Shown one piece after another: positions 1 through 64,000 of a stretch of DNA of 64,000 nt; position 1 is the first letter of the stretch, and every line of letters begins with the position of its first letter. The stretch lies in the NCBI GenBank assembly GCA_029570205.1, contig JAKQSI010000114.1, positions 1 to 64,000 on the forward strand, given 5' to 3'. The notes below the pieces were generated by a model that saw only the letters and a list, made by a program, of their open reading frames with translations, was not told the DNA's origin and did not search any database. This stretch comes from Candidatus Omnitrophota bacterium. Its GTDB lineage: Bacteria; Hinthialibacterota; Hinthialibacteria; Hinthialibacterales; JAKPRU01. The translations under genes and the position numbers were made by a program.

Positions 1-149
1 TTTCAAATCCCGAATTAAAAAACCTCACCACTATCCGGAATGATATCACCCCTCCTCACTTCCTGTTAAGGCGGTTTTTAAACTTTTTTTCGTGTGGTGG
101 TGATGATCTTCTGACAGGCAGGGACGCCTGTCCTACCTGGAAGAACCAA

Positions 150-168
150 CCCTCCCCGTAAACGGGGA
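150..168. repeat. 19-bp palindromic repeat, copy 1
   Basis: CCCTCCCCGTAAACGGGGA. The arms CCCCGT and ACGGGG face each other across two bases. The identical 19-mer recurs at 2323-2341, so the two copies flank the first gene. It looks like a small dispersed intergenic repeat. No T-run follows, so it is not a typical intrinsic terminator. Confidence 0.6.
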
Positions 169-322
169 AGGAAAAGCACCGGGGGCAAGATGTCCCGCTC
201 CCCTGTTATTCTGCGACCATCATTCCGGCTGCAATGATATGCGAGACGGCGGCAGAGTTCTACTCCGTATCCGCCTCCAAAACACAGCTGCAAAGGAGGC
301 TTTGCCGTCCCGGTGACCGTCC

Positions 323-350
323 TTGAGCCGAAGCGGGAAATCCTGACAAT
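323..350 (+). promoter_or_regulatory. possible sigma70 promoter for NrdD-like gene
   Basis: TTGAGC and GACAAT are separated by 16 bases and lie about 45 bases upstream of the chosen ATG. Each box matches consensus at four of six positions. This is weak support from pattern only. Confidence 0.3.
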
Positions 351-394
351 AGAGCGTGTTGATGTGTACACGGTTCCGAAGACAAGGAGCATTG

Positions 395-2305
395 ATGACA
401 GAGGTCGCACGCATTTACCCGCATATCCCGCTCTTGGAGACGAGTGTTCAGGAAAGTCTTCCTCGTGCGGATGGTTCTCGGATCACGTGGGAAGAGCCAC
501 GCCGATTGCTTTTCCGCAGGATTGTCAGGCGGGACGGTTCTATCGTAGATTTTCGACGAGAGCGAATCGCCGAGTCGATTCGATCGGCGCTCGGCACAGC
601 TGCTTCATCCCCCCAGGCAGAGGAACTGACGGATCGAATTATCATCTTCCTGGCCAACCGTTTTCCCGACCGGCTGTTGACGACGGCAGAGGTGGCCCTG
701 TCTGTGGAAACCGTTCTTCTTCGGAGCGGGCTGACCGAACCGGCAAGAGTATACGCCGAACGGCAAGGTGGCATATCCCCACGTGTGGACGGCAGCGATG
801 GGAACCGATGGCCGTGGGATCGCTCCCGAATTGTCGCGGCGCTTCATCGCGAAACCGGCCTGGACCTCTTGCTGGCGGAAGAGATCGCCCGCGAGGTGGA
901 GCAGACAATCATTCATTCGCGCCTCAACTCCGTCACCGCGTCTCTGGTCCGGGAATTGGTGAATGCCGCACTCCTGGAGCGCGGGCTGGATGAGGTCCGT
1001 CGCCGACATACCCGCCTGGGGCTGCCGATTCACGATGTCCTTGTCAAATATGCGGAATCGAAAGCGAACGGCGATCTGGCCGCTTGCCTGGGACAGGAGG
1101 TTTTGGCGCAACTGACATTGACACATCTTCTTCCGAGTCGGCTTGTCGATTTATATCGCGAGCATCGGATTTATATGCACGAAATAAGTTCTACTCACCT
1201 GCCCCGATCGCGGCGTGGCTCGCTTTCGGAACAGATCGCAAAGGGCGATTCGCCGGAGAGTGTCGCCAGGCGGCTGATCGGTCTCCGGTCCGACGTGCAT
1301 CATCATATAAGCGTTTTCGTCGATCCGGGATCGCTTGGGAATTGGGGGACGGAGGAACTGTTGCGCCTGTTTCGCGCTTTGTCGACTCCGTTTTCTCCAA
1401 TTGTGACGGAATTCGAATGTCCCATTGTGCAGAAGAATGATCCGGCCGTTCAGGCGATATTGGAGGCAGCGACAACGGCGGGGCAGGAAAGCGCCATGTT
1501 CCCGGCGATGGTTCAAATCGTGTTGAAAGTATCGCATCCCAAGGCGGTTCCCATTTCGAAAGCGGAACCATGCTGGCGGTCGGGGACCCTGGTCATCGAA
1601 TCGGATATTCCTCACTCGCATGAGCCGGATACTATCCAGTCCAAGTTTTCTGTGGACCTCGGATGGATCAGCGAGACCCATCGGGGAGATGTGATAAAAG
1701 TAGTGGAGGAACTCAACAGGATTTGCCGTCTGATTGCCGAGTACACCTCTGCGGTTCAACAGGCTACCGAACTTCGCCAGGCCGCTCTGTGGAAGGAATC
1801 CGCGGGATGGATGCCTGTGCAACTGGGGCTTTTCGGAGTTCGAGAGGCTTTCGAATATACGGGAGCGTCCCGGTGGCCGGGTTTTGTGGGAATGCTGAAG
1901 GAGCTTCAGAGTCGGTCGTTTGCCGGCCAGAGGTGGTTGTGGTTCTCGGAATCGCCGGGGCGTTCCGTGCGAAGCTGGTTCGGACAGAAAGAAAATCCCG
2001 TTCCATCTTGCTTGTCCGGAAGCGATGGGTTTTTGTTTGATTGCAGCGACCGCCAGGAATACTGGAGGGAGCTGGACATAGTGCGGCGGTTCGGCAATGT
2101 GTCGGAGCGGACTTTGAGATCGGATCTTTTGGAATTCATGTTGAACAACAGGGTTTTTCGGCGGTGGGGATATGCGTCCAAAGTCTCCTGGTGTTCCTGC
2201 TGCGGAAGACCACTGGCGGCGGAGACGGCGCTGTGCGCCGCTTGCACCGGAGCACGAGTGATCAACGCAAGAAGGGATGGGTGGTATCTAAGGACGGGGA
2301 TGTGA
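395..2305 (+). CDS. divergent anaerobic ribonucleotide reductase (NrdD)-like protein
   Basis: The predicted protein has 636 residues, a normal length for class III ribonucleotide reductase, the anaerobic enzyme that reduces ribonucleotides with a glycyl radical. Residues about 35-115 resemble an ATP-cone (RRDGSIVDFRRERIAESI). The following stretch (RIVAALHRETGLD, then LVRELVNAALLERGLDE) and the RIYMHEISS segment echo the NrdD N-terminal region. MPVQLGLFGVREAFEYTG resembles a later core segment. The C-terminus keeps four cysteines (600, 603, 614, 617) like the NrdD zinc site, then RRDGWY, where Gly629 aligns with the radical glycine of the usual RVxGY. I see no recognisable substrate-binding or active-site cysteine block in the middle. 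It may be a diverged reductase or a nucleotide-sensing relative. The ATG at 395 is chosen because AAGGAG lies 5 bases upstream. No activase gene (nrdG) is in view. Confidence 0.65.
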   Translation: MTEVARIYPHIPLLETSVQESLPRADGSRITWEEPRRLLFRRIVRRDGSIVDFRRERIAESIRSALGTAASSPQAEELTDRIIIFLANRFPDRLLTTAEVALSVETVLLRSGLTEPARVYAERQGGISPRVDGSDGNRWPWDRSRIVAALHRETGLDLLLAEEIAREVEQTIIHSRLNSVTASLVRELVNAALLERGLDEVRRRHTRLGLPIHDVLVKYAESKANGDLAACLGQEVLAQLTLTHLLPSRLVDLYREHRIYMHEISSTHLPRSRRGSLSEQIAKGDSPESVARRLIGLRSDVHHHISVFVDPGSLGNWGTEELLRLFRALSTPFSPIVTEFECPIVQKNDPAVQAILEAATTAGQESAMFPAMVQIVLKVSHPKAVPISKAEPCWRSGTLVIESDIPHSHEPDTIQSKFSVDLGWISETHRGDVIKVVEELNRICRLIAEYTSAVQQATELRQAALWKESAGWMPVQLGLFGVREAFEYTGASRWPGFVGMLKELQSRSFAGQRWLWFSESPGRSVRSWFGQKENPVPSCLSGSDGFLFDCSDRQEYWRELDIVRRFGNVSERTLRSDLLEFMLNNRVFRRWGYASKVSWCSCCGRPLAAETALCAACTGARVINARRDGWYLRTGM

Positions 2306-2310
2306 AGAGG

Positions 2311-2368
2311 CCCCCCCCCCGGCCCTCCCCGTAAACGGGGAGGAAGTCTTCTTCCCCCCGTTTACGGG
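2311..2368. repeat. C10 tract plus palindromic repeat, copy 2
   Basis: A run of ten C residues (2311-2320) is followed by the second exact copy of the 19-mer seen at 150-168 (here 2323-2341). An inverted partial copy, CCCCGTTTACGGG, lies near 2356-2368. Together they can form alternative hairpins after the stop codon of the NrdD-like gene. The stretch may terminate or stabilise the transcript, but there is no U-tract. Confidence 0.55.
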
Positions 2369-2443
2369 CGGACTCAGGGGGGGTAAAAGGAAAACAAAGC
2401 GGCGGGTGAAGCCGCTTATTCGAAAAACAAGGAGAACACGAAC

Positions 2444-3304
2444 ATGTCGATACAGGAAATGGGACGGAGGGCTTTTCTGGGAGCGGCTTCGATTGCAGCC
2501 GCCGGGATGGCATCACCACAGAATGTTTTCGCGCAGGCCGAAACCACAAAGCCGCGAATCGGGCTGATTCTGTATACCCTTCGTGAGTACATGAAAACAG
2601 CGGATGACATCGCCCGAACCTTGGAGCGGGTGCGGGAAATCGGCTATGAATATGTCCAACTGGCCGGATGGGAACCGCTGACCGCCAACGATATGGCGAA
2701 ACTACTGAAACAAAACGGATTGACCCCGGTTGCCTCGCATACCGGCTGGGATGCGCTGAACAAGGATATGCAGAAAATCGTAGACGATCACAAGGAACTG
2801 GGTTGTACTCAACTCGGAGGAGGAATGCCTGAACGATACCGAAGTGCCCAGGGGTATGTCGATTATGCCAAAGAAACCATTGAAATGTGCAAGAAACTGG
2901 CCGAATTCGGAATGACATTCAGCTATCACAATCACAGTTATGAGTTTACCCATTACGAGGGAAAAGCCGGGGAACAGATCCTGATAAACTGCTGTGTTCC
3001 GAATAGCTACTATTTCGAGATCGATGTTTATTGGGTACAGCATGGCGGCGGGGACCCGGCACAATGGATCCGGAAGGTCAAAGGCCGTGTACCGACTATC
3101 CACGTGAAAGATATGGTCATCTTCGAGGACAAGCAGATATTCGCGGAAGTCGGGGAGGGGAATCTGAACTGGAAATCGATTCTGAAAGCCTGCGAGGTGT
3201 CCGGCGTCAAATACTGCATTGTAGAACAGGACACCTGCCGGAGAGATCCGTTTGAGAGTATTGCGATCAGCCTGAAGAACATGAAAGCCATGGGGTTGGC
3301 CTGA
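2444..3304 (+). CDS. Tat-exported sugar phosphate isomerase/epimerase-like protein
   Basis: This 286-residue protein belongs to the xylose-isomerase-like TIM-barrel superfamily, whose members isomerise or epimerise sugars, inositols or keto-sugars using a divalent metal. A Tat signal is visible at the N-terminus (GRRAFLGAASIAAAG) with likely cleavage after FAQA near residue 31, so the protein probably acts in the periplasm. Barrel segments typical of the family include SYHNHSYEF, EIDVYWVQHGG and IHVKDM, which carry the His, Glu and Asp residues usually used for metal binding. AAGGAG lies 9 bases before the ATG. The exact substrate cannot be read from sequence. A cytoplasmic family member lies at 28123-28965. 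Confidence 0.85.
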   Translation: MSIQEMGRRAFLGAASIAAAGMASPQNVFAQAETTKPRIGLILYTLREYMKTADDIARTLERVREIGYEYVQLAGWEPLTANDMAKLLKQNGLTPVASHTGWDALNKDMQKIVDDHKELGCTQLGGGMPERYRSAQGYVDYAKETIEMCKKLAEFGMTFSYHNHSYEFTHYEGKAGEQILINCCVPNSYYFEIDVYWVQHGGGDPAQWIRKVKGRVPTIHVKDMVIFEDKQIFAEVGEGNLNWKSILKACEVSGVKYCIVEQDTCRRDPFESIAISLKNMKAMGLA

Positions 3305-3317
3305 GAGTATACTCAAA

Positions 3318-3353
3318 CCGGCAGGACAGGCCTCCGTGCCTGTCGGCAGCCGG
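3318..3353. terminator. hairpin between convergent genes
   Basis: GACAGGC (3325-3331) pairs with GCCTGTC (3338-3344). An outer CCGGC (3318-3322) can pair with GCCGG (3349-3353). The element sits between two convergent stop codons, which suits a shared terminator, although no poly-T follows on either strand. Confidence 0.4.
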
Positions 3354-3359
3354 GTAACA

Positions 3360-4241
3360 TCAATGTGTCGGCGGAGCGATAAACTCACCGACAGGCTCCA
3401 CGTTCAAGCCTTCCGGCGGGATCTTTTCTTCCATTCCCAATGCCCAGAAAATCCCGTTGATGAGCAGCCGTCGCATGGCCTCGTTCTCGAAGTCCTGAGG
3501 ATGCCCCAGGGTGGTGAAGAAGACCCGCGCCGGTTTTCCGCTCGATCCCGTGAATGTCTTTGTCCAGGCCACCGGCTGCGTCAACGGATATTGTTCCAGT
3601 TCTTCCGGCTTCTTCTCAGAGTTCATGCTGAGACCGACCAGCAACGGCTCGCAGTCTCCCACAAGCGGTGTCACATGATACAGCCATGAGGCGCAATGGA
3701 ACGGAGTCGTGATTCCTCTCAAAATGGGATGGTCCGCCATTTCGGGAATCAGGGTAACATCCGTGCTGGAGGTGTGCCCGTGATGTGTGATCCACTTCTG
3801 CCCGAATACCTCGATCCCGAATGCATCGTTCCATTTCGCGTTCGGACCCTCCGGGTATCGGAACGCATGGGTGCTGGTGCGCAGCCCCACAACAGGCCGG
3901 CCGGAATTGACATAATCCAGAATGGCATTCAGCTGGTTATCGGGCAATGCGCGAAACCGTATGAAGAACACAGCCAGATCCGCATCGGCGAGCGCGTCCA
4001 GTCCATCGATATTCTGCTGGAACTTGGGATTCCGTTCCCCGCTGGCGGGATCGGTTGCATACAGCACGGTGCAGGTGAACCCGTGCCGCTGCTGCAAGAT
4101 ATCCGCAACCATCGGCATAGTGATTTCCGAGCGATATTCGTCATCTCCCGTCACAAAGACAACATGGGGAGCCTGCCGTGAACTTGTGCAGCACATCATC
4201 GAACCCAACAGAAGAACATAGAAGATTTTCTTGTATGACAT
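3360..4241 (-). CDS. ThuA-like domain lipoprotein
   Basis: The 293-residue product is a ThuA-domain protein, a glutamine-amidotransferase-like fold common in secreted carbohydrate-utilisation loci. The biochemical role of the family is not well defined. The start (MSYKKIFYVLLLGSMMCCTSS) gives a hydrophobic segment ending in a cysteine pair that could serve as a lipobox, so membrane anchoring is likely. Core segments include VVFVTGDDEYRSE, ADADLAVFFIR, GRPVVGLRTSTHAF, the H-rich WITHHGHTSSTDV, and RVFFTTLGHPQDF. The ATG at 4241 is preferred over an in-frame codon 33 bases upstream because GGAGGGAG precedes it closely. It faces away from the GH29 gene's promoter side but is encoded on the same strand, about 100 bases downstream of GH29. 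Confidence 0.8.
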   Translation of the reverse strand: MSYKKIFYVLLLGSMMCCTSSRQAPHVVFVTGDDEYRSEITMPMVADILQQRHGFTCTVLYATDPASGERNPKFQQNIDGLDALADADLAVFFIRFRALPDNQLNAILDYVNSGRPVVGLRTSTHAFRYPEGPNAKWNDAFGIEVFGQKWITHHGHTSSTDVTLIPEMADHPILRGITTPFHCASWLYHVTPLVGDCEPLLVGLSMNSEKKPEELEQYPLTQPVAWTKTFTGSSGKPARVFFTTLGHPQDFENEAMRRLLINGIFWALGMEEKIPPEGLNVEPVGEFIAPPTH

Positions 4242-4285
4242 GGTTACTCCCTCCGACCTTTTCGGGCGATTCAACGAAGCGACTC

Positions 4286-4314
4286 ATTGTAAGACGGAAT
4301 ACCTTGTATGGCAA
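4286..4314 (-). promoter_or_regulatory. sigma70-type promoter for ThuA-like gene
   Basis: On the minus strand TTGCCA (4314-4309) and TACAAT (4291-4286) are 17 bases apart. Each matches consensus at five of six positions. The predicted start near 4279 gives a leader of about 40 bases before the ATG at 4241. It lies downstream of the GH29 stop, so the ThuA-like gene can be transcribed independently. Confidence 0.6.
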
Positions 4315-4344
4315 TGCCGAATTTCGAGACCGCATTCCGCTGAT

Positions 4345-5682
4345 TCAGGCATACGCCGGGTCCGAGGCTCGTGGCTCCCCGTCAAATTCGAGTTCAATCA
4401 CGTTCATGTACGGGTCCGGCGGGTAATCCGGAAATCCACGAAACCAAACCCGGTCTCCCTTCTGTTCGATGGTTGCCTCCTGGCCGGTCGACAAAATGCG
4501 GGCGGACACAACTTTGCTTCCACACCACGCAAAAGCGACCGTTGACCCTGGCCATCGCTGGATTAACAGATACACCCGGTCTCCGACCCGCGAGGCCAGT
4601 CCCAGCGCCGGGGCGCTGATGGGCGACGGCCCTGCGCCATAGATTGCTTTCCCATTTGCGCGCATCCATTGTCCGACATGGCGAAGTATCTCCACCGACT
4701 CAATGGGGAATTCCCCTTCTCCATCCGGACCGACGTTGAGGAGCAGATTCCCTCCCCCATCCACGCAGGTGGTCAGCAGACGGATGATTTCGTGAGGAGA
4801 CTTGTAGTTCCGGTCGTATTTCGCGTATCCCCATGTGCGGTTCATGGTATAGCAGGCCTCCCAGGGGCGAGTCTCCACACGAATGACATTTTCCGGTGTG
4901 CTGAAATCCTCTGCCAGACCCGCACGATCATTGATGAGAATACCCGGTTGCAATTCACGAACCGTCCGGTTGAGTTCTCCCGAGCGCCACAGCTCCGCTT
5001 TGTGTGGGTGCATCATGTCGTACCAGAGGATGTCCACGGTTCCGTATTGTGTGCAAATCTCGCGCACTTGCGCGTGCGCCTGCTCCACCTCCGAGCGATA
5101 AACCTCGTCCGGCTGAATGACACTATGAGGAATTGCCCCGGGGAACCGCCAATCCATCAGGGAATAATAAAATCCCACACGCATCCCCATTGTCCGGCAG
5201 GCATCGACAAACTCCTCAATAAAATCCCGCTTTGCCGCAGTCTTCGGCGCGGTGAAATCGGAGACCCTGCTGTCATACAGGCAAAAACCGTCATGATGCC
5301 GTGTGGTGATTACCATGTAACGCATCCCCGCATCCTGGGCCATGGCGACCCATTCCTTCGGATGGAAATGCTGCGGTTTGAACCGATCCGCCAGTTTCGC
5401 ATATTCCTCCAGGCCGAAATGCTCCTGGTAGAAAACCCACTCCCCACGCCCCAGGAGCGAATACAACCCCCAATGAATAAACATGCCGAAACGGGCCTCT
5501 CGCCACCATTGCAAACGATCCTTGGATTGATCCTTGGATTCAAGATTCATTGTTGAATGTTCCTTTTCTGTGAGAATCGTCGAGTTTCCACCGCGATCAA
5601 ATGCCGCGCATCCGGTTGTCGCTGCGGCGACTGCCGCGCTTTGCAGGAAATCTCTTCGTGGGATACCTCTTCGATGGTTCAT
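4345..5682 (-). CDS. GH29 alpha-L-fucosidase, Tat-exported
   Basis: This 445-residue enzyme is a family GH29 alpha-L-fucosidase, a retaining hydrolase that removes alpha-linked fucose from glycans. The N-terminus is a Tat signal (PRRDFLQSAAVAAA) followed by TTGCAA, a possible lipobox, so the enzyme is exported and may be lipid-anchored. Family hallmarks are RFGMFIHWGLYS, YMVITTRHHDGFCLYDS and VDILWYDMM, whose Asp is the expected catalytic nucleophile (about residue 220). GGNLLLNVGPDGEGEF closes the barrel. The C-terminal 100 residues look like a beta-sandwich accessory domain. Its neighbours (ThuA-like lipoprotein, GDPD, GH38) fit glycan breakdown. Confidence 0.92.
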   Translation of the reverse strand: MNHRRGIPRRDFLQSAAVAAATTGCAAFDRGGNSTILTEKEHSTMNLESKDQSKDRLQWWREARFGMFIHWGLYSLLGRGEWVFYQEHFGLEEYAKLADRFKPQHFHPKEWVAMAQDAGMRYMVITTRHHDGFCLYDSRVSDFTAPKTAAKRDFIEEFVDACRTMGMRVGFYYSLMDWRFPGAIPHSVIQPDEVYRSEVEQAHAQVREICTQYGTVDILWYDMMHPHKAELWRSGELNRTVRELQPGILINDRAGLAEDFSTPENVIRVETRPWEACYTMNRTWGYAKYDRNYKSPHEIIRLLTTCVDGGGNLLLNVGPDGEGEFPIESVEILRHVGQWMRANGKAIYGAGPSPISAPALGLASRVGDRVYLLIQRWPGSTVAFAWCGSKVVSARILSTGQEATIEQKGDRVWFRGFPDYPPDPYMNVIELEFDGEPRASDPAYA

Positions 5683-5813
5683 CAGGGTCTCCGATTTTCA
5701 CGGTCTCACATCGAATGGGCGCTGTCAATTCCAATCGGTCTGCCGGACCCCATGCCTTGCAAAGAGGACCTCAGGGTGGAAAATGGGCTATCTTTCAAAG
5801 AGAGGCAGGCAGG

Positions 5814-7409
5814 ATGAACACGTCGATACAGCCGTTGAGAACACGGATGAAATACCGGGCGTTCTTTATTCTCCTGGCAGTTTTTTTTACAGCGGACCCC
5901 TTCGCCGGAACAGTTTTCTTTCAGCCCATTGATCCGCCCCGAAAAACCCAGGTGATGGTGCATCGTGGCCTGATGTGCGCCGCGCCGGGCAACACCCTTC
6001 CGGCGTTCCAGGCCGCCATCGAAGCGGGATTCGAATGGGTGGAAACGGATATTCGCCTGACCCGCGACGGGCGCTATGTGCTGTTGCACAATGACACCGT
6101 GGACAGCACCACCGACGGCTCCGGCAAGGTTGAGGACATGCTTCTCGCCGATTTGAAAAAGTTGGACGCCGGAATCTGTTTCGCCCCCAGTTTCAAAGGC
6201 ACACGCATCCCAACCCTTCGCGAAGCGCTGGAGTTCTGCAAAGGAAAGATCAATCTCTACCTTGACTGCAAGGGCCGTATCAATCCCGAAACTCTGGTGA
6301 AAGACATTCGGGAAACCGGCATGGAGTCTCAGGTAATTGTCTTTGACGATCCCGATGTGCTGAAAGAGGTCCGGCGCATCTCCGGGGGCAGTGTGCCGAT
6401 CATGCCCAGCATCAATGACCGCCTGGAAGTGAAATACTGGATGGATAACCTTTCACCTCAGGCCGTCGAAGTTCATGCCGAACTGCTGACGCCCGAATTG
6501 GTCCGTGGGTTCCATGAGGTCGGTGTGACCGTGCAGGCACAGACATTGGGCAAACGCGATTGCCCGGAGGTATGGCGACGCTGCTTCGAGATGGGTGTTG
6601 ACTGGATCCAGACCGATCTCGGCGAGGAGGTGCTGGCCGAGTACGTCTTGTATCACACGGGTGCGAATTTTCCTGTAAAGATCTCTTCCCACCGAGGCGC
6701 AAATGAATTTGCGCCGGAGAATACGTTGGCCGCTTACGAAAAGGCTGCGAAACTGGGCGTAGATTTTGTCGAAATCGACGTACACACCACAAAGGACGGC
6801 GAACAGGTCTCCATTCACGACCATACGCTGGAGCGAACGACAAACGGGACCGGCGCGGTGTCGGATATCCGCTTCGAGGATCTGCGAAAACTCTCCGCCG
6901 GGGCCTGGTTCGGCGCCCCTTTTGCCGATCAAAAAGTTCCTACCGTCGATGAAATCTGTGAGTTGCTGAACGAGTTTGAAACAAAGACCGGAAGGGCGGT
7001 GGAATTGTATGTGGACTGTAAAGCCCCCAATCTGGAGAAACTCGCCGACATTCTCCGCAAGCACAGGAAACTGAGCGGTGCGGTCTTCTACGGGCATCCG
7101 GATAGCTTGCTGCTTCTGCGGAAATACGCCTCGGGGGCAAAACTCATGCCGCCGATGGGCAATCCGTCCGATTTGGAATTACGGGCCAGCCAAGTCAAAC
7201 CTTATGCGCTGGATACGCGGTGGTCGATTCTGTCACAGGAATTGATCTCCAACGCCCATAAGAAAAACATTCGAATCTTCTCGGATGCCATGGGAGATAA
7301 CGAAACGATCGAGCGCTATCGACAGGCCATTCACTGGGGAATCGACACGATCCAGACCGATTACATTCCGCGTGTGCTTCGGGCGATTGAGCTGGAGAGG
7401 CTGTATTGA
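5814..7409 (+). CDS. exported tandem-domain glycerophosphodiester phosphodiesterase
   Basis: The 531-residue product carries a signal peptide (MKYRAFFILLAVFFT) and two complete GDPD-type TIM-barrel domains. Domain 1 covers roughly residues 45-285 (VMVHRGLMCAAPGNTL, WVETDIRLTRDG, LLHNDTVD). Domain 2 covers 290-531 (ISSHRGANEFAPENTL, FVEIDVHTTKDG, SIHDHTLERTTNG). Both keep the HRG, E-x-D and H-x-D residues that bind metal and catalyse cleavage of glycerophosphodiesters to alcohol and glycerol 3-phosphate. The long upstream reading frame overlaps the divergent GH29 start, so the ATG at 5814 is chosen; an alternative ATG is at 5847. The substrate might be lipid head groups or teichoic-acid-like polymers. 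Confidence 0.85.
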   Translation: MNTSIQPLRTRMKYRAFFILLAVFFTADPFAGTVFFQPIDPPRKTQVMVHRGLMCAAPGNTLPAFQAAIEAGFEWVETDIRLTRDGRYVLLHNDTVDSTTDGSGKVEDMLLADLKKLDAGICFAPSFKGTRIPTLREALEFCKGKINLYLDCKGRINPETLVKDIRETGMESQVIVFDDPDVLKEVRRISGGSVPIMPSINDRLEVKYWMDNLSPQAVEVHAELLTPELVRGFHEVGVTVQAQTLGKRDCPEVWRRCFEMGVDWIQTDLGEEVLAEYVLYHTGANFPVKISSHRGANEFAPENTLAAYEKAAKLGVDFVEIDVHTTKDGEQVSIHDHTLERTTNGTGAVSDIRFEDLRKLSAGAWFGAPFADQKVPTVDEICELLNEFETKTGRAVELYVDCKAPNLEKLADILRKHRKLSGAVFYGHPDSLLLLRKYASGAKLMPPMGNPSDLELRASQVKPYALDTRWSILSQELISNAHKKNIRIFSDAMGDNETIERYRQAIHWGIDTIQTDYIPRVLRAIELERLY

Positions 7410-7609
7410 TTCGACATTTAGTTGCCGATGCTGACCAGCGCGTTGCTGGAGTCGTAAAACAGGTGTTCATCGACAAGACGCCAGACGTGCGTTCATGGAA
7501 CTGGGACACAGCCCGCCAAATTGACAATTTGTGGGGATTGGGATTTAATGACGAAACGATAAAGCCCGTCCGTCAAGATCATTCTGACCCATCCGTAAGA
7601 GGAAACCTT

Positions 7610-8893
7610 ATGAAAAAGATACTTTACGGAACAAAAGAGTTTGTGGAGATCTTCGCGCTTGTTGGGATTGTCAGCTTGGTATCTCCCGCGATTTCATCCG
7701 GCGGAACCGACACCGGATGGATCAAAAAAGATGGAAAAGACCTGTTTCCCATCGGGTGCTATGAATTGCCCAAAGAGGATGCAAAGCTTCAGGCCATGGC
7801 AGACGCCGGATTCAACCTGGTGCGCTGCAACAACCGGGAAGACCTGGATCGCGCACAGGAGGCCGGCATGATGGGCTGGATTCCCCTGAGCCTGCAAAAT
7901 GGCCCGACCGGGGACTTGCGGAAACTCGTTGAATCCGTCAAGGACCATCCCGCTCTTGCCGTCTGGGAAGGCCCGGATGAGGTTGTCTGGAATTTCACGG
8001 CATTCAGCGGCCTCTACAAAACCATGGGGGTCCATAAGGTTTCGGGAGAATGGTGGCTTCAAACCGAAAATGCCGTAAAATACGCGGAGGAACAGGCCCG
8101 CACGATCATTCCCAACATCCGCGAATCCATTGAGGTGATCCGCACACTGGACGGAAAAGACCACCCCGTATGGATCAACGAGGCCCTGAAAAGCGATGTG
8201 CGCTATGTGCGTCAGTACGTGGACTGGGTGGATATCACGGGCTGTGACATCTACCCTGTGAAGAAAGACGGACGAAACGTGGTTTCGGTGGGAGCGGCCA
8301 CGGAACGCTGGAACCGGACCGGCCGGGGCAAGCCGGTCTGGATGGTTCTGCAAGCCTTTTCCTGGCACGAACTCGGTGACGATTATAGCGCACGGGGAAT
8401 CGCCTACCCGACTTTCGACGAATCGCGATTCATGGCTTACGATGTTGTTAGCCATGGAGCCGGGGGCATTCTCTACTGGGGCTCTCATTACTTAAACTCC
8501 GAACCGTTTCGGCAGTCGCTTTACGCTCTCACCAATGAGTTGGCAATGTTGCAACCGTTTCTGACCGCGCCTGAAGTCGAAGGTGTCCGGGTGAATCTGA
8601 TCGACGATGAGGGGAACGAAGCCGTGCGTGGCGTCCGGATAAGCGCTCGACGGGCCGGAGACGATTGGATTATTGTGCTGGTAAATGAAGATGATTGCCG
8701 CCACATGGGCGTGGAAGTTACCGGCCTGAATGAATTGAACGGAAAGACCTTGCATTTGCTCTATGGCGCGGAAGAACTCGTTGTCGATCAGAACGAACTC
8801 ATTGCCCGTCTGCTGCCGCGGCAAGTGAAAGTGTATGCAACCGGTAGACAATGGGAGACAGACCGCCCGGTCGGCCGGGATTTCGCCGAATAG
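7610..8893 (+). CDS. exported glycoside-hydrolase-like TIM-barrel protein
   Basis: This 427-residue protein begins with a hydrophobic signal segment (IFALVGIVSLVSPAISS) and continues as a probable TIM barrel. It resembles clan-A-type glycoside hydrolases in layout: PIGCYELPKED, NLVRCNNREDLDRA, LAVWEGPDEVVWN, DWVDITGCDIYPV, VWMVLQAFSW, SHGAGGILYWGSHYL. The paired acids in EGPDE and the late LYWGS strand are plausible active-site positions, but I cannot assign a GH family or sugar. A small beta domain follows (last 100 residues). The reading frame extends upstream to 7406, but AGAGGAAACCTT just before the ATG at 7610 and the signal peptide support this start. It sits between the GDPD and GH38 genes on the same strand. 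Confidence 0.7.
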   Translation: MKKILYGTKEFVEIFALVGIVSLVSPAISSGGTDTGWIKKDGKDLFPIGCYELPKEDAKLQAMADAGFNLVRCNNREDLDRAQEAGMMGWIPLSLQNGPTGDLRKLVESVKDHPALAVWEGPDEVVWNFTAFSGLYKTMGVHKVSGEWWLQTENAVKYAEEQARTIIPNIRESIEVIRTLDGKDHPVWINEALKSDVRYVRQYVDWVDITGCDIYPVKKDGRNVVSVGAATERWNRTGRGKPVWMVLQAFSWHELGDDYSARGIAYPTFDESRFMAYDVVSHGAGGILYWGSHYLNSEPFRQSLYALTNELAMLQPFLTAPEVEGVRVNLIDDEGNEAVRGVRISARRAGDDWIIVLVNEDDCRHMGVEVTGLNELNGKTLHLLYGAEELVVDQNELIARLLPRQVKVYATGRQWETDRPVGRDFAE

Positions 8894-9016
8894 TCCCATA
8901 ACTACTACTTGTTGGCGCATGTCCCCCAATTCAGAGAAAAGATTAGTGTACACCGGATGTGTTTCAGCACACCCTTGCCGCGTGCAGACTCACCATCCGA
9001 AAGGGAGCAGAGTTAT

Positions 9017-12000
9017 ATGGCCACTCAAGGGATGAAGAATCTCGAAGCGCTTTATATCCGAAAAATACTGGACCGAGTCCGAGAAATCCGGGAACGGTTC
9101 ATTTACTCCGTGAGAGTTCCGGTAGAGGATGTTGCCATCGCAGAGACCATGGAGCATCTCTCGATTCGCGAGGCGAAACAACTCAAGTACAGGCGCGTGA
9201 AGGACGGGCACTCCTGGGGCCGGAATTGGGGCACAGCCTGGTTCCGCCTCCGAATCCGCATTCCAAAACAGTTCCGCGGGGAATGCGTGATGCTTCTGTT
9301 TGATCTGGAACGAAGCGAATCGCTGATTTTCCGCCGGAATGTACCTGTCCGGGGGCTGAGCTGGGCGCGCGAGGATTATCTTTTAACGGATTGTGCGCGA
9401 GGCGGCGAAACAATCGAGCTATATGTGGAGGCGGGGGCAAATGCGCGGCTCGGGGAGTTTCGTGTACGCACCATGCGTCAACCTGAAATCGCAATTCTTA
9501 ATCGTGAAGTATGGGAGGCGTACTGGGACCTCTCTGCCCTGGCCGACTTCATCGATCCGAATGTTCATTACAACTGGCTCAAAAAGCCTTATCCGGTTCT
9601 ACCGGATACCGATACCCGACGGGCACGGATTATTTTCGCTCTAAACCAGGCTGTAGATGTATTCGATTACGGCGATCCATCCCGCGAGGCCCTCCGCGAC
9701 CAGGCTCGGAAAGTGCGGGAGATTCTGAAGCCGGTATATGCCTGTCGCGCTCACGACTCCGCACAAGTCTGCGTCGCAATGGGACACGCCCATATTGATG
9801 TCGCCTGGCTCTGGCCGCTCTCCGAAACCGTGCGCAAAACCGGACGGACATTTGCAAATGTGTTGGAGTTAATGGATTGTTATCCAGATTTTACTTTTGT
9901 ACAAAGCCAGCCGCACCTGTATGAATTCGCGCGCGATCGTTACCCGGCTCTGTATCGGCAGGTTCGAGAACGGGTAAAGGAAGGGCGTTGGATTCCGGTC
10001 GGATGCACATGGGTCGAACCGGACTGTAATATCACAGGGGGCGAAAGCCTGGTTCGTCAGATTCTTTTCGGAACGCGTTTTTTCGAGCAGGAATACGGAA
10101 TCCGATCTTCTATCCTGTGGCTGCCGGATGCGTTCGGCTATCCCGCATCTCTCCCGCAGATTATGAAACGGAGCGGGATCGATTATTTTTTTACCACGAA
10201 GATATCCATCAACCAATTTACCCGCTTTCCATATCACTCGTTTTATTGGGAAGGGATCGACGGGAGTCGGGTACTGGCGCATCTTTTACCCAACGAAGAA
10301 TACAGTTCCGAAATGGAACCGTGGTTGATCCGCATGGGGGAAAACGACTACGCTGAAAAGGATCGCTCTCCTATTCAGATGCTCCTTTATGGCCGGGGAG
10401 ATGGAGGGGGAGGTCCCTCCCGGGATCACCTGGAACGGCTTAACCGTTACCGGGAGTTTGAAGGCTTGCCAAGGATCGAATCCGGGTCGCCTGAGGACTT
10501 TTTTGTCCGCCTGGAACGCGAGTCCGAGGATCTTCCCAAATGGGTCGGCGAACTCTATCTCGAGCTACATCGGGGCACATATACCACGCAAGCACATACA
10601 AAGAAATGTAATCGTCAGGCGGAATTTCAGCTTCGGGAGGCGGAAATCCTCTCGTCAATCAATATGCTGTGTGGGGGTAGATATGAACAGAAGCGAATAA
10701 ACGATGCGTGGAAACTGGTCCTCTTGAATCAATTCCATGACATTATCCCCGGCAGTTCGATTGACGAGGTCTATGTCGAATCGGACCGGCAATATGCAAC
10801 AGTCCTCAAGGAGGCGGCGGAAATATCCGGGGCCTCTTTCAGTGAAATTGCGAAAAGAATCGACACACGTGGAAATGGCTATGCGGTATTGGCCTTCAAT
10901 TCTCTATCCTGGGATCGCAAGGATATCGTAGCGGTTTCGGCGGAGGGTTTGGAGAGAAAAATCCCGTATATTGCCGTTGACTCGGATGGGGAGGAAATGC
11001 CGGTACAGATCGGCGCCGACGGTGTTGCGCGGTTTATCGGAAAGGTCCCCTCTCTCGGTCATAGTGTTTTTCATATTCGGAAAGGACAGGACGATTGTCC
11101 TTCCATCCACGCCGACCCACTCTTGATGGAAAATGACTATGTCCGAGTGTTATTTGACCGTCGGGGACGTATTCGGCAAGTGTATGACAAGAAACACGAG
11201 CGGGATGTATTGGCCCCGGACTCCCTGGGGAATCGGTTCATTCTATTTGAGGACAAGATGGCGAGCACCGGGGAGGCATGGGATATCGATATTTTCTACA
11301 ACGACAAACCGCTGGAGAGCGACGGTACATTCGAGACCGTCGAGGTCGTTGAGGGGGGACCCGTTCGTGCAGCCGTTCGGATCTCACGAACGATTAGTAA
11401 ATCGCGAATTTCGCAGGATGTTATCCTTCGCGCAGATTCTCCGCGAATCGACTTCGCAACCACGGTTGACTGGGGTAATGAGAAGGATGTATTATTAAAG
11501 GTAGCCTTTCCGGTGAACGTCCGTTCGGAGAAGGCACGCTACGAGATTCAATTCGGCAGTATCGAGCGGCCGACGCACTGGAATACCCCCTGGGATTTCG
11601 CCCGATTTGAGGTTCCTGCGCAGAAATGGGCGGACCTTTCCGAGGGAGATTACGGGGTTGCGCTGCTGAATGATTGCAAGTACGGATACGACATCCGGGA
11701 CAATGTCATGCGGCTGACATTGCTTCGCGCGCCGAAGGTTCCGGGGAAGACGGCGGATGTGAATAGGAGGCATGTATTTACCTATTCCCTTTTCCCGCAC
11801 GCCGGCGATTTCAGCGCCGGTGTAGTGAGGGAAGCGTATGAACTCAACGTACCGATTCGAACCATGAAGGTCGGCCATTCGGCAGGGGATCTGCGGCCGA
11901 AAATGGGATGGATGTCAATTAGCGGCCCGAATGTTATCATCGACACAATCAAGAAGGCAGAGGACGATTCCGGGATTATTGTCCGCCTTTACGAAGCGCA

Positions 12001-12175
12001 TGGCCGGCGCGGGCGGCATTCACTCGAAACGTCCTTGCCTGTCAAACGAGCCTTCGAGACCGACCTGATGGAAAATATGATTGGAGAGATGAACTTCAAA
12101 AAAGGCAAAATCGCCCTGGATATCAAGCCCTATGAAATTCGGACGGTGAAGTGGATGGTGACCGACCGGGACTGA
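9017..12175 (+). CDS. GH38 alpha-mannosidase
   Basis: The 1052-residue enzyme is a family GH38 alpha-mannosidase, a zinc-dependent retaining hydrolase. The catalytic domain starts with GHAHIDVAWLW, where His259/Asp261 lie in the zinc-binding motif. WLPDAFGYPASLPQI contains the expected nucleophile Asp371, and LVLLNQFHDIIPGSSIDEVY is the family's late catalytic-domain segment with a zinc-binding His. The N-terminal 240 residues form the usual beta-sandwich extension, and the C-terminal 400 are the beta-rich mannosidase domains. No signal peptide is visible, so it probably acts in the cytoplasm on imported oligosaccharides. AAGGGAG upstream of the ATG at 9017 supports this start over the in-frame codon at 8909. 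Confidence 0.93.
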   Translation: MATQGMKNLEALYIRKILDRVREIRERFIYSVRVPVEDVAIAETMEHLSIREAKQLKYRRVKDGHSWGRNWGTAWFRLRIRIPKQFRGECVMLLFDLERSESLIFRRNVPVRGLSWAREDYLLTDCARGGETIELYVEAGANARLGEFRVRTMRQPEIAILNREVWEAYWDLSALADFIDPNVHYNWLKKPYPVLPDTDTRRARIIFALNQAVDVFDYGDPSREALRDQARKVREILKPVYACRAHDSAQVCVAMGHAHIDVAWLWPLSETVRKTGRTFANVLELMDCYPDFTFVQSQPHLYEFARDRYPALYRQVRERVKEGRWIPVGCTWVEPDCNITGGESLVRQILFGTRFFEQEYGIRSSILWLPDAFGYPASLPQIMKRSGIDYFFTTKISINQFTRFPYHSFYWEGIDGSRVLAHLLPNEEYSSEMEPWLIRMGENDYAEKDRSPIQMLLYGRGDGGGGPSRDHLERLNRYREFEGLPRIESGSPEDFFVRLERESEDLPKWVGELYLELHRGTYTTQAHTKKCNRQAEFQLREAEILSSINMLCGGRYEQKRINDAWKLVLLNQFHDIIPGSSIDEVYVESDRQYATVLKEAAEISGASFSEIAKRIDTRGNGYAVLAFNSLSWDRKDIVAVSAEGLERKIPYIAVDSDGEEMPVQIGADGVARFIGKVPSLGHSVFHIRKGQDDCPSIHADPLLMENDYVRVLFDRRGRIRQVYDKKHERDVLAPDSLGNRFILFEDKMASTGEAWDIDIFYNDKPLESDGTFETVEVVEGGPVRAAVRISRTISKSRISQDVILRADSPRIDFATTVDWGNEKDVLLKVAFPVNVRSEKARYEIQFGSIERPTHWNTPWDFARFEVPAQKWADLSEGDYGVALLNDCKYGYDIRDNVMRLTLLRAPKVPGKTADVNRRHVFTYSLFPHAGDFSAGVVREAYELNVPIRTMKVGHSAGDLRPKMGWMSISGPNVIIDTIKKAEDDSGIIVRLYEAHGRRGRHSLETSLPVKRAFETDLMENMIGEMNFKKGKIALDIKPYEIRTVKWMVTDRD

Positions 12176-12187
12176 CACAGGTGGAGA

Positions 12188-13526
12188 TTACATGCGTAAC
12201 CACGGGATATAATGAAGCCATAGCATACGTAACGGTCGTGCAAAAGAATAGGCAAAGATAAAAAGCAGGGCATAGGAAACTGCTCCGGTAACAAACCGTT
12301 TTCTCTCCATACGATCATAGAACCACAGCATGGACGATGTAGCCAAAAGCACACACACCGGCAGATACGGTACCCGATAGCGGGAAAACCCGAAAAATAT
12401 ATATGTATTGAGTACATAGTTCAGGAACAGCAGATGAACGATCAGTGTATGCCGGCCGTATTTGAATAAGGTCCATAATCCGAACACCGCCAGGGGCACT
12501 ATCGGCGCCCAATGCAAGAGCTCCAGCCGCCCATAGCACTTAAAACCACACCATATCTTTTTCACCCCCATCACAACAAACCAATGAAAGGGGTCGGAAA
12601 ATATATATTGCCATACATATTTTGTATACGCTTTGGCCAGACCAACAGAATCGCCGGGCGCGACACTGTTGCGGATCTGTGAGACACAGTCGCGAAACTC
12701 CGGCGTGGCATCGTCCCCCAACACAGGGAAGCCTTTCGTAGCCCACGGATTATTACCGTGGAACCAAGTGTAGGCAGAATAAGCCGGATCAGCAAGGGCA
12801 AAGTAACCGTTCCGGATTTTATTTCGGGCCATCCAGGAAACAGTCGGCACAGAAAACACAAGGAGTGCAATAGCACAGCGCGCCCATATCCGCTGTTGCT
12901 CGTTTTTCGCGAAAATGGTGAGGAGGAGGAAATACAAAAAAATGACGGTACCTAACGCCCCCAGAGATGCCTTTACCAAGGCGCCAAGCCCCGCTACTAA
13001 ACCAAGAACAGCTGCGCTACCCCATGTTTGAAACCGATATGCCCGCGTGGCGGCCAATATAAGAAGAATGTGGATCAAAACACTCGGCAATTCATAACCG
13101 GCAGTTATGGTTTGGTAATATAGAAGCGGTGAGCAAGCCAAAAGCGCACTCGAGATTCGCGCCGCTCGAAAATCCGATGTCATCCGCAGGGCTGTATAGT
13201 GCATTGCAATGGTAGAAAAAAAACACCACAGGCAGTGCAATCTTGGTCGCAATAATTGTTTCACCCAAAAGCCACATGCAAATCGCGAAATAGACACTTG
13301 TTAGAGGGGCAACACTCTGACCGAATTTCCCCTCTCGCAGTACCATTGATGCTTCACCCATCCATGACATACCCCCATCGAGCGTATCCCATCCCGTAAA
13401 TCGCCAATAAAACACGGCTGCTATTGTCTGGAATACAAGTAGTGTAACTAAAAAAAGCGGGTCATAATGCAGAAAACGTCCCCAGTATCTTCTTGCGTAG
13501 CTCATTGGCAATGAATTTGCAGACAT
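12188..13526 (-). pseudogene. membrane glycosyltransferase (GT39/ArnT-like), frameshifted
   Basis: Two overlapping frames together give about 445 residues with many transmembrane helices. The first (from 13526) carries GWDTLDGGMSWMGEASMVLR, the acidic loop typical of GT39/PMT-type enzymes that transfer sugars from polyprenyl phosphate. The second carries repeated hydrophobic helices and a C-terminal FGFSRYRVPYLPV segment. Coding switches frame exactly at a run of eight A on the plus strand (13216-13223); with seven the protein reads through as ALPVVFFSTIAMHY. The gene is therefore broken, phase-variable, or affected by a homopolymer sequencing error. GAGGAG seven bases before the ATG at 13526 supports that start rather than 13580. 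Its stop lies 12 bases beyond the GH38 stop, facing it. Confidence 0.65.
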
Positions 13527-13622
13527 TCGAACGCTCCTCGGGTTATAGTAGTCATATTCATTGAACTGATCGTCATGCATTCAAAACAAAGCGATGTTGC
13601 GACCGGCGTATACCTTGTCGGG

Positions 13623-14088
13623 ATGCGATTGTTATGGTATGGAATCGTTAGTCATTTTCCGACGAACATGTCTTATTTCAGATCGGGTTATCCTGCGGAT
13701 CAAGTGCGTCAGGCGCATGTGCAGCGCCGCCGCCAGGAGTTGTTGTAAGCAGCATATTTTATTGCTTTTGTGCAGGATGTCAAGCCATGTTTCTGGACCG
13801 GATTGTTCTCTTCGTTGCATTTCGGAGATGTCAGGGCATGTATCCGTCACGAAGATCTATTAGCGATGCCCTTCTTCGGGTCTCTTGCCCCCTGCTTAGA
13901 GCGTGCAACGGTCGGGGACCCATTTGGCTTATTTCTCCGCTACGAGCCTTTTGGACACCCCCCCCGATGTTCTCGCCCGTCAATACCCGTCCATACAAAC
14001 GCACAGTTCGGATGATCCCATTGAAATAGTCGTGCGGCCCAAATCCGATACGGAGAGATTGATCGACGCTCAGATCGAAACCGTTTGA
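13623..14088 (+). pseudogene. decayed coding remnant, unknown product
   Basis: One plus-strand frame reads sensibly from 13623 (MRLLWYGIVSHFPTN) through SGYPADQVRQAHVQRRRQEL to an in-frame TAA at 13746-13748. It continues in the same frame (HEDLLAMPFFGSLAPCL, FLRYEPFGHP) to a run of eight C (13958-13965). Losing one C would join it to PPDVLARQYPSIQTHSSD and an end at 14088. This looks like a former gene of about 150 residues with one stop and one homopolymer shift. I do not recognise the family. Chance is possible because no ribosome site is clear, and no other gene explains this 600-base gap. Confidence 0.3.
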
Positions 14089-14129
14089 TGAGAATCGATC
14101 GAATTGCGCTGCCTGTGAGCAGATTCTTG

Positions 14130-16202
14130 TTATCTGCTGTTGTCTTGTTTTACCTTGAATACGGTCAGAGACCGGGGCGGCAACGTAAATGAAAGTGTTG
14201 TCCTGGCGCCGGTGATTTGTATCTGCCCGGTATTTTCGGTTGGGTCGCCTTCAAGAGAGTAAACATATCGGCCCGGCACGAACATGTACAATTCCGCACC
14301 CATCTCGCGGGGCTTCTCGCCGAAATGAAGCAGTTGGGCCTCCAGGCAATCCGGTTCTGTTTTCGTTACCAGCGCAGCGATTTCACGCGGCGGTGTCAGC
14401 CATCGAACACGATTCAACGGGAAATACAAAGGGCCGCCGGGATCGCCTGTCACGGTCGAGTACAACAGTTCCGGATTCGGTGTGAAAATGTCCGGGACCT
14501 GCTTCGGAGACAGGAAACCCGCCGAGAAAAGGGACGGAAATCGCAGTACCCGGTCCGTGTATCGTACCTCACTTGTGTATCCGGCGAAGTTCGTTCCGAG
14601 CGCTTTCGCATTCTTCTCAAGTCCCTTGACCAAACAGCCGGTATCTTCATGCAGGCGGAATTGGAGATAGGGGCCGGACGCATCGGCTAATAAATCGTCG
14701 AATTCGGAGTTATTTGTCAGAAACCGGTACTTTGCGAGGACATCTCCCAACGCAATTTTCTCGGCGCACCAGGATTCACGGCCGGGTTCGGGGGATTCCT
14801 CGGATTTCTGTATGAGATATTTTCGTCGGATGTCTGCCATGGAGCGGACCGGCTCCAGGTATTTGGCGTCGTTGGTCATCGCGTAGGTCTGAAGCAGAGT
14901 ATTTATCATCTGCGCCATGGCGCTTGGCCAGCGATACAAGGATGTGTCCCGATTGCTTTCCGGGTCCCACCACGGGCCATCCAGGCCGCCGACCTGCCCG
15001 TCCGGCCAGTGAATCGCGCTGGGGATAATTCCCGCAGGCTTTCCCCTCTCGGCCCGACGGGTGGCATCCGCCCATGTGTCCATCCAGGCGGTGAACAGCG
15101 CCCGGCAATGGAGATCGTTCGTCCGCTGCCAGTATAACAGCGCCGGTTGCATCGCTCGCGGATGATAAACCGTATCGCAGGCCCGTTCGGGATTTGACCG
15201 GATTTTGTCCACGCTGAAATCAATGCTCTTGAATTGGAGAAATCCACGCTGGTTCCTGCCTGCCCACAAAGTTTCCATCAGTTCAACCAGGCGAAGCGCT
15301 TTGTCTCGCCATTCGGGATTGTCCGGCTCCAAGTGCATCATGGGAGTGATTGAATCCGCCGAGTCTTCCGAGGAATGCTCGACATCCGTCAGATGCGCGC
15401 TGTATCCGTCTTTCATGTGTGCCTGGCTGAGAATCGCGCGGGAAAAACGTGCCTGTGCCCGGTTGATCTTGAGGGATTGGAATCCGATCAAAATCGGTGT
15501 CCACCATCGCCACATCTCACAGTCATCGCCCCATCCACCCCCAAACTCCCCGCTTTCCTGCATCCGATTGTCGATCCACCATTCGATGATATCCGCCAGA
15601 CGCTCCAGCCCTTCCCGCTGAAATCTCGCCCAGTCAGGCGCTTCCGGAACCTGATGCGCCAGGGGCGTGCAGAGAATCGGCTCCCCCAGGTACATGCGGA
15701 TGGTCCGGTTCTGCGGAAAGTGCTCTCTGGCCTTCTCAAGCAATGCGACCGCCTTGTCGAAGACGGATCGCCTACGGTGAGGGACAGACCAGATATCGCC
15801 ATACTCCATCCCACACCACAGCAACATGCGCGCATGATACAACCAGGTCAGCGGCGTGAACGGCGAGTCGGGCCGGATCCCGAAATCCCAGGATTCTTCT
15901 TTCAGCACAGTCGGTCCGAAATACTCAAGGCGTGGGCTGTGCAAATATCGGTCGATTTCCTGAATGAGTCTGTCCAAATCAGCGCGGAGTTCGGGGGAAA
16001 GTTGTAGTTCTTTCCGCAGTTGCCTCAGCATCTCAATCTGTTGTTCATCGTTATCCTGATTGCCGATGGCCACGATATTCTGTTGAAGGAATGGGTCAAT
16101 AGCGTTATCCGCAGAAGCCATCGACGGAAACGAGCAAAGGAACAGAAGCGCAAAGATGCGCGCGAAGATTGAGAATACCGAACGGGGGAAAACCCGATTC
16201 AT
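14130..16202 (-). CDS. large exported protein, probable alpha/alpha-toroid enzyme
   Basis: The 690-residue product has a clear signal peptide (IFARIFALLFLCSFPSMASAD). The body is Trp- and helix-rich with repeated motifs such as LTWLYHARMLLWCGMEYGD, FGGGWGDDCEMWRWWTPIL and DGPWWDPESNRDTSLYRWPS. That is the look of (alpha/alpha)6-toroid polysaccharide-active enzymes, and the C-terminal 100 residues look beta-rich. I cannot name the family, and lyase or glycosidase activity is inference. The chosen ATG precedes the signal peptide; the frame is open a further 57 bases upstream. It is divergent from the transglutaminase-fold gene at 16428, which is also exported, so the two may share a control region. 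Confidence 0.6.
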   Translation of the reverse strand: MNRVFPRSVFSIFARIFALLFLCSFPSMASADNAIDPFLQQNIVAIGNQDNDEQQIEMLRQLRKELQLSPELRADLDRLIQEIDRYLHSPRLEYFGPTVLKEESWDFGIRPDSPFTPLTWLYHARMLLWCGMEYGDIWSVPHRRRSVFDKAVALLEKAREHFPQNRTIRMYLGEPILCTPLAHQVPEAPDWARFQREGLERLADIIEWWIDNRMQESGEFGGGWGDDCEMWRWWTPILIGFQSLKINRAQARFSRAILSQAHMKDGYSAHLTDVEHSSEDSADSITPMMHLEPDNPEWRDKALRLVELMETLWAGRNQRGFLQFKSIDFSVDKIRSNPERACDTVYHPRAMQPALLYWQRTNDLHCRALFTAWMDTWADATRRAERGKPAGIIPSAIHWPDGQVGGLDGPWWDPESNRDTSLYRWPSAMAQMINTLLQTYAMTNDAKYLEPVRSMADIRRKYLIQKSEESPEPGRESWCAEKIALGDVLAKYRFLTNNSEFDDLLADASGPYLQFRLHEDTGCLVKGLEKNAKALGTNFAGYTSEVRYTDRVLRFPSLFSAGFLSPKQVPDIFTPNPELLYSTVTGDPGGPLYFPLNRVRWLTPPREIAALVTKTEPDCLEAQLLHFGEKPREMGAELYMFVPGRYVYSLEGDPTENTGQIQITGARTTLSFTLPPRSLTVFKVKQDNSR

Positions 16203-16427
16203 CCGAATCTCTTTTTCTGTCAAAGAACCCGGATTGCTCCACGACCGGCATCGCGACAATCCCTGGATACCCGCAAATAGCCTCCATTTGCCGGGGAAAA
16301 TAACTCAATGTCGTGGGAGGGGAGAAGGGTGGCCCGACTTGAACTTGGCATCCTGGTTCTCTATCCTCATCTTATACTACACTCGCGCGAAATCGAAATT
16401 GCAGAAAAATTCATACCGACGTGAACG

Positions 16428-18527
16428 ATGATGACCGGAAGAATCCCGCTTTTACCGACATTGTTTGTTCTCCTCTGCACGGGACCACTCTATGCCCAGA
16501 ACGTCGAAACTCAATGGGGTGGTCCCGCGGAGATAACGTATGACACCGGATTTGCGGATCGGGTAATGAAGCACCCCCAGGGTGGCATTTCCCTGTTCAA
16601 CATGCAGTTGATCGAGAACGATGCGCCCGGTTCCGGCTTCAGCGAGAAGGGGGTCACGCTGGACACTGTCTGGGGGAAAAACTATGCCCGCAAGATTCTC
16701 ACGGTAGATGACCCGCGCGCTGACAAGGCCTGGCTGGTCGTATATATCTATGATGAAAGCACCAAAACCGACCTGCATTTCGATGTAAACGGATACAAGG
16801 GTGTCATTCACAAGACCAACCGGGAATGTTACCGCTGGGTAGAGTTTCCGGTTTCCTATTTGAAAAAGGGCAAGAATGGGATCGAACTCTCTTGCCCGGA
16901 CGCCGCATCCGAAAAAGAAGGCTGGACGCTGCTCCTGGCACGAGCGGATGAATTCGAGGCGGGCGGCGGTGATCCTACCGGTGTGGGCGAGTGTTCCTAC
17001 AAATCCATCGATGGCGGGAAAACCTGGAAACAAAGCCCGTTCGGTCCCGAAGGAAAAGACCGTGCGGAATACACGGTTCGCCTGAGCCTGGACCGGTATG
17101 TCCCGTGCGGCTACATGGAAACTCCGGTAATCGACCTTTGGCGCGGGGACAGCACAGACTTCATCGCCACACAGCGAAAGATCGAGAAGCTGAATATCCG
17201 TATGGAAAGCGATATCCCGGAAGGAACCGGAATCGTGTATTCGCTGCGGAAAGGACTGGACCCAAGCCCTTATGGAAAGAATTGGGAGCCATATCAGAAG
17301 ATCGGCGAGAATGCGCCGCTGGATTTCACAATCGATGGGGATTCACTGAACCGTCGGTATGTTCAATTCAGGATCGAACTTTCCACCGGCAATCCATTGA
17401 ACAGCCCGATTGTGAAATCTGTACAGATTCGAGCGACTGTGCAGGAGCGGGTCACGATGCCTCCCAATATCCACGTGGTTGAGGTTGACAATCCGCAGAT
17501 CCTGTACCCCACCGTGCAATGGGAATGGGAGAAATGGGATCGGCCGGAATTTGTGGAACTCCGGCAGCGTGAAAATCTCGACGAGGTAATCGGGGATGCC
17601 AGGACGGAATTCGCCGGGCAGGTGCGACTGCTCGATCATGCGACAAAACGATTCGACAACTACAGCCCCATCCCGGAATATCCGGGCTGGGATGCGTTAA
17701 GCATTCTCGACCGCATCAACAAGGCGGGTAACGGCGGCATGTGCATCCAGTTGAATAATCTACTGGCCGGAATGTGTATGGCTTATGGCTGGCAGGCGCG
17801 GCTGGTCAACATTATTTCGCATGAAGTCTGCGAGGTCTGGAATGACGATCTGGCGAAGTGGATATACATCGACGCCAGCTCCGTGAATCATTACATTTAC
17901 GATAAGACAACTGCTGAACCGCTCAGCCTCTTGGAATTGCATCAACGGTTTCTCAAGAAATACTCTCCCGGACGGCCGATCGACTGGATGAATGACCCGC
18001 TGACTGTAGCGAGTATGGACGATGAATTCGATGTTGCGCAAGGCTCACTGACACACCATACGTATCCGTGGAACGGGGTTACGCTTGCGGCGCACATCCG
18101 AATGGTCCCCCGCAACAACTGGTATGAAAAACCGTACCCGCGCCCGCTGAGCCATGGAAAAACCTGGTGGCCCTGGGATGGGTATATCAACTGGTATGAC
18201 GAACAGACCCCGCCGAAAAAACAGTACTCATGGCACACCGACCGCCCGCAGGATATGTGGCCGGAATTGAATCGGGTCCATGTTGATGCTACTGTCGGGT
18301 ACGGCAATGACCGCTTGTTTCTGCGGTTCGAAACTTATACGCCCAATTTCAGCCATTTCGAGGTCAATCCTGACGATACCGAATGGCGGGAAACCGGCGA
18401 ATACTGGGTCTGGATTTTGCAGCCGGGGCGGAACACGCTTCGGGTGCGCGCGGTCAGCCAATTCGGAGTTAAAGGGAAACCGGCCTCCATCGTATTAAAT
18501 CATGGCAATGCCGTGATGGAGAAATGA
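16428..18527 (+). CDS. exported transglutaminase-fold protein with beta domains
   Basis: This 699-residue protein has a signal peptide (LLPTLFVLLCTGPLYAQ). The N-terminal 370 residues look like beta-sandwich domains. Residues about 390-500 form a transglutaminase-like/papain-type domain: GGMCIQLNNLLAGMC with Cys439, SHEVCEVW with His465 and YIDAS with Asp482 give the Cys-His-Asp triad. Family members cross-link, deamidate or hydrolyse peptide bonds. The role here may be remodelling of surface protein or peptidoglycan. The C-terminal region has a VRAVSQFGVKG segment typical of a beta-sandwich. Two adjacent ATGs mark the start, and the ribosome site is weak. A TATACT box lies at 16373-16378 without an obvious -35 partner. 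Confidence 0.72.
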   Translation: MMTGRIPLLPTLFVLLCTGPLYAQNVETQWGGPAEITYDTGFADRVMKHPQGGISLFNMQLIENDAPGSGFSEKGVTLDTVWGKNYARKILTVDDPRADKAWLVVYIYDESTKTDLHFDVNGYKGVIHKTNRECYRWVEFPVSYLKKGKNGIELSCPDAASEKEGWTLLLARADEFEAGGGDPTGVGECSYKSIDGGKTWKQSPFGPEGKDRAEYTVRLSLDRYVPCGYMETPVIDLWRGDSTDFIATQRKIEKLNIRMESDIPEGTGIVYSLRKGLDPSPYGKNWEPYQKIGENAPLDFTIDGDSLNRRYVQFRIELSTGNPLNSPIVKSVQIRATVQERVTMPPNIHVVEVDNPQILYPTVQWEWEKWDRPEFVELRQRENLDEVIGDARTEFAGQVRLLDHATKRFDNYSPIPEYPGWDALSILDRINKAGNGGMCIQLNNLLAGMCMAYGWQARLVNIISHEVCEVWNDDLAKWIYIDASSVNHYIYDKTTAEPLSLLELHQRFLKKYSPGRPIDWMNDPLTVASMDDEFDVAQGSLTHHTYPWNGVTLAAHIRMVPRNNWYEKPYPRPLSHGKTWWPWDGYINWYDEQTPPKKQYSWHTDRPQDMWPELNRVHVDATVGYGNDRLFLRFETYTPNFSHFEVNPDDTEWRETGEYWVWILQPGRNTLRVRAVSQFGVKGKPASIVLNHGNAVMEK

Positions 18528-18532
18528 GATTG

Positions 18533-18566
18533 CCCGTAGGGGCACGTTGCAACGTTCCCCTACGGG
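18533..18566. repeat. 34-bp near-perfect palindrome
   Basis: The 10-base arms CCCGTAGGGG and CCCCTACGGG enclose the palindromic core ACGTTGCAACGT with a single mismatched pair. It lies just after the transglutaminase-fold gene and 18 bases before exonuclease III on the same strand. As RNA it would be one long hairpin, and as DNA a candidate protein-binding site. There is no T-run, so it is not a standard intrinsic terminator. Confidence 0.65.
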
Positions 18567-18584
18567 TCAAGAGATCAATTCACC

Positions 18585-19337
18585 ATGAAACTCATCTCCT
18601 GGAACATCAACGGAATTCGGGCGGTTCTCGCTAAAGGATTCCTCGACTTCGTAAAGACCGCACAGCCGGATGTTCTCTGTTTACAGGAAACCCGCGCAAC
18701 CCCGGATCAAGTCGATCTGTCTCTTCCAGGGTATTTCGCGTACTGGAACCCGGCGGAGAAAAAGGGATATTCCGGTACGGCGGTGTTCACAAAACAGAAG
18801 CCGTTGTCGGTATTCTGTGGGATCAACAAACCGGAACACAATGCCGAAGGGCGTGTGATTACGCTCGAATTCCCCGACTACTATCTGGTAAATGTCTACA
18901 CTCCGAACGCCGGAAGCGAACTGGAACGACTGGAGTACCGTACAAAAGAGTGGGACCCGGCTTTCCTGCGTTTTGTAAAGGAATTGGAAAAAAAGAAGCC
19001 GGTGATTTTCTGTGGAGATCTCAATGTTGCCCACAAGGAAATCGATCTGGCCGATCCGAAAGGCAACGAAGGGAACGCCGGATTTACCCTCGAAGAACGG
19101 GCCGGATTCGACCGCATTATCCAAAGCGGATTCATTGACACGTTTCGAGAGTTCACAAAAGAGGGCGGGCATTATACATGGTGGAGCTACAAGGGCGGAG
19201 CCAGAGCGAAGAACCTCGGATGGCGGATTGACTATTTCTGTATCTCCCCGGCGTTACGCCCGCGACTCATGAACGCCGCCATTCATGCCGACGTGACAGG
19301 CTCCGATCATTGCCCGATTTCTATCGACCTAAAATAG
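18585..19337 (+). CDS. xthA: exodeoxyribonuclease III
   Basis: The 250-residue enzyme belongs to the ExoIII/APE family, which incises DNA at abasic sites and removes nucleotides from 3' ends during base-excision repair in the cytoplasm. The metal and catalytic motifs are intact: [19 protein letters not shown] (metal Glu), [31 protein letters not shown] and SDHCPI (catalytic Asp-His). Length matches the family (about 250-270). It starts directly after the 34-bp palindrome and is followed 40 bases later by the ceramidase-like gene. The symbol exoA is used for some orthologues. Confidence 0.95.
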
Positions 19338-19376
19338 TCTTACAATCATTATCAAAAGAAGAAAGAAGACAGAGCC

Positions 19377-20834
19377 ATGAAAAGTGTTCTTGGATTATTC
19401 GGACCGATTCTTGTGTTTGCTGTTCTGGTAACCGCTTCGATTCCGACAGCGTCGGCGCAAGACACCAACGTATTCCGGGCGGGCGCGGCGAAGCTGGATA
19501 TCACACCGCGTCTGGGGCGCTCGTTTGCAGGGCACCTGGTGGATCACAAAGCGACGCATGTCCATGATCCGTTACACGCTCGAAGCCTCGTTATGGAGGA
19601 TGGAAAAACAAAAATTGCCATCGTTATTTGCGACTTGATCGGCATTGCTCAAAATGAGGTTTCCGAAGCCAAACGCCTTATTTCGGAACAAACCGGCATT
19701 CCCCCGGAATGCGTACTTATCGCCGGGACACACACCCATACCGGTCCGGCGCCCGTGCCGTGTTTCCAAAGCGATCCCGATCCGGAATACTTGAAATTCC
19801 TGGTCGTGCGAATCGCGGATAGTGTGCGCTGTGCGATCAATAACCTCCGTCCGGCGCGTGTAGGCTGGGGCTTGGGCCATGAGGAACGAATGGTGTTCAA
19901 TCGGCGATATTTTATGAAACCGGGGACCGTGCCGCCTGATCCATGGGGGCGCACGGAAGACCAGGTCAAAATGAATCCCGGATACGAGAATCCGAATGTA
20001 GTCAAACCCGCCGGACCCGTTGATCCGGATCTGACGATTCTTGCCGTTCAAGATACAGACGGATATCCGATCTCGGTTCTGGGCAATTACGCGCTTCATT
20101 ATGTCGGCGCGGGAAATGGATTGGAGGTCAGCGCGGATTATTTCGGCCAGTGGTGCAGGATCATGGAACAAAGCGGGGGAAAATATGACGAATCAAAACC
20201 CCCTTGTGTCGCCCTGCTCAGCAACGGCTGTTCGGGGAATATCAATAATGTCGATATCCGCCAGAAACTGATTCAGCCCCATCCCTATCACCAGATAAAT
20301 CGTGTTGCGCAGGCTGTGGCCGATGAAGCTATGCGGGTTTTGGGCGGGATAACCTATCGCGAATCGGTTCCATTGCAGGCAGCACAGGAAACAGTGGAAC
20401 TCGGAATTCGAAAACCCTCTTCCGGCGAGGTTCAAGAGGCCCAGGAAATTCTTAAGAAAGCAGGATCGGAACTGAAAGATATAACTGAGATCTACGCCCG
20501 GGAGACAGTTTTGATGGCGGAGATGCCGGAGAAGATATCAACAACCGTACAGGCAATCCGTATCGGCGATGCGGCAATTGCCACCTTTCCGGGAGAAGCG
20601 TTTGTGGAGTTGGGGCTTGAAATCAAAAAGAAAAGCCCATTTGAACGGACTTTCTGTGTCGAACTGGCAAATGACTACGTAGGATATATTCCAACCGAGG
20701 AAGCCTACAAACTCGGCGGGTATGAAACCTGGCGGGCACGATCCAGCCCGCTGCAGCCCGGTTCGGCAGAAAAACTGGTCGCTGCTGCCTTGGCGTTATT
20801 GAATACGGTTCACGAATCGTCAGGTGGACGGTAG
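19377..20834 (+). CDS. exported neutral ceramidase-like protein
   Basis: This 485-residue protein has a signal peptide (PILVFAVLVTASIPTASAQ). It matches the N-terminal domain of neutral/alkaline ceramidases: RAGAAKLDITPRLG at the start, VIVICDLIGI, and LIAGTHTHTGPAP, whose histidines would bind zinc, followed by HYVGAGNGLEVSADYFG and LSNGCSGNINNVD. True ceramidases cleave N-acyl sphingosine, but many bacterial homologues in polysaccharide-degrading lineages have unknown amidase substrates. It is shorter than the roughly 650-residue ceramidases because the C-terminal immunoglobulin-like domain is missing. The C-terminus EAYKLGGYE resembles the family's last barrel motif. Confidence 0.82.
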   Translation: MKSVLGLFGPILVFAVLVTASIPTASAQDTNVFRAGAAKLDITPRLGRSFAGHLVDHKATHVHDPLHARSLVMEDGKTKIAIVICDLIGIAQNEVSEAKRLISEQTGIPPECVLIAGTHTHTGPAPVPCFQSDPDPEYLKFLVVRIADSVRCAINNLRPARVGWGLGHEERMVFNRRYFMKPGTVPPDPWGRTEDQVKMNPGYENPNVVKPAGPVDPDLTILAVQDTDGYPISVLGNYALHYVGAGNGLEVSADYFGQWCRIMEQSGGKYDESKPPCVALLSNGCSGNINNVDIRQKLIQPHPYHQINRVAQAVADEAMRVLGGITYRESVPLQAAQETVELGIRKPSSGEVQEAQEILKKAGSELKDITEIYARETVLMAEMPEKISTTVQAIRIGDAAIATFPGEAFVELGLEIKKKSPFERTFCVELANDYVGYIPTEEAYKLGGYETWRARSSPLQPGSAEKLVAAALALLNTVHESSGGR

Positions 20835-20846
20835 CGCAGTAAGAGT

Positions 20847-21902
20847 TCACATTTGCCGGCTCGTCCTGCGGGCGGCCTGAATCATAGCCAGCATGTTCTC
20901 TTCGGGCACATCGCGCGGGTTCATCTCGCCGGTATTGAACAGGAATCCGCCGCCGGAATAGCCGACCTTCACGATGCGTTCCGCCTTCTGCTCGATCTGT
21001 TCCGGCGTTCCCCGCATCAGCACCTCGATGGGGTCCAGGTTGCCCGAAAAGCAGACCTTGCCTCTCAGGGCCGTGTTCACCGCGCCGATATCCGCCGCCG
21101 GACCGAAGTTGATGATATCCGCTCCCGTTTCGACTTCTGCCAGCAGATAGGGAATTTCAATTTCGCTGTTGTGCAGATGAATGACAGCGTTGCTTTCATG
21201 CGCCTTCTCGATCAGTCTCTTGCACGGTTCGAATGCAAATTTGTGGTACTGTTCCAGCGACAGCATTCCCGAAAAAGCATTGCAGTCCCCCAGCCAGATC
21301 GCATGAGCGCCTGCCTCCATCTGCGCTTGAATATACAGCGACTGATATTCCACAAAGAACTCGCAGACCTCGGCAAGTAATCGCGGTTCGGTCAACAGGA
21401 GCAACATGGTTTCCTCAAGGCCGAACAACAGAGCGACGGAACTATAGGGAGCCGCGCAGCTTCCTTCGATGAACACCGTGTCGCCGAAGTGCTCTTTCAC
21501 CAGGCGGATGGCTTTCAGCTTCTCCGGCATACGACCATCGGTTTGCGGGTTCGGCTTGGGGAGGCTACGGAGTGTCTCCCTGGTCGCAGGAAGATACCCA
21601 ACAGTTGCCCGAAGGATGTTCTCTTCCCCATGGCATTTCACACCAAGCGGTTCAAATTCAAAGCAATCATCAATCTGAATCCAGGCCCAGTCGTAATCGA
21701 ACGCCTCAATGGCAGCAATCCAGACCTCCGCGATTTTCTCTCCGCTTTGGCACATCTCTTCGTAGGTGTATTTGCCGTGCCATTTCACATCGAATTCCTC
21801 GGAGCAGGCGAAGATCGGCAAGCGTTTCGGCTTTTTCAAAGCGATTGCATCGTACACATCCTGAACGACACCGCCGTATACCATCGACTGTTTCCTTTCC
21901 AT
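20847..21902 (-). CDS. uroporphyrinogen-decarboxylase-fold (MtaA/CmuA-like) protein
   Basis: The 351-residue product has the UroD fold. Segments seen are ALKKPKRLPIF, WIQIDDCFEFEP, DTVFIEGSCAAPYSSVALLFGLE, AIWLGDCNAFSGMLS, AVIHLHNSE, GADIINFGP and CFSGNLDPIEVL. Relatives either decarboxylate uroporphyrinogen or transfer methyl groups to corrinoid or coenzyme M. No haem genes surround it, so a methyltransferase-like or carbohydrate-linked role is more likely than haem synthesis. The ATG at 21902 has GGAG nine bases upstream; a TTG two codons earlier is also open. It converges on the ceramidase-like gene with 12 bases between stops. A second family member is at 59109-60209. Confidence 0.8.
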   Translation of the reverse strand: MERKQSMVYGGVVQDVYDAIALKKPKRLPIFACSEEFDVKWHGKYTYEEMCQSGEKIAEVWIAAIEAFDYDWAWIQIDDCFEFEPLGVKCHGEENILRATVGYLPATRETLRSLPKPNPQTDGRMPEKLKAIRLVKEHFGDTVFIEGSCAAPYSSVALLFGLEETMLLLLTEPRLLAEVCEFFVEYQSLYIQAQMEAGAHAIWLGDCNAFSGMLSLEQYHKFAFEPCKRLIEKAHESNAVIHLHNSEIEIPYLLAEVETGADIINFGPAADIGAVNTALRGKVCFSGNLDPIEVLMRGTPEQIEQKAERIVKVGYSGGGFLFNTGEMNPRDVPEENMLAMIQAARRTSRQM

Positions 21903-22095
21903 CCCCAAGTCTCCGGATCGGGAATGGTAGCGCTCTTATGAGAGATCTCTCCAGGTGTGCGGATGCGAACACGCCTTTCCTCTCGTGACTTCCCTGTCGG
22001 CGCCATAACCCCGACGGTAAGATGGATTCGGCAACTCGGTGGCAGTGGGGCGAATCGGGGTCGGGGAAGAGATGACGACAAGGAGCACACCGACG

Positions 22096-22809
22096 ATGGA
22101 GCATTTGCCTTCTCTGTTGATGGGACTGGCTGGGTCCGCATGCTCCTGGGAAACCTTCGCCGGCTCTGTGCTGAGTCTCTCGTTGCGCAACCATGGCCGG
22201 ATTCGACGGCTGGTGGCGTTGATTCTCTATAGCGTGGGACATGGATTTACTTATCTGTTTCTGGGCGCTTTTGCCGGGATGGCGGGAAGAACCCTGCTGA
22301 AAGGTGGCGTTCTTACAAGCGCTCATGCCGGGATATTATTTTGTGCGGGGCTGATGATGTTGCTGATTTCCCTGGAGATGATGGGATTTCCCACCCGCCT
22401 GCATTTGCTGCACCATTTTCCGGGAGAAACAACCATCGAGCGGATTACCGCCCATTATCGCGAACGATTCGGAGAACTGACCCCGTTTTATCTGGGCCTG
22501 TTCAACGGCTTCTTGCCGCGTCCACTGGTATACGCAGGGCTGACGCTTGCATTCGCTTCGGGGAATGCGATCAATGGAATGGGGACCATGGCCTGGTTTT
22601 CCGTGGGCATGTTGCCGATCCTGTGGTGGGTTGGAACCAGCGGGTTTCTCATTTCACCGACGATGCGTTCACGGTTGATTCACGCCATGGCTATTGTTGT
22701 GCTCGGAGTCGGGTGCATCATGGTCTGGCGCGCTTTACCCATCCGTGCGGAGGGCGGTCTGCAAGTCACGACAGAGATGTCGGAGATGATCTTTACTCCC
22801 TCCCCATAA
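22096..22809 (+). CDS. SafE/TauE-like membrane protein lacking the HCxGMC motif
   Basis: This protein of about 237 residues has five or six transmembrane helices and resembles the short SafE/TauE-like (COG2836-type) proteins encoded beside copper ATPases in cbb3-oxidase maturation loci. The first helix LLMGLAGS matches the family, but the next residues are ACSWETFAGS where relatives have a His-Cys-x-Gly-Met-Cys-Gly motif, so the proposed metal- or thiol-handling residues are missing. Later hydrophobic segments include LYSVGHGFTYLFLGAFAG, PFYLGLFNGFLPRPLVYAG and MLPILWWVGTSG. AAGGAG is 11 bases before the ATG at 22096; an in-frame ATG at 22072 is also possible. Only 19 bases separate it from the P-type ATPase, so the two are probably one operon. 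Confidence 0.65.
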   Translation: MEHLPSLLMGLAGSACSWETFAGSVLSLSLRNHGRIRRLVALILYSVGHGFTYLFLGAFAGMAGRTLLKGGVLTSAHAGILFCAGLMMLLISLEMMGFPTRLHLLHHFPGETTIERITAHYRERFGELTPFYLGLFNGFLPRPLVYAGLTLAFASGNAINGMGTMAWFSVGMLPILWWVGTSGFLISPTMRSRLIHAMAIVVLGVGCIMVWRALPIRAEGGLQVTTEMSEMIFTPSP

Positions 22810-22828
22810 ACGTTCCGACGGAGAACTC

Positions 22829-24700
22829 ATGTTTACCGTTGAAACATGCGCCTATTGCCATTTGCCCATTTCCGCGAAAGCTGTCGAGCGGAGACTCAGC
22901 GGAACCACCCGTTTGTTCTGTTGCTATGGTTGTTTCCTGCTTTTTCAAATCACCACGCGAAGAAAACAGGAACGTTCGGGGAAATGGTTTTTGACACAGA
23001 TCGGTATCGGTACGTTTCTGACAATGTGTGTCATGCTGATCGGATGGGTTCTGGAAGAATTCCCGGCTCACCCATACGAAAAAGAAATTATTCTTTCCGC
23101 GAAATGGCTGATCTGGGCTTTGGCGACTTCGGTTCTGATTCTGATCGGATATCCGTTGCTCAAACGCTGCGTGTTGGCCCTGGCGAGCGGTTCATTTTTG
23201 ATTGAAGGGTGTATTGGCGTTGTTTGTGCTGTGCTGTATGGGTATTCGTTTGCGAATTTGTGCAATGGAAGAGAACCTCTCTATTTCGACACGGTGTGCG
23301 CAACCATGCTCTTAGTTACCTTGGGGAAGATCCTCGAGGCCACATCAAAATCCATAGCCGCGCAGGACATTCGCGAATTCCTGGGGCATGAAAAAGCGCC
23401 GGCGTTTCGGATCGATCAGGACAAAATAGCTCATACTACAGCGTTGCACCTGGAGCCGGGAGACCTGGTGCGTGTGCCTCCCGGATACACCATCCCGGCG
23501 GATGGGAAAGTTCTCGAGGGATGTTCGCGGATTCGGCGAACACCATTGACCGGGGAGCGGGAACCGGTGGTGTGCCGTGAAGGTGATGAAGTTCTTTGCG
23601 GCGGTAAGGTCATCGACGAAACGTTGACCGTTCAAGTGATCAAGACCGGAAAGGATACGGTTCTGGCAAGGTTGCTCTCGGTTGTGGAACGCTCTGTTCT
23701 GGTTCCGTCGAACCGACGGTATCTGGTGGATCAGGCGCTGCGGTTATTTCGGCCTCTCATTCTGGTTGCCGCGATCTGCGCGCTGCTGTGGTCGTGGCAG
23801 GAAAGCCGGATCGGTGCATGGGTGAACCTGCTGTCCGTCTTGGTGATCGCCTGTCCCTGTGCCCTGGTCCTGACAACCCCGATGGCCACGACTCTGGCCG
23901 TGGCACGAGCCGCGCGGGAAGGAATCCTGATCTCCGAAGCCGCCGCGATTGAGAAGATCTCCAATGTCAATGTCTGTATCTTCGACGAGACAGAACCGGC
24001 GGAGACGGGCGAGTCGCATTCTTACTCCGACCCGGATTGGAGCAAACGCGATATCTATACATTGACAGCGGATGGAACAGGCTCATCAACCGCCCTGGCG
24101 GAAGTATGCGACGTTCAAACAACAACGACTACTACCGCAACACTTTCCTCCCGAATCATTGCCACCTGCACACAATTACAGGCGAAAGGCCTTCGAACTG
24201 TTCTTTTGACAGGCCCGTCTTTCTTTACAGGCAAAGAGAAAATCTACCCGCCGGCGATTGACGGGTTCTACACAGGGATTTCATCTCAGGAGAAAGCGGA
24301 ACTTCTGCGTTCATACAGGGAACAGGGATATGTTACGGCCTGCGTCTCGGAATATCCCAGCGCGCCCGTATGGGCGTCGGATGCCGATATCCGGTTCACA
24401 ATCGGCGCGAACTACAAAGAGGATCTATTAACCAACCCGGTCACGTTTTTGGGAACCGACCTGGAACGGCTTCCCTGGCTGATCGATCTTTCTCATCGTG
24501 TGCTCCGAACCGTGAATTGGAACCTGGCCTGGTCCTCATTTTACAGCATTGTGGGGATGTTCGCGGCGGCGGCGGGGATGGTGGCCCCTGTTCTTGCTGC
24601 CGGGATTATGCTGCTGGGAGGAAGTCTTGTTGCAGGAAACACCGCACAGCTGCACAATTACCCAGGCCCATCGGAAAGTCATCCTTACACAGGACGGTAG
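22829..24700 (+). CDS. CcoI-like P-type ATPase with degenerate catalytic core
   Basis: The 623-residue product has the shape of a P1B heavy-metal ATPase of the CcoI/FixI type, which exports copper for cbb3 oxidase assembly. The N-terminus has CAYC and FCCYGC cysteine pairs. Helices follow, then an actuator domain with TPLTGEREPV (TGE at 241-243) and the membrane motif CPC (342-344). The ATP-using parts are degraded. The phosphorylation motif DKTGT reads DETEP at 386-390, TGD reads TGP at 461-463, the GDGxND position is VSEYPS at 506-511, and the HP motif of the N-domain is not found. That domain is also short and contains six Thr in a row. It should not pump by the normal cycle. It may be a metal-sensing or assembly scaffold, or a gene in decay, although the frame is fully open. 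It follows the SafE/TauE-like gene. Confidence 0.8.
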   Translation: MFTVETCAYCHLPISAKAVERRLSGTTRLFCCYGCFLLFQITTRRKQERSGKWFLTQIGIGTFLTMCVMLIGWVLEEFPAHPYEKEIILSAKWLIWALATSVLILIGYPLLKRCVLALASGSFLIEGCIGVVCAVLYGYSFANLCNGREPLYFDTVCATMLLVTLGKILEATSKSIAAQDIREFLGHEKAPAFRIDQDKIAHTTALHLEPGDLVRVPPGYTIPADGKVLEGCSRIRRTPLTGEREPVVCREGDEVLCGGKVIDETLTVQVIKTGKDTVLARLLSVVERSVLVPSNRRYLVDQALRLFRPLILVAAICALLWSWQESRIGAWVNLLSVLVIACPCALVLTTPMATTLAVARAAREGILISEAAAIEKISNVNVCIFDETEPAETGESHSYSDPDWSKRDIYTLTADGTGSSTALAEVCDVQTTTTTTATLSSRIIATCTQLQAKGLRTVLLTGPSFFTGKEKIYPPAIDGFYTGISSQEKAELLRSYREQGYVTACVSEYPSAPVWASDADIRFTIGANYKEDLLTNPVTFLGTDLERLPWLIDLSHRVLRTVNWNLAWSSFYSIVGMFAAAAGMVAPVLAAGIMLLGGSLVAGNTAQLHNYPGPSESHPYTGR

Positions 24701-24882
24701 AACACAAAAATAAGAACCCTTGTGATAGCCGCGATCCCTCCCTACAATACTTTTTTTGGGGAAAATCCGATTTTATTTCGAATTGTCGTGCTTTTTTCAC
24801 GGCAATGATCTCACAGTATGTCCTCCATTTATCCTGATTCTGCGGGTGGCGCTGCGGGAAGAAAGAGGACCGTCCGGAGTAA

Positions 24883-26187
<1,305 letters not shown>

Positions 26188-26200
26188 ACCGGCCGCGCAG

Positions 26201-27880
26201 TCAGACCCGGAATCCGGCCGGACCTTTTCTTCCATTTTTTGATAAGGACCGCCTCAGAAAACAGTACAGTTTTTTCATTCTGTTCCTGCCACGAAGCCAG
26301 TTACCGGCCTTGCGATAAACCGCCATAATTCGCGAATTTTCAAACTCTGCCAGTCGTCGGTGCAGCTCGTCAATATATTGGTCTTTCTGAGCCACCGGAT
26401 TTCCGCCCTGGTAAGTTGTCCGGTAAAAACTCATGACAATTTCTTCCAGGATTTCGGGATTCTCCCGCAGATACTCATCCTTCGCCAGCCCCATCAAATG
26501 CTCTTTTGCAAAACCGTCAAACTGCGCCAGGGTATGCAGATATTCCCAGAAAATGTATTCCGGCTTCATGATCGCCTGGTAGGCATGGACACCTTTCGGC
26601 CGTTCCAGCTGATCCAGAATCCCCTCCTTCATCGCGATTTCCGTAATCATGTAGTTATCGTAATAGGCCATCGGATTGATTTTGATAATCCCGAACGGCC
26701 TTGGAAGATCGCACAGGAGCTCCAGCGTTTCCACATTGTCCTCTTCACGGACCAGCGGATTGTAGCCGATAAAATCCACAAGCAGCTTCGCGCCGGTGTC
26801 CAGGATATTCTGCGCCGTCCGAATCGTTCTCTCTTTCGTATGCCGACGATTCAGTACCTCTTTCAGAACCCGCTGACTCCCGGACTGAATCCCCATAATC
26901 AGGTAATGTAATCCGGCTTTTCGAAGAAGCGCCAGGTTTTCCGGATCGCCGACATTCGGATGGGTATATCCGAAAAAAGGCAGTCCGATCCGTTCCGCAT
27001 ACAACGGCGAAAACTCCCTGATCCAGGCCTTGTTTGCCGGAAGAACATCATCATAAAACTCTACCCGTTGGAGGGGCCATGGCCAGGTGTCGAGTCGATA
27101 TTCCAGTTCCCGAATTACATTTTCCGGTGACCGCTGACGAATAATGCAATCGCCCTTGTAGATTTTGCGATAATGCCCGCTGCAACAGTAACTACAGGTA
27201 AACGGACAACCCCGCGCGCCCATAATCATGAAATTGGTGTACAGATGGCTGTGGGGCGGATAAAGAGCCTCCGATATCCGATCGTTCAGAATCAGCGTTT
27301 TCTTCGCCGGCTCAAAATCCGGGAACGGGTATTTATCCGGATTCTGCTCCAGCTTCATCACCGGATTCCGGTAAATGGCGCCGTCTCTGTTCACCCAGAT
27401 ACTGGGGATGCAGGTGATGTCTTCTCCCCGGTCCATGGCATTCACCAGGGTCAGCAGAGGATATTCGCCTTCCCCCACACAAAGCATATCCGTGTACGGA
27501 ATGTTCGTTTCCGGGTTGATGGTCGAGTCGACCCCACCCCAGATGACCGGAACGCCAAGCCGTTTCCGGATCTGTTCGGTCAAAAACTGCGCCACTCCGA
27601 AATTGATGGAAGAAAATGAAATCCCCACCAGGTGCGGCTCCTGTTTCCGCAACAGGTCCAGGACTAATTCCAGTTCGGTGCGGGATACATGACTCGCGTA
27701 AGCATAGTACCCGCCTTCTTCCTGCCGTTCCGGAGGCGGGACATCTCTGGGAGTGATAAACTCCACACCTTTAAACAGAATCACGTGTACCGAATGACCC
27801 TCCCGCTGCAAAAGCGCGGACATATACCGAACCCCAAGACAATACTCATCATACATACTGATTAAAGTCACTCGTTGCAT
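26201..27880 (-). CDS. B12-binding-domain radical SAM protein
   Basis: The 559-residue protein combines an N-terminal cobalamin-binding-like Rossmann domain (about residues 1-140; VTLISMYDEYCLGVRYMSALL, HLVGISFSS, VPVIWGGVDSTINPE) with a radical SAM barrel. The cluster motif CPFTCSYC appears near residue 220, followed by VEFYDDVLPANKAWIREF and LHYLIMGIQSGSQRVL. A helical C-terminus follows. Such enzymes methylate or rearrange unactivated carbons in lipids, hopanoids, cofactors or natural products. The substrate is not predictable. It is the last gene of a minus-strand run that begins with the 105-residue protein and the sugar isomerase. Confidence 0.88.
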   Translation of the reverse strand: MQRVTLISMYDEYCLGVRYMSALLQREGHSVHVILFKGVEFITPRDVPPPERQEEGGYYAYASHVSRTELELVLDLLRKQEPHLVGISFSSINFGVAQFLTEQIRKRLGVPVIWGGVDSTINPETNIPYTDMLCVGEGEYPLLTLVNAMDRGEDITCIPSIWVNRDGAIYRNPVMKLEQNPDKYPFPDFEPAKKTLILNDRISEALYPPHSHLYTNFMIMGARGCPFTCSYCCSGHYRKIYKGDCIIRQRSPENVIRELEYRLDTWPWPLQRVEFYDDVLPANKAWIREFSPLYAERIGLPFFGYTHPNVGDPENLALLRKAGLHYLIMGIQSGSQRVLKEVLNRRHTKERTIRTAQNILDTGAKLLVDFIGYNPLVREEDNVETLELLCDLPRPFGIIKINPMAYYDNYMITEIAMKEGILDQLERPKGVHAYQAIMKPEYIFWEYLHTLAQFDGFAKEHLMGLAKDEYLRENPEILEEIVMSFYRTTYQGGNPVAQKDQYIDELHRRLAEFENSRIMAVYRKAGNWLRGRNRMKKLYCFLRRSLSKNGRKGPAGFRV

Positions 27881-27906
27881 TGCTTTATCCGAAATCGGTT
27901 ATTCCT

Positions 27907-28098
27907 CTAAACCGGGCTCCTCTGAGAAAGAATGTGTTTCAGATAGACTTGTTTACCTCCGCGAATTTCCGATTTCGGCGCGTATTCACGCGACAATTCA
28001 AGGCCGTTCTGCGCGGCATACAGATCGATCTCCCATCCGGCAGTTTCCGAATCCGGCGCATTCGAATAAACACGATTATTTTCTACCCAGATACTCAC
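27907..28098 (-). CDS. small acidic hypothetical protein
   Basis: A 63-residue reading frame starts at a GTG with AGGGG a few bases upstream. It lies between the isomerase and the radical SAM gene on the same strand, with gaps of 24 and 26 bases. The residue mix (VYSNAPDSETAGWEIDLY, LSREYAPKSEIRGGKQVYL) and codon choice look coding. No membrane segment, signal or known motif is visible. It could be a small accessory subunit or substrate-like peptide for the radical SAM enzyme, but that is only positional inference. Confidence 0.5.
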   Translation of the reverse strand: MSIWVENNRVYSNAPDSETAGWEIDLYAAQNGLELSREYAPKSEIRGGKQVYLKHILSQRSPV

Positions 28099-28122
28099 AG
28101 GACCCCTCTGCGCCCCCCGTCG

Positions 28123-28965
28123 TTACGGAATCTCGTTGCCCAGAATAAAATCCATAGCGAGAGAACTCTGATACAGACTAGCCATCGGATACAGGCGGCT
28201 CGGCGCCACCTCGACAGTCAGGGGGCCTTCATAGCCGATCTTCTTTAATTCCGCTGTCACGGCGGGAAAATTAACATCGCCTGCCAGTAACGGAACAAAA
28301 CCGTTTATGTTCCCCACGGCACAACTGAAATCCTTTACATGAACCCGCACAATCCGTTCGCCCAGTACGGGAATGTAGTGTTCGGGATATCCGGTGAGAA
28401 GGCAATTGCCGACATCGAAGTAGACTTTGACGAATTCGCTTCCAACGGCATCGACAAAATCGCGAATCTCATAAGGCATCTGAAGAATCTTGGCCCAGAC
28501 ATTCTCCACGCCGATACAGACTTTGTGTTTCTCTGCCGGGGGAGCAAACTCCTTCATTGTATCCAGGGCGAGCCGATACGCGCGTTCATAAGGGATTGCG
28601 GGCGGACCGCCGATCCCCTCCGCCACATTGGCCGGGACAACCAGAATGGCCCCCACACCCATCCAGGAGGCAATCTGAATGTGTCGTTTCAGAATAGATT
28701 TCGCCCTGGCACGGATTCTCGCATCGGGACTGGTGAAATTGTATTTCCAATAAATCCCGCCCGCGATACTGCTGATTTCCAGTTCGTGCTTTTCGGCGGC
28801 TCTCGCAAATTCCAGCGCTTCTTTCTTGCCGGTCTCCAGGCTGATCTCGCCGGTTTCTTCAATAGCCAACTCGATGGATTCAAAACCGGCCTTCTGCGCC
28901 AGCCGGAATTGCTCGGAAATCGATGTTCCGGCGGCAAAGCACCACGTGTTGATTCCTTTTTTCAT
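28123..28965 (-). CDS. sugar phosphate isomerase/epimerase
   Basis: The 280-residue protein is a cytoplasmic xylose-isomerase-like TIM barrel; no signal peptide is present. It opens with KKGINTWCFAAGTSISEQF and carries FESIELAIEETGEI, VCIGVENVWAKILQMP, KVYFDVGNCLLTGYPEHY and IVRVHVKDFSCAVG, which supply the usual Glu, Asp and His metal ligands of sugar or inositol epimerases. AAGGGA lies 7 bases before the ATG. It is 14 bases downstream of the 105-residue gene, and both are probably co-transcribed. Confidence 0.85.
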   Translation of the reverse strand: MKKGINTWCFAAGTSISEQFRLAQKAGFESIELAIEETGEISLETGKKEALEFARAAEKHELEISSIAGGIYWKYNFTSPDARIRARAKSILKRHIQIASWMGVGAILVVPANVAEGIGGPPAIPYERAYRLALDTMKEFAPPAEKHKVCIGVENVWAKILQMPYEIRDFVDAVGSEFVKVYFDVGNCLLTGYPEHYIPVLGERIVRVHVKDFSCAVGNINGFVPLLAGDVNFPAVTAELKKIGYEGPLTVEVAPSRLYPMASLYQSSLAMDFILGNEIP

Positions 28966-28979
28966 CGGCGTCCCTTTTC

Positions 28980-29297
28980 TCAGGCTAACTGGCAGATCTC
29001 GGTAGACATATCGTCCATATACCGCTCCGCGATTTTCTGGGTGATCCGGAGGGTAACGTTATCGCTGTAATACTCCATCCATCGGTCCAGGCTTTCGACC
29101 TTGTAAATGATGTGCATCTCGCGGCATCCGGCAAAGGGAAAAGCGAAAATCGACTCGGAGGGTTTCTGGACCCCGCACCGATCCATGATGGGGGCAAGTT
29201 CCTTTTCAGCGCCCCGGAATGCCTGGATCAGCTCATTGCCGCTGACCCCATCCTGCATTCTCCAATGCTCAATAATCAGATATTTATAGTCCGCCAC
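28980..29297 (-). CDS. small conserved-looking protein, possible ferredoxin-like fold
   Basis: This 105-residue protein starts at a GTG preceded by AAAGGAGATGAATT. It has alternating strands and helices (YKYLIIEHWRMQDG, CREMHIIYKVESLDRWMEYY, ITQKIAERYMDDMS) that suggest a dimeric alpha-beta-barrel (NIPSNAP/DABB-type) or mutarotase-like small fold. No catalytic residues can be assigned. It leads the operon with the sugar isomerase, 14 bases apart, so a role in sugar handling is likely. Confidence 0.65.
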   Translation of the reverse strand: MADYKYLIIEHWRMQDGVSGNELIQAFRGAEKELAPIMDRCGVQKPSESIFAFPFAGCREMHIIYKVESLDRWMEYYSDNVTLRITQKIAERYMDDMSTEICQLA

Positions 29298-29396
29298 AAT
29301 TCATCTCCTTTGCCGTGCCGGTACCATGCACAATTGTATGTTGCTCTGCAGAGAGCCTCCATCGAGCTGTGCCTTCGCGTTTCGGGCGAATGGGGA

Positions 29397-31826
29397 TCAG
29401 TTCACAAGGGCCGTCGAAAGCACGGAGTCCATGTTTTCCACAAAAGTCACCTGGAGATTCTTCAACACGTCCTCGGGCAATTCCGCGAGATCTTTTCGAT
29501 TCTCCGCGGGCAGAATGATATGGTCAATGTTTTCCCGGTGAGCGGCAAGAACCTTTTCCTTGATTCCACCGACCGGCAGAACCCGCCCGCGCAGGGTGAT
29601 CTCTCCGGTCATGGCCAGATTTCCACGCAGCGGTTTCCCCGTCAACGCAGAGATCAGCGCCGAGGCGATGGTGATCCCGGCGGAAGGTCCGTCCTTGGGA
29701 ATCGCCCCTTCGGGGACATGGACGTGGATGTCAAACCGTTTGTAGAAATCCCGTTCCAGGTGAAGTGTCCGGGCGCGGGACCGCGCGTAGGTGAGCGCTG
29801 CCTTAGCGGATTCCTGCATCACTTCGCCCAGTTTCCCGGTCAGCAGCAACTGCCCGGTCCCTTCCACAATCGAGACTTCCGTGCTCAACACCTCGCCGCC
29901 GGTTTCGGTATAGGCCAGACCCGTCGCAATCCCGATTCCATTGGCATGATCGTGCTCCGAACGCCGGAATCTGGGGATACCCAGAAGATCGTTGATCATA
30001 TTCCCGCTAATCTTCGTGCCTTTTTGCAGACCCTTTTGCGTGGCTTTCTTGGCCAGTTTCCGGCAAACGCTGCCGATTTCCCGCTCCAGATTCCGCACGC
30101 CCGCCTCACGGGTGTAGTCACGCATAATGGTCAACAAGGCCGGACGGGTAAACGAGATTTCATATTCCGCAATCCCGTTTTCCTTGATTTGCTTGGGAAT
30201 GAGAAACTCTTCGGCAATCCGGATTTTATCGTGCTCGGTATAGCTGGGGATTTCGATCAATTCCATGCGGTCCCGCAAAGCCGGCGGAATCGGGTGCGGC
30301 ACATTCGCCGTAGCGATAAACATGACCGATGAAAGGTCGAACTCCACTTCCAGGTAATGATCGCTGAACGTGTTGTTCTGCTCCGGGTCCAGAACCTCCA
30401 ACAGCGCCGCCGAAGGATCGCCCCGAAAGTCCACGCTCATCTTGTCGATCTCATCCAGCAGGAAAACCGGATTGCGAGACCCGGCTTTCTTGAGAGACTG
30501 AATAATCCGGCCCGGCATGGAACCAATGTATGTTCGGCGATGACCGCGAATTTCGGCCTCATCGCGGACTCCGCCCAGCGAGAGGCGAATGAATTTGCGG
30601 CCCAGGGCACGCGCAATGGACCGTCCTAAAGAGGTCTTTCCAACTCCCGGAGGGCCGACGAAACAGAGAATGGGACCTTTCAGGTCCTTCTTCAGCTGCC
30701 GGACGGCAAGAAATTCCAAAATCCGTTCCTTGGGCTTTTCCAGCCCATAGTGATCGTGACGGAGAATCTTCTCCGCCTCGTTGATATCCAGGCAATCCGG
30801 CGTCGTGATCGACCACGGAAGATCGCACAGCCAATCCAGGTAGTTCCTCACGACCGTCGCTTCCGGTGAGAGCGGCGGCATGGCATCGAGACGCTGCAAT
30901 TCCTCGGTTGCCTTCGCTTCCGCCTCCGGAGACATCTTCGCCTCCTGGATGCGTTTCTTGTACTTGGCGATTTCCTCGTTGCTCTCTCCATCCCGACCCA
31001 GCTCCCGCTGGATGGCTTTCATCTGTTCGTTGAGGTAATACTCGCGCTGGCTTTGCTCCATCTGCTTGCGCACTTCGCCCTTGATCTTGTTCTCCAACTC
31101 CAGAATCTCGATCTCACTTTGCAGAAACTGGGAGAGAAGGATCAACCTCTTGGAGTATTCCACCGTGGCCAGCAGTTGCTGACGCTCATCCAGTTTGATG
31201 GAAAGATGAGCCGCTATCGAGTCCGCCAGGCGACCGGGATGCTCAATATTCATAATGGAGAGCAGGGTTTCCTGGGGGATCTTTCGGTTCAGTTTGACAT
31301 ACGTCTCAAACTGTTCCGTCACATGACGCATAAGAGCCTCGATCTGCGGACCGGTCTCCTCAGGCTCCTCAACCGGGTCCGCTTCCGTCAGGAAGAAAGC
31401 GCCGGTCGTGGAAATGTGGTCCAACCGATAACGGGCCAGACCTTCCACAAGAACCTTGATCGACATATCGGGCAGCTTAAGGATCTGCAAAATCTGCACG
31501 AGAGTCCCCATGCGGTGAAGGTCCTTGGCCAGAGGCTCGTCGATATCCACTTTCTTCTGCGCCACAAGAATCAGCTGCTTGTCGGAGTTTGTTGCAGCCT
31601 CCAACGCCGCAACCGATTTTGTGCGCCCCACAAACAGGGGAATAATCATCCCCGGAAAAATGACCACATCCCGCAACGGCAGTAAGGGATATTGCCGATA
31701 ATCCACCATCATCGTTTCTTCGAGAAGGGGTTTCTTTTTTAGAGACTTATTAAACTCCGGGGTCGCGGAGACCTCGGGAAAAGTCAATTCGGGTTGTGGT
31801 GACTTTGCTGTTGCTTTTTTCACCAT
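29397..31826 (-). CDS. lon: ATP-dependent Lon protease
   Basis: The 809-residue enzyme is a bacterial LonA protease that unfolds and degrades damaged and regulatory proteins in the cytoplasm. The N-terminal substrate-binding domain ([23 protein letters not shown]) is followed by a coiled-coil stretch, then the AAA+ module with Walker [10 protein letters not shown] (about residue 395) and Walker [11 protein letters not shown]. The C-terminal Ser-Lys protease domain has [11 protein letters not shown] (Ser about 714) and [12 protein letters not shown] (catalytic Lys). All key residues are intact. GAGGTGATG precedes the ATG. It is divergent from the ClpP-like gene; the 164-base space between them shows no clear CIRCE element. 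Confidence 0.97.
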
Positions 31827-31990
31827 GATTACATCACCTCACTATTTATCAGCATACCAAAAGCCTTCTCTTTTCGTCAGTTCACCTCTTCCCCCATACG
31901 AATTCCATCCCCGGCATCCGAGAAGGGTTGCCGCCCTTGGAAGACTCGCATACCATGAATGTATCGTATAGAAATGAAAGGGAAGACAGC

Positions 31991-32584
31991 ATGTCTTGCA
32001 AAGAAGACGAACAGAAGAACGAGGAAGAGAAGAAAGAAGGAACGGCGACGCTCTCCAACCGCCTGCTGGAATCGCGAATCATTGTTCTGTCCGGAGAGAT
32101 CAACCAGGAGGTGGCGCATCATACGATCAGCCAGTTGCTGGTTCTTGCCCATGAATCCGACGATGACATTAAAATGTTCGTGCAATCTCAGGGGGGACAT
32201 GTGGATTCAGGATTTGCCATTCACGATATAATGCAATTCATCAAGCCTCGTATTGTGACATTTGCCCTGGGCTGGGTCGCCAGCATGGGGGTCCCGATTT
32301 TTCTGGGGGGAACCGAGGGCTGCCGGTATTGCCTGCCCCACACGCGGTTCATGATTCATCAGCCCTCCCAAGGTGTCCTCGGACAGGCTTCCGATATTGA
32401 AATTGAGGCAAAAGAGATTCTCAGGATTCGCCAGCGTATCAATGAGCTCCTGGCAAGTGCCACCAAACAGCCCATCGAACGCATCGAGAGAGACTCCGAC
32501 CGGAACTTCTGGATGAACGCCGATCAGGCGAAAGAATATGGCCTGGTCGACAGGATTGTTTACTCCATCGACGAAATCGAATAA
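31991..32584 (+). CDS. ClpP-like serine protease with Ser-His-Asn triad
   Basis: This 197-residue protein has the full ClpP fold (peptidase family S14), normally the proteolytic chamber used with ClpX, ClpA or ClpC. ASMG gives Ser98 and MIHQP gives His123. At the third position ERDSDRNFW has Asn172 where most ClpP have Asp. The SPGG segment also reads SQGG. Listeria ClpP1 is a known example of a Ser-His-Asn ClpP that depends on its partner ClpP2, so this may be a second ClpP subunit. The N-terminus (CKEDEQKNEEEKKEG) is unusually charged. The ATG at 31991 is preferred because AGGGA sits 8 bases before it; the frame is open to 31928. No clpX lies nearby. Confidence 0.85.
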   Translation: MSCKEDEQKNEEEKKEGTATLSNRLLESRIIVLSGEINQEVAHHTISQLLVLAHESDDDIKMFVQSQGGHVDSGFAIHDIMQFIKPRIVTFALGWVASMGVPIFLGGTEGCRYCLPHTRFMIHQPSQGVLGQASDIEIEAKEILRIRQRINELLASATKQPIERIERDSDRNFWMNADQAKEYGLVDRIVYSIDEIE

Positions 32585-32746
32585 GAAACGACTGTCTCCC
32601 TGTCCCTCAATCCCCCCGTGAACAGGGGCAAGAATTTCTGCTCCCTTTTCGCTCCGGGAGACGGCGTCGGGGTGAATGTTTTTTGAAGCAACTCGGATCC
32701 CCAACACCTGTCTCCGAAGAAGAATTAAGACAATGTAAAATTTTAT

Positions 32747-32774
32747 TTGCCCTTCGGTTTTTACGCGGTATACT
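32747..32774 (+). promoter_or_regulatory. sigma70-type promoter before small ORF
   Basis: TTGCCC and TATACT are separated by 16 bases. A start near 32781 would leave a leader of about 57 bases to the ATG at 32838. It lies in an otherwise gene-free gap. Confidence 0.55.
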
Positions 32775-32837
32775 GAGAGAGGGGAAGGTAGAAGGTCACA
32801 AGGGAACCGAAGATTGAGGGTTGTGGGAGGTGTGGCC

Positions 32838-33038
32838 ATGGTTGAAATGCAGCTGTTTTGCACCCGTCTCAATACCCAGATCGGCGTAAAACGTCAATTC
32901 TGTAAGCCCATGCGTGTCGGATCGGTTAAGGGATTCGTTCTGGTTTGCAACCTCGCTGTCTCTGGTGTGTGTGACCAGGTTTGTGAGCTGAATCCCCGCA
33001 TGAAGAACACTTCAAGAATCCCGACCCATGTGCTGTAA
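32838..33038 (+). CDS. small Cys-containing hypothetical protein
   Basis: A 66-residue frame begins at an ATG preceded by GGGAGG with a 7-base gap, an excellent ribosome site, and lies downstream of a good promoter. The product is basic and has five cysteines (LFCTRLN, QFCKPMRVG, LVCNLAV, GVCDQVCELN). Two of them form C-x3-C, and the middle is hydrophobic enough for a short membrane or signal-like segment. I do not recognise a family. It might be a metal-binding peptide or a leader peptide. Its stop is followed by the MBL-fold gene running the opposite way. The coding claim rests on the signals, not on homology. Confidence 0.45.
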   Translation: MVEMQLFCTRLNTQIGVKRQFCKPMRVGSVKGFVLVCNLAVSGVCDQVCELNPRMKNTSRIPTHVL

Positions 33039-33121
33039 CAAACCGACGGTTTATCAGCGATTCCGCAACTCAGTTTCCGATCGGATCTACCGCAGAGTTC
33101 TTTTCTGCCCATACGGCTGTG

Positions 33122-33772
33122 TCAATTGGCCGGGGGCAGGAACACAATTTGAATCGGATCGGGAAGCTGCGATTTCTCCAGCGAAATCTCGCTTCCGATC
33201 TTACGCTGCACATCGGTCTTGCCTTCCAGGAACTGTTCGATAGAGGCCAGCGGGAACCCTATTTTCGGTGTTTTAAAATGCATTGGAATGACGATATTTG
33301 GCCGGAACTGTTTGACCAGTTCCCAAGCCTCGGAGGGTCCAATGGTGAATTTGCCTCCGACCGGGACCATGGCCACGTTGACTCCCTCTAATTGCCGGAC
33401 TTGCTTTGGAGAGAGGGGATGGCCCAAATCTCCAAAATGAGCCACCCTGATCCCGTCGATGGTGAACAGGAAAACACGGTTGTCACCCCTGGAAGCGCCG
33501 TGATTCTGATCGTGAAAAGTGGGAATGATATCGAAAGCAATCCCTTTTGCCTGGCACTCCGAGCGAACAATGAGCGGCTGGCCCGGCAGGGCGCTGATTC
33601 CCGCATGGTCCTCGTGTTCGTGACTGATTGTCACAATGTCGGTGGCATCCGTGATGGGATCATAGCCGACAGATCCCCCAAAGGACCCTGCCTCGAAGGG
33701 ATCGGTCAACACGGAAACTCCGTTCGAGCCGGTAATCAAAAAAGCAGAGTGACCGAGAAACTTGATTTTCAT
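33122..33772 (-). CDS. MBL-fold metal-dependent hydrolase (UPF0173-like)
   Basis: The 216-residue protein is a metallo-beta-lactamase-fold hydrolase of the short UlaG/UPF0173-like type. The metal-binding motif HEHEDH is intact, and further ligands are likely in IPTFHDQNHG, HFGDLGH and IPMHFKTP. Such enzymes hydrolyse lactones, phosphodiesters or thioesters in the cytoplasm. The substrate is unknown. GGAGGTGCGCC directly before the ATG marks the start. It lies 84 bases downstream of mdh on the same strand and may be its distal operon partner. Confidence 0.88.
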   Translation of the reverse strand: MKIKFLGHSAFLITGSNGVSVLTDPFEAGSFGGSVGYDPITDATDIVTISHEHEDHAGISALPGQPLIVRSECQAKGIAFDIIPTFHDQNHGASRGDNRVFLFTIDGIRVAHFGDLGHPLSPKQVRQLEGVNVAMVPVGGKFTIGPSEAWELVKQFRPNIVIPMHFKTPKIGFPLASIEQFLEGKTDVQRKIGSEISLEKSQLPDPIQIVFLPPAN

Positions 33773-33856
33773 GGCGCACCTCCGGGAGAAATAGATCCGG
33801 ATGCCCGAAAGGGCACAACCAGGATTTCGTTTTGTAAATCTCTCTAAAGAAAGGAC

Positions 33857-34783
33857 TTATACATCCAGTTCCGCGATACTTTTCCTGTAAATCTCCGCGG
33901 AATCGAGCAGGGCTGCTCTGTCTTCAGGTTTAAGATCCAATTCAACCACTCTGGTTACACCGTTCTTGCCCAACATTGCGGGAACGCCCATAAACAGGTT
34001 ATGGATACCGTATTCCCCTTCAAGATAGCAGGAACAGGGAAGAATGTCATTGGCATCATTGACAATCGATTCGACCATTTTGAGAGTGGCTGCGGCAGGC
34101 GCGTAACAGGCGCTGCCGGTTCCGAGCAGTTTGACTATCTCCCCACCGCCGACCCGTGTGCGCTGGTTGATTGCCTCGATCCGGTCCGCCGGAATGAGCT
34201 GGGTGATCGGAATCCCGGACACGGTGGAGAAAGAGGGCAGGGGAACCATGGAGTCACCATGCCCACCCAGCACCATCGCCCGGACTTCCCTCGGAGAAAT
34301 CCCCAGTTCCATTGCGATAAAACAGGCATACCGTGCTGAATCTAAAACTCCCGCCTGGCCGATCACACGATTCTTGGGGAATCCTGAAATCTTGAAAGCG
34401 TGATACACCATCACATCAATCGGATTTGTGACCATGATAATAATGGCATTCGGGGAATACTTCTTGATGTTTTCAGTGACCTCCGCCACGATTCCGGCGT
34501 TCTTCTTGAGAAGATCGAGCCGGTCCATGCCCGGTTTCCGGGCCAGTCCGGCGGTTATCACAACAATATCGGAGTCCGCCGTATCGGCATAATCGTTGGT
34601 TCCGGTGACTTTCCCGGCAAATCCGAGCAGCCCTCCACATTGCGCAATATCCAGACCTTTTCCGATGGCAACCCCTTCCAGCACATCAATCATCACCACA
34701 TCGCCGAGTTGCCGCTGGGCAAGGAACAGGGCACAGGTCGATCCGACATTTCCTGCGCCGACCACCGTGATCTTCTTTTGCAT
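33857..34783 (-). CDS. mdh: malate dehydrogenase (LDH-like type)
   Basis: This 308-residue NAD-dependent enzyme interconverts malate and oxaloacetate in the TCA cycle. It has VVGAGNVGSTCALFLA (Rossmann P-loop), ITAGLARKPGMDRLDLL with the substrate-binding arginines that favour malate over lactate, VTNPIDVMVY, and LGGHGDSMVPL with the catalytic His. A lactate dehydrogenase would have Gln instead of Arg in the ARKPGM loop, so the call is malate. AGGAGG upstream of the ATG lies in the 21-base gap after icd, so icd and mdh form an operon. Its product feeds the PEPCK gene nearby. Confidence 0.95.
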   Translation of the reverse strand: MQKKITVVGAGNVGSTCALFLAQRQLGDVVMIDVLEGVAIGKGLDIAQCGGLLGFAGKVTGTNDYADTADSDIVVITAGLARKPGMDRLDLLKKNAGIVAEVTENIKKYSPNAIIIMVTNPIDVMVYHAFKISGFPKNRVIGQAGVLDSARYACFIAMELGISPREVRAMVLGGHGDSMVPLPSFSTVSGIPITQLIPADRIEAINQRTRVGGGEIVKLLGTGSACYAPAAATLKMVESIVNDANDILPCSCYLEGEYGIHNLFMGVPAMLGKNGVTRVVELDLKPEDRAALLDSAEIYRKSIAELDV

Positions 34784-34804
34784 GATTCATTCCTCCTATG
34801 GGGG

Positions 34805-36046
34805 TCACTCCATATTTTCTGTAATCGTTTGGGCGAATTCCGAGCACCTGAGAAGGGTTGCGCCTTCCATTTGACGTTCCAAGTCATAGGTAACCCGTTT
34901 TTGCTGGATCGTTTTCTCCATTGCGGAGACGGTTTTGTCCGCCGCTTCCTGCCAGCCCAGATGTTCCAGCATCATCACGCCGGAGAGGATCAGGGAACCC
35001 GGATTCACCTTATCCTGTCCCGCGTATTTGGGTGCAGTTCCGTGCGTTGCCTCGAAAACCGCCGCTTCATCGCCGATGTTCGCGCCGGGAGCCATTCCCA
35101 AACCGCCGACCTGTGCCGCCGCCGCGTCCGAAAGATAGTCTCCGTTCAGGTTCGGCAGCGTCACCACTTCATACTCATCCGGTCGCAACAGCACCTGCTG
35201 AAACATGGAATCGGCGATGCGATCCTTGATAACCACCTGTCCCTCCTTGACTTGCCCGTTCTGTCTTTCCCAGAGATCCGCCTCCGAGATAAGGCGGTCA
35301 GGAAACTCCTCCCTGGCCAATTCGTACCCCCAGTCCCGAAATGCGCCTTCCGTAAACTTCATGATGTTCCCTTTGTGTACAAGGGTCACGCTTTTTCTGC
35401 CCCGACGAAGGGCGTACTTAATCGCGGCACGGACAATGCGTTTGGTCCCGAATATGCTGATCGGCTTGATTCCGATTCCAGAATCCTCCCGGATATTTCT
35501 CCCCATCTCCTCATTGAGGAATTGAATGACTTTCCTGCACTCGTCGGACCCCTGTTTCCACTCAATACCGGCGTATACGTCCTCTGTGTTTTCCCGGTAA
35601 ATCACGATATTCAGTCGTTCGGGTTCCTTGACCGGACTGGGCGTGCCTTTCAGATACCTCACCGGCCGGACACAGGCATACAAATCAAGGATCTGGCGAA
35701 TACTCACATTCAGCGAACGAAAGCCCCCGCCCACGGGCGTGGTCAAAGGGCCTTTGATGGCGACCTTGAATTCCCGAATTGCATTCAGGGTTTCATCGGG
35801 AAGATAACTGCCATACCGTTCGTTCGCCTTTTCTCCCGCGAAGATTTCCATCCAAACGATGCGTTTTTTGCCGCTGTAAGATTTTTGAACCGCGGCATCG
35901 AGTACGATGCGCATAGCCCGAGTGATATCCGGGCCGATTCCGTCGCCTTCAATAAACGGGATGATTGGGGTATCCGGTACCTGGAGGGCATCTGTGGTTC
36001 CGGCGATTTGTTCCCCGTCCCCGGGTACAACGATTTTCTCAAACAT
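34805..36046 (-). CDS. icd: NADP-type isocitrate dehydrogenase
   Basis: The 413-residue enzyme oxidatively decarboxylates isocitrate to 2-oxoglutarate. Features are [38 protein letters not shown] (substrate Ser and Arg), [57 protein letters not shown] and [19 protein letters not shown]. Length and motifs match the E. coli type rather than the monomeric or eukaryotic-like classes. The ATG at 36046 follows AAGGTGAAACCC; the frame is open another 147 bases upstream, but that part is unlike any Icd. It is the first gene of the icd-mdh unit. Confidence 0.95.
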
Positions 36047-36521
36047 GGGTTTCACCTTTTGCCTGCTGAAGTGGATGCATTGATCCTGTTTCGTCGCATT
36101 CCCCCGCGCCAAAAACCATACGCGCCATGGCGATGCATAAGTATAAACGGTATGAACGAAAGGACAAACCCTTTTATTCGGGGGCGATGGCACACCGGAG
36201 ATATTCCACTCGCGGCAGAAGCCGTGCTTCCGGGTTCTCGGATGAACGATTTGTCCCTATTCCCTTGATGTCTCCACCAGGGTCCGCCTTTCAAGCGGGT
36301 TGTGTTGGACATACACATCTTTCCCGGCCTGACAGGCGATGATTTCCGGCAGGTTGTTGCCATGACATCATGGCATCATGGCATTCTCCTTTCTTCGGGT
36401 AATGATAGACTCATGTCTTATGTCAGATTCTCCGGGCATGGAGGATAAACCGTTTGACGAAAAGTATAAAAATAAAAAGGATGAGAAACGCTTGCTATCC
36501 GTTGGTTTCTGTCCGACATGT
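36047..36521. other. intergenic region between divergent genes
   Basis: No real gene is apparent. It contains promoter regions for icd (minus) and the GHKL ATPase (plus). Short ORFs on both strands lack ribosome sites. A tandem ATGGCATCATGGCATT motif occurs near 36369-36381, and the sequence becomes A/T-rich toward 36470. I see no tRNA or structured RNA. Confidence 0.4.
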
Positions 36522-36550
36522 TTGCGCATTACAGGGGATTTGATTATATT
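36522..36550 (+). promoter_or_regulatory. sigma70-type promoter of GHKL ATPase gene
   Basis: TTGCGC (36522-36527) and TATATT (36545-36550) with an ideal 17-base spacer. Transcription from near 36557 gives a 35-base leader with AAGGGAG before the proposed TTG start at 36592. Confidence 0.6.
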
Positions 36551-36591
36551 ACACGCAATATAAGTTGCAAAACCCAAAAGGGAGAAACGGT

Positions 36592-37191
36592 TTGCTTTTT
36601 GCAGTCGAGTCCCTGGATTTGCAGGAAGAGCTTCGTGCCATCGAAGCGTCTCTCGAACCGACCCTGCGACGGATTGTCATTCCGGCGGAGATTCGTATCT
36701 CGCATCCCATCAACACACGCGGATTCTATCATGTCAATCCGAATTACTATTGGCTTTTCGCTTTCTTGAGCGAAGTGGAATCCGAGTTATCCGAACACAG
36801 GGAGAGGATTTACTGCATATTAAACAGTAACGTGATTGTAGCCCTGCTGGAAAATGCCTTCTCGTGGGGGAACCGACGTGATCCGAGACGCCCGATTCTT
36901 GTGGAATTCTATGTCGGGCGAACCGGGGTATTGGTTCGAATTCAAGACGACGGTCCGGGATTCGAGTATCGCCATGTTGTCGGGAAATATCATGACCAGG
37001 ACTTCGGGGATTGTGGCGAATTTGAGAACACCGGATACGGTTTACGAATCATGGACCGGTCGTCGCTGAATGTAATTTATGAGGGGAAAGGCGATACGGT
37101 GTATATCATCGACTATTTCAAGGAAGGCGCGGCGCCGCGTTTTTTACTTCAGGAGCAGCAAGCGCTTCATAAGGTTGGAAGCGCTCAATGA
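36592..37191 (+). CDS. stand-alone GHKL (anti-sigma/kinase-type) ATPase
   Basis: This protein of about 199 residues is a histidine-kinase-type ATPase domain without receiver, HisKA or membrane parts. The ATP-binding boxes are clear: N-box NVIVALLENAFSWG, G1 box QDDGPGFE and G2 box GYGLRIMDRSS. Related single-domain proteins (RsbW/SpoIIAB type) phosphorylate anti-anti-sigma factors or bind sigma factors. The start is uncertain. A TTG at 36592 sits 7 bases after AAGGGAG, and an alternative TTG is at 36565. The last 74 bases overlap the end of the HAD-PEPCK gene in the opposite direction. No STAS partner is adjacent. Confidence 0.75.
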   Translation: MLFAVESLDLQEELRAIEASLEPTLRRIVIPAEIRISHPINTRGFYHVNPNYYWLFAFLSEVESELSEHRERIYCILNSNVIVALLENAFSWGNRRDPRRPILVEFYVGRTGVLVRIQDDGPGFEYRHVVGKYHDQDFGDCGEFENTGYGLRIMDRSSLNVIYEGKGDTVYIIDYFKEGAAPRFLLQEQQALHKVGSAQ

Positions 37192-39226
37192 ACAGTTTGG
37201 CCAGCTTGGCCGATGCTTTGGTATAGGCTTCCATATCGTTCCGCCAGGCCATCAACACATTCGTATGTCCGGCGAGAATTCCTTCAATGCGAACCGGATA
37301 TTCCAGATCGAACACGGGCGTGCGTTCGTATTCGGCATCTTCTACGGTGCCGGTAAAAATACCGTTGAGAATCTGGCGGGTCATAGTCAGAGTAATTGGA
37401 TGTCCGTGCGATTGATACGGCCCCAGCCAGCCGGTGTTGACCAGCCAGCAGTTGACATCGTATTCAATAATCCGCTGGAGAAGAAGTCGCGCGTACGCCG
37501 TTGGATGGAGTACGTTTGGGAACGACCCAAAACAGCTTTGGAACATCGGTTCCACGCTGCCGACTGTGCCGCTTGGGGCGTAATGGATGTTGCAGGAATA
37601 TCCGCACAGAAAATAGAAACAGGCTTGTTCCGGGGTCAGGCGGGCGATACTGGGAAAGATACCGAATCCGTCCCGAACCAGAAGAATGATGTTGGTGGGG
37701 TGATCCCCGCGGCCGGTTCGATCCGCGTTCTCCAGGTGCGTAAACGGAAACGCGGCTCGAATCTCCTCACTGATCGAAGTGTTGTTCAAGTCCACTCGAC
37801 GACGTTCATCCATGTAGACGTTTTCCAGGATGGTTCCAAACCGTCGGGTGCATTCATAGATATGCCGCTGATAGTACGGGCTGTAGCCCTTCACTTTTCC
37901 GTAACAACCCCACTCCAGGTTGAAAATCCCGTCCTCGCTCCAACCGTGAAATGTATCCCCGATCAGCGGACGAGTGATATCCAGGGACAGAGAGGTTTTT
38001 CCCGCCCCGGTACCCCCGAAAAACAGCGTGACATCACCATCCATTCCTTTGTTCGCCGAACACAAAAGCGGTAGAACATTTTCGTGAGGAAGAAGGTGGC
38101 TCACGATAGTGAATACACAGATACGGATTTCTCCGGCAAAAGCCGTCCCCCCCACAATCGCGATCTTCTTAAGGAAATTAACGACGATAAACGCTTCGTC
38201 TTGGGTCCCGTCCAGTTCCGGAATGGCGTGGAAGTTGGGCATGTGCAGAATGGTATATTCGGGAAAGTAATGGCGCATCTGGCGAGGACTGGTCTCCACC
38301 AGCAGATTCCGTGCAAAGAGGCTGTGCCATGCGGTCTCTGTGATGACCCGGATCGGGACGCGAAAACGGGGGTCTGCCCCGCAATAGCAGTCCTGAACAA
38401 ACAACTGCTTCCCCTGGAGATAGGCAAGAAGTCGCGCATAGAGCATATCGAATTGTTTGCGTTCAAGGGGCATGTTGTAATCGCCCCACCAGATTTTACT
38501 CTCGGTCGACGGCTCTTTCACAATGTAGGCGTGATCCAGGTGCGTCTTGTTCTCGCCGGAATCTACAACCAGCGGACCATTATGCGCAATTCGGCTCTCT
38601 CCACGCTGGACGGAGTGTTCATAAAGATCGGCTGTAGTCAGGTTGAAATGGACCTTGCCCACATTCTTGATGCCGTGAATCTCCAGGCCGGTCATGCTGG
38701 AATCGGGATCGATCCCAATAAAGGAATTGAATGAAAAATGGCGATCTTCCAGGGTGTTGGGAACCCGAATGAACCGGATGCCGTATTTCTCGGCGGATTT
38801 CTGGTCCACATCGCTGTCCCCGATGAAAACGGCCTGTTCCGGCGGCACCTGCATGTCTTGGCAAATTGTTTCCAGGTTTTTGAGGGAAGTAACGGTATCC
38901 AGATGTTCTTCCCCGTAAATTCGCCTGATCATGTCCGCAATTCCGAACCGCTCAAATTGCTCCTGGAGACGCTTCCGATTTCCATCGGAGCTGATCACGA
39001 TGCTTTTCTGCTGTATCTTGGTGTAGAATGTCAGGAAATTGAGCAGTCCCTCTCGCGGAGTCCAATCGATTTTCTGTATTTCTTCCGGGTCCCCGAACAT
39101 CGGCCCCTGGATATAAGATATATCCCGTTTCAGGATCGTGTCGTGTGCATCCACGATGAGGAGCTGAATATCCGGTGGAATCCGATATTCCACCTCTTTG
39201 CCGGGTTTGTGTCGGGTACGAAGCAT
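37118..39226 (-). CDS. HAD domain fused to degenerate ATP-type PEP carboxykinase
   Basis: The 702-residue protein joins a HAD-like domain (about 20-175) to an ATP-dependent PEPCK-like domain (about 185-690). HAD motifs are LLIVDAHDTIL (Asp26, but His28 in place of the usual second Asp), VISSDGN and FIGDSDVD. The PEPCK part aligns along its length with the intact paralogue at 39276-40874 and keeps the P-loop GGTGAGKTSLS (Lys410), GDGIF-type EDGIFN and the WLVNTGW end. All three Mn2+ ligands are replaced: Lys by Ile369 in GEIRI, His by Leu388 in PLLCSAN and the second Asp by Thr425 in LIGDT. The substrate arginine block TGRSP reads SGENKTH. It may bind ATP but should not make PEP. A regulatory or ATP-sensing role beside pckA is my inference. 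Its 3' end overlaps the GHKL gene. Confidence 0.85.
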   Translation of the reverse strand: MLRTRHKPGKEVEYRIPPDIQLLIVDAHDTILKRDISYIQGPMFGDPEEIQKIDWTPREGLLNFLTFYTKIQQKSIVISSDGNRKRLQEQFERFGIADMIRRIYGEEHLDTVTSLKNLETICQDMQVPPEQAVFIGDSDVDQKSAEKYGIRFIRVPNTLEDRHFSFNSFIGIDPDSSMTGLEIHGIKNVGKVHFNLTTADLYEHSVQRGESRIAHNGPLVVDSGENKTHLDHAYIVKEPSTESKIWWGDYNMPLERKQFDMLYARLLAYLQGKQLFVQDCYCGADPRFRVPIRVITETAWHSLFARNLLVETSPRQMRHYFPEYTILHMPNFHAIPELDGTQDEAFIVVNFLKKIAIVGGTAFAGEIRICVFTIVSHLLPHENVLPLLCSANKGMDGDVTLFFGGTGAGKTSLSLDITRPLIGDTFHGWSEDGIFNLEWGCYGKVKGYSPYYQRHIYECTRRFGTILENVYMDERRRVDLNNTSISEEIRAAFPFTHLENADRTGRGDHPTNIILLVRDGFGIFPSIARLTPEQACFYFLCGYSCNIHYAPSGTVGSVEPMFQSCFGSFPNVLHPTAYARLLLQRIIEYDVNCWLVNTGWLGPYQSHGHPITLTMTRQILNGIFTGTVEDAEYERTPVFDLEYPVRIEGILAGHTNVLMAWRNDMEAYTKASAKLAKLFIERFQPYEALAAPEVKNAAPRLP

Positions 39227-39275
39227 TCGTGCCGAATCCCTGGAACGTAAATAGAATTCGCGGGCGACGTGTGTT

Positions 39276-40874
39276 CTACCTGCAATACGCCTTCACTTTT
39301 GCCGCCGCCTCCCGGATATCAGGAGACTCCTTCGCTTTGTCTTCATACTTCGTGAAATTCTTACTGAAAAGGGTCGCCAGTTTTGCCGCCTGCCTGTCAT
39401 AAGCCTCTTTGTCCTTCCAGGTTTCCCGTGGATGCAGGACGTTTTGAGACACTCCCTTCAGGGTCTTGGGAACGGCCAGACCGTAAAGACCATTCTCAAC
39501 GAATTCAACAGAGTGGATACTGCCATCCAGAATGGCATCAATGATTGCCCGGGTTTGCGGAAGACTCATGCGGGACCCGATTCCGAAAGGTCCTCCGGAC
39601 CATCCGGTGTTGACTAACCAGGCGGTCGCTTTGTATTGCCGCAGTTTCTTCTGAAGCAATTCCGCATACACGGTCGGATGCCAGACCAGAAAGGCGGCTC
39701 CGAAACACGCCGAGAATGTGGCTTCCGGGTCCGTGATCCCCACCTCGGTTCCCGCCACCTTCGCCGTATATCCGCTCACAAAATGATACATCGCCTGGCC
39801 TTCAGTCAACCGGCTGACAGGGGGAAGCACTCCGAACGCATCGCAGGTCAGGAAAATGATATTCCTGGGATGGCTGCCCACACCGGGAATCTTGGCATTC
39901 GCCATGTGCTCAATCGGATAAGAGGCGCGAGTGTTCTCGGTAATTGAGCCGTCATAATAATCCACAACATGGGTCTGCTCGTCGTAAACCACATTTTCCA
40001 AAACCGTGCCGAAGCGAATCGCTTTCCAGATATCCGGTTCCCCTTCCTTGCTGAGTCGGATCACTTTGGCATAGCAGCCGCCTTCGAAGTTGAAAATTCC
40101 GTCATCCGTCCACCCATGCTCATCATCGCCGATCAGTCTCCGTTTCGGGTCCGCAGAAAGTGTGGTTTTCCCTGTCCCGGACAAGCCAAAGAAGAGAGCC
40201 ACATCCCCATCGGGTCCCTCGTTGGCGGAACAATGCATTGAGAGCGCCCCCGCTTTTGGAAGCAAGTAATTCAGAATCGTGAAAATCCCCTTTTTCATTT
40301 CCCCGGCGTACTCGGTTCCCAAGATAACCAGTTCACGGGTCTTGATGTTCAGGTTTATGCTGGTTTTCTTGGTAACACTCGGCGTGTGCGAATTGGCCGG
40401 AAATTGGCCGGAATTATAGATGACCCAATCCGGCTCACCGAAATTCTCCAATTCCTCCGCTGTCGGGCGAATCAGCATGTTGTGCATAAACAGCGCATGA
40501 TACGCCCGTGCGCAGATCACGCGCATTTTGATGCGATGCCGCGTGTCCCAACCGGCAAAGCCATCCACACAAAAAAGATGGGGTCGGGAGTTCAGAAAAT
40601 CTATCGCGGTTTCCTTATTGATGGCGAACCCTTCTTCGCTGATCGGAATGTTGATCGACCCCCACCATACATCTTCCCTGTGGAGCTCTTCCTCAACAAC
40701 CCGTTTTTCGAGAGGACTTCGCCCGGTTTTTGCCCCGGAATAGGCAATCAACGCGCCGGTATCTGCAATTGTGCATCCGGGTTCCTGAAGCCCCAGCTCA
40801 TACAACCGGGGCACACATGGATTCCGGTCAACGTTCTTCACGGTAATCCCGTGCGATAAGAGGTCAAATACCAT
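39276..40874 (-). CDS. pckA: phosphoenolpyruvate carboxykinase (ATP)
   Basis: The 532-residue enzyme converts oxaloacetate and ATP to PEP, CO2 and ADP in gluconeogenesis. All diagnostic elements are present: SGAKTGRSPLEK (substrate Arg), GTEYAGEMKKGIF (metal Lys), SMHCSANEG (metal His), GLSGTGKTTLSAD (P-loop), LIGDDEHGW (metal Asp pair), NTRASYPIEH and WLVNTGWSGG. It is located directly upstream of the HAD-PEPCK fusion with 49 bases between, so the two are likely co-expressed. The nearby mdh gene supplies oxaloacetate. Confidence 0.97.
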   Translation of the reverse strand: MVFDLLSHGITVKNVDRNPCVPRLYELGLQEPGCTIADTGALIAYSGAKTGRSPLEKRVVEEELHREDVWWGSINIPISEEGFAINKETAIDFLNSRPHLFCVDGFAGWDTRHRIKMRVICARAYHALFMHNMLIRPTAEELENFGEPDWVIYNSGQFPANSHTPSVTKKTSINLNIKTRELVILGTEYAGEMKKGIFTILNYLLPKAGALSMHCSANEGPDGDVALFFGLSGTGKTTLSADPKRRLIGDDEHGWTDDGIFNFEGGCYAKVIRLSKEGEPDIWKAIRFGTVLENVVYDEQTHVVDYYDGSITENTRASYPIEHMANAKIPGVGSHPRNIIFLTCDAFGVLPPVSRLTEGQAMYHFVSGYTAKVAGTEVGITDPEATFSACFGAAFLVWHPTVYAELLQKKLRQYKATAWLVNTGWSGGPFGIGSRMSLPQTRAIIDAILDGSIHSVEFVENGLYGLAVPKTLKGVSQNVLHPRETWKDKEAYDRQAAKLATLFSKNFTKYEDKAKESPDIREAAAKVKAYCR

Positions 40875-40916
40875 CCTGTTTGCCCTTTCCCAGAATTCCT
40901 CTTCAATTCAACGATT

Positions 40917-40944
40917 TTTATAGAGGGTAATTCACTCAGGTCGA
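40917..40944 (-). promoter_or_regulatory. probable promoter of pckA
   Basis: On the minus strand TCGACC (40944-40939) and TATAAA (40922-40917) are 16 bases apart, about 40 bases upstream of the pckA ATG. The -10 box is good and the -35 fair. Confidence 0.45.
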
Positions 40945-41033
40945 TTAGGCAAGCCACAGCAAACGGGCACAAACTCCCGACGGAACGCCGGGGGATTTTC
41001 CCTTTGACTTCTTCGGCGGTTTTCAGAGAGAGA

Positions 41034-43553
41034 TCAACGCGCCGATTCTTGTGCAGCCCCTGCTGAAGGAACCTTCATGAGCCACACCTCCGCGACCTGG
41101 CATCCACGCCCCGATCCGCCGGAACCGGGTTCCTGATACCAGCTCAATAGGAGTTCGCCATCCCGTGTGGCATCAATGGGGATATCAAACTCCATCGGGC
41201 GGACCGGACTTTCCTTGGGAATAAACGGATGGACCTCGATTTCATCGGCCACCATCCGAATTTTCAGGGCCGTGTTGCGCCGCATGTCGCCGGCATAGAC
41301 AACGCGGACCCTGTATTGGGCATTCGGGTCCAGGTCCGAGTATTTCATCTGAAGTGGAGCATCATAAACGGATTCCGCGAAACATTGCCAGGAGATACGG
41401 TAATCGGGATTCGGTCGGAAACCGACGCGGGAAGATGCCCGGTATTCGGGGTCCGTTTCCGGTCCCAGCCCGCGCAGAAGATGCGGCCGGCACGTGAGAT
41501 TCCCCAGATCATCATAGAAACCGCCGGGACCCGGATCGGTCCAATGGACAATCTCCTGAATGCCTTTCAGTCGTTCCGGCTCGGTATCAAGCGCACGCAG
41601 CTCAGAGAATCGTTTTTTGAGCCATTCCCGGTTATTCAACGCCCGGTCGATCAGATCCAGATGCGCGCCTCGCTCTATAGCGATGGCCTTGTACTTGGGA
41701 ACACTCAGCTGCATTCGAATGCTTTGATACAGGGCCTCTGCCAGTTCAAAAATCCGTCCGCGCCAGTCCAACGCAACGCGGTCGGTTATTGCACGATCCA
41801 GGATTTCCTCCGCGCGATCCATCGCCGCCAGAGAACCGAGCGGCCCGGACAACCCGCAAAGCGCTTCCATTGCCTGTTGCTCCAGTTCTGTCTCATAGAT
41901 CAGCCTTCTTCGTTCATAGCCGTCGTAATAGGCTCGGAACAATGCCTGCTGGAATCGCCAATTGAGAAGGTCCTGCGGGCCGGCGGCTTTCTCCATCGCC
42001 TGGAATTGCTTCAGCGTGATGTACACGGACTCGTTGGTCAAAAGCGGGCCTTCCCAATTCCTCTCTAACGCCAAAAGCCCCTGAGCGAAGTTATCCTCAT
42101 ACGCCGGTCCGATGAAATATCGGGAATATCGGCGCAGGATATCGATCACGGGAGTATTCGAATCCCAACCCAGACCGCTCCACACGAATTTGTTGACATC
42201 GTCATTGCACCCTTCGGAATAGGTGAGGAATCCGATTGCCTGGTCCTTCCAGATCCGAAAGATCTTCGACTCGGCGACAGGACGCGGATTGATCACCTCC
42301 CGGTCCTCGGCAAGCGAGTAGGCAACATCCCAATCCTGGACCACATACTGGCAGCGAACGCTGTGAGTAATATCGGGATATCGACGAATAGGGTATTTTT
42401 TGGGGATCTTCGCACGGAGATCGGGCAGGCTGATCCGATTCTGTGGGCCGAAAACAATGCCGGACAGCCAATCAGGTTGTTCCTTGTTCATATATTCCAG
42501 GAACTCATCCATCCATTCCTTGTTGAAACTCTGGGGGGACATCCACATCTGTGCCTTGGGGTGAGTCCGGTGCAGAACCTCGGTTTGCTTTTCCAGCAAG
42601 GCCATCATGACCGTCGGACGGGTGTGACCCGGATCGCCGCCGGGAACAAATACGCAGTCGATTCGCGGCAATCGCGCGAAGACATCCCCCCATTCCTTGA
42701 GCGCAAATTCAACCGTGGCGGGATTGGAATAATCACTATCCAGCGCGGGATACCAGATCCAGACATTCAGTCCATAATCGTCCGCAATCTGCGACATGCG
42801 GGCCATCATGTCGATTTTGGGAAGGGGAAGGTGCGGGCTGTAGTCATCATCATCGCTGCGCGGCGGGATCAGTTCGATGGCATTTGTGCCGAACACGGCA
42901 AGATCGCGGATATATTGTTCCCAGATCTCCGGTGTCCATGCGTCGTAGGAATTGGTTTTCGGACGATATCCCAGCTGGTGACCGCGAAGTGGGTATTCCG
43001 GCACGGTGTTCATATCCAGCGATGGGTCCAGGGAGATAAACCCACGGGGCTCATCAATTCTCGTGGCTCCTCCGGCAGCCGTTTCCTGCACTCGCCTGCG
43101 TGTCATCTGCATTTCCTGGAGCAGGCGTCCGCATCCGAACAGCACGCCACGCTCATCGTTGCCGACAACAAACACCGTGGGCGCTTTGCGGCCCTCTGTG
43201 AGAACGAAAATCCGGTAACCCTCCGCGCCTTCTTTCACCGGACGGTCGGCGACAGCCTTGGCAAGCGGGCCTGCGAACGCCTTGAGGGACGAAGATGGTC
43301 CTACGGCCACGACCGGCACAGAATCATCCGGCCACTCGTGGACAACCTGCCACCGGACCATGGTTCGCTTCTCAACCTCTTCGACCAGCATTCGCACGGC
43401 TGTGTTCTCGGCCTTTGTGAGATCCGACGGACAGACCACAACGGCCTGCCGGAGGTCCAGGGGTTCCGCCGCCATGGCCTGAGCGGACAGAAATCCCAGA
43501 GTCAATAGGATTGAAAAAATGCACGTTATGCAGGAGGATTGAAGTGTCTTCAT
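41034..43553 (-). CDS. large exported glycoside-hydrolase-like protein (alpha-glucuronidase-type N-terminus)
   Basis: The 839-residue product has a signal peptide (ITCIFSILLTLGFLSAQAMA). Residues about 30-140 form an alpha/beta domain (VVVCPSDLTKAENTAVRML, VPVVAVGPSSS, TVFVVGNDERGVLFGCGRLL) seen at the front of GH67 alpha-glucuronidases and some GH20/GH84 enzymes. A probable TIM barrel follows (EYPLRGHQLGYRPKTNSYDA, GLNVWIWYPALDSDY, RIDCVFVPGGDPGHT, QMWMSPQSFNKEW), then helical and beta-sandwich C-terminal regions. I cannot assign catalytic residues or a GH number. The start at 43553 has GGAG seven bases before it and removes a 13-residue extension. The gene has its own strong promoter. Confidence 0.68.
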   Translation of the reverse strand: MKTLQSSCITCIFSILLTLGFLSAQAMAAEPLDLRQAVVVCPSDLTKAENTAVRMLVEEVEKRTMVRWQVVHEWPDDSVPVVAVGPSSSLKAFAGPLAKAVADRPVKEGAEGYRIFVLTEGRKAPTVFVVGNDERGVLFGCGRLLQEMQMTRRRVQETAAGGATRIDEPRGFISLDPSLDMNTVPEYPLRGHQLGYRPKTNSYDAWTPEIWEQYIRDLAVFGTNAIELIPPRSDDDDYSPHLPLPKIDMMARMSQIADDYGLNVWIWYPALDSDYSNPATVEFALKEWGDVFARLPRIDCVFVPGGDPGHTRPTVMMALLEKQTEVLHRTHPKAQMWMSPQSFNKEWMDEFLEYMNKEQPDWLSGIVFGPQNRISLPDLRAKIPKKYPIRRYPDITHSVRCQYVVQDWDVAYSLAEDREVINPRPVAESKIFRIWKDQAIGFLTYSEGCNDDVNKFVWSGLGWDSNTPVIDILRRYSRYFIGPAYEDNFAQGLLALERNWEGPLLTNESVYITLKQFQAMEKAAGPQDLLNWRFQQALFRAYYDGYERRRLIYETELEQQAMEALCGLSGPLGSLAAMDRAEEILDRAITDRVALDWRGRIFELAEALYQSIRMQLSVPKYKAIAIERGAHLDLIDRALNNREWLKKRFSELRALDTEPERLKGIQEIVHWTDPGPGGFYDDLGNLTCRPHLLRGLGPETDPEYRASSRVGFRPNPDYRISWQCFAESVYDAPLQMKYSDLDPNAQYRVRVVYAGDMRRNTALKIRMVADEIEVHPFIPKESPVRPMEFDIPIDATRDGELLLSWYQEPGSGGSGRGCQVAEVWLMKVPSAGAAQESAR

Positions 43554-43616
43554 TGTCGGACTCCAAAACGATAGGGATTGATCGCGGATCATTCAACAAA
43601 TATTCCACGACACCTG

Positions 43617-43644
43617 ATTATCAAGCCTGGAGGGCGGATGTCAA
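43617..43644 (-). promoter_or_regulatory. strong sigma70-type promoter of GH-like gene
   Basis: On the minus strand TTGACA (43644-43639) and GATAAT (43622-43617) are separated by 16 bases; the -35 is perfect. The leader to the ATG at 43553 would be about 57 bases. Confidence 0.6.
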
Positions 43645-43695
43645 TAGACAACGTCATACAAATAGATTCTTCTGCGCCTGACAGGTCAGGTGCAT

Positions 43696-43775
43696 TCAAC
43701 CCCCTCTCTGTCTCCCCCAATCTTTGGGGCAGCGGTTCCTCCCCCGAAGATCGCGGGAGGTCAGGTGGGGGTTGA
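43696..43775. repeat. G/C-rich inverted repeat element
   Basis: The ends TCAACCCCC (43696-43704) and GGGGGTTGA (43767-43775) are exact inverted copies around an 80-base segment that contains the internal hairpin CCCCAATCTTTGGGG (43714-43728). It sits between divergent genes. It looks like a small nonautonomous or REP-like intergenic element. The remaining bases up to 43969 show no convincing gene. Confidence 0.5.
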
Positions 43776-43969
43776 CCGGATATCGCAAGACTCCTTGGCG
43801 TGAACGTTGTGCGAGAGATTTCTCAGGAGACTTGCCATCGCATCGCTCCTCCCTACGGCATTGACATCTGTGATATTCAGGAGGTATTTTCGGACCGATT
43901 GAAGGCGGCGATGATCCCCGCAACAATGCTGGACAGAAACGAAACACTTTTCCTGAAGAAGAATATCCG

Positions 43970-45244
43970 ATGGAGACCAAATCCCAATTCACACCAATTT
44001 GTATGACATTATTTGCCGGAATCGCTTTGTGGGTTGTTTTCTTGTTCCCGTGTGCCGTTCCCGGTTTCGGTCCGTTTTCAGGGGGCACAACCATGGAGAT
44101 ACCGGATTCCTCGGTTGGGACACTGTTTCCCTTTGTGAAGAAGATCGCGGAACGAAATCCCGTTCCCAAGTATCGTTTCCTGCGGGAGGAGTTCACCAGC
44201 CCGGAAAGTTGGCGTCGTCAGGCACAACCGCTGGTCATGGCAAACCTGCATTACGAACCTGCGCCTGTGGACCCCAAGCCGGAGGTGATCGAGAAAGTCG
44301 ACCTCGGAACGCACAGTCGCGAGTATATCCGGTTCAACACAACACCCGAAAGCCGGATATCAGGCTACGTGTTGGTTCCGAAGGGGGAAGGCCCGTTTCC
44401 GGCGCTGGTCGCGCTGCATGACCACGGAGCTTTCTACCTGTGGGGAAAAGAAAAACTGGTAAGATTGGAGAGCGAGCATCCGGCCCTGGTGAAATTCCGT
44501 GAAACCTGTTACGGCGGAGTTGCCATCGCGGATGAACTGGCGAAACGCGGGTATGTGGTGGCCGTGATCGACATGCTGTATTGGGGAGAGCGTCGAATGC
44601 TGCTCCCGGGAGATCCGGAAGGATACCTGACGCGCAGCCAGGAACTTACCGAGGAAGAGATTCTTCAGTTTAACCGGCGATCCGGCATGAACGAGCAGAT
44701 TTTTGCGCGCACCCTGATGGCCGCCGGGACAACCTGGTTCGGGGTGATTCACTGGGATGACCGGAGAACCGTTGACTATCTTCTGACCCGTCCGGAAGTC
44801 GATCCCAATCGAATCGGCTGTGTGGGGCTTTCCGTGGGCGGATATCGGGCGGTACACCTGACCGCCCTGGATGATCGTATCCGCGCCGGTGTGGGGGTGG
44901 GCTGGATGTGTACTTATGGAAGCATGTTGCAAAAACACATTCCGAACGGAATCGGGCTGACCAAGATTATCCCCGGAACTTATGAATACCTGGACCTGCC
45001 GGATATCGCCGCGCTTTCGATGCCGCGTCCTTTGATGGTGATCAACGGGACAAAAGACGGACTGTTCCCGTGGGAGGGTGTGCAAAATGCCTATCAGATC
45101 CTTCGGGACTCCTATCAAAAAGCGGGAGTTCCCGAACGATTTCAGGCGGTCACCTACGAAGGACCGCATGAATTCAACAGGGAGATGCAGGAAGTCGCGT
45201 TTGCCTGGCTCGACCGCTGGGTAAAGAATGCCGAAGGAAATTGA
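43970..45244 (+). CDS. exported alpha/beta hydrolase (Abhydrolase_7/dienelactone-hydrolase-like)
   Basis: The 424-residue protein has an N-terminal hydrophobic segment (MTLFAGIALWVVFLFP) and an alpha/beta-hydrolase domain. Features are SGYVLVPKGEGPFPALVALHDHG, a lid region with YWGERRMLLPGD, the nucleophile elbow GLSVGGY, MVINGTKDGLFPW with the acid and YEGPHEFNREMQ with the catalytic His. The same domain is fused at the end of the 1448-residue protein at 52286, where many stretches are nearly identical. It is probably a carbohydrate esterase that removes acyl or aryl groups from polysaccharide, but this is inferred from fold and neighbours. Confidence 0.82.
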   Translation: METKSQFTPICMTLFAGIALWVVFLFPCAVPGFGPFSGGTTMEIPDSSVGTLFPFVKKIAERNPVPKYRFLREEFTSPESWRRQAQPLVMANLHYEPAPVDPKPEVIEKVDLGTHSREYIRFNTTPESRISGYVLVPKGEGPFPALVALHDHGAFYLWGKEKLVRLESEHPALVKFRETCYGGVAIADELAKRGYVVAVIDMLYWGERRMLLPGDPEGYLTRSQELTEEEILQFNRRSGMNEQIFARTLMAAGTTWFGVIHWDDRRTVDYLLTRPEVDPNRIGCVGLSVGGYRAVHLTALDDRIRAGVGVGWMCTYGSMLQKHIPNGIGLTKIIPGTYEYLDLPDIAALSMPRPLMVINGTKDGLFPWEGVQNAYQILRDSYQKAGVPERFQAVTYEGPHEFNREMQEVAFAWLDRWVKNAEGN

Positions 45245-45268
45245 GCGTTCGAACGAACCGTCCCACGG

Positions 45269-46159
45269 TTATTCTTTCTCCCATTCCCCCAGGAACGCGT
45301 TCAATCCCATGTCGGATGCCTGTTTGTAGAAAAACTCCATCGCATCCATCAATCGGATCTCCCCACGCCAGAATGGAAAATTGCCCAGTTGCTTGACTAC
45401 TCCAGCCGGGACGGTCGGAATGTGAACCTCGCCGAAAAAATCCTCCGTCGGTTTCTCGGTTTTCCAGAAGAGATCGGGATCCATCGGAAGCGGTTCCGGT
45501 GGGACCGAGATTTCTTCCGGTTCTTCGATTTCCGGTTCGGTCGGTTCCTGGTGACCTGTGGAAAGTTGGACCAGCATTTCCTCCCGTGACAGGCCGCGCA
45601 TCTTGAAGATGAGAAACGGATCGCGGTCGAATTCCTCTCCCAATAAATAGAACACGGCGGCGATATGCTTGCACGGATTGGACCAATCCGGACAGGAGCA
45701 TTCCGTGGAGAGGTCTTTGAATCTGGAAGGAAACAGAGTCAATTTCATCTCATCGAAAACGGATTCGATTTCCCGTGGCATTTCGCCTGCGGCAAGTTTG
45801 GCCGCGAAAATCGGCTGCCGTGAGAACGCTTCCACCAGAGACTTCCATTCCTCATCGCTCAGGGCCTTCACGGTGATCTCGACGAAATAGGGTTGAACTC
45901 GCGAACCTTGGACTTTCGCTTCCACCCGGCCCTTGCCGATTTCGATGGACAACACCTGGCCGCGACGCGCATAAGACCGCCCGCGAGACAACCGCTCCCC
46001 GATCTGAAAACTCTCCAGCACTTCGATCCACCGTTTTGCCCACCAGCTTTCGGCAAATGCGCCCCGTTTTGTCTGTGCTTTAATGCCACCCTTTGCTTCA
46101 CGCGCAGGAGGAAAATAGTCGTAGTCAAACTCTCGGTATCTTCGCCTTCTTTTACTCAT
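45269..46159 (-). CDS. SWIM zinc-finger protein
   Basis: This 296-residue protein has a SWIM zinc finger at ECSCPDWSNPCKHIAAVFY (CxC...CxH), a basic N-terminus (SKRRRRYREFDYDYFPP) and an acidic, Pro/Glu-rich central part. The N-terminal domain resembles that of SWIM proteins coded next to SNF2 ATPases. It probably binds nucleic acid or the ATPase. The ATG at 46159 has GGAG close upstream; the open frame to 46261 runs through the small repeat and is unlikely to be coding. It forms a pair with the SNF2 gene to its right on the same strand. Confidence 0.85.
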   Translation of the reverse strand: MSKRRRRYREFDYDYFPPAREAKGGIKAQTKRGAFAESWWAKRWIEVLESFQIGERLSRGRSYARRGQVLSIEIGKGRVEAKVQGSRVQPYFVEITVKALSDEEWKSLVEAFSRQPIFAAKLAAGEMPREIESVFDEMKLTLFPSRFKDLSTECSCPDWSNPCKHIAAVFYLLGEEFDRDPFLIFKMRGLSREEMLVQLSTGHQEPTEPEIEEPEEISVPPEPLPMDPDLFWKTEKPTEDFFGEVHIPTVPAGVVKQLGNFPFWRGEIRLMDAMEFFYKQASDMGLNAFLGEWEKE

Positions 46160-46193
46160 GGAGAACTCCATTCCTAAGAAATATTCCGCGCAG

Positions 46194-46305
46194 CCGTCAT
46201 TCCGAGGAGCGAAGCGACGTGGGAATCTCATTGTTGGAGCGTCCAAGCCTGAGATCGCCACATCCCGGCCCTTCGCAGACTCCGGGCCGGAATTCGCGAT
46301 GACGG
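46194..46305. mobile_element. 112-bp MITE/REP-like palindromic element
   Basis: The element is bounded by CCGTCAT and ATGACGG inverted ends. It contains GAGGAGCGAAGCGACGTGGG, a motif of a common nonautonomous repeat family seen in many bacterial genomes, and an internal GGCCCTTCGCAGACTCCGGGCC hairpin-like stretch. It lies in the gap between the SNF2 gene's stop and the SWIM gene's start. No flanking target duplication is obvious. Confidence 0.6.
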
Positions 46306-46389
46306 GACGGGCCTGCCCTCGCGAGAACTACTTTCTTTGTCTTATCACCGGCCCTGCCGGTTTGCCACTCGTTATGAATTACTTTCGGA

Positions 46390-49300
46390 TTACTCCGCGA
46401 CGGCATCCCGGCTGAGTTTGAACAGCTCTTTCAGTTCTCCGGTCGAGAGTTCGGTCAGCCAGCCTTCGCCGGTTCCAACAACGCCTTCCGCGATTTCCTT
46501 CTTACTTTCGATCATTTGGTCGATTCTCTCTTCCATGGTTCCGACACAGAGGAACTTGTGTACCTGAACGTTCTTGGTCTGGCCGATACGAAATGCCCGA
46601 TCGGTTGCCTGGTTCTCCACGGCGGGATTCCACCATCGGTCGAAATGGAACACATGATTAGCGCGGGTCAGGTTCAAGCCGGTCCCGCCTGCTTTGAGCG
46701 ACAGAATGAAAATGCTCGGCCCATCCTCGCTTTGGAACCGTTCGATCATCGCATCCCGGTGTTTCTTGGCGACCTGCCCGCACAGAAAAAGGACTTCCCG
46801 TCCGAACTGGTATTGAAGATATTCCTGCAAGAGCGTTCCCATCACGGCGAATTGCGTGAAAATCAGCGTTCGATCGCCGACCGCGAGGATTTCCTCCAGC
46901 ATTTCGGTGAGCCGGGCCAGCTTACCGGATCGTCCGGGAAGGGCGGACCGGTCTCCCAGGAATTGGGCCGGGTGGTTGCAGATTTGTTTGAGCTTGGAGA
47001 GTACGGCCAGGATCAGGCCTTTCCTCTCGATCCCTTGTGCGGAGTCCAGGGCGCTTTCCATATCTTCCACGACCGCTGCATATAGAGAAGCCTGTTCTTT
47101 GGTCAGGTTGCAGAAGACTTTCATTTCCAGCTTTTCGGGCAAGTCCGCAATGATGGATCGGTCCGTCTTTAACCGCCGAAGAACAAATGGGCCGGTGAGG
47201 CGTTTGAGGCGCAGGACCGCTTCCTGATCGCGCAAAGCCTGAATGGGGATGAAGAACCTTGTCTTGAATTCCGTTCTCGTTCCAAGGAAACCGGGATTAA
47301 GGAACTCCATGATCGACCACAAATCGCCGACGTTGTTTTCCACAGGCGTTCCGGTCAGGGCGATGCGATATTCCGCCTGCAATGCCCGCGCCGCTCTGGA
47401 CTGTTTCGTATCGGCATTTTTGATGTTTTGTGCCTCATCCAGAATGATTCCAGACCACGAGACACTTTTGAACATCTCAAAATCCCGGTACAGAAGGGAA
47501 TAGCTGGAAATGACCAGCGCGTTCTTCTCCGCTTCGTGCTGGAATCTTTTCCCTTTATTTCGCGCGCTTCCGTGATGAATCATCGTGGGGAGATCAGGCG
47601 TGAACCGCGCGGCCTCTTTTTCCCAGTTGTTCATAACGGAGGTAGGGCAGACCAGCAGAACGGGCTTCTTGCCGTTGGTATGCCGATCATGCTGAATCAG
47701 CGCCAACGCTTGAATGGTTTTCCCCAATCCCATATCGTCCGCCAGACAGGCCCCCAATCCCCAGCGACGCAGGAATCCCAGCCAGGAATACCCCCGCACC
47801 TGGTAGGGCCGCAATGTGCCCTGGAATCGCTCCGGACACTCCAACTCAGAAAATGCCGCTCTTCCATTCAGTCGGTCCAGGAGAGCGGCAATCGCCCCTT
47901 CTGCCGTGACTGTGCCGGTTTCGAGTTCCCATGGGCCGGGCGTTCGCCCTAACGACAGTTGAATCGCATCCCTCACCGTTCCTTCGCTGAGCGACGCGCT
48001 TTGCAAAAACTTGAGGGCTTGCGCAATGTCATCGGGATGCAGATGCACCCACTGCCCGCGAATCTTGACGAGCGGCGTCTTCAAACGGGCCAAATCTTCC
48101 AATTCCTTCAAAGAAATCTTTTCTTCTCCAAGGGCGATCTCCCACTCGAAGTGAACCAGATCGTCCATAGACAAACCCCCGCCGCCCGTCATGGCGGGGC
48201 TTTTAACATGCGCGGAAGCCGAGAAGCGCGGCTGAACACCCTTTCGTACCCACCAGGACGGAAGCAGCAACCCGAATCCCATCTGGTCCAGGACAACCGC
48301 CTCTTGTGTTAGAAACGAATAGGCCTGCTCGGTTCTCAGTTCATACCCCGGTGGGTTGGATGAACGCAGACTGGACTCGATATGACGGCTGATTCGAGAC
48401 GCCCGCCCCAGCGAAAACAGAAGATACTCGTTCGGATTGAACTTTCTTCTTTTGAACAGGGAGGATTCCCGCCCTTTAGGTTTCCACGCATTTTCCGCCG
48501 GGATCAATAAACTTGGGTCTCTCATGTCCTGGAGCAGGTACCGAACATACCAGGTGTCGCCTTTCGCCGACTCGTCCTGTCCTTTGGAATCGCCTTCGAC
48601 AGGTTCTTCCAAGCGAAAACACAATCGAAACGGAGATTCCTCGGTATACGCGGAAGGTCGCTGCCATTCACGAATCTGGCCGGCCAGCTGCGCTAATTCG
48701 GGACCGTCCTTTTTCAATAAACCGTCTTCCGACCAAAGGGCGTGAATCCACCGGTCGTGGAGACTGTCGAATGACGCTGTCTTTGATAGCCCTGCCGGAG
48801 CAGGCCGTCCTGAATCGCGCTTCCTCGAGAATCGAACCAGGAAATCCATCATCCGGTTCAGAAATGCCGTCAGCAAAGCGGCGGAGGAAACATCGGGCGC
48901 GATTTCGTGATCCCGAGTCAGTGCGCGACATGCCGGGGGCATTGCCCGGACCGATTGCTGAAACGTCTGTGCGGCGTTTGCCCGGATTAACGGACGCCAG
49001 CAGGCACGCCACGAATCGGCTTCTTGAACCAGGTCCGGCAGGAATTGCTGCCGAGTCACCAGGCTGCCTGAGAAACGCATCATGTTCGACCAGAACCGCA
49101 AGTCCGGTCCCACCAGAATGCCGGGCGCCGCCAAGTCCGCATTCATCAACCGGCAGAGAAGGAATGCGACATCGGAGAAGGAAATCTCCACACCCGTGAT
49201 ACGCCAAGCCGCCAACTCCCATGTCCCGCGCGAGGGAAGATCGGCGATAATGGGATTGGATACCAGGGGAACTTTCCCGCAACTCGGCAGCCAGACATAA

Positions 49301-49518
49301 AGCATCTCGACCGATTTCTGTGTAAGACGCGTCTCCATTCCGACTGTTTGCAATGCCTCTTTGAGATGCTCAAGACCCGCATCGTACGGGAAAACCTGAG
49401 CTTCACCTTGTTTCCCCGCCTTCCGGCCCTTTGAAGGCGGTTGGTCTCCATCCGGTGCGTTACGCTCGCCCCAGAGAAAAAACCGATTCTCGATCATACT
49501 TCCATGGAGAACGATCAT
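46390..49518 (-). CDS. SNF2-family DNA-dependent ATPase
   Basis: The 1042-residue protein is a Swi2/Snf2-type ATPase that translocates on DNA and may remodel protein-DNA complexes. The first 550 residues are an uncharacterised N-terminal region with a bacterial SNF2-type domain. The motor starts with CLADDMGLGKTIQALALIQ (Walker A, about residue 596). Later motifs are LLVCPTSVMNNW, SGIILDEAQNIKN (DEAQ box, about 696), IALTGTPVENNVGDLWSIM, FILSLKAGGTGLNLTRANHV and QATDRAFRIGQTKNVQVHKF. All helicase motifs are intact. It pairs with the SWIM protein downstream, a common bacterial arrangement. Confidence 0.93.
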   Translation of the reverse strand: MIVLHGSMIENRFFLWGERNAPDGDQPPSKGRKAGKQGEAQVFPYDAGLEHLKEALQTVGMETRLTQKSVEMLYVWLPSCGKVPLVSNPIIADLPSRGTWELAAWRITGVEISFSDVAFLLCRLMNADLAAPGILVGPDLRFWSNMMRFSGSLVTRQQFLPDLVQEADSWRACWRPLIRANAAQTFQQSVRAMPPACRALTRDHEIAPDVSSAALLTAFLNRMMDFLVRFSRKRDSGRPAPAGLSKTASFDSLHDRWIHALWSEDGLLKKDGPELAQLAGQIREWQRPSAYTEESPFRLCFRLEEPVEGDSKGQDESAKGDTWYVRYLLQDMRDPSLLIPAENAWKPKGRESSLFKRRKFNPNEYLLFSLGRASRISRHIESSLRSSNPPGYELRTEQAYSFLTQEAVVLDQMGFGLLLPSWWVRKGVQPRFSASAHVKSPAMTGGGGLSMDDLVHFEWEIALGEEKISLKELEDLARLKTPLVKIRGQWVHLHPDDIAQALKFLQSASLSEGTVRDAIQLSLGRTPGPWELETGTVTAEGAIAALLDRLNGRAAFSELECPERFQGTLRPYQVRGYSWLGFLRRWGLGACLADDMGLGKTIQALALIQHDRHTNGKKPVLLVCPTSVMNNWEKEAARFTPDLPTMIHHGSARNKGKRFQHEAEKNALVISSYSLLYRDFEMFKSVSWSGIILDEAQNIKNADTKQSRAARALQAEYRIALTGTPVENNVGDLWSIMEFLNPGFLGTRTEFKTRFFIPIQALRDQEAVLRLKRLTGPFVLRRLKTDRSIIADLPEKLEMKVFCNLTKEQASLYAAVVEDMESALDSAQGIERKGLILAVLSKLKQICNHPAQFLGDRSALPGRSGKLARLTEMLEEILAVGDRTLIFTQFAVMGTLLQEYLQYQFGREVLFLCGQVAKKHRDAMIERFQSEDGPSIFILSLKAGGTGLNLTRANHVFHFDRWWNPAVENQATDRAFRIGQTKNVQVHKFLCVGTMEERIDQMIESKKEIAEGVVGTGEGWLTELSTGELKELFKLSRDAVAE

Positions 49519-49563
49519 GGTCTCGACCCTTTTCTACACGATAACCCGAGGGATCCTACTTAC

Positions 49564-50748
49564 TTACGTTCCCTCATCCCGGCGCTCTGCTGGTGGGAGA
49601 GAGGGAGATTTGAGATACCTTTCGAACAGCTCCCAAGTCCGCAATGCAGTCTGCTCCCATGAAAACAAGCGTACACGGCTGTAACCCCGCGCGCGATATT
49701 CCAGACGAAGGTTTTCATTTTCCAGGAGGCGAAATACCCATTCGGAGATGGCCTCCGTATCCTGGGGTGGCAAACAAACCGCCGCATCTCCTGCCACCTC
49801 CGGCAGAGATCCCGCATTCGATGTTACCACTGGAACCCCGCAGGCCATCGCCTCCAGAACCGGTAATCCGAATCCCTCATAAAGACTCGGAAACAGAAAC
49901 ACGGGGGCATTGCGATAGAGTGTCCGCAAAACGATATCATCCGCATCCTCAATCCAACGGATACAATCGGAGCGGCGGCGAATTCTCTGGACAATTTTAT
50001 CACACAGCCAACCGGACATTCCGGCGATCACCAGGCGCAGATCCGGCCGTTTTTCTCTCAATCGATCCAGCACGTCAAGAATTGTCCGGTAATTCTTGCG
50101 GGGTTCGAGTGTGCCGACAGCAAGCAGATACCCCGGATTCAATCCAAGGCTGTGTAAAATTTGTTCCTCTTCTTCAGCGGACGGTTCCTCCTGGAAAAAC
50201 GGATCGACCGCTTCGGGGATGACCATGATCCGTTCGGGGTTCGCTCCCAGGAGTTCCACCGCGTCCCGGTGTGTAGACTCGGAGACCGCGATGAGAGCAT
50301 CGGCTTTCCGAACAGCCCGGCGAAGCGCTGCTTCCCAGTACCAGCGGTATTTTGCCGGTTGAATTTCGGGATATCTCAAAAATCCCAAATCGTGCAGGGT
50401 CACGATTCTGGGGACTTTCAGAAATCTCGGAACGACGGTCAGCGGCGAGAAAAACAGATTCAAATTCATTCGCGATGCGCCGATAGGAAGGAGAATATGA
50501 TCCCACACAGGCCGGGCGACCATCGCCGAAGAACATGGCAAGACGACACTGGAAACCCGCGCCTCTCCTCCAAGTTCCGCCAGAGTGGAAGGCTCTATGC
50601 AGCGATGGGTGAATAGCGTCAGTCGGAAATCCTCCCGGTACCGCAGTAGAAACCGAAGCAGAAGCCGAGTATACACCGCAACACCCGTGTGACGTTCCGC
50701 CAATACGCGCCCATCTACACCGATATGAAAAACCCCGCGCTCCGTCAC
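49564..50748 (-). CDS. GT4-family glycosyltransferase
   Basis: The 394-residue enzyme has the GT-B fold of the GT4 family, which transfers sugars from nucleotide donors to lipid or polysaccharide acceptors at the cytoplasmic membrane face. The N-terminal half has IGVDGRVLAERHTGVAVYTRLLL and IVTLHDLGFLRYP. The donor-binding half has YLLAVGTLEPRKNYRTILDV, VFLFPSLYEGFGLPVLEAMACG and VVTSNAGSLPEVAGDAA with the E-x7-E type signature. It starts at a GTG with AAGGAA close upstream. Exopolysaccharide or surface glycan synthesis is likely. Confidence 0.92.
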   Translation of the reverse strand: MTERGVFHIGVDGRVLAERHTGVAVYTRLLLRFLLRYREDFRLTLFTHRCIEPSTLAELGGEARVSSVVLPCSSAMVARPVWDHILLPIGASRMNLNLFFSPLTVVPRFLKVPRIVTLHDLGFLRYPEIQPAKYRWYWEAALRRAVRKADALIAVSESTHRDAVELLGANPERIMVIPEAVDPFFQEEPSAEEEEQILHSLGLNPGYLLAVGTLEPRKNYRTILDVLDRLREKRPDLRLVIAGMSGWLCDKIVQRIRRRSDCIRWIEDADDIVLRTLYRNAPVFLFPSLYEGFGLPVLEAMACGVPVVTSNAGSLPEVAGDAAVCLPPQDTEAISEWVFRLLENENLRLEYRARGYSRVRLFSWEQTALRTWELFERYLKSPSLPPAERRDEGT

Positions 50749-50845
50749 CGTGATTCCTTACAGACGTTGATTTCACTGAGAAGGTACTTTACGATTTTAG
50801 CGAAAGCCGTGCAGGTTGGCTTGACCCGATGAATGGAGAACTCTC

Positions 50846-51010
50846 GTGAATCCCGAAGAAGAAATCCGTCCTTCCGAAGAAATCCCCCAAGAAACCGATC
50901 AGTCCGAGCCGGAACCGTTCGGCTGGGAGTTCCATAAAGGGCCGCTGCTGATCGCTGTCATTTTGACAGTGGTTTTTTACGCCTTTGTGTTTTTCTTCGT
51001 CAATTTCTAA
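50846..51010 (+). CDS. small single-pass membrane protein
   Basis: A 54-residue frame starts at a GTG with GGAGAA just upstream. The N-terminal half is acidic (EEEIRPSEEIPQETDQSEPE), followed by FGWEFHKGPLLIAVILTVV and a hydrophobic tail ending FFFVNF, so one transmembrane helix is expected. Codon choice and composition look real. It resembles small accessory subunits of membrane complexes in size but I know no homologue. Its stop codon overlaps by 4 bases that of the opposing four-helix protein. Confidence 0.6.
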   Translation: MNPEEEIRPSEEIPQETDQSEPEPFGWEFHKGPLLIAVILTVVFYAFVFFFVNF

Positions 51011-51441
51011 GCGTAAGTTCCGCTTAAACAAAACACTTGCGCCGGCAGTTCCACCGAGCGATGCTGCGGCATCGGCGCCGCTGAAATAACCAGGATCCAA
51101 CTGACCGCAATCATTGCAATGCCGAACACACGGATTTTCCAATCCTCCGCCAGAATAAAAACCTTCAAAGCCTGTAGTCCTGCCGCCGGCGCAACCAGGG
51201 CAATTGACCCGGTAATACACATAAGGAGGGAAAAACCGGTATTTACCGCAATGCAGGTTCCGTACTCACGCGCACACCAGCAGAACAGCCCCAACAGGAT
51301 CAATCCCTTCGCCAGGACCCGAACTTTGTGCCGGCAATGATTGATCCAGGCAAACTCCCGGATTATCTCCGGCCAGACAAGGGAAAAAATCCCGATCGTG
51401 AATAGAAAAGAACACGGGATCAGATAAATATCCGTGAGCAT
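51007..51441 (-). CDS. four-helix membrane protein of unknown function
   Basis: The product has about 144 residues with four predicted helices (IYLIPCSFLFTIGIFSLVW, VLAKGLILLGLFCWCA, GFSLLMCITGSIALVAPAAGL, VFGIAMIAVSWILVISAAP). The start is uncertain. ATG 51441 has only distant GGGAGG, and ATG 51474 lacks a site. It follows trxA on the same strand with a 60-base gap. I cannot assign a function. Confidence 0.55.
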   Translation of the reverse strand: MLTDIYLIPCSFLFTIGIFSLVWPEIIREFAWINHCRHKVRVLAKGLILLGLFCWCAREYGTCIAVNTGFSLLMCITGSIALVAPAAGLQALKVFILAEDWKIRVFGIAMIAVSWILVISAAPMPQHRSVELPAQVFCLSGTYA

Positions 51442-51503
51442 GATCGGATCGTGCGGCCTCCCGAAGACCGGCATATTCCGGCATCTACCCGATACCGGGC
51501 AGA

Positions 51504-51833
51504 TCACTGTGCCAACGCCTGCTCCAATCCCCGGGCGAGAACATCCTTGGGCGTAGACCCGACCCACTTGTTCACTTCTTTCCCCCCTTTGAAAATCACA
51601 ATGGTCGGGACACTCATAATGCCGTACCTCACGGCCAGCTCCTGATTCTTATCCACATCGACTTTGGCGACTTTGGCCCGCCCGGCGAAATCTTGCGCAA
51701 GTTCGTCGATCAGGGGCGCCAGCCGCTGACAGGGACCGCACCACTCCGCGCTGAAATCCACCAGCACGGGAACCTTGGACCGAACCACTTCCTGCTCGAA
51801 ATTACCGCCAAGAATATGAATGATCTCTGACAT
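51504..51833 (-). CDS. trxA: thioredoxin
   Basis: The 109-residue protein is a classical thioredoxin that reduces disulfides in cytoplasmic proteins. It has the active site WCGPC, the preceding VDFSAEWCGPC strand, the central KVDVDKNQELAVRYGIMSVPT with the cis-proline, and VIFKGGKEVNKWVG. AGGAGGAACGG immediately before the ATG at 51833 fixes the start; the open frame to 51938 is not coding. It may be co-transcribed with the downstream membrane protein gene. Confidence 0.96.
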   Translation of the reverse strand: MSEIIHILGGNFEQEVVRSKVPVLVDFSAEWCGPCQRLAPLIDELAQDFAGRAKVAKVDVDKNQELAVRYGIMSVPTIVIFKGGKEVNKWVGSTPKDVLARGLEQALAQ

Positions 51834-51947
51834 CCGTTCCTCCTGATGGGACTTATTTTGCTGTTCTGCTCGGATAAAGCCCATTCCCCGAAAAAAGTAT
51901 AATGATCGGAACGGGGCCATACAAGCGAAGCGATTCACAAGAGATTA

Positions 51948-52169
51948 TCACAAATCGCAGCGCAGCCCCCGGGTTGAGATCGGTCCTCCGGCAGTAGCCA
52001 GTGTATAACGATCCTTAACAGTATTGGTCCGGGTGGAGTACATCGCGAACTGACCGGCGAGCCGGTCGTAAAGTGCATCGGCGGTCGGCGCAGGTTAACC
52101 GAGTCCAGATTCCACCGCTTGCGATCTGCGTTTCAACGCCGCCCCGGCGCCGGAAATAACCTTCCTGAC
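51948..52169 (-). pseudogene. possible gene remnant, unknown product
   Basis: On the minus strand one frame reads RKVISGAGAALKRRSQAVES, meets an in-frame TAA at 52097-52095, and continues as ADALYDRLAGQFAMYSTRT, ending at 51948. The composition looks coding, and the downstream part reads like a protein C-terminus. No start signal is visible. It may be the tail of a deleted gene, or chance. The rest of this 350-base gap shows no other feature. Confidence 0.28.
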
Positions 52170-52285
52170 CGCTCACCTGCTGTATTCACAGATGCAACCA
52201 TTTGCTGAATTACAATTCCTCCTTTTCTCTGGTATAACCGTCGGTATAACCATCACTAAGACTATCCCGTCAGAGGAATTGACCG

Positions 52286-55200
52286 ATGCGGTTATCGATT
52301 TCTTTTATCCGTGTTTTTTTCAACATTTTTCTTGTTTTATCCTTTCTCGTATGTTCGTTTCCAACTCTCGCGGAGAATTACGATCCGGTGCGATGGATTA
52401 CACGATACCGATTTGCCGAAATCCCCCGTGGAACCGCAACGGTGGTCTCCGCTCATGCTTCTCTGCCGGATTTCGCCGTAATTCCCGCCGCGACAGGCAT
52501 TCAGCTGGTCCGTGTTTCGATGGTCTTTCCTCCAGGGGCGTTTCATTCGGACTTGACCGTGAGGATTCCATCCGAACGAGGCGATATTTCTCCCGATGTC
52601 CGGGTCCTGACCTTCCATCCGGGAACTCCAAAATATGTGCGACGCGCCATTTTGACGTTCCTTTATGAATTCGAAACGAGAGAGTCTGTCTCTTTTCAAC
52701 CGACTCTGTCGGTTCCAGGACCGGATTGCGTACAAACCGGAGAGGCGATTGAACCTGGCGAGGACGGCGCAATCGAGATTTCGTGCGGCAAATCTCTGCT
52801 GCGTGTTCATGGAGGGAAAATCACCGGAGTTTCTGAGGATGGTTCGGAGTGGACCGCAGAGTTGCTCGCCCCGGCCTGCTCCTGGCCGGAACAGCCTGTT
52901 GTGGAAACGGTGGAACGCGGCAGGAACTACACGTGGATTCGTATCTTTATTCCCGATCCGCAATGGCCTCGGATACTGGAAATCCGAATGGACTCACTGG
53001 GTTCCGTCGCTGTCATCGCGCACTTGCAGCGAATGGCCGAACAGGATGGCTTTGCGCCGGATTACAGCTGGCGCATTTCCGGCCTGAAAACAACTTGTTT
53101 TCGTATCGACGGGAGGAGTCTCTGTTCTCATGAGGAAATCAAGCATTCTTTCGACACGGGAAAGTCGGTTCTTGTAGAAACAACGGGGCCGAATATCGTT
53201 TTCCCGCAGGCCCACCATCTCCGACGGGGGGCTGTCACGGCAAACATGGGGCCGGGAGCGAACGACATTCTTTACACGCGGTGTTTGGAAACAGACAAAG
53301 TTCCTCATCAGCCTTATGCTTGGCGCCGTGCGGCTTTTGTAATTTGCGGTCCCGGGCAGGCTCCCTGGAATGCACTGTTCGAGCCGCCTCACCGGATTTC
53401 GATCAATCCCGACGTGTACGATTCTCTCTACAGGTTTGGATCGGGGGCGGACCTTGCGCAATGGCCTCTGCTGGAGGATCTGAGCCGGTATCATCGTGAC
53501 GCGGTCGTGCGGTCTATGCTGGAAGGCGACGACTTCGGAAATGTAACCACCTTTAATGACAGCGGACCGCCGGGCGTTTTCGGTATGAACCGCCTCAATC
53601 ATTGCCCACCTGTTTTCCATACGTACTACCGGACCGGCGATGAACGGTTACGCTCCACAGCCTTGCATTGGTGCGACAATTTCTACGATCTAAGTGTCTG
53701 GTGGGGGGAGGACGAAGGATTCGGCGGCACGCGATATGTCAACGCGGTTCTTGCCGGGCAAGACGAACACAAAGAGGATAAGAGTTTCATGTGGCGGACA
53801 AATTTCGCCTCGAATTTCTGTACAAAAGGCTATGATTCCTTCTTTTATGCCTATGAAGAGACAGGCGATCCCCGCATGGCCGTTGCCCTGCAGGCCCAAC
53901 TGAAATACGCCGATGAAGCGGTTCATACGGATCAGGGCGAATGCCGCAATATCGGGGATGTGCTCGATTCCGTCCGTATGGCGAGATTCACGGGGGAAGA
54001 CCATTACCTGCAAAAGGGACTGGAACTGTTTCGCGAATTGAGGACAAAACTGGGATCGGATCACCTGTTCAGTCAGAGTGGGCGCCCAATCCTTCCCGAA
54101 CTCCCTTTTATCAATGAGGATCAAATCGGCCTCCGGAACCCGTTTGCGAAACCCTACATTATCGGTTATGCGTTGGCCGGATTGCCCGCTCTTGCGGAAA
54201 TGTGTCCGCAAGAGACTCATTTGAGGGAGACAATTCGGGCGGTGGCCGATTTTCTGGCAGAATCGCAGGATCCGCTTGGCGCGTGGCGCTATCCGCATCC
54301 GTGCTCTACGTTACTGCTCTTTTCCCAGGGATTGGAGCATTCGGCGCAAATCTGTAATGCAGCGGAGTATTTGGAAGCGCAGGGGGAACCGATTGAAAAT
54401 CTGCTGAATGCCGTCGAGCGTCAACTGCGTTCCCGCATTCTGATCTGGCGAAAGACCGGTCATAGTTTCTATTCCCTGAACGGATGGGAGTTTGCCGCCG
54501 GAATCGCCAAGACAAATGACGACATCAATACAATGTACGCGAAACCTGAAGGCCGTGATTCTTCACGGGATTATGCGGAGGGTGAAATCAGTATCGGCAC
54601 GGCTCCGCCGGAAGGGCTGGTTTATTTCAACCGCGTCCTCGATTTCTATCTGCGTCATCGGCCTGCGGAACGGTTATTTCATGTCCCTCCTCAATTGAAG
54701 ACTATTTTGGATCGTCTAGTGGATCGACGTATTCGCCTTGTGCCGCAAGAATCGGGGGCTTTCCTGCGTGTCGAGAGATCGGAGTCGCCCGATGTGGGAT
54801 TTCTGCTCCGGGCGCCCGAATGGACCGCATTCCCGAAAATGGGATCCGGCCCAGAGGAACTCGGCGGAATGAAGATCGACTGGAAAACGGACCCGGAAGC
54901 AGGAACAGTTTTTTACCATCTGGACCGCCCCGAAGCCACTTTTTCGGCTTCCTTTATTCCCGGCCTGGAAACGGTGGATTGTGTCTATACCGTATGGCCG
55001 AAGCCGGGTGCGCAGATACCTGAACGAGGCGCATTGGGACCTTGCCTGCAACTCAAGAACGGTGTTTTCGGGGGAGATGATTTGGATTGGATGGCTCGTA
55101 TCCATTATCTTTCCCGCAATGAATGGGTCTCGCTGGGAACGGTGGCGGAGGGAAACAACCAAAACGTATTGTTTCTTCCGGGAGAGAATTTCCGGAAAAT

Positions 55201-56632
55201 GGCCGGACCGATGACCGAATCCGAATGGCACACCATCCGGCAACGACTGCCCGACTTTCCGTTAATTGCTGCAATCAGTAGAGACGGTGTATGGATTGCC
55301 GCCACCGCCGCCGAATTCTGCAGTTCGATCTGTAGCAACGCCGATCCCTCGCAGCGTTGTATTTATTCTCAGGGAGTATTTCCACTATATCGGGATAATT
55401 CCAGTACGCTCCGGGTTAAGATTTACCTCTTTCGTGGTGATAGGAATGATCTTGGTCGGCGGTATTTTCAGGATGTAGAGACCTGGAAACGGTCCTGTGC
55501 CCACCCGGTTCAGGGGAATCCCGATTACTGTCGCGACGGCATTGTGCACGATCTTCCGAACTTCCAGGATGCCCAGCTATCCAGGCTCGCTTTTCCTTTG
55601 GCCTTTGATCCGAAACGGTATCAGGATTTTGCAGAGTGGCGTTCCCAGGCGAGGAAACGCTACCTGGATTCGCTTCTTCCCGCGCTGCCGGCTGCCCCGT
55701 TTGAGCCGACTGTGATCGCACGCGAGAGACGAGATGGATATGAGGCACGAAAAATTGCCCTCAATATCTCCGCCGATAGCCGAATTCCCGCCTACTTGCT
55801 CGTCCCCGATGGGGATGGGCCCTTTCCGGCCGTGATCGCTTTGCACGATCACGGGGCGCATTTTTCCATCGGAAAAGAAAAAGTGGTTCGACCGTTTGCC
55901 GAACCGAAAGTGAGGCTCAATGACGCGCAGGAATGGGTGGATAAGTATTATGAGGGACGGTACACCGGAGATGAACTGGCGAAACGGGGATATGTCGTGT
56001 TTTCCATGGATGCGTTGTTCTGGGGGGACCGTGGACGTCGTGAAGGTGTGGAATATGAGGCCCAACAGGCCCTCGCCGCCAATCTGTATCAGATCGGGCT
56101 GTCTTGGGCCGGTACGATTATCTGGGATGATATACGGAGTGCGGAATTTGTCGCGGGTCTGCCGGAAGTTGATCCGGATCGCATTGCAGCGGTCGGATTG
56201 TCTATGGGTTCTAATCGTGCCTGGCATCTGACTGCCGCGACGGACCGTGTTTGTATGGGGGCCGCCATCTGCTGGATGGGTACAACGGAGGTTTTGACTC
56301 AGCCGGGTAATAATCAAACCCTGGGATATTCCGCTTTTTCCATGCTGCATCCCGGTCTCCGGCTCACGTTGGACTATCCTCATGTTGCCTCCATCGCCTG
56401 CCCGAAACCGATGCTGTTCTTTAACGGGGAGCAGGACGGGCTGTTTCCAATTCCCGGTGTTGAGGCGGCTTACAAGATCATGCGGGCGGTGTGGGAATCA
56501 CAAAACGCCGGGGATCGCCTGGTCACAAAAGTCTGGCCGGTTCCGCATTTGTTCAATCGCGAAATGCAGGAGGAGGTATTTGCCTGGTTCGACCGATATC
56601 TTCTGAAATCATCGCCATCCATGTCCGAATGA
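52286..56632 (+). CDS. 1448-residue exported fusion: lyase-like toroid plus esterase
   Basis: The protein starts with a signal peptide (VFFNIFLVLSFLVCSFPTLA). A beta-rich N-terminal region (about 30-340) is followed by an (alpha/alpha)-toroid-like domain (about 380-870; GDDFGNVTTFNDSGPPG, LSVWWGEDEGFGGTRYVN, NFCTKGYDSFFYAYEETG) and another beta-rich part. The C-terminal 330 residues form an alpha/beta-hydrolase closely related to the separate protein at 43970: YLLVPDGDGPFPAVIALHDHG, the nucleophile GLSMGSN, FFNGEQDGLFP and the late PHLFNREMQ. One polypeptide thus couples a likely polysaccharide-cleaving toroid to a de-esterifying enzyme. The toroid's family is not recognised. AGAGGA sits 8 bases before the ATG. 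Confidence 0.7.
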   Translation: MRLSISFIRVFFNIFLVLSFLVCSFPTLAENYDPVRWITRYRFAEIPRGTATVVSAHASLPDFAVIPAATGIQLVRVSMVFPPGAFHSDLTVRIPSERGDISPDVRVLTFHPGTPKYVRRAILTFLYEFETRESVSFQPTLSVPGPDCVQTGEAIEPGEDGAIEISCGKSLLRVHGGKITGVSEDGSEWTAELLAPACSWPEQPVVETVERGRNYTWIRIFIPDPQWPRILEIRMDSLGSVAVIAHLQRMAEQDGFAPDYSWRISGLKTTCFRIDGRSLCSHEEIKHSFDTGKSVLVETTGPNIVFPQAHHLRRGAVTANMGPGANDILYTRCLETDKVPHQPYAWRRAAFVICGPGQAPWNALFEPPHRISINPDVYDSLYRFGSGADLAQWPLLEDLSRYHRDAVVRSMLEGDDFGNVTTFNDSGPPGVFGMNRLNHCPPVFHTYYRTGDERLRSTALHWCDNFYDLSVWWGEDEGFGGTRYVNAVLAGQDEHKEDKSFMWRTNFASNFCTKGYDSFFYAYEETGDPRMAVALQAQLKYADEAVHTDQGECRNIGDVLDSVRMARFTGEDHYLQKGLELFRELRTKLGSDHLFSQSGRPILPELPFINEDQIGLRNPFAKPYIIGYALAGLPALAEMCPQETHLRETIRAVADFLAESQDPLGAWRYPHPCSTLLLFSQGLEHSAQICNAAEYLEAQGEPIENLLNAVERQLRSRILIWRKTGHSFYSLNGWEFAAGIAKTNDDINTMYAKPEGRDSSRDYAEGEISIGTAPPEGLVYFNRVLDFYLRHRPAERLFHVPPQLKTILDRLVDRRIRLVPQESGAFLRVERSESPDVGFLLRAPEWTAFPKMGSGPEELGGMKIDWKTDPEAGTVFYHLDRPEATFSASFIPGLETVDCVYTVWPKPGAQIPERGALGPCLQLKNGVFGGDDLDWMARIHYLSRNEWVSLGTVAEGNNQNVLFLPGENFRKMAGPMTESEWHTIRQRLPDFPLIAAISRDGVWIAATAAEFCSSICSNADPSQRCIYSQGVFPLYRDNSSTLRVKIYLFRGDRNDLGRRYFQDVETWKRSCAHPVQGNPDYCRDGIVHDLPNFQDAQLSRLAFPLAFDPKRYQDFAEWRSQARKRYLDSLLPALPAAPFEPTVIARERRDGYEARKIALNISADSRIPAYLLVPDGDGPFPAVIALHDHGAHFSIGKEKVVRPFAEPKVRLNDAQEWVDKYYEGRYTGDELAKRGYVVFSMDALFWGDRGRREGVEYEAQQALAANLYQIGLSWAGTIIWDDIRSAEFVAGLPEVDPDRIAAVGLSMGSNRAWHLTAATDRVCMGAAICWMGTTEVLTQPGNNQTLGYSAFSMLHPGLRLTLDYPHVASIACPKPMLFFNGEQDGLFPIPGVEAAYKIMRAVWESQNAGDRLVTKVWPVPHLFNREMQEEVFAWFDRYLLKSSPSMSE

Positions 56633-56651
56633 ATCAGGAATCATAAACAGA

Positions 56652-56692
56652 TCGTCCCTGCTCCTGACGGGAACCGACAGGAGCAGGGACGA
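56652..56692. terminator. 15-bp perfect hairpin between convergent genes
   Basis: The arms 56652-56666 and 56678-56692 are exact inverted copies (cgtccctgctcctg/caggagcagggacg plus one outer pair) with an 11-base loop. The element lies between the stop codons of the fusion gene and the opposing DNA-binding protein gene, as expected for a shared terminator. The flanks lack a clear U-tract, so it might also be a dispersed repeat. Confidence 0.5.
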
Positions 56693-56732
56693 CTAATTGA
56701 CATCTCTCAGATTGAACTCTGAGACACCCGAC

Positions 56733-57398
56733 TTATTTCTCCTTTGCGGCAGCCTCGTGAGCGACTTTCCGGGCTGCGCGGCGGGCAGGAGTCTTCTTTC
56801 TCGCGCCGGTAGCACGTACTCTTCCGCCCCCCTGCGGGAGAATGGTGTCGATGAGTTTCTCACCGGCGGCATTGATGCGGAAACTGCCGCGCTCTTTGCC
56901 TTTGTCCAGGTAGCCAAGCCGACGGGTATTGTTGAGGGTCTGATTGGGGTTCTGGAATTTGCCCCGCCCGGATTCTTGAGCGGCCCTCTGTAAATCTTCC
57001 CCGTTAATATCGTCTTTCCGCTGTCCAGGCGGAGCGGCATGACGGAAATAGTAAGCGACGGCGGCGGCGAATTGGACATCGCTTCGCGGTTTTTTCTGCG
57101 CCATGAAAGCCTGAATACTTCCAGGGACGCCGGTGACAGCCGGGGCCGGTGTCGCAGCGGCTACCGCGGCCGGCGCGGCCGCGGCCTTCCGCCCTTTCGC
57201 TCGTCGTTTCCGTCTACCACGACGACGAGCGGCTTTTGGTTCTGCGGCAGCCGCGCGGGCTGCCGCCTTGACTGGTTTGGCCAGGGCCAGGATCTCTTCC
57301 GCCCACCGCAAAAGCCTTGTTCGCACATCGTCATCAAAGGGACGAAGGGCATCTACCAACATTCGCAACGCATCGAATTCATCCGAGTGTTGAACCAT
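56733..57398 (-). CDS. histone-H1-like basic DNA-binding protein
   Basis: The 221-residue protein has three parts. Residues about 1-45 are an acidic helical start. About 46-95 are an Ala/Arg/Lys/Pro-rich linker (KAARRRGRRKRRAKGRKAAA). A globular domain (about 95-190; SIQAFMAQKKPRSDVQFAAA, NQTLNNTRRLGYLDKG) has a winged-helix-like look. A basic Ala-rich tail ends the protein. This layout resembles bacterial H1-like or Lsr2-unrelated nucleoid proteins. DNA compaction or locus silencing is a reasonable inference. GAGGTGAATC precedes the ATG. Codon use is normal for the window apart from the low-complexity parts. Confidence 0.7.
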   Translation of the reverse strand: MVQHSDEFDALRMLVDALRPFDDDVRTRLLRWAEEILALAKPVKAAARAAAAEPKAARRRGRRKRRAKGRKAAAAPAAVAAATPAPAVTGVPGSIQAFMAQKKPRSDVQFAAAVAYYFRHAAPPGQRKDDINGEDLQRAAQESGRGKFQNPNQTLNNTRRLGYLDKGKERGSFRINAAGEKLIDTILPQGGGRVRATGARKKTPARRAARKVAHEAAAKEK

Positions 57399-57449
57399 CG
57401 TGATTCACCTCATGATTAGAATTGTAACCCGCCGTAGTCTAAACCGGAA

Positions 57450-57478
57450 ATTCTAAAATGACAATACCTCTCCAACAA
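57450..57478 (-). promoter_or_regulatory. possible promoter of histone-like gene
   Basis: On the minus strand TTGTTG (57478-57473) and TAGAAT (57455-57450) are 17 bases apart, about 50 bases upstream of the ATG. The -10 is good and the -35 weak. Confidence 0.4.
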
Positions 57479-57524
57479 TTATTTTATCCGTTACAGATTT
57501 TCTTCGTAACCCGATAACAGACCG

Positions 57525-58643
57525 TTACCCAAACATCTGCCGAAATCGCTTTACCGTCGAATCGCCCGGATGATTGGGTAAATCGACCGGCGATTCCCAG
57601 TCCTCCGGCACATCCTCCAGCCGGACCGGTTCCCCGTTTTTCTCTAAAATAGACCTCCATCCGGCCAGAAAAACAGCGGTTTTCTCCATGATTTGCTCGA
57701 ATGTCTGCGGCATTTCTCCATACAGCGCCATTCTATGGAAAACCCACAATGTGGGCGCCCAGATCTCTGTCTTTTCAAACGGGTAGCCGGTCCCTCGCAG
57801 AATACGAAATGTCTCTCCATCCGAATTCTCTTGGGTGTGAATCTGAACTACACCCCACGATCCACCAATTTGATGCAAGGTTCCATAAAATCTACGTCCT
57901 TCCAGGTCTCGATGCTCCAAAATCATCACTCCGGGCGGCTGCCACCAGTGTTCCGATCGGTAGGAAACCGAAACAACCGGATTCCCCGCTTCCACAATGG
58001 CCCGGCAAACCATGTAAATACCATGCACACCATGGGTCGGGTAATCATCGAACGAATTCACGGCATTGTAGCTGATGATTTTCCTGCCGGGGACCCAAAT
58101 TCTTGCCCGATTGATCGCCTCGTTGTGTTCATGGCTGGAGGGAGCCAGGATGGTGGCCCCGTATCTCCGGGCTGTCTCGATCATCTTTTTCGCTTTATCG
58201 AGAGCATTGGAGAAAGGACGATTGATGAGGTTGGGTAGACCGGCTTCCAAGTAAGGTTCGTGAAGAATGTGATTCCAGGGATGGTTGTAATAGCCTCCGG
58301 AGATTACCGCGTCCACTTTCCCGATCATCGCATCGAAATGTTTTACCTTCTCGCAACGGTACATTTGCGCGAATTCATCGGCTTTTTCCGGCTCGATATC
58401 CCAGCAATGGGTAATTCGCATGTTGGTGAAAGGGATGTCCTGTTTTTCCGGACGCGGATTCAAAAGAGACGCCCACAGGTCCGGAAGATGGGAATAGGTT
58501 CCCACATTCAGGCATCCGATTCGTAAACATTCATTGGGACTTCGATTTTCTGTTCTTACAGGCCGCGCAACACCAATAGCCACGCTTCCTGCTGCCGCCC
58601 CGGCGAGAAAACGACGACGGTTGTGGAGTTCGTTTTTGTTCAT
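57525..58643 (-). CDS. Tat-exported Gfo/Idh/MocA-like oxidoreductase
   Basis: The 372-residue protein has a Tat signal (NRRRFLAGAAAGSVAIG) and a Gfo/Idh/MocA-type two-domain layout: a Rossmann start (IGCLNVGTYSHLPDL), KVDAVISGGYYNHPW, then a C-terminal alpha/beta domain with VVSVSYRSEHWW and FYGTLHQIGGSW. The usual catalytic EKP is replaced by NRP in LINRPFSNALDKA, so the classical Lys is missing and the dinucleotide-binding glycines are imperfect. It may still bind a sugar-like ligand. Reaction and substrate are not predictable. It is one of three Tat-targeted proteins in the window. Confidence 0.78.
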   Translation of the reverse strand: MNKNELHNRRRFLAGAAAGSVAIGVARPVRTENRSPNECLRIGCLNVGTYSHLPDLWASLLNPRPEKQDIPFTNMRITHCWDIEPEKADEFAQMYRCEKVKHFDAMIGKVDAVISGGYYNHPWNHILHEPYLEAGLPNLINRPFSNALDKAKKMIETARRYGATILAPSSHEHNEAINRARIWVPGRKIISYNAVNSFDDYPTHGVHGIYMVCRAIVEAGNPVVSVSYRSEHWWQPPGVMILEHRDLEGRRFYGTLHQIGGSWGVVQIHTQENSDGETFRILRGTGYPFEKTEIWAPTLWVFHRMALYGEMPQTFEQIMEKTAVFLAGWRSILEKNGEPVRLEDVPEDWESPVDLPNHPGDSTVKRFRQMFG

Positions 58644-59011
58644 GGATCAGGTACTTTTCCTTCTATGGGACTGTAATCCACTTGCCTGGGCTTCATTTCA
58701 CCCCTCCATATCCTCCATAAAAGGTCCCCGGTAAAGTAGCGGTTACTATTTTCATACGGATTTCTATCGCATGAGCGTCATACAAGACAGGTCTGTTCCG
58801 ACCCCAATCGGGTAATCCTATACAGTACAGGCGCAGGATTCCGCTTTCGTTCGGAATGAAAAATCCGGACTTTGAGCGGGAGAGTAGCACAGATCGGGAC
58901 GGGGAAAAACCCCCCGAATTGGCGCGATCCGGCCATTCAGCCGGTTGGGGCTGTGTTTCGCCCTATCCGTGCGACAATTTTTAATTGAAACCGGCGTCTG
59001 TGCCCTGTTTC
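58644..59011. other. intergenic region, no clear gene
   Basis: A 65-codon minus-strand frame (58890-58693, GTG start) reads plausibly near its end (SGILRLYCIGLPDWGRNRP) but lacks a ribosome site, so it is not called. A GGGG-AAAAA-CCCC hairpin lies near 58898-58912. The region contains the upstream control sequences of both divergent genes. Confidence 0.35.
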
Positions 59012-59040
59012 TTGACGGAAACTCCCACAAAGATCATAAT
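59012..59040 (+). promoter_or_regulatory. strong sigma70-type promoter of UroD-like gene
   Basis: TTGACG and CATAAT are 17 bases apart, each five of six to consensus. Transcription from about 59047 leaves a leader of about 62 bases. Confidence 0.65.
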
Positions 59041-59108
59041 CTGCCGTTTTTTATCCACAAAACTCAGATCAAACCATCCGAATAAACCGGGGGATAAGTA
59101 CGTACAAT

Positions 59109-60209
59109 ATGAAAATCAATTTTCGCGATGAAATGCGGAAAATTTTTTCGGGCGATCCATCGGCAAAAGTAGTCTGGCAGCCGAGAATCGAGCATTGGTT
59201 CAACATGAATCAAAAGAGGGGAACATTGCCGGCACAATTTCGAAATGCAACGGTCTACGATGTCTTTGAAAGATTGAATGCCTCCATTCGCTATCTGCCG
59301 AGCTGGGCTCCCGTGAATGATGTCTATGATTCAGACATCCGCTATACCTCCGAAGAGACCCCGGAAAGCATTATTCAGACGTGGAAAACCCCGGTGGGGG
59401 AAGTTCGTCGAGTGGACCGCAAGACCATTGATTCGTTTTTGCCACGTGAATATCCCCTTAAAAATCCGGATGATCTCCGTGTGATTGAGTATGTTATTGA
59501 GGGAACCGAGTACAAGGCGGATGTCGATTTCTATATTTCGGAGCAGACGAAATTCGCGGATTGGGCCGTGCCCACCGCTTTGATGCCGCGTGTCAACCTG
59601 ATGCGGATTTTTCTTGAATTTTCCGGATTTGAGCAAGGGATTTATTTCCTGCATGACCGCCCGGAAGATATTCGTGGGCTTGTTCGGTTAATCGATCAGG
59701 CGGATCTGCGATATTGCCGGGAACTGCTCAAGGTTCCGGCGGAATTCATCAATTACGGCGACAACGTCCACTGCGACATGTTGCCGCCGCCTTTGCTGAA
59801 AGAATACGTTATGCCCTCCTATCATCAACGCAACGAGATCTTTCATGCGGCGGGGAAGTTCACGTACTCCCACTGGGATGGGGATGTCCGAACCATCCTG
59901 CCTTACGCCCGCGAAACCGGGATGGATGGCCTGGAGGCGATTACTTTTAAACCGATGGGTGACGCTACCTATGAAATGGTGGAACAATATATGGGTGCAG
60001 ACCTGGTGCTGGTCGACGGAATCTGCGCGATCTCGTTTCTCCCGAATGTGTCCATGGAGGAATTCGAAAGAGAGGTACGAGAGCTGGTAGAACGCCTTCA
60101 CCCTCACCTGGTGCTGGGCATTTCCGACGAAGCCCCTCCGGATTCCGAGTTCCACAAATTGGAACGGGTGTCCGAAATTGTGGAGGAATACAATCGGGCA
60201 GATTCCTGA
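59109..60209 (+). CDS. uroporphyrinogen-decarboxylase-fold protein
   Basis: The 366-residue product has the UroD/MtaA fold with IEHWFNMNQKRGTLPAQF at the start, NLMRIFLEFSGFEQG, VPAEFINYGDNVHCDMLPP, KFTYSHWDGDVRTILPYARE, MDGLEAITFKPMG and PHLVLGISDEAPPDS. It differs from the family member at 20847 and has no haem genes nearby, so methyl transfer or another one-carbon role is more likely than haem synthesis. The ATG is not preceded by a strong ribosome site. It is followed by rplU after a 106-base gap with its own promoter. Confidence 0.8.
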   Translation: MKINFRDEMRKIFSGDPSAKVVWQPRIEHWFNMNQKRGTLPAQFRNATVYDVFERLNASIRYLPSWAPVNDVYDSDIRYTSEETPESIIQTWKTPVGEVRRVDRKTIDSFLPREYPLKNPDDLRVIEYVIEGTEYKADVDFYISEQTKFADWAVPTALMPRVNLMRIFLEFSGFEQGIYFLHDRPEDIRGLVRLIDQADLRYCRELLKVPAEFINYGDNVHCDMLPPPLLKEYVMPSYHQRNEIFHAAGKFTYSHWDGDVRTILPYARETGMDGLEAITFKPMGDATYEMVEQYMGADLVLVDGICAISFLPNVSMEEFEREVRELVERLHPHLVLGISDEAPPDSEFHKLERVSEIVEEYNRADS

Positions 60210-60234
60210 AGGGACCCGTGTTCAGGGTCCACAC

Positions 60235-60264
60235 TTGACCGGAATCCAGTCGCATGGGTATCCT
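60235..60264 (+). promoter_or_regulatory. promoter of rplU
   Basis: TTGACC and TATCCT with an 18-base spacer, about 50 bases before the rplU ATG. A small GGACCC/GGGTCC hairpin (60212-60230) just upstream may end the preceding transcript. Confidence 0.5.
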
Positions 60265-60315
60265 GCTTATTCTGACAATTTTCCGATGCTCAACCCGAGT
60301 GGTTTGGAGGCTTCT

Positions 60316-60633
60316 ATGTACGCCATCATTGAAACCGGCGGCAAGCAATATCGTGTTCGGCCGGGAGACGAGATTCATGTCGAGAAAATCCCTGCGGATG
60401 TCGGCGAGACTGTGGAACTGGACCGGGTGCTGATGTATGCCGATGAGGAACGTCTCGCTGTCGGTACACCTACTGTCACTAATATCAAAGTTAAAGGGCA
60501 TGTTGTTACCCAGGGTCTCGGTCCCAAGGTTGTGATTTTCAAGATGAAGAAACGCAAGAATTACCGGCGGAAAAAGGGACATCGACAGCCGTTCACCGTA
60601 CTGAGAATCGACGAAATCGCGGTGGAAAACTAA
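60316..60633 (+). CDS. rplU: 50S ribosomal protein L21
   Basis: The 105-residue protein is ribosomal protein L21, which binds 23S rRNA near L20. It is complete: YAIIETGGKQYRVRPGDEI, ETVELDRVLM, VKGHVVTQGLGPKVVIFKMK, then the basic KKRKNYRRKKGHRQP. TTTGGAGG sits just before the ATG at 60316. In most bacteria L27 (rpmA) follows, but here the next gene is obg. Confidence 0.97.
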   Translation: MYAIIETGGKQYRVRPGDEIHVEKIPADVGETVELDRVLMYADEERLAVGTPTVTNIKVKGHVVTQGLGPKVVIFKMKKRKNYRRKKGHRQPFTVLRIDEIAVEN

Positions 60634-60660
60634 GTCCCACCGTATTTGACATAGTCCTTC

Positions 60661-60697
60661 AACGGGGGAGAATGTCATTTTGACAGACTCCCCCGTT
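60661..60697. terminator. 10-bp perfect hairpin between rplU and obg
   Basis: AACGGGGGAG (60661-60670) pairs exactly with CTCCCCCGTT (60688-60697) across a 17-base loop, just upstream of the obg ribosome site. It could terminate rplU transcripts, attenuate obg, or protect mRNA. No T-run follows. Confidence 0.5.
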
Positions 60698-60718
60698 CCT
60701 TATTTCGGGAGGATTCGG

Positions 60719-61783
60719 ATGTGTCCAGGCCAGACGGATTTCATTGATCGAGTAGTTATTCGGGTCAAAGCAGGTGATGGAGGGAACGGGTGCATCTCGT
60801 TCCATCGGGAGAAATTCGTGCCACGCGGCGGACCTGATGGCGGCGATGGCGGCGACGGCGGGAGTATTATTTTCAAGGTCCATCCAGGCAGGAATACCCT
60901 GGAATCTCTGGCCTCTAAACCCTTCTACCGCGCCGAGGATGGAGGTCATGGCGATAAAAACGACCGACACGGGCGTTCCGGCAAAGACATGATTCTGTTC
61001 GTCCCTCCGGGCACGGTGGTCCGTAACTATGAAACGCAGGAATTGCTTGTGGATATGGAAGATACGGACGGAACAGCGGTTGTAGCGAAAGGGGGACGCG
61101 GGGGACGGGGGAACGCCCGATTCGCTACTCCATCGCGGCAGGTTCCCCGATTCGCGGAGCCGGGAACTCCGGGTGAGGAATTCAAACTCCTGGTTGAACT
61201 CAAAACTGTGGCGCACGTCGGCCTGGTCGGCTTGCCGAACGCAGGAAAATCGACCCTGCTGGCTGCCATGACCGCCGCCCGTCCCCGAATCGCCTCTTAT
61301 CCCTTCACCACACGGCATCCCATCCTGGGAACCATCCCGATCTCCGATGGAACCGGTCTCGTTGTTGCCGATATACCCGGTATCATCCAGGGCGCAAGCG
61401 AGGGTCTCGGTTTGGGGCTGGATTTTCTCCGGCATATTGAGCGGACTCGAATGCTTGTGTTTGTGTTGGAACTCTCACCGACCGACCCCTCATTTCCCGC
61501 CGTCACTTATCAGCAGCTTCTCGCGGAGATTCGTGCCTATGATCCCGAAATTCTCTCGAGACCGGCTTTGATTGCTCTGAATAAGCTGGACCTCCTTCAA
61601 AAGGGAGATCTGGAGATTATTCTGGAGGAGTTCATTCGACAAACCGGGGTGGAACAAGATCGAATCCACGCCATCTCGGCCCTCCATGGTCTGAATGTTC
61701 CTCATTTGCGGGAAGCCTTGATTCGACTTTCAGGCGCTCTCACGCAGGACCAGGCTGCACGCGATGAGGCGCGGCTCTTCTGA
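60719..61783 (+). CDS. obg: GTPase Obg
   Basis: The 354-residue protein is the ribosome-associated GTPase Obg/CgtA. The glycine-rich Obg domain (GDGGNGCISFHREKFVPRGG, PDGGDGGDGG) is followed by the G domain: GLPNAGKSTLL (G1), YPFTTRHPILG, VADIPGIIQGASEGLGLG (G3), NKLD (G4) and ISALHG (G5). The optional OCT domain is absent, normal for this length. GGGAGG 7 bases before the ATG at 60719 sets the start. Its last 54 bases overlap the end of the convergent LacI-family gene. Confidence 0.96.
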   Translation: MCPGQTDFIDRVVIRVKAGDGGNGCISFHREKFVPRGGPDGGDGGDGGSIIFKVHPGRNTLESLASKPFYRAEDGGHGDKNDRHGRSGKDMILFVPPGTVVRNYETQELLVDMEDTDGTAVVAKGGRGGRGNARFATPSRQVPRFAEPGTPGEEFKLLVELKTVAHVGLVGLPNAGKSTLLAAMTAARPRIASYPFTTRHPILGTIPISDGTGLVVADIPGIIQGASEGLGLGLDFLRHIERTRMLVFVLELSPTDPSFPAVTYQQLLAEIRAYDPEILSRPALIALNKLDLLQKGDLEIILEEFIRQTGVEQDRIHAISALHGLNVPHLREALIRLSGALTQDQAARDEARLF

Positions 61784-62743
61784 CAGGGCATGACCGCTCA
61801 TGCCTTGCAGAAGATGCTCGACCGCTTCCTGCCCGATTCTCTCGGCATCCCGACGGACAGTCGATAGCGCGGGTGAAACGCAGCCCGAAGGCCAGAGATC
61901 ATCGAATCCCATAATCGCCAGTTGGCGGGGCACGGAAATTCCGGAATCGGATGCGGCCTTTAGAAGACGAATCGCAAGATAATCCGTTCCGGCGAAAATC
62001 GCCGTAACCGGTTCGGACCTTTGTGTGCAACGTTCAACCACTTCCTGTGGGTGAAAGTCCTGACCGACCAGGTTCATTGTCCACTCAGGATCGCAGGACA
62101 GGTTTCTCTGCTGAAATGCCTCCTGATAACCGAGATGACGATTTTGAACAGGCGGTTGTGTGAGATCGCCGACAAAAACAATTCGAGTATGACCCGAATC
62201 AAGCAAGTGCAAGATGGCGGCAGACGCTCCCTGTCGATCATCCGTCGCAACGTGTGCGGCTTTTCCGTGTGGGACAGATGAATTGATGAAAACCACACGA
62301 TCATGCTCCTGGCTGCAAAGCCGATCCCAGTGTTCATCCACGTCCATACAACAGACCAGCAACCCGTCCGCCCGGCCGCTGCGAAGCAGATTCCTTGCTA
62401 TACATGCCGGATTTCCCTCCGGTTTCAGGGGTGGGATCAGGACGTGATACCCGTATGCCAATAAGGTTGTGGCGACCGCCTGGTATATCTCAACCAAATC
62501 CCAATCTCGCAATCCACCCTCAGGACATACAAACCCGACAGTACGGCTCTTGCCTGAAGCGAGGCTGGTTGCCAGAAAATGCGGACAATAATCCAGTTCT
62601 TTCACCGCTGTCAAAACCCTTTGCCGCGTCTCTTCGCTGATTGGAATAGATGTGCCTTCGTGGAGATTTCGGAGTACCCTGGATACCGTTGCGCGAGACA
62701 CGCCTGCCTGGCGTGCCACGTCTTCCATGGTTATATTACCCAT
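61730..62743 (-). CDS. LacI-family transcriptional regulator
   Basis: The 337-residue regulator has an N-terminal helix-turn-helix and hinge (MEDVARQAGVSRATVSRVL, RVLTAVKELDYCPH) and a periplasmic-binding-protein-type effector domain (TVGFVCPEGGL, ADGLLVCCMDVDEHW, ATDDRQGASAAILHLLDSGH, IMGFDDLWPSGCVSPALSTV). Members repress sugar-use genes and release DNA when a sugar binds. The target is unknown, but the glycan genes of this window are candidates. The ATG at 62743 is used because it gives the conserved start MGNITMEDVA; the frame is open to 62860. Confidence 0.92.
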   Translation of the reverse strand: MGNITMEDVARQAGVSRATVSRVLRNLHEGTSIPISEETRQRVLTAVKELDYCPHFLATSLASGKSRTVGFVCPEGGLRDWDLVEIYQAVATTLLAYGYHVLIPPLKPEGNPACIARNLLRSGRADGLLVCCMDVDEHWDRLCSQEHDRVVFINSSVPHGKAAHVATDDRQGASAAILHLLDSGHTRIVFVGDLTQPPVQNRHLGYQEAFQQRNLSCDPEWTMNLVGQDFHPQEVVERCTQRSEPVTAIFAGTDYLAIRLLKAASDSGISVPRQLAIMGFDDLWPSGCVSPALSTVRRDAERIGQEAVEHLLQGMSGHALSEEPRLIACSLVLRESA

Positions 62744-62997
62744 TCTGACTGCACCCCATGTGTTTGAGACTGAGTGACCGGTGGGGGACCCCTTCACCCT
62801 CCGGCCAGGATTAATCAGAACCGTAGGCTTCCTCTCAGCCCATGTCAAGAATGGGGTCATGTTTCGTTACATTTCCCCAAAAACTCTTTATTGATTCCTC
62901 CACAATTAATGTCCTGTCTTGCCCCAATGGAAAAAGACAATGTTTCAGGAATGTACGAACGAGGATTTGTTTTTATTGAAGTTGCAGCGCATTTTCG

Positions 62998-63027
62998 TTG
63001 ACAAAAGGAGGATGGATTCTCTATAAT
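62998..63027 (+). promoter_or_regulatory. perfect-consensus sigma70 promoter
   Basis: TTGACA (62998-63003) and TATAAT (63022-63027), both perfect, with an 18-base spacer. Transcription would begin near 63034, about 180 bases before the glycosylphosphotransferase ATG. This is the best promoter in the window. Confidence 0.75.
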
Positions 63028-63216
63028 CAACCCGATGATGGTTCAGTTGCCCGAAAGATGCGACACCGGGGAAAGCGGTATGACCGGTCGAGGTTTTCTT
63101 TGCGGGTGTATGGGATTTGACATTTCACGGAGGCGGCAATAGACTTGGAAACCGGCGTTCGCAGTGGAAGGATTTGCGCGTAAGGCGAACGCCTGGAAGG
63201 AGTGGAGGAGTTTTGC
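63028..63216 (+). other. long 5' leader with hairpin
   Basis: The putative transcript leader of about 180 bases contains an inverted repeat, GGCGTTCGC (63154-63162) and GCGAACGCC (63185-63193), ending about 15 bases before the ribosome site GGAGGAG. Such a hairpin could control translation. The leader did not match the c-di-GMP or fluoride riboswitch patterns I compared by eye. Confidence 0.45.
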
Positions 63217-64000
63217 ATGAAGCCGAAAAGAGACCGTTATGTTCTTCCGCTGCTGATTCTATTCCTGGCGGATTCCATCGGTTTCGTATCGGGAATGATG
63301 GGAGCGTTTGCGATCCGGTTTTCTTATCCGGTTACGACCCTCTTCCCGCCTGTCGATTATCCCAGCGCCTGGTTGTACCTGAAGCTGGGTCTGTTTATAG
63401 CCCTGGTTGGGGTGGTTTGCTTTGACCGTTTTGGGATTTATGCGTACCGGTATGGGTTGAAACGCTCGGTTAGTGTAACGGGATTCCTGGTTGCGGTGAT
63501 CGTGACCTATGTGTTTGTGATGGCCGCGCTGTTCAATTATCGCGGGGTGTCGTTTTCCCGTATGACCGTGGCTTTTTCGGTTCCCTTAACGGTGTTCATG
63601 CTTGTCAGCATCAATTTGCTCTGTCAGAAGGCTTACGAGTTGTTGATTCGGCAGGGAATCGGGTTTACACGGACAGTGCTTCTGGGAGATTTGGATTCCT
63701 GTCAGATGGTGCTGGATCGGCTTTACACCAATCGCGGCTCCGAATACCAGGTGGCCGGGATCATCCGGACCGGACCGGAAGAGGCGGAGAATTCCGGTGC
63801 GCCGCTGCTTGGAAAACTCTCCGATTTAGACAGGATTCTGAAGGAACACTCCATTGAGCATCTCCTGATTGCGCTTCCCGAAAAAGACAGCGACACCGCA
63901 TTGCGTGTCATCCGGAAATGCAAGAGTCGCGGGATTCGATTTCAGGTCCTGCCGGAGATTTTCGATGCATTGAGCCTGAAAATGGATATTGAGGAATTGG
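63217..64000 (+). CDS. polyprenyl glycosylphosphotransferase (exopolysaccharide), 5' part
   Basis: The gene runs off the window; 261 codons are visible. Several N-terminal membrane helices (YVLPLLILFLADSIGFVSG, LYLKLGLFIALVGVVCF, GFLVAVIVTYVFVMAALF, VPLTVFMLVSINLLC) are followed by a nucleotide-binding-like domain (RTVLLGDLDSCQMVLDRL, EYQVAGIIRTGPEEAE, EHLLIALPEKDSDTAL). This is the typical N-terminus of enzymes that start exopolysaccharide repeat-unit synthesis by moving a sugar phosphate to a lipid carrier. The catalytic sugar transferase domain lies beyond the window. The ATG at 63217 follows GGAGGAG. Confidence 0.88.
   Translation, partial: MKPKRDRYVLPLLILFLADSIGFVSGMMGAFAIRFSYPVTTLFPPVDYPSAWLYLKLGLFIALVGVVCFDRFGIYAYRYGLKRSVSVTGFLVAVIVTYVFVMAALFNYRGVSFSRMTVAFSVPLTVFMLVSINLLCQKAYELLIRQGIGFTRTVLLGDLDSCQMVLDRLYTNRGSEYQVAGIIRTGPEEAENSGAPLLGKLSDLDRILKEHSIEHLLIALPEKDSDTALRVIRKCKSRGIRFQVLPEIFDALSLKMDIEEL

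Follow-up and report, generated by a model that had tools for sequence, protein, structure and literature searches.

A CcoI-like P-type ATPase without its catalytic motifs, conserved beside a SafE-type neighbour in a bacterial genus

Catalytically dead enzymes, pseudokinases among them, are a familiar phenomenon. Among open PubMed Central papers, we found no report of a bacterial or metal P-type ATPase that was retained after losing its whole catalytic apparatus; a prior mention in the P-type ATPase family catalogue of Saier and others is possible. The Plasmodium guanylate cyclase PfGC beta carries a degenerate P4-ATPase domain in which most signature residues are lost, and a regulatory role of the ATPase domain in related cyclases is discussed in the same paper (PMC6592433). 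Copper ATPases of the CcoI/FixI group (CopA2-type) act in the biogenesis of cbb3 oxidases and combine an N-terminal metal site, a characteristic membrane layout, an actuator (A) domain with a TGE loop and a CPC motif in the fourth core helix (TM-MBS1). In R. capsulatus CcoI, according to PMC8475189, hydrolysable ATP is required for the movement of Cu(I), the N-terminal sites are important, yet not essential, and a second membrane site is formed by an N-M-S triad (TM-MBS2).

The protein described here, designated pseudo-CcoI, is encoded in the window (i.e., the whole stretch of 64,000 nucleotides that was analysed) together with a SafE/DsbD_2-type membrane protein, and the coordinates of their features are collected in Table 1. 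Pseudo-CcoI shares with CcoI/FixI the membrane layout, the A domain with its TGE loop and the CPC motif, and its N-terminal Cys cluster is a candidate for the N-terminal metal site; the N-M-S site is damaged. Unlike CcoI/FixI, it lacks the DKTGT, TGD and GDGxND motifs and the N domain, and it has no genomic link to a cbb3 oxidase, COX1 and FixO each being detected in none of the three genomes of the genus. Like the ATPase domain of PfGC beta, it is a P-type ATPase body that outlived its signature residues; PfGC beta is, however, eukaryotic, of the lipid-flippase type and fused to a cyclase, whereas pseudo-CcoI is a stand-alone bacterial metal-ATPase body.

Table 1. Features of the pseudo-CcoI locus and position of a Cu/Zn efflux permease gene in the same genome. 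Positions are those of the window unless another sequence is named; residue numbers refer to pseudo-CcoI.
Feature	Position	Strand	Evidence and remarks
SafE/DsbD_2-type membrane protein, motif cysteines lost	22039..22809	+	PF13386 80.3 bits; 19 bases 5' of pseudo-CcoI
GGAG, putative ribosome-binding site	22820..22823	+	GGAGAACTCATG; same in 3/3 congeners
Pseudo-CcoI, decatalysed CcoI-like P1B ATPase homologue, 623 aa	22829..24700	+	Open frame from ATG, 623 codons; PF00122 (A domain/core) 131 bits, Pfam cut-off 28.1
N-terminal Cys cluster CxxC...FCCxGC, residues 7-35	22847..22933	+	5/5 Cys present in 3/3 congeners
Actuator (A) domain, residues 191-290	23399..23698	+	dN/dS 0.059; 16/26 conserved columns
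TGE loop, retained, residues 241-243	23549..23557	+	Sequence, alignment, 3/3 congeners
CPC membrane metal site, retained, residues 342-344	23852..23860	+	Sequence, alignment, 3/3 congeners
DETEP replacing DKTGT, residues 386-390	23984..23998	+	3/3 congeners
Relaxed linker, probably disordered, at N-domain place, residues 391-438	23999..24142	+	dN/dS 0.416 (388-440); pLDDT <50
TGP (AGP in congener G001) replacing TGD, residues 461-463	24209..24217	+	Alignment, congener comparison
SEYPSA replacing GDGxND, residues 507-512	24347..24364	+	Alignment, congener comparison
Final two membrane helices (model: 547-581, 587-609)	24467..24655	+	Second Cu site: Asn to Ser573; conserved Ser to Gly597
SO_0444-type Cu/Zn efflux permease, C-terminal CopZ-like HMA domain	L097:4421-5722; G000:C100 about 88420-89721	-	Beside cydAB

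The first-pass annotation of this DNA had described an open, CcoI-like frame of 623 codons with CPC, TGE and N-terminal Cys residues, and this is confirmed in the sequence, where the N-terminus reads C7-x2-C10 ... F-C31-C32-x-G-C35. The exchanges of DKTGT for DETEP and of TGD for TGP and the absence of GDGxND and HP motifs, also claimed there, are borne out by an alignment with 27 intact P1B ATPases and by a deletion of about 80 residues. All 27 were picked for carrying DKTGT, so that its occurrence in 27/27 is a selection criterion and cannot gauge how rare the loss of this motif is. In the alignment, the closest intact relatives have SGD where pseudo-CcoI has TGP, and the intact homologues have GDGIND at the place of its SEYPSA. 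The Asp of the phosphorylation motif is separated from the TGD/TGP position by 75 residues in pseudo-CcoI versus 139-176 in 26 of the 27 intact homologues (105 in the remaining one, L017); the N-domain stretch is thus about 80 residues short, and the position of the SEHP-type (HP) motif lies inside the deleted part. The HAD-core residues D386, T388 and K489 are still present. At the second membrane Cu site, M594 is retained and the Asn and Ser are changed, such that the claimed retention of transport motifs stands for CPC, TGE and the Cys cluster but fails for N-M-S, and the shell would not form a complete transport site. The losses are unevenly distributed: of the columns that are 90% conserved in the intact homologues, pseudo-CcoI matches 17/20 in M3-M4, 16/26 in the A domain, 9/14 in M5-M6 and 10/40 in the P/N region. 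Judged from its sequence, the protein has lost the ATP-using apparatus of a P1B pump and has retained the metal-holding shell, which supports the CcoI ancestry and the loss of the entire phosphorylation cycle proposed earlier.

Profile searches gave a similar picture. NCBIfam heavy-metal ATPase models match pseudo-CcoI, all of them below their cut-offs (e.g., TIGR01525 at 203 bits, cut-off 346), PF12156 matches the N-terminal Cys cluster weakly (19.0 bits, cut-off 27), and the Pfam Hydrolase (P-domain) model gives no match at E <= 1; the intact L081 and L082, by contrast, match both PF00122 and Hydrolase. When a profile made from intact P/N regions was run against all frames of the region, it matched only the pseudo-CcoI frame, at 21.7 bits (303.7 for the intact L005). 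A frameshift or assembly artefact was ruled out, since three separate metagenome-assembled genomes are concordant and no alternative frame encodes a P/N domain.

An AlphaFold2 model of pseudo-CcoI, built from 24 sequences, has a mean pLDDT of 69.7 and a pTM of 0.67. With an alignment of four sequences the pLDDT was 33, and the higher value was reached by including 20 P1B proteins from viral-contig loci; the alignment consists mostly of intact ATPases, and the model therefore leans toward the ATPase fold. The pLDDT mostly exceeds 70 in residues 51-390 and 440-610 and falls below 50 in residues 1-50, which include the N-terminal Cys cluster, and in residues 391-438. Foldseek and VIA-align group the model with copper ATPases, the best being CopA 7r0g_B (Z 32.9, rmsd 5.3, 538 residues). 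Pseudo-CcoI is thus like the CopA-type Cu(I) exporters (7r0g, 3rfu) in its predicted fold over 538 residues and unlike them in its sequence (23% identity) and in the lack of the ATP-binding domain. The eight-helix P1B membrane layout is present according to the model helices and hydropathy, and the A domain and the rump of the P domain are predicted to fold still.

The frame and the same motif losses occur in all three genomes of the genus (the window genome, G000, and its congeners G001 and G002), i.e., the changes are conserved among congeners. Identity to the window protein is 87% in G001 and 97% in G002, where the copy is spread over two contigs; this sample of three genomes includes two very close ones, and all are drafts of 90-94% completeness. 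All three have DETEP, lack TGD and GDGxND, and retain CPC, TGE and the five N-terminal Cys residues; they also have an identical start codon, GGAG site and 19-base spacing from the SafE gene on the same strand; the former GDGxND loop differs among them (SEYPSA or SEFPCT). Between the window and G001, the dN/dS of pseudo-CcoI is 0.113 (Nei-Gojobori; bootstrap 95% CI 0.085-0.149; dS 0.63), comparable with the 0.042-0.137 of five neighbouring genes. Regionally, dN/dS is 0.063 in the N-terminal metal-binding domain, 0.111 in helices 51-190, 0.054 in M3-M4, 0.051 in M5-M6 and 0.107 in the P rump (441-560); the A domain and the linker that replaces the N domain are given in Table 1. In 500 runs of a neutral simulation at the same divergence, each lineage acquired 16 stops in the median and at least 6, versus none observed. 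The dN/dS and the lack of stops speak strongly against neutral decay, which the first-pass annotation had named as an outcome that would refute its reading. In the close pair of the window and G002 (dS about 0.08-0.09), the dN/dS of pseudo-CcoI is 0.15-0.19, with few changes, and exceeds that of purA (0.058) and SafE (0.083), which points to possible relaxation. The engine is lost, yet the gene is preserved like ordinary genes in three related species, and pseudo-CcoI therefore probably has a new job.

The gene upstream has undergone a parallel change. The cysteines of HCxGMCG and LPC, which we take to be family-defining for SafE, are present in the SafE/DsbD_2 (PF13386) relatives of L081 and L082 and missing in the operon neighbour of pseudo-CcoI in 3/3 congeners. 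Despite the lost cysteines, the SafE gene is under purifying selection (dN/dS 0.137 between the window and G001), and its product appears to be a second decatalysed member of the operon. The neighbourhoods of four SafE/DsbD_2 matches in the phylum (L077-L080) and of the P-type loci L075, L076 and L084, inspected by eye, held no syntenic intact pair.

Intact relatives of pseudo-CcoI were encountered farther afield. Among 386 genomes, the best-scoring homologues outside the genus are in G111, G377 and G108 (31-34% identity, jointly covering residues 6-396). In G111 and G108, COX1 (245.8 and 237.4 bits) and FixO/cytochrome c are followed by an intact CcoI, which adjoins a SafE/DsbD_2 gene. The loci of the closest intact homologues, L081 and L082, are operons with COX1, FixO and SafE. 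These operons (L081:134-6884 and L082:3503-9939) are cbb3-like, with FixO fused to cytochrome c domains; they also include a very short FixP_N-like frame, and their subunit make-up looks unusual. Because the intact relatives sit beside oxidase genes and SafE, the SafE-CcoI pair of the window looks like a remnant of cbb3 biogenesis. In a tree, pseudo-CcoI joins at the node between L005+L006 (89) and the remaining 25 intact homologues (97), a placement that would agree with an origin from a cbb3 module and, on account of the long branch (1.86), serves as a lead only. A wider search for decatalysed copies (P0001, 386 genomes, E <= 1e-52) returned the genus and G108, G111 and G377 only; no further decatalysed copy turned up in this set, G108 and G111, the two whose motifs were read, being intact. 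A scan of the contigs of close relatives for exact 8-residue patterns yielded three loci, all in two congeners.

The genus appears to differ from most sampled members of its phylum in respiration. In the 14 phylum genomes sampled, COX1 was detected in 0/3 of the genus versus 10/11 of the others, and SCO1-SenC in 0/3 versus 9/11; neither FixO nor multicopper oxidase (PF07732) was found in any of the 14. None of the phylum genomes sampled thus shows cbb3, and an ancestral operon, together with a cbb3 oxidase in the ancestor, would have to be reconstructed from distant relatives outside the phylum alone. Full-length CydA is present in all three genomes of the genus and in G011, with weak partial matches in nine others and none in G009. 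The cydAB genes of the window genome lie on the same contig as pseudo-CcoI, about 67 kb off, beside genes whose translations, inspected by eye, look rubrerythrin-like, ferritin-like, peroxiredoxin-like and Hcp-like. A neighbouring permease gene, whose product carries a CopZ-like domain, scores above the cut-off of the SO_0444 Cu/Zn efflux model (351.8 versus 300 bits), with HMA matches in both congeners as well. S. oneidensis needs SO_0444 to grow when stressed with Zn or Cu (PMC3219624). With this permease, the genus could export copper even though it lacks a P-type pump. Neither another P1B ATPase nor the catalytic CcoI that the earlier annotation suggested looking for was found in the three draft genomes; as these are 90-94% complete, a second pump or an oxidase could have been missed. 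A compensating catalytic copy was likewise rejected: apart from pseudo-CcoI, PF00122 matches no protein of G000 or G002, and the single further one of G001 (G001:C371; L083:1-2682, minus strand) is a class II (Ca-type) and not a metal ATPase, its best model being TIGR01522 at 723.9 bits, under the cut-off of 798.3. This class II ATPase was not found in G000 or G002, and the estimated contamination of G001 is 8%.

The account that we favour, with odds slightly on its side, is that of an orphaned copper-loading pair that was decatalysed and has since been retained as a membrane unit that binds metal independently of ATP. In the ancestor, CcoI (a CopA2-type Cu ATPase) and SafE would have loaded copper into a cbb3-type oxidase. 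The heme-copper oxidase would then have been lost in the lineage, leaving cytochrome bd as the terminal oxidase found, whereupon CcoI may have lost its ATP engine (the N domain, the motif for Asp phosphorylation and the two Mg-ligand motifs) and SafE its cysteines, while purifying selection continued to act on the two genes of the operon. The N-terminal Cys cluster, the CPC site or both might take up Cu(I) or a soft metal like it, and the A domain and what is left of the P domain might relay the bound or unbound state, or hold the metal for a partner, probably SafE. Direct support comes from the motif losses, their conservation, purifying selection, the co-degeneration of SafE and the lack of a detectable oxidase in three drafts, with the fold as predicted; from these we infer the sequence of the losses, the binding of metal, the contact with a partner and the new role. 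Of the interpretation given in the first-pass annotation, the retention and conservation of the shell are supported, whereas the copper sensor, chaperone or assembly platform that it envisaged would go beyond these data, and the genus has no detectable heme-copper oxidase to assemble. We would rank a sensor, buffer or chaperone platform ahead of a scaffold or passive conduit. More narrowly, it is slightly less likely than not that a SafE-CcoI module, stripped of its chemistry after oxidase loss, became an ATP-independent metal-responsive membrane device, in which the pump body and not pumping is selected.

Metal binding would be incidental in a purely structural scaffold, e.g., one that serves SafE or the assembly of cytochrome bd. 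Both operon proteins are indeed conserved though their catalytic or redox residues are lost, and a full-length bd oxidase is present in 3/3 genomes, but every cysteine of CPC and of the N-terminal cluster is retained, beyond the needs of a scaffold, and the linkage to the distant cydAB is weak; we regard this as rather unlikely. Also unlikely is a passive, channel-like permease in which, ATP gating being gone, Cu(I) runs down its gradient or passes to SafE. The constraint on the eight-helix membrane part and CPC (0.054 in M3-M4, 0.051 in M5-M6) and the weakening of the second, tight ion-holding site would suit such a conduit, whereas the A domain with its TGE, superfluous for a simple conduit, is equally constrained (0.059), and the genus already has a dedicated SO_0444-type exporter. 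That CcoI without an oxidase is a slowly degrading relic is improbable: the linker dN/dS (0.42), the variable former GDGxND loop and the slightly raised dN/dS between the window and G002 are in its favor, but the overall value is low, stops and frameshifts are absent from three genomes, and start codon, ribosome-binding site and operon spacing are conserved. Least credible, and extremely improbable, is an active pump with non-standard catalytic residues. Although D386, T388 and K489 of the HAD core are retained, neither Mg-binding motif is left, the N domain is missing, G001 has AGP at the TGP position and the former GDGxND loop varies; as the Mg ligands, the Lys-Thr-Gly-Thr context and the N domain are absent, the ATP cycle should not run.

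If the narrower reading, a metal-responsive device made from the stripped module, is true, pseudo-CcoI would be a bacterial pseudo-P-type ATPase whose conformational body is under selection, and the loss of its engine would be tied to a clear respiratory change from heme-copper oxidase to cytochrome bd. Such a protein would allow one to ask which properties of a pump body (metal sensing, domain movement, partner binding) serve without pumping. In G011, another member of the taxonomic class, L048 (G011:C12:54868-55386), a PF00122 match with one in-frame TGA, may be a broken P-type ATPase. Near the pseudo-CcoI locus, the window also encodes glycerophosphodiester phosphodiesterase, GH38 alpha-mannosidase and neutral-ceramidase-like genes (5601-12175 and 19377-20834).

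Follow-up and report, generated by a model that had tools for sequence, protein, structure and literature searches.

A candidate pseudo-PEPCK fused to a HAD-like domain beside pckA in an Omnitrophota bacterium

Introduction

Phosphoenolpyruvate carboxykinase (PEPCK) is the textbook enzyme of gluconeogenesis. The window, the whole 64,000-nucleotide stretch of DNA from an uncultured Omnitrophota bacterium analysed here, carries two genes of this family side by side, one a canonical pckA and the other encoding a protein in which a HAD-like domain precedes a PEPCK domain with an altered active site. The locus raises the question of what such a gene does next to an intact pckA, and of where it came from. 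The answer reaches beyond a single genus. Two lineages have kept the PEPCK fold and ATP site after dismantling the catalytic metal site, one as a HAD fusion under selection beside pckA and the other as a broad family in the Desulfobacterota. A gene labelled pckA by automatic annotation may encode something other than PEPCK, and the two lineages allow a test of whether PEPCK can turn into a nucleotide-dependent regulator or kinase.

Architecture, setting and conservation of the fusion gene

The gene is an open reading frame for 702 amino acids (37118..39226, minus strand) and encodes a HAD-like domain followed by a full-length ATP-dependent PEPCK domain. The PEPCK_ATP domain occupies residues 191-650 (37277..38656, minus strand), as seen in a profile search (PF01293, E 1.3e-149), an AF2 model and a match to the Thermus structure 1j3b. 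The HAD-like domain (about residues 19-160; 38747..39172, minus strand) was detected as HAD_2 at residues 70-155 in the whole protein (E 6.7e-10) and as PF13419 when the HAD part was searched alone (E 5.9e-11), and is backed by an AF2 model and PDB match. The coordinates, length and residue numbers of an earlier, sequence-only reading proved exact. The fusion is genuine and not an assembly artefact, the same fusion being present in a separate metagenome-assembled genome (MAG).

By profile search, the window genome contains exactly two PEPCK_ATP genes, the fusion and its neighbour, a canonical pckA (39276..40874, minus strand) that has all catalytic residues and lies 49 bp upstream. The two are probably cotranscribed; promoter and terminator scans gave chance-level results only. 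One congener (G001) carries the whole fusion at 91% identity over residues 1-701, and in another (G002) the C-terminal 460 residues are found at 97% identity, the contig ending there. The window and G001 share one gene order, in which pckA is followed by the fusion and then by a convergent HATPase gene; the fusion and HATPase pair also occurs in G002, so that the pckA-fusion linkage is known from two genomes of one genus. Between G000 and G001, dN/dS by the method of Nei and Gojobori is 0.060 for the fusion (0.11 for the HAD part, 0.045 for the PEPCK part) and 0.061 for pckA at similar dS. The reading frame is under strong purifying selection, which acts on both domains, and because two congeners keep the gene and its dN/dS equals that of pckA, it is not decaying.

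The 3' end of the fusion overlaps the convergent HATPase_c_2 gene (36565-37191, plus strand) by 74 bp (37118-37191), an overlap kept in both congeners. Beyond the HATPase gene, at 33857-36193, the same strand carries a malate dehydrogenase-like gene and one of isocitrate dehydrogenase type (PF00180), which makes the locus rich in central carbon metabolism. A PADLOC search for membership in a defence system gave no match.

A PEPCK domain stripped of its metal ligands

The AF2 model of the PEPCK domain has a pLDDT mostly above 90 and superimposes on 1j3b with a Z score of 54.1 (rmsd 1.4, 511 residues aligned). The catalytic roles given here to individual residues are those generally assigned in PEPCK. 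The equivalents of Lys213, His232 and Asp269 (E. coli numbering), the protein ligands of the catalytic Mn2+, are Ile369 (38120..38122), Leu388 (38063..38065) and Thr425 (37952..37954, all minus strand). Gap-free blocks surround all three positions in alignments of the fusion with the Thermus and T. cruzi enzymes, so that chance and mis-alignment are ruled out as causes of the loss and no sensible realignment restores the ligands; the replacements reported in the sequence-only reading are thus borne out. G002 has the same three residues and G001 has Thr/Leu/Thr, again non-coordinating.

The substrate site is altered as well. Tyr207 is replaced by Phe363, the TGRSP block that carries Arg65 reads NKTHLDH, and the region is shorter, so that the counterpart of Arg65 is of uncertain alignment: Thr228 with MAFFT, a gap against Thermus, or Lys227 against T. 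cruzi. The claim that the TGRSP block is gone holds for the arginine, although a lysine could stand near its position. Further changes are Lys212 to Arg, Ser250 to Thr406, Glu270 to Phe and Arg449 to Pro610; the changes at Arg449, on the nucleotide side, and at Ser250 mean that nucleotide binding may also be altered. In all, 58 canonical PEPCKs have 94 positions with conservation of at least 95%, and 31 of these are changed in the fusion, which also falls below every curated NCBIfam PEPCK cut-off (548.7 against 636 bits for the best model, and 452.7 against 590.05). Its matches in the PDB include the PEPCK mutants K213S (2py7), D269N (6com), R65Q (6crt) and Y207F (6at3).

The Mg-ATP site, in contrast to the metal and substrate sites, is unchanged at its key residues. 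The P-loop GGTGAGKTS (residues 404-412; 37991..38017, minus strand) is still present, as had been noted, with its Walker A pair Lys410-Thr411, and Asp424, Lys444 and Arg490 are likewise kept; the equivalents of E. coli Lys254, Thr255, Asp268, Lys288, Glu297 and Arg333 are all retained. Compared with ATP-dependent PEPCK (PF01293; 1j3b from Thermus, 1aq2 from E. coli), the fusion thus shares the fold, the P-loop, the Asp268, Glu297 and Arg333 equivalents and 42% identity to the Thermus enzyme, and it differs in the Ile/Leu/Thr ligand positions, in residues 65, 207 and 449, and in the N-terminal HAD domain.

A reduced HAD domain

The HAD part has a pLDDT mostly below 50 in the full-length AF2 model and was therefore folded alone. 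The resulting model (pLDDT 75) best matches 2ybd in the PDB (Z 18.3, rmsd 3.3, 158 residues aligned), with 7qnm also matching (Z 17.3). Motif I reads Asp26-Ala27-His28 (39143..39151, minus strand), in which the nucleophile Asp26 is kept and the aspartate at +2, the general acid/base, is His28, in agreement with the non-canonical Asp-x-His described earlier (alignment A2). The acidic pair of motif IV, Asp137 and Asp141, is present, and Asp137 (in GDSDVD; 38816..38818, minus strand) is invariant in alignment A2. In the same alignment motif III, KPxP, reads TSLK, with threonine in the lysine column and Lys116 about three residues further on. The core fold, nucleophile and motif IV are common to this domain and to HAD subfamily I phosphatases and L-2-haloacid dehalogenases; unlike these, it is nearly capless, has histidine at +2 and does not have the KPxP motif III in its usual place. 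Phosphatase activity is doubtful because of the histidine at the general-acid position, the near absence of a cap and the displaced motif III.

Distribution and ancestry

A search with the fusion of 386 genomes, ranging from congeners to members of other phyla, found the HAD-PEPCK domain order within this genus only, all other strong matches starting at query residue 163 or later and having no HAD part. Compared alone with 145 genomes, the HAD part had no matches beyond the genus other than weak ones to HAD genes of the ordinary kind. Among 84,980 species genomes, an 8-mer scan, which reaches close relatives only and would miss a distant HAD-PEPCK fusion, picked up nothing but the two congeners and a single Desulfonema MAG, and a scan of 395 genomes for the pattern NLEWGCY gave the known occurrence only. 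The matches in phage and plasmid collections were all PEPCKs, about 33-42% identical to the C-terminal part, and IMG/VR yielded no match. Long frames in four genomes (G796, G510, G535 and G011), read as candidates for further HAD-PEPCK fusions, proved to be open frames running through neighbouring or unrelated DNA, and apparent internal TAA stops at four loci (L096, L097, L099 and L100) are normal gene ends. Literature searches found nothing on Omnitrophota PEPCK, and for PEPCK pseudoenzymes they turned up only a PGK review containing both words. The earlier impression that the fusion resembles no described enzyme stands for the libraries and literature searched; it appears to be undescribed, occurs in a single genus as far as these searches reached, and is a new form within the PEPCK fold family rather than a new kind of system.

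The PEPCK part does align throughout with the adjacent pckA product, as first noted, at 38% identity, but PEPCKs from other bacteria come closer (up to 50%), and the neighbour is not its sister. In a tree of 86 rows it has a long, fully supported branch to itself, with 1.49 changes per column before the genus; the place of this branch inside a large clade of PEPCKs from other families is unresolved, and the resident PckA falls in a different clade. Joining the two was rejected (AU p = 0.0013), which rules out a recent duplicate of the neighbouring pckA. The rejection and the separate clades together indicate that the gene was acquired or descended from an older, different PEPCK.

Ligand-less PEPCK paralogues in the Desulfobacterota

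The sequence-only reading implied that the protein was unique, and this stands for the HAD fusion but not for the loss of the metal ligands. Searching around the Desulfonema match uncovered a family of ligand-less PEPCK paralogues in the Desulfobacterota (loci L035, at 5971-7608, L042-L045, L053 and L076-L095; also L103-L116). Twenty-four proteins group together in a single clade (SH-aLRT 100), and canonical PEPCKs from the same order are its sister group. Of the 24, 20 have Gln in place of Lys213, 23 have Arg in place of His232 and 23 have His in place of Asp269, and the P-loop is kept; Ser250 is often Glu. At least 9 of 23 genomes with such a paralogue hold a second PEPCK gene of canonical score (above 700 bits), and in several others there is a second gene whose score is intermediate. 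Directly upstream, 14 of the 15 loci read encode a protein of 720-760 amino acids, and the one member scanned has an acetyl-CoA hydrolase/transferase C-terminal domain (PF13336) and is CoA-transferase-like. The paralogues also have a conserved C-terminal end near GFSM.

The PEPCK fold, the replacement of all three ligands and the kept P-loop are common to this family and the fusion. The Desulfobacterota proteins differ in being without the HAD domain, in having Gln/Arg/His at the ligand positions and in their CoA-transferase-like neighbour in place of pckA. The family is possibly more widespread and tractable than the case in the window.

Proposed function

The fusion probably has a new job, most likely a regulatory one, since the residues of the usual chemistry have been lost while the ATP pocket was kept and a phosphatase-like front domain was gained in a conserved gene. 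The reading that we prefer, with a probability of roughly one half, is a functional pseudo-PEPCK, maintained by selection, that would bind nucleotide and serve as a regulator or scaffold in the vicinity of PckA. It is favoured by the changes at the ligands, Arg65, Tyr207 and other near-invariant positions set against unchanged Mg-ATP residues, by the retained fold, the low dN/dS, the non-coordinating replacements in G001 and the conserved gene order, and by the intact resident pckA, which already supplies PEPCK activity. On this proposal the PEPCK fold would still bind Mg-nucleotide (ATP or ADP) through Lys410, Thr411, Asp424, Lys444 and Arg490; it would not carry the second, catalytic Mn2+ or orient oxaloacetate and PEP normally, and for that reason would make no PEP. 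The protein could act as a nucleotide-responsive regulator or scaffold, its most likely target being the flow of carbon at the PEP/oxaloacetate node, which it would influence via PckA or some other partner. The reduced HAD domain would be a module that binds a ligand or has weak phosphatase activity. Regulation of PckA itself is plausible from the conserved pckA-fusion gene order. Against a pseudo-PEPCK, the presence of Arg490 and Glu468 would fit just as well with an enzyme that acts on another substrate.

HPr kinase/phosphorylase, a shorter kinase with its own catalytic Asp, combines both activities in one site and has no HAD domain. If the fusion were a kinase/phosphatase, this enzyme would be its functional analogue; neither Pfam nor NCBIfam gave a match to the HPr kinase family profile in the fusion. 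A bifunctional enzyme of this sort is unlikely; in it the PEPCK fold would use a single Mg2+, as HPr kinase does, to phosphorylate a new substrate, either a metabolite or a protein, and the HAD domain would take the phosphate off again. PEPCK and HPr kinase belong by fold to one kinase group (PMC1079889), the Mg-ATP residues with Arg490 and the HAD nucleophile with motif IV are kept, and selection acts on both domains. Standing against it, the three ligand positions, with Ile or Thr, Leu and Thr, offer no obvious new catalytic base; the HAD domain has the changes at +2, motif III and cap described above; and nothing indicates a substrate. The more specific version, a single-metal PEPCK-fold kinase and HAD phosphatase that reversibly phosphorylate PckA or another central-metabolism enzyme, built from PEPCK independently of HPr kinase/phosphorylase, is decidedly improbable.

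Also rather unlikely is an enzyme of changed specificity, whose substrate would be some other acid or acyl compound and which would parallel the Desulfobacterota paralogues with their conserved Gln/Arg/His and CoA-transferase-like linkage. Of the 94 near-invariant columns, 31 are changed in the fusion and 19 in the Desulfobacterota group, and the 14 changed in both exceed chance (p = 6e-5); the two groups are separate in the tree, and a single clade joining them was not rejected (AU p 0.46). The replacing residues differ, however (I/L/T against Q/R/H), as do gene context and architecture, and the shared changes may reflect merely the loss of one function, for which the same active-site focus would be expected.

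It is very improbable that the protein remains an active PEPCK whose metal site has been rearranged: the fold and P-loop are kept and, by one alignment, Lys227 may lie close to where Arg65 would be, but the catalytic metal has lost every one of its three protein ligands, in blocks aligned without gaps. That the gene is a relaxed pckA duplicate on its way to a pseudogene, as the long branch and the many lost near-invariant positions might suggest, is scarcely credible, being already contradicted by a dN/dS of 0.06 over 700 codons, by a frame intact in separately assembled genomes and by the rejected origin from the resident pckA.

A further second PEPCK was seen in one family of genomes (L074, on G818:C173, and G551:C59). 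In L074 it has Lys213 changed to Arg and Asp268 to Asn, and was reported with a TGA inside the match.
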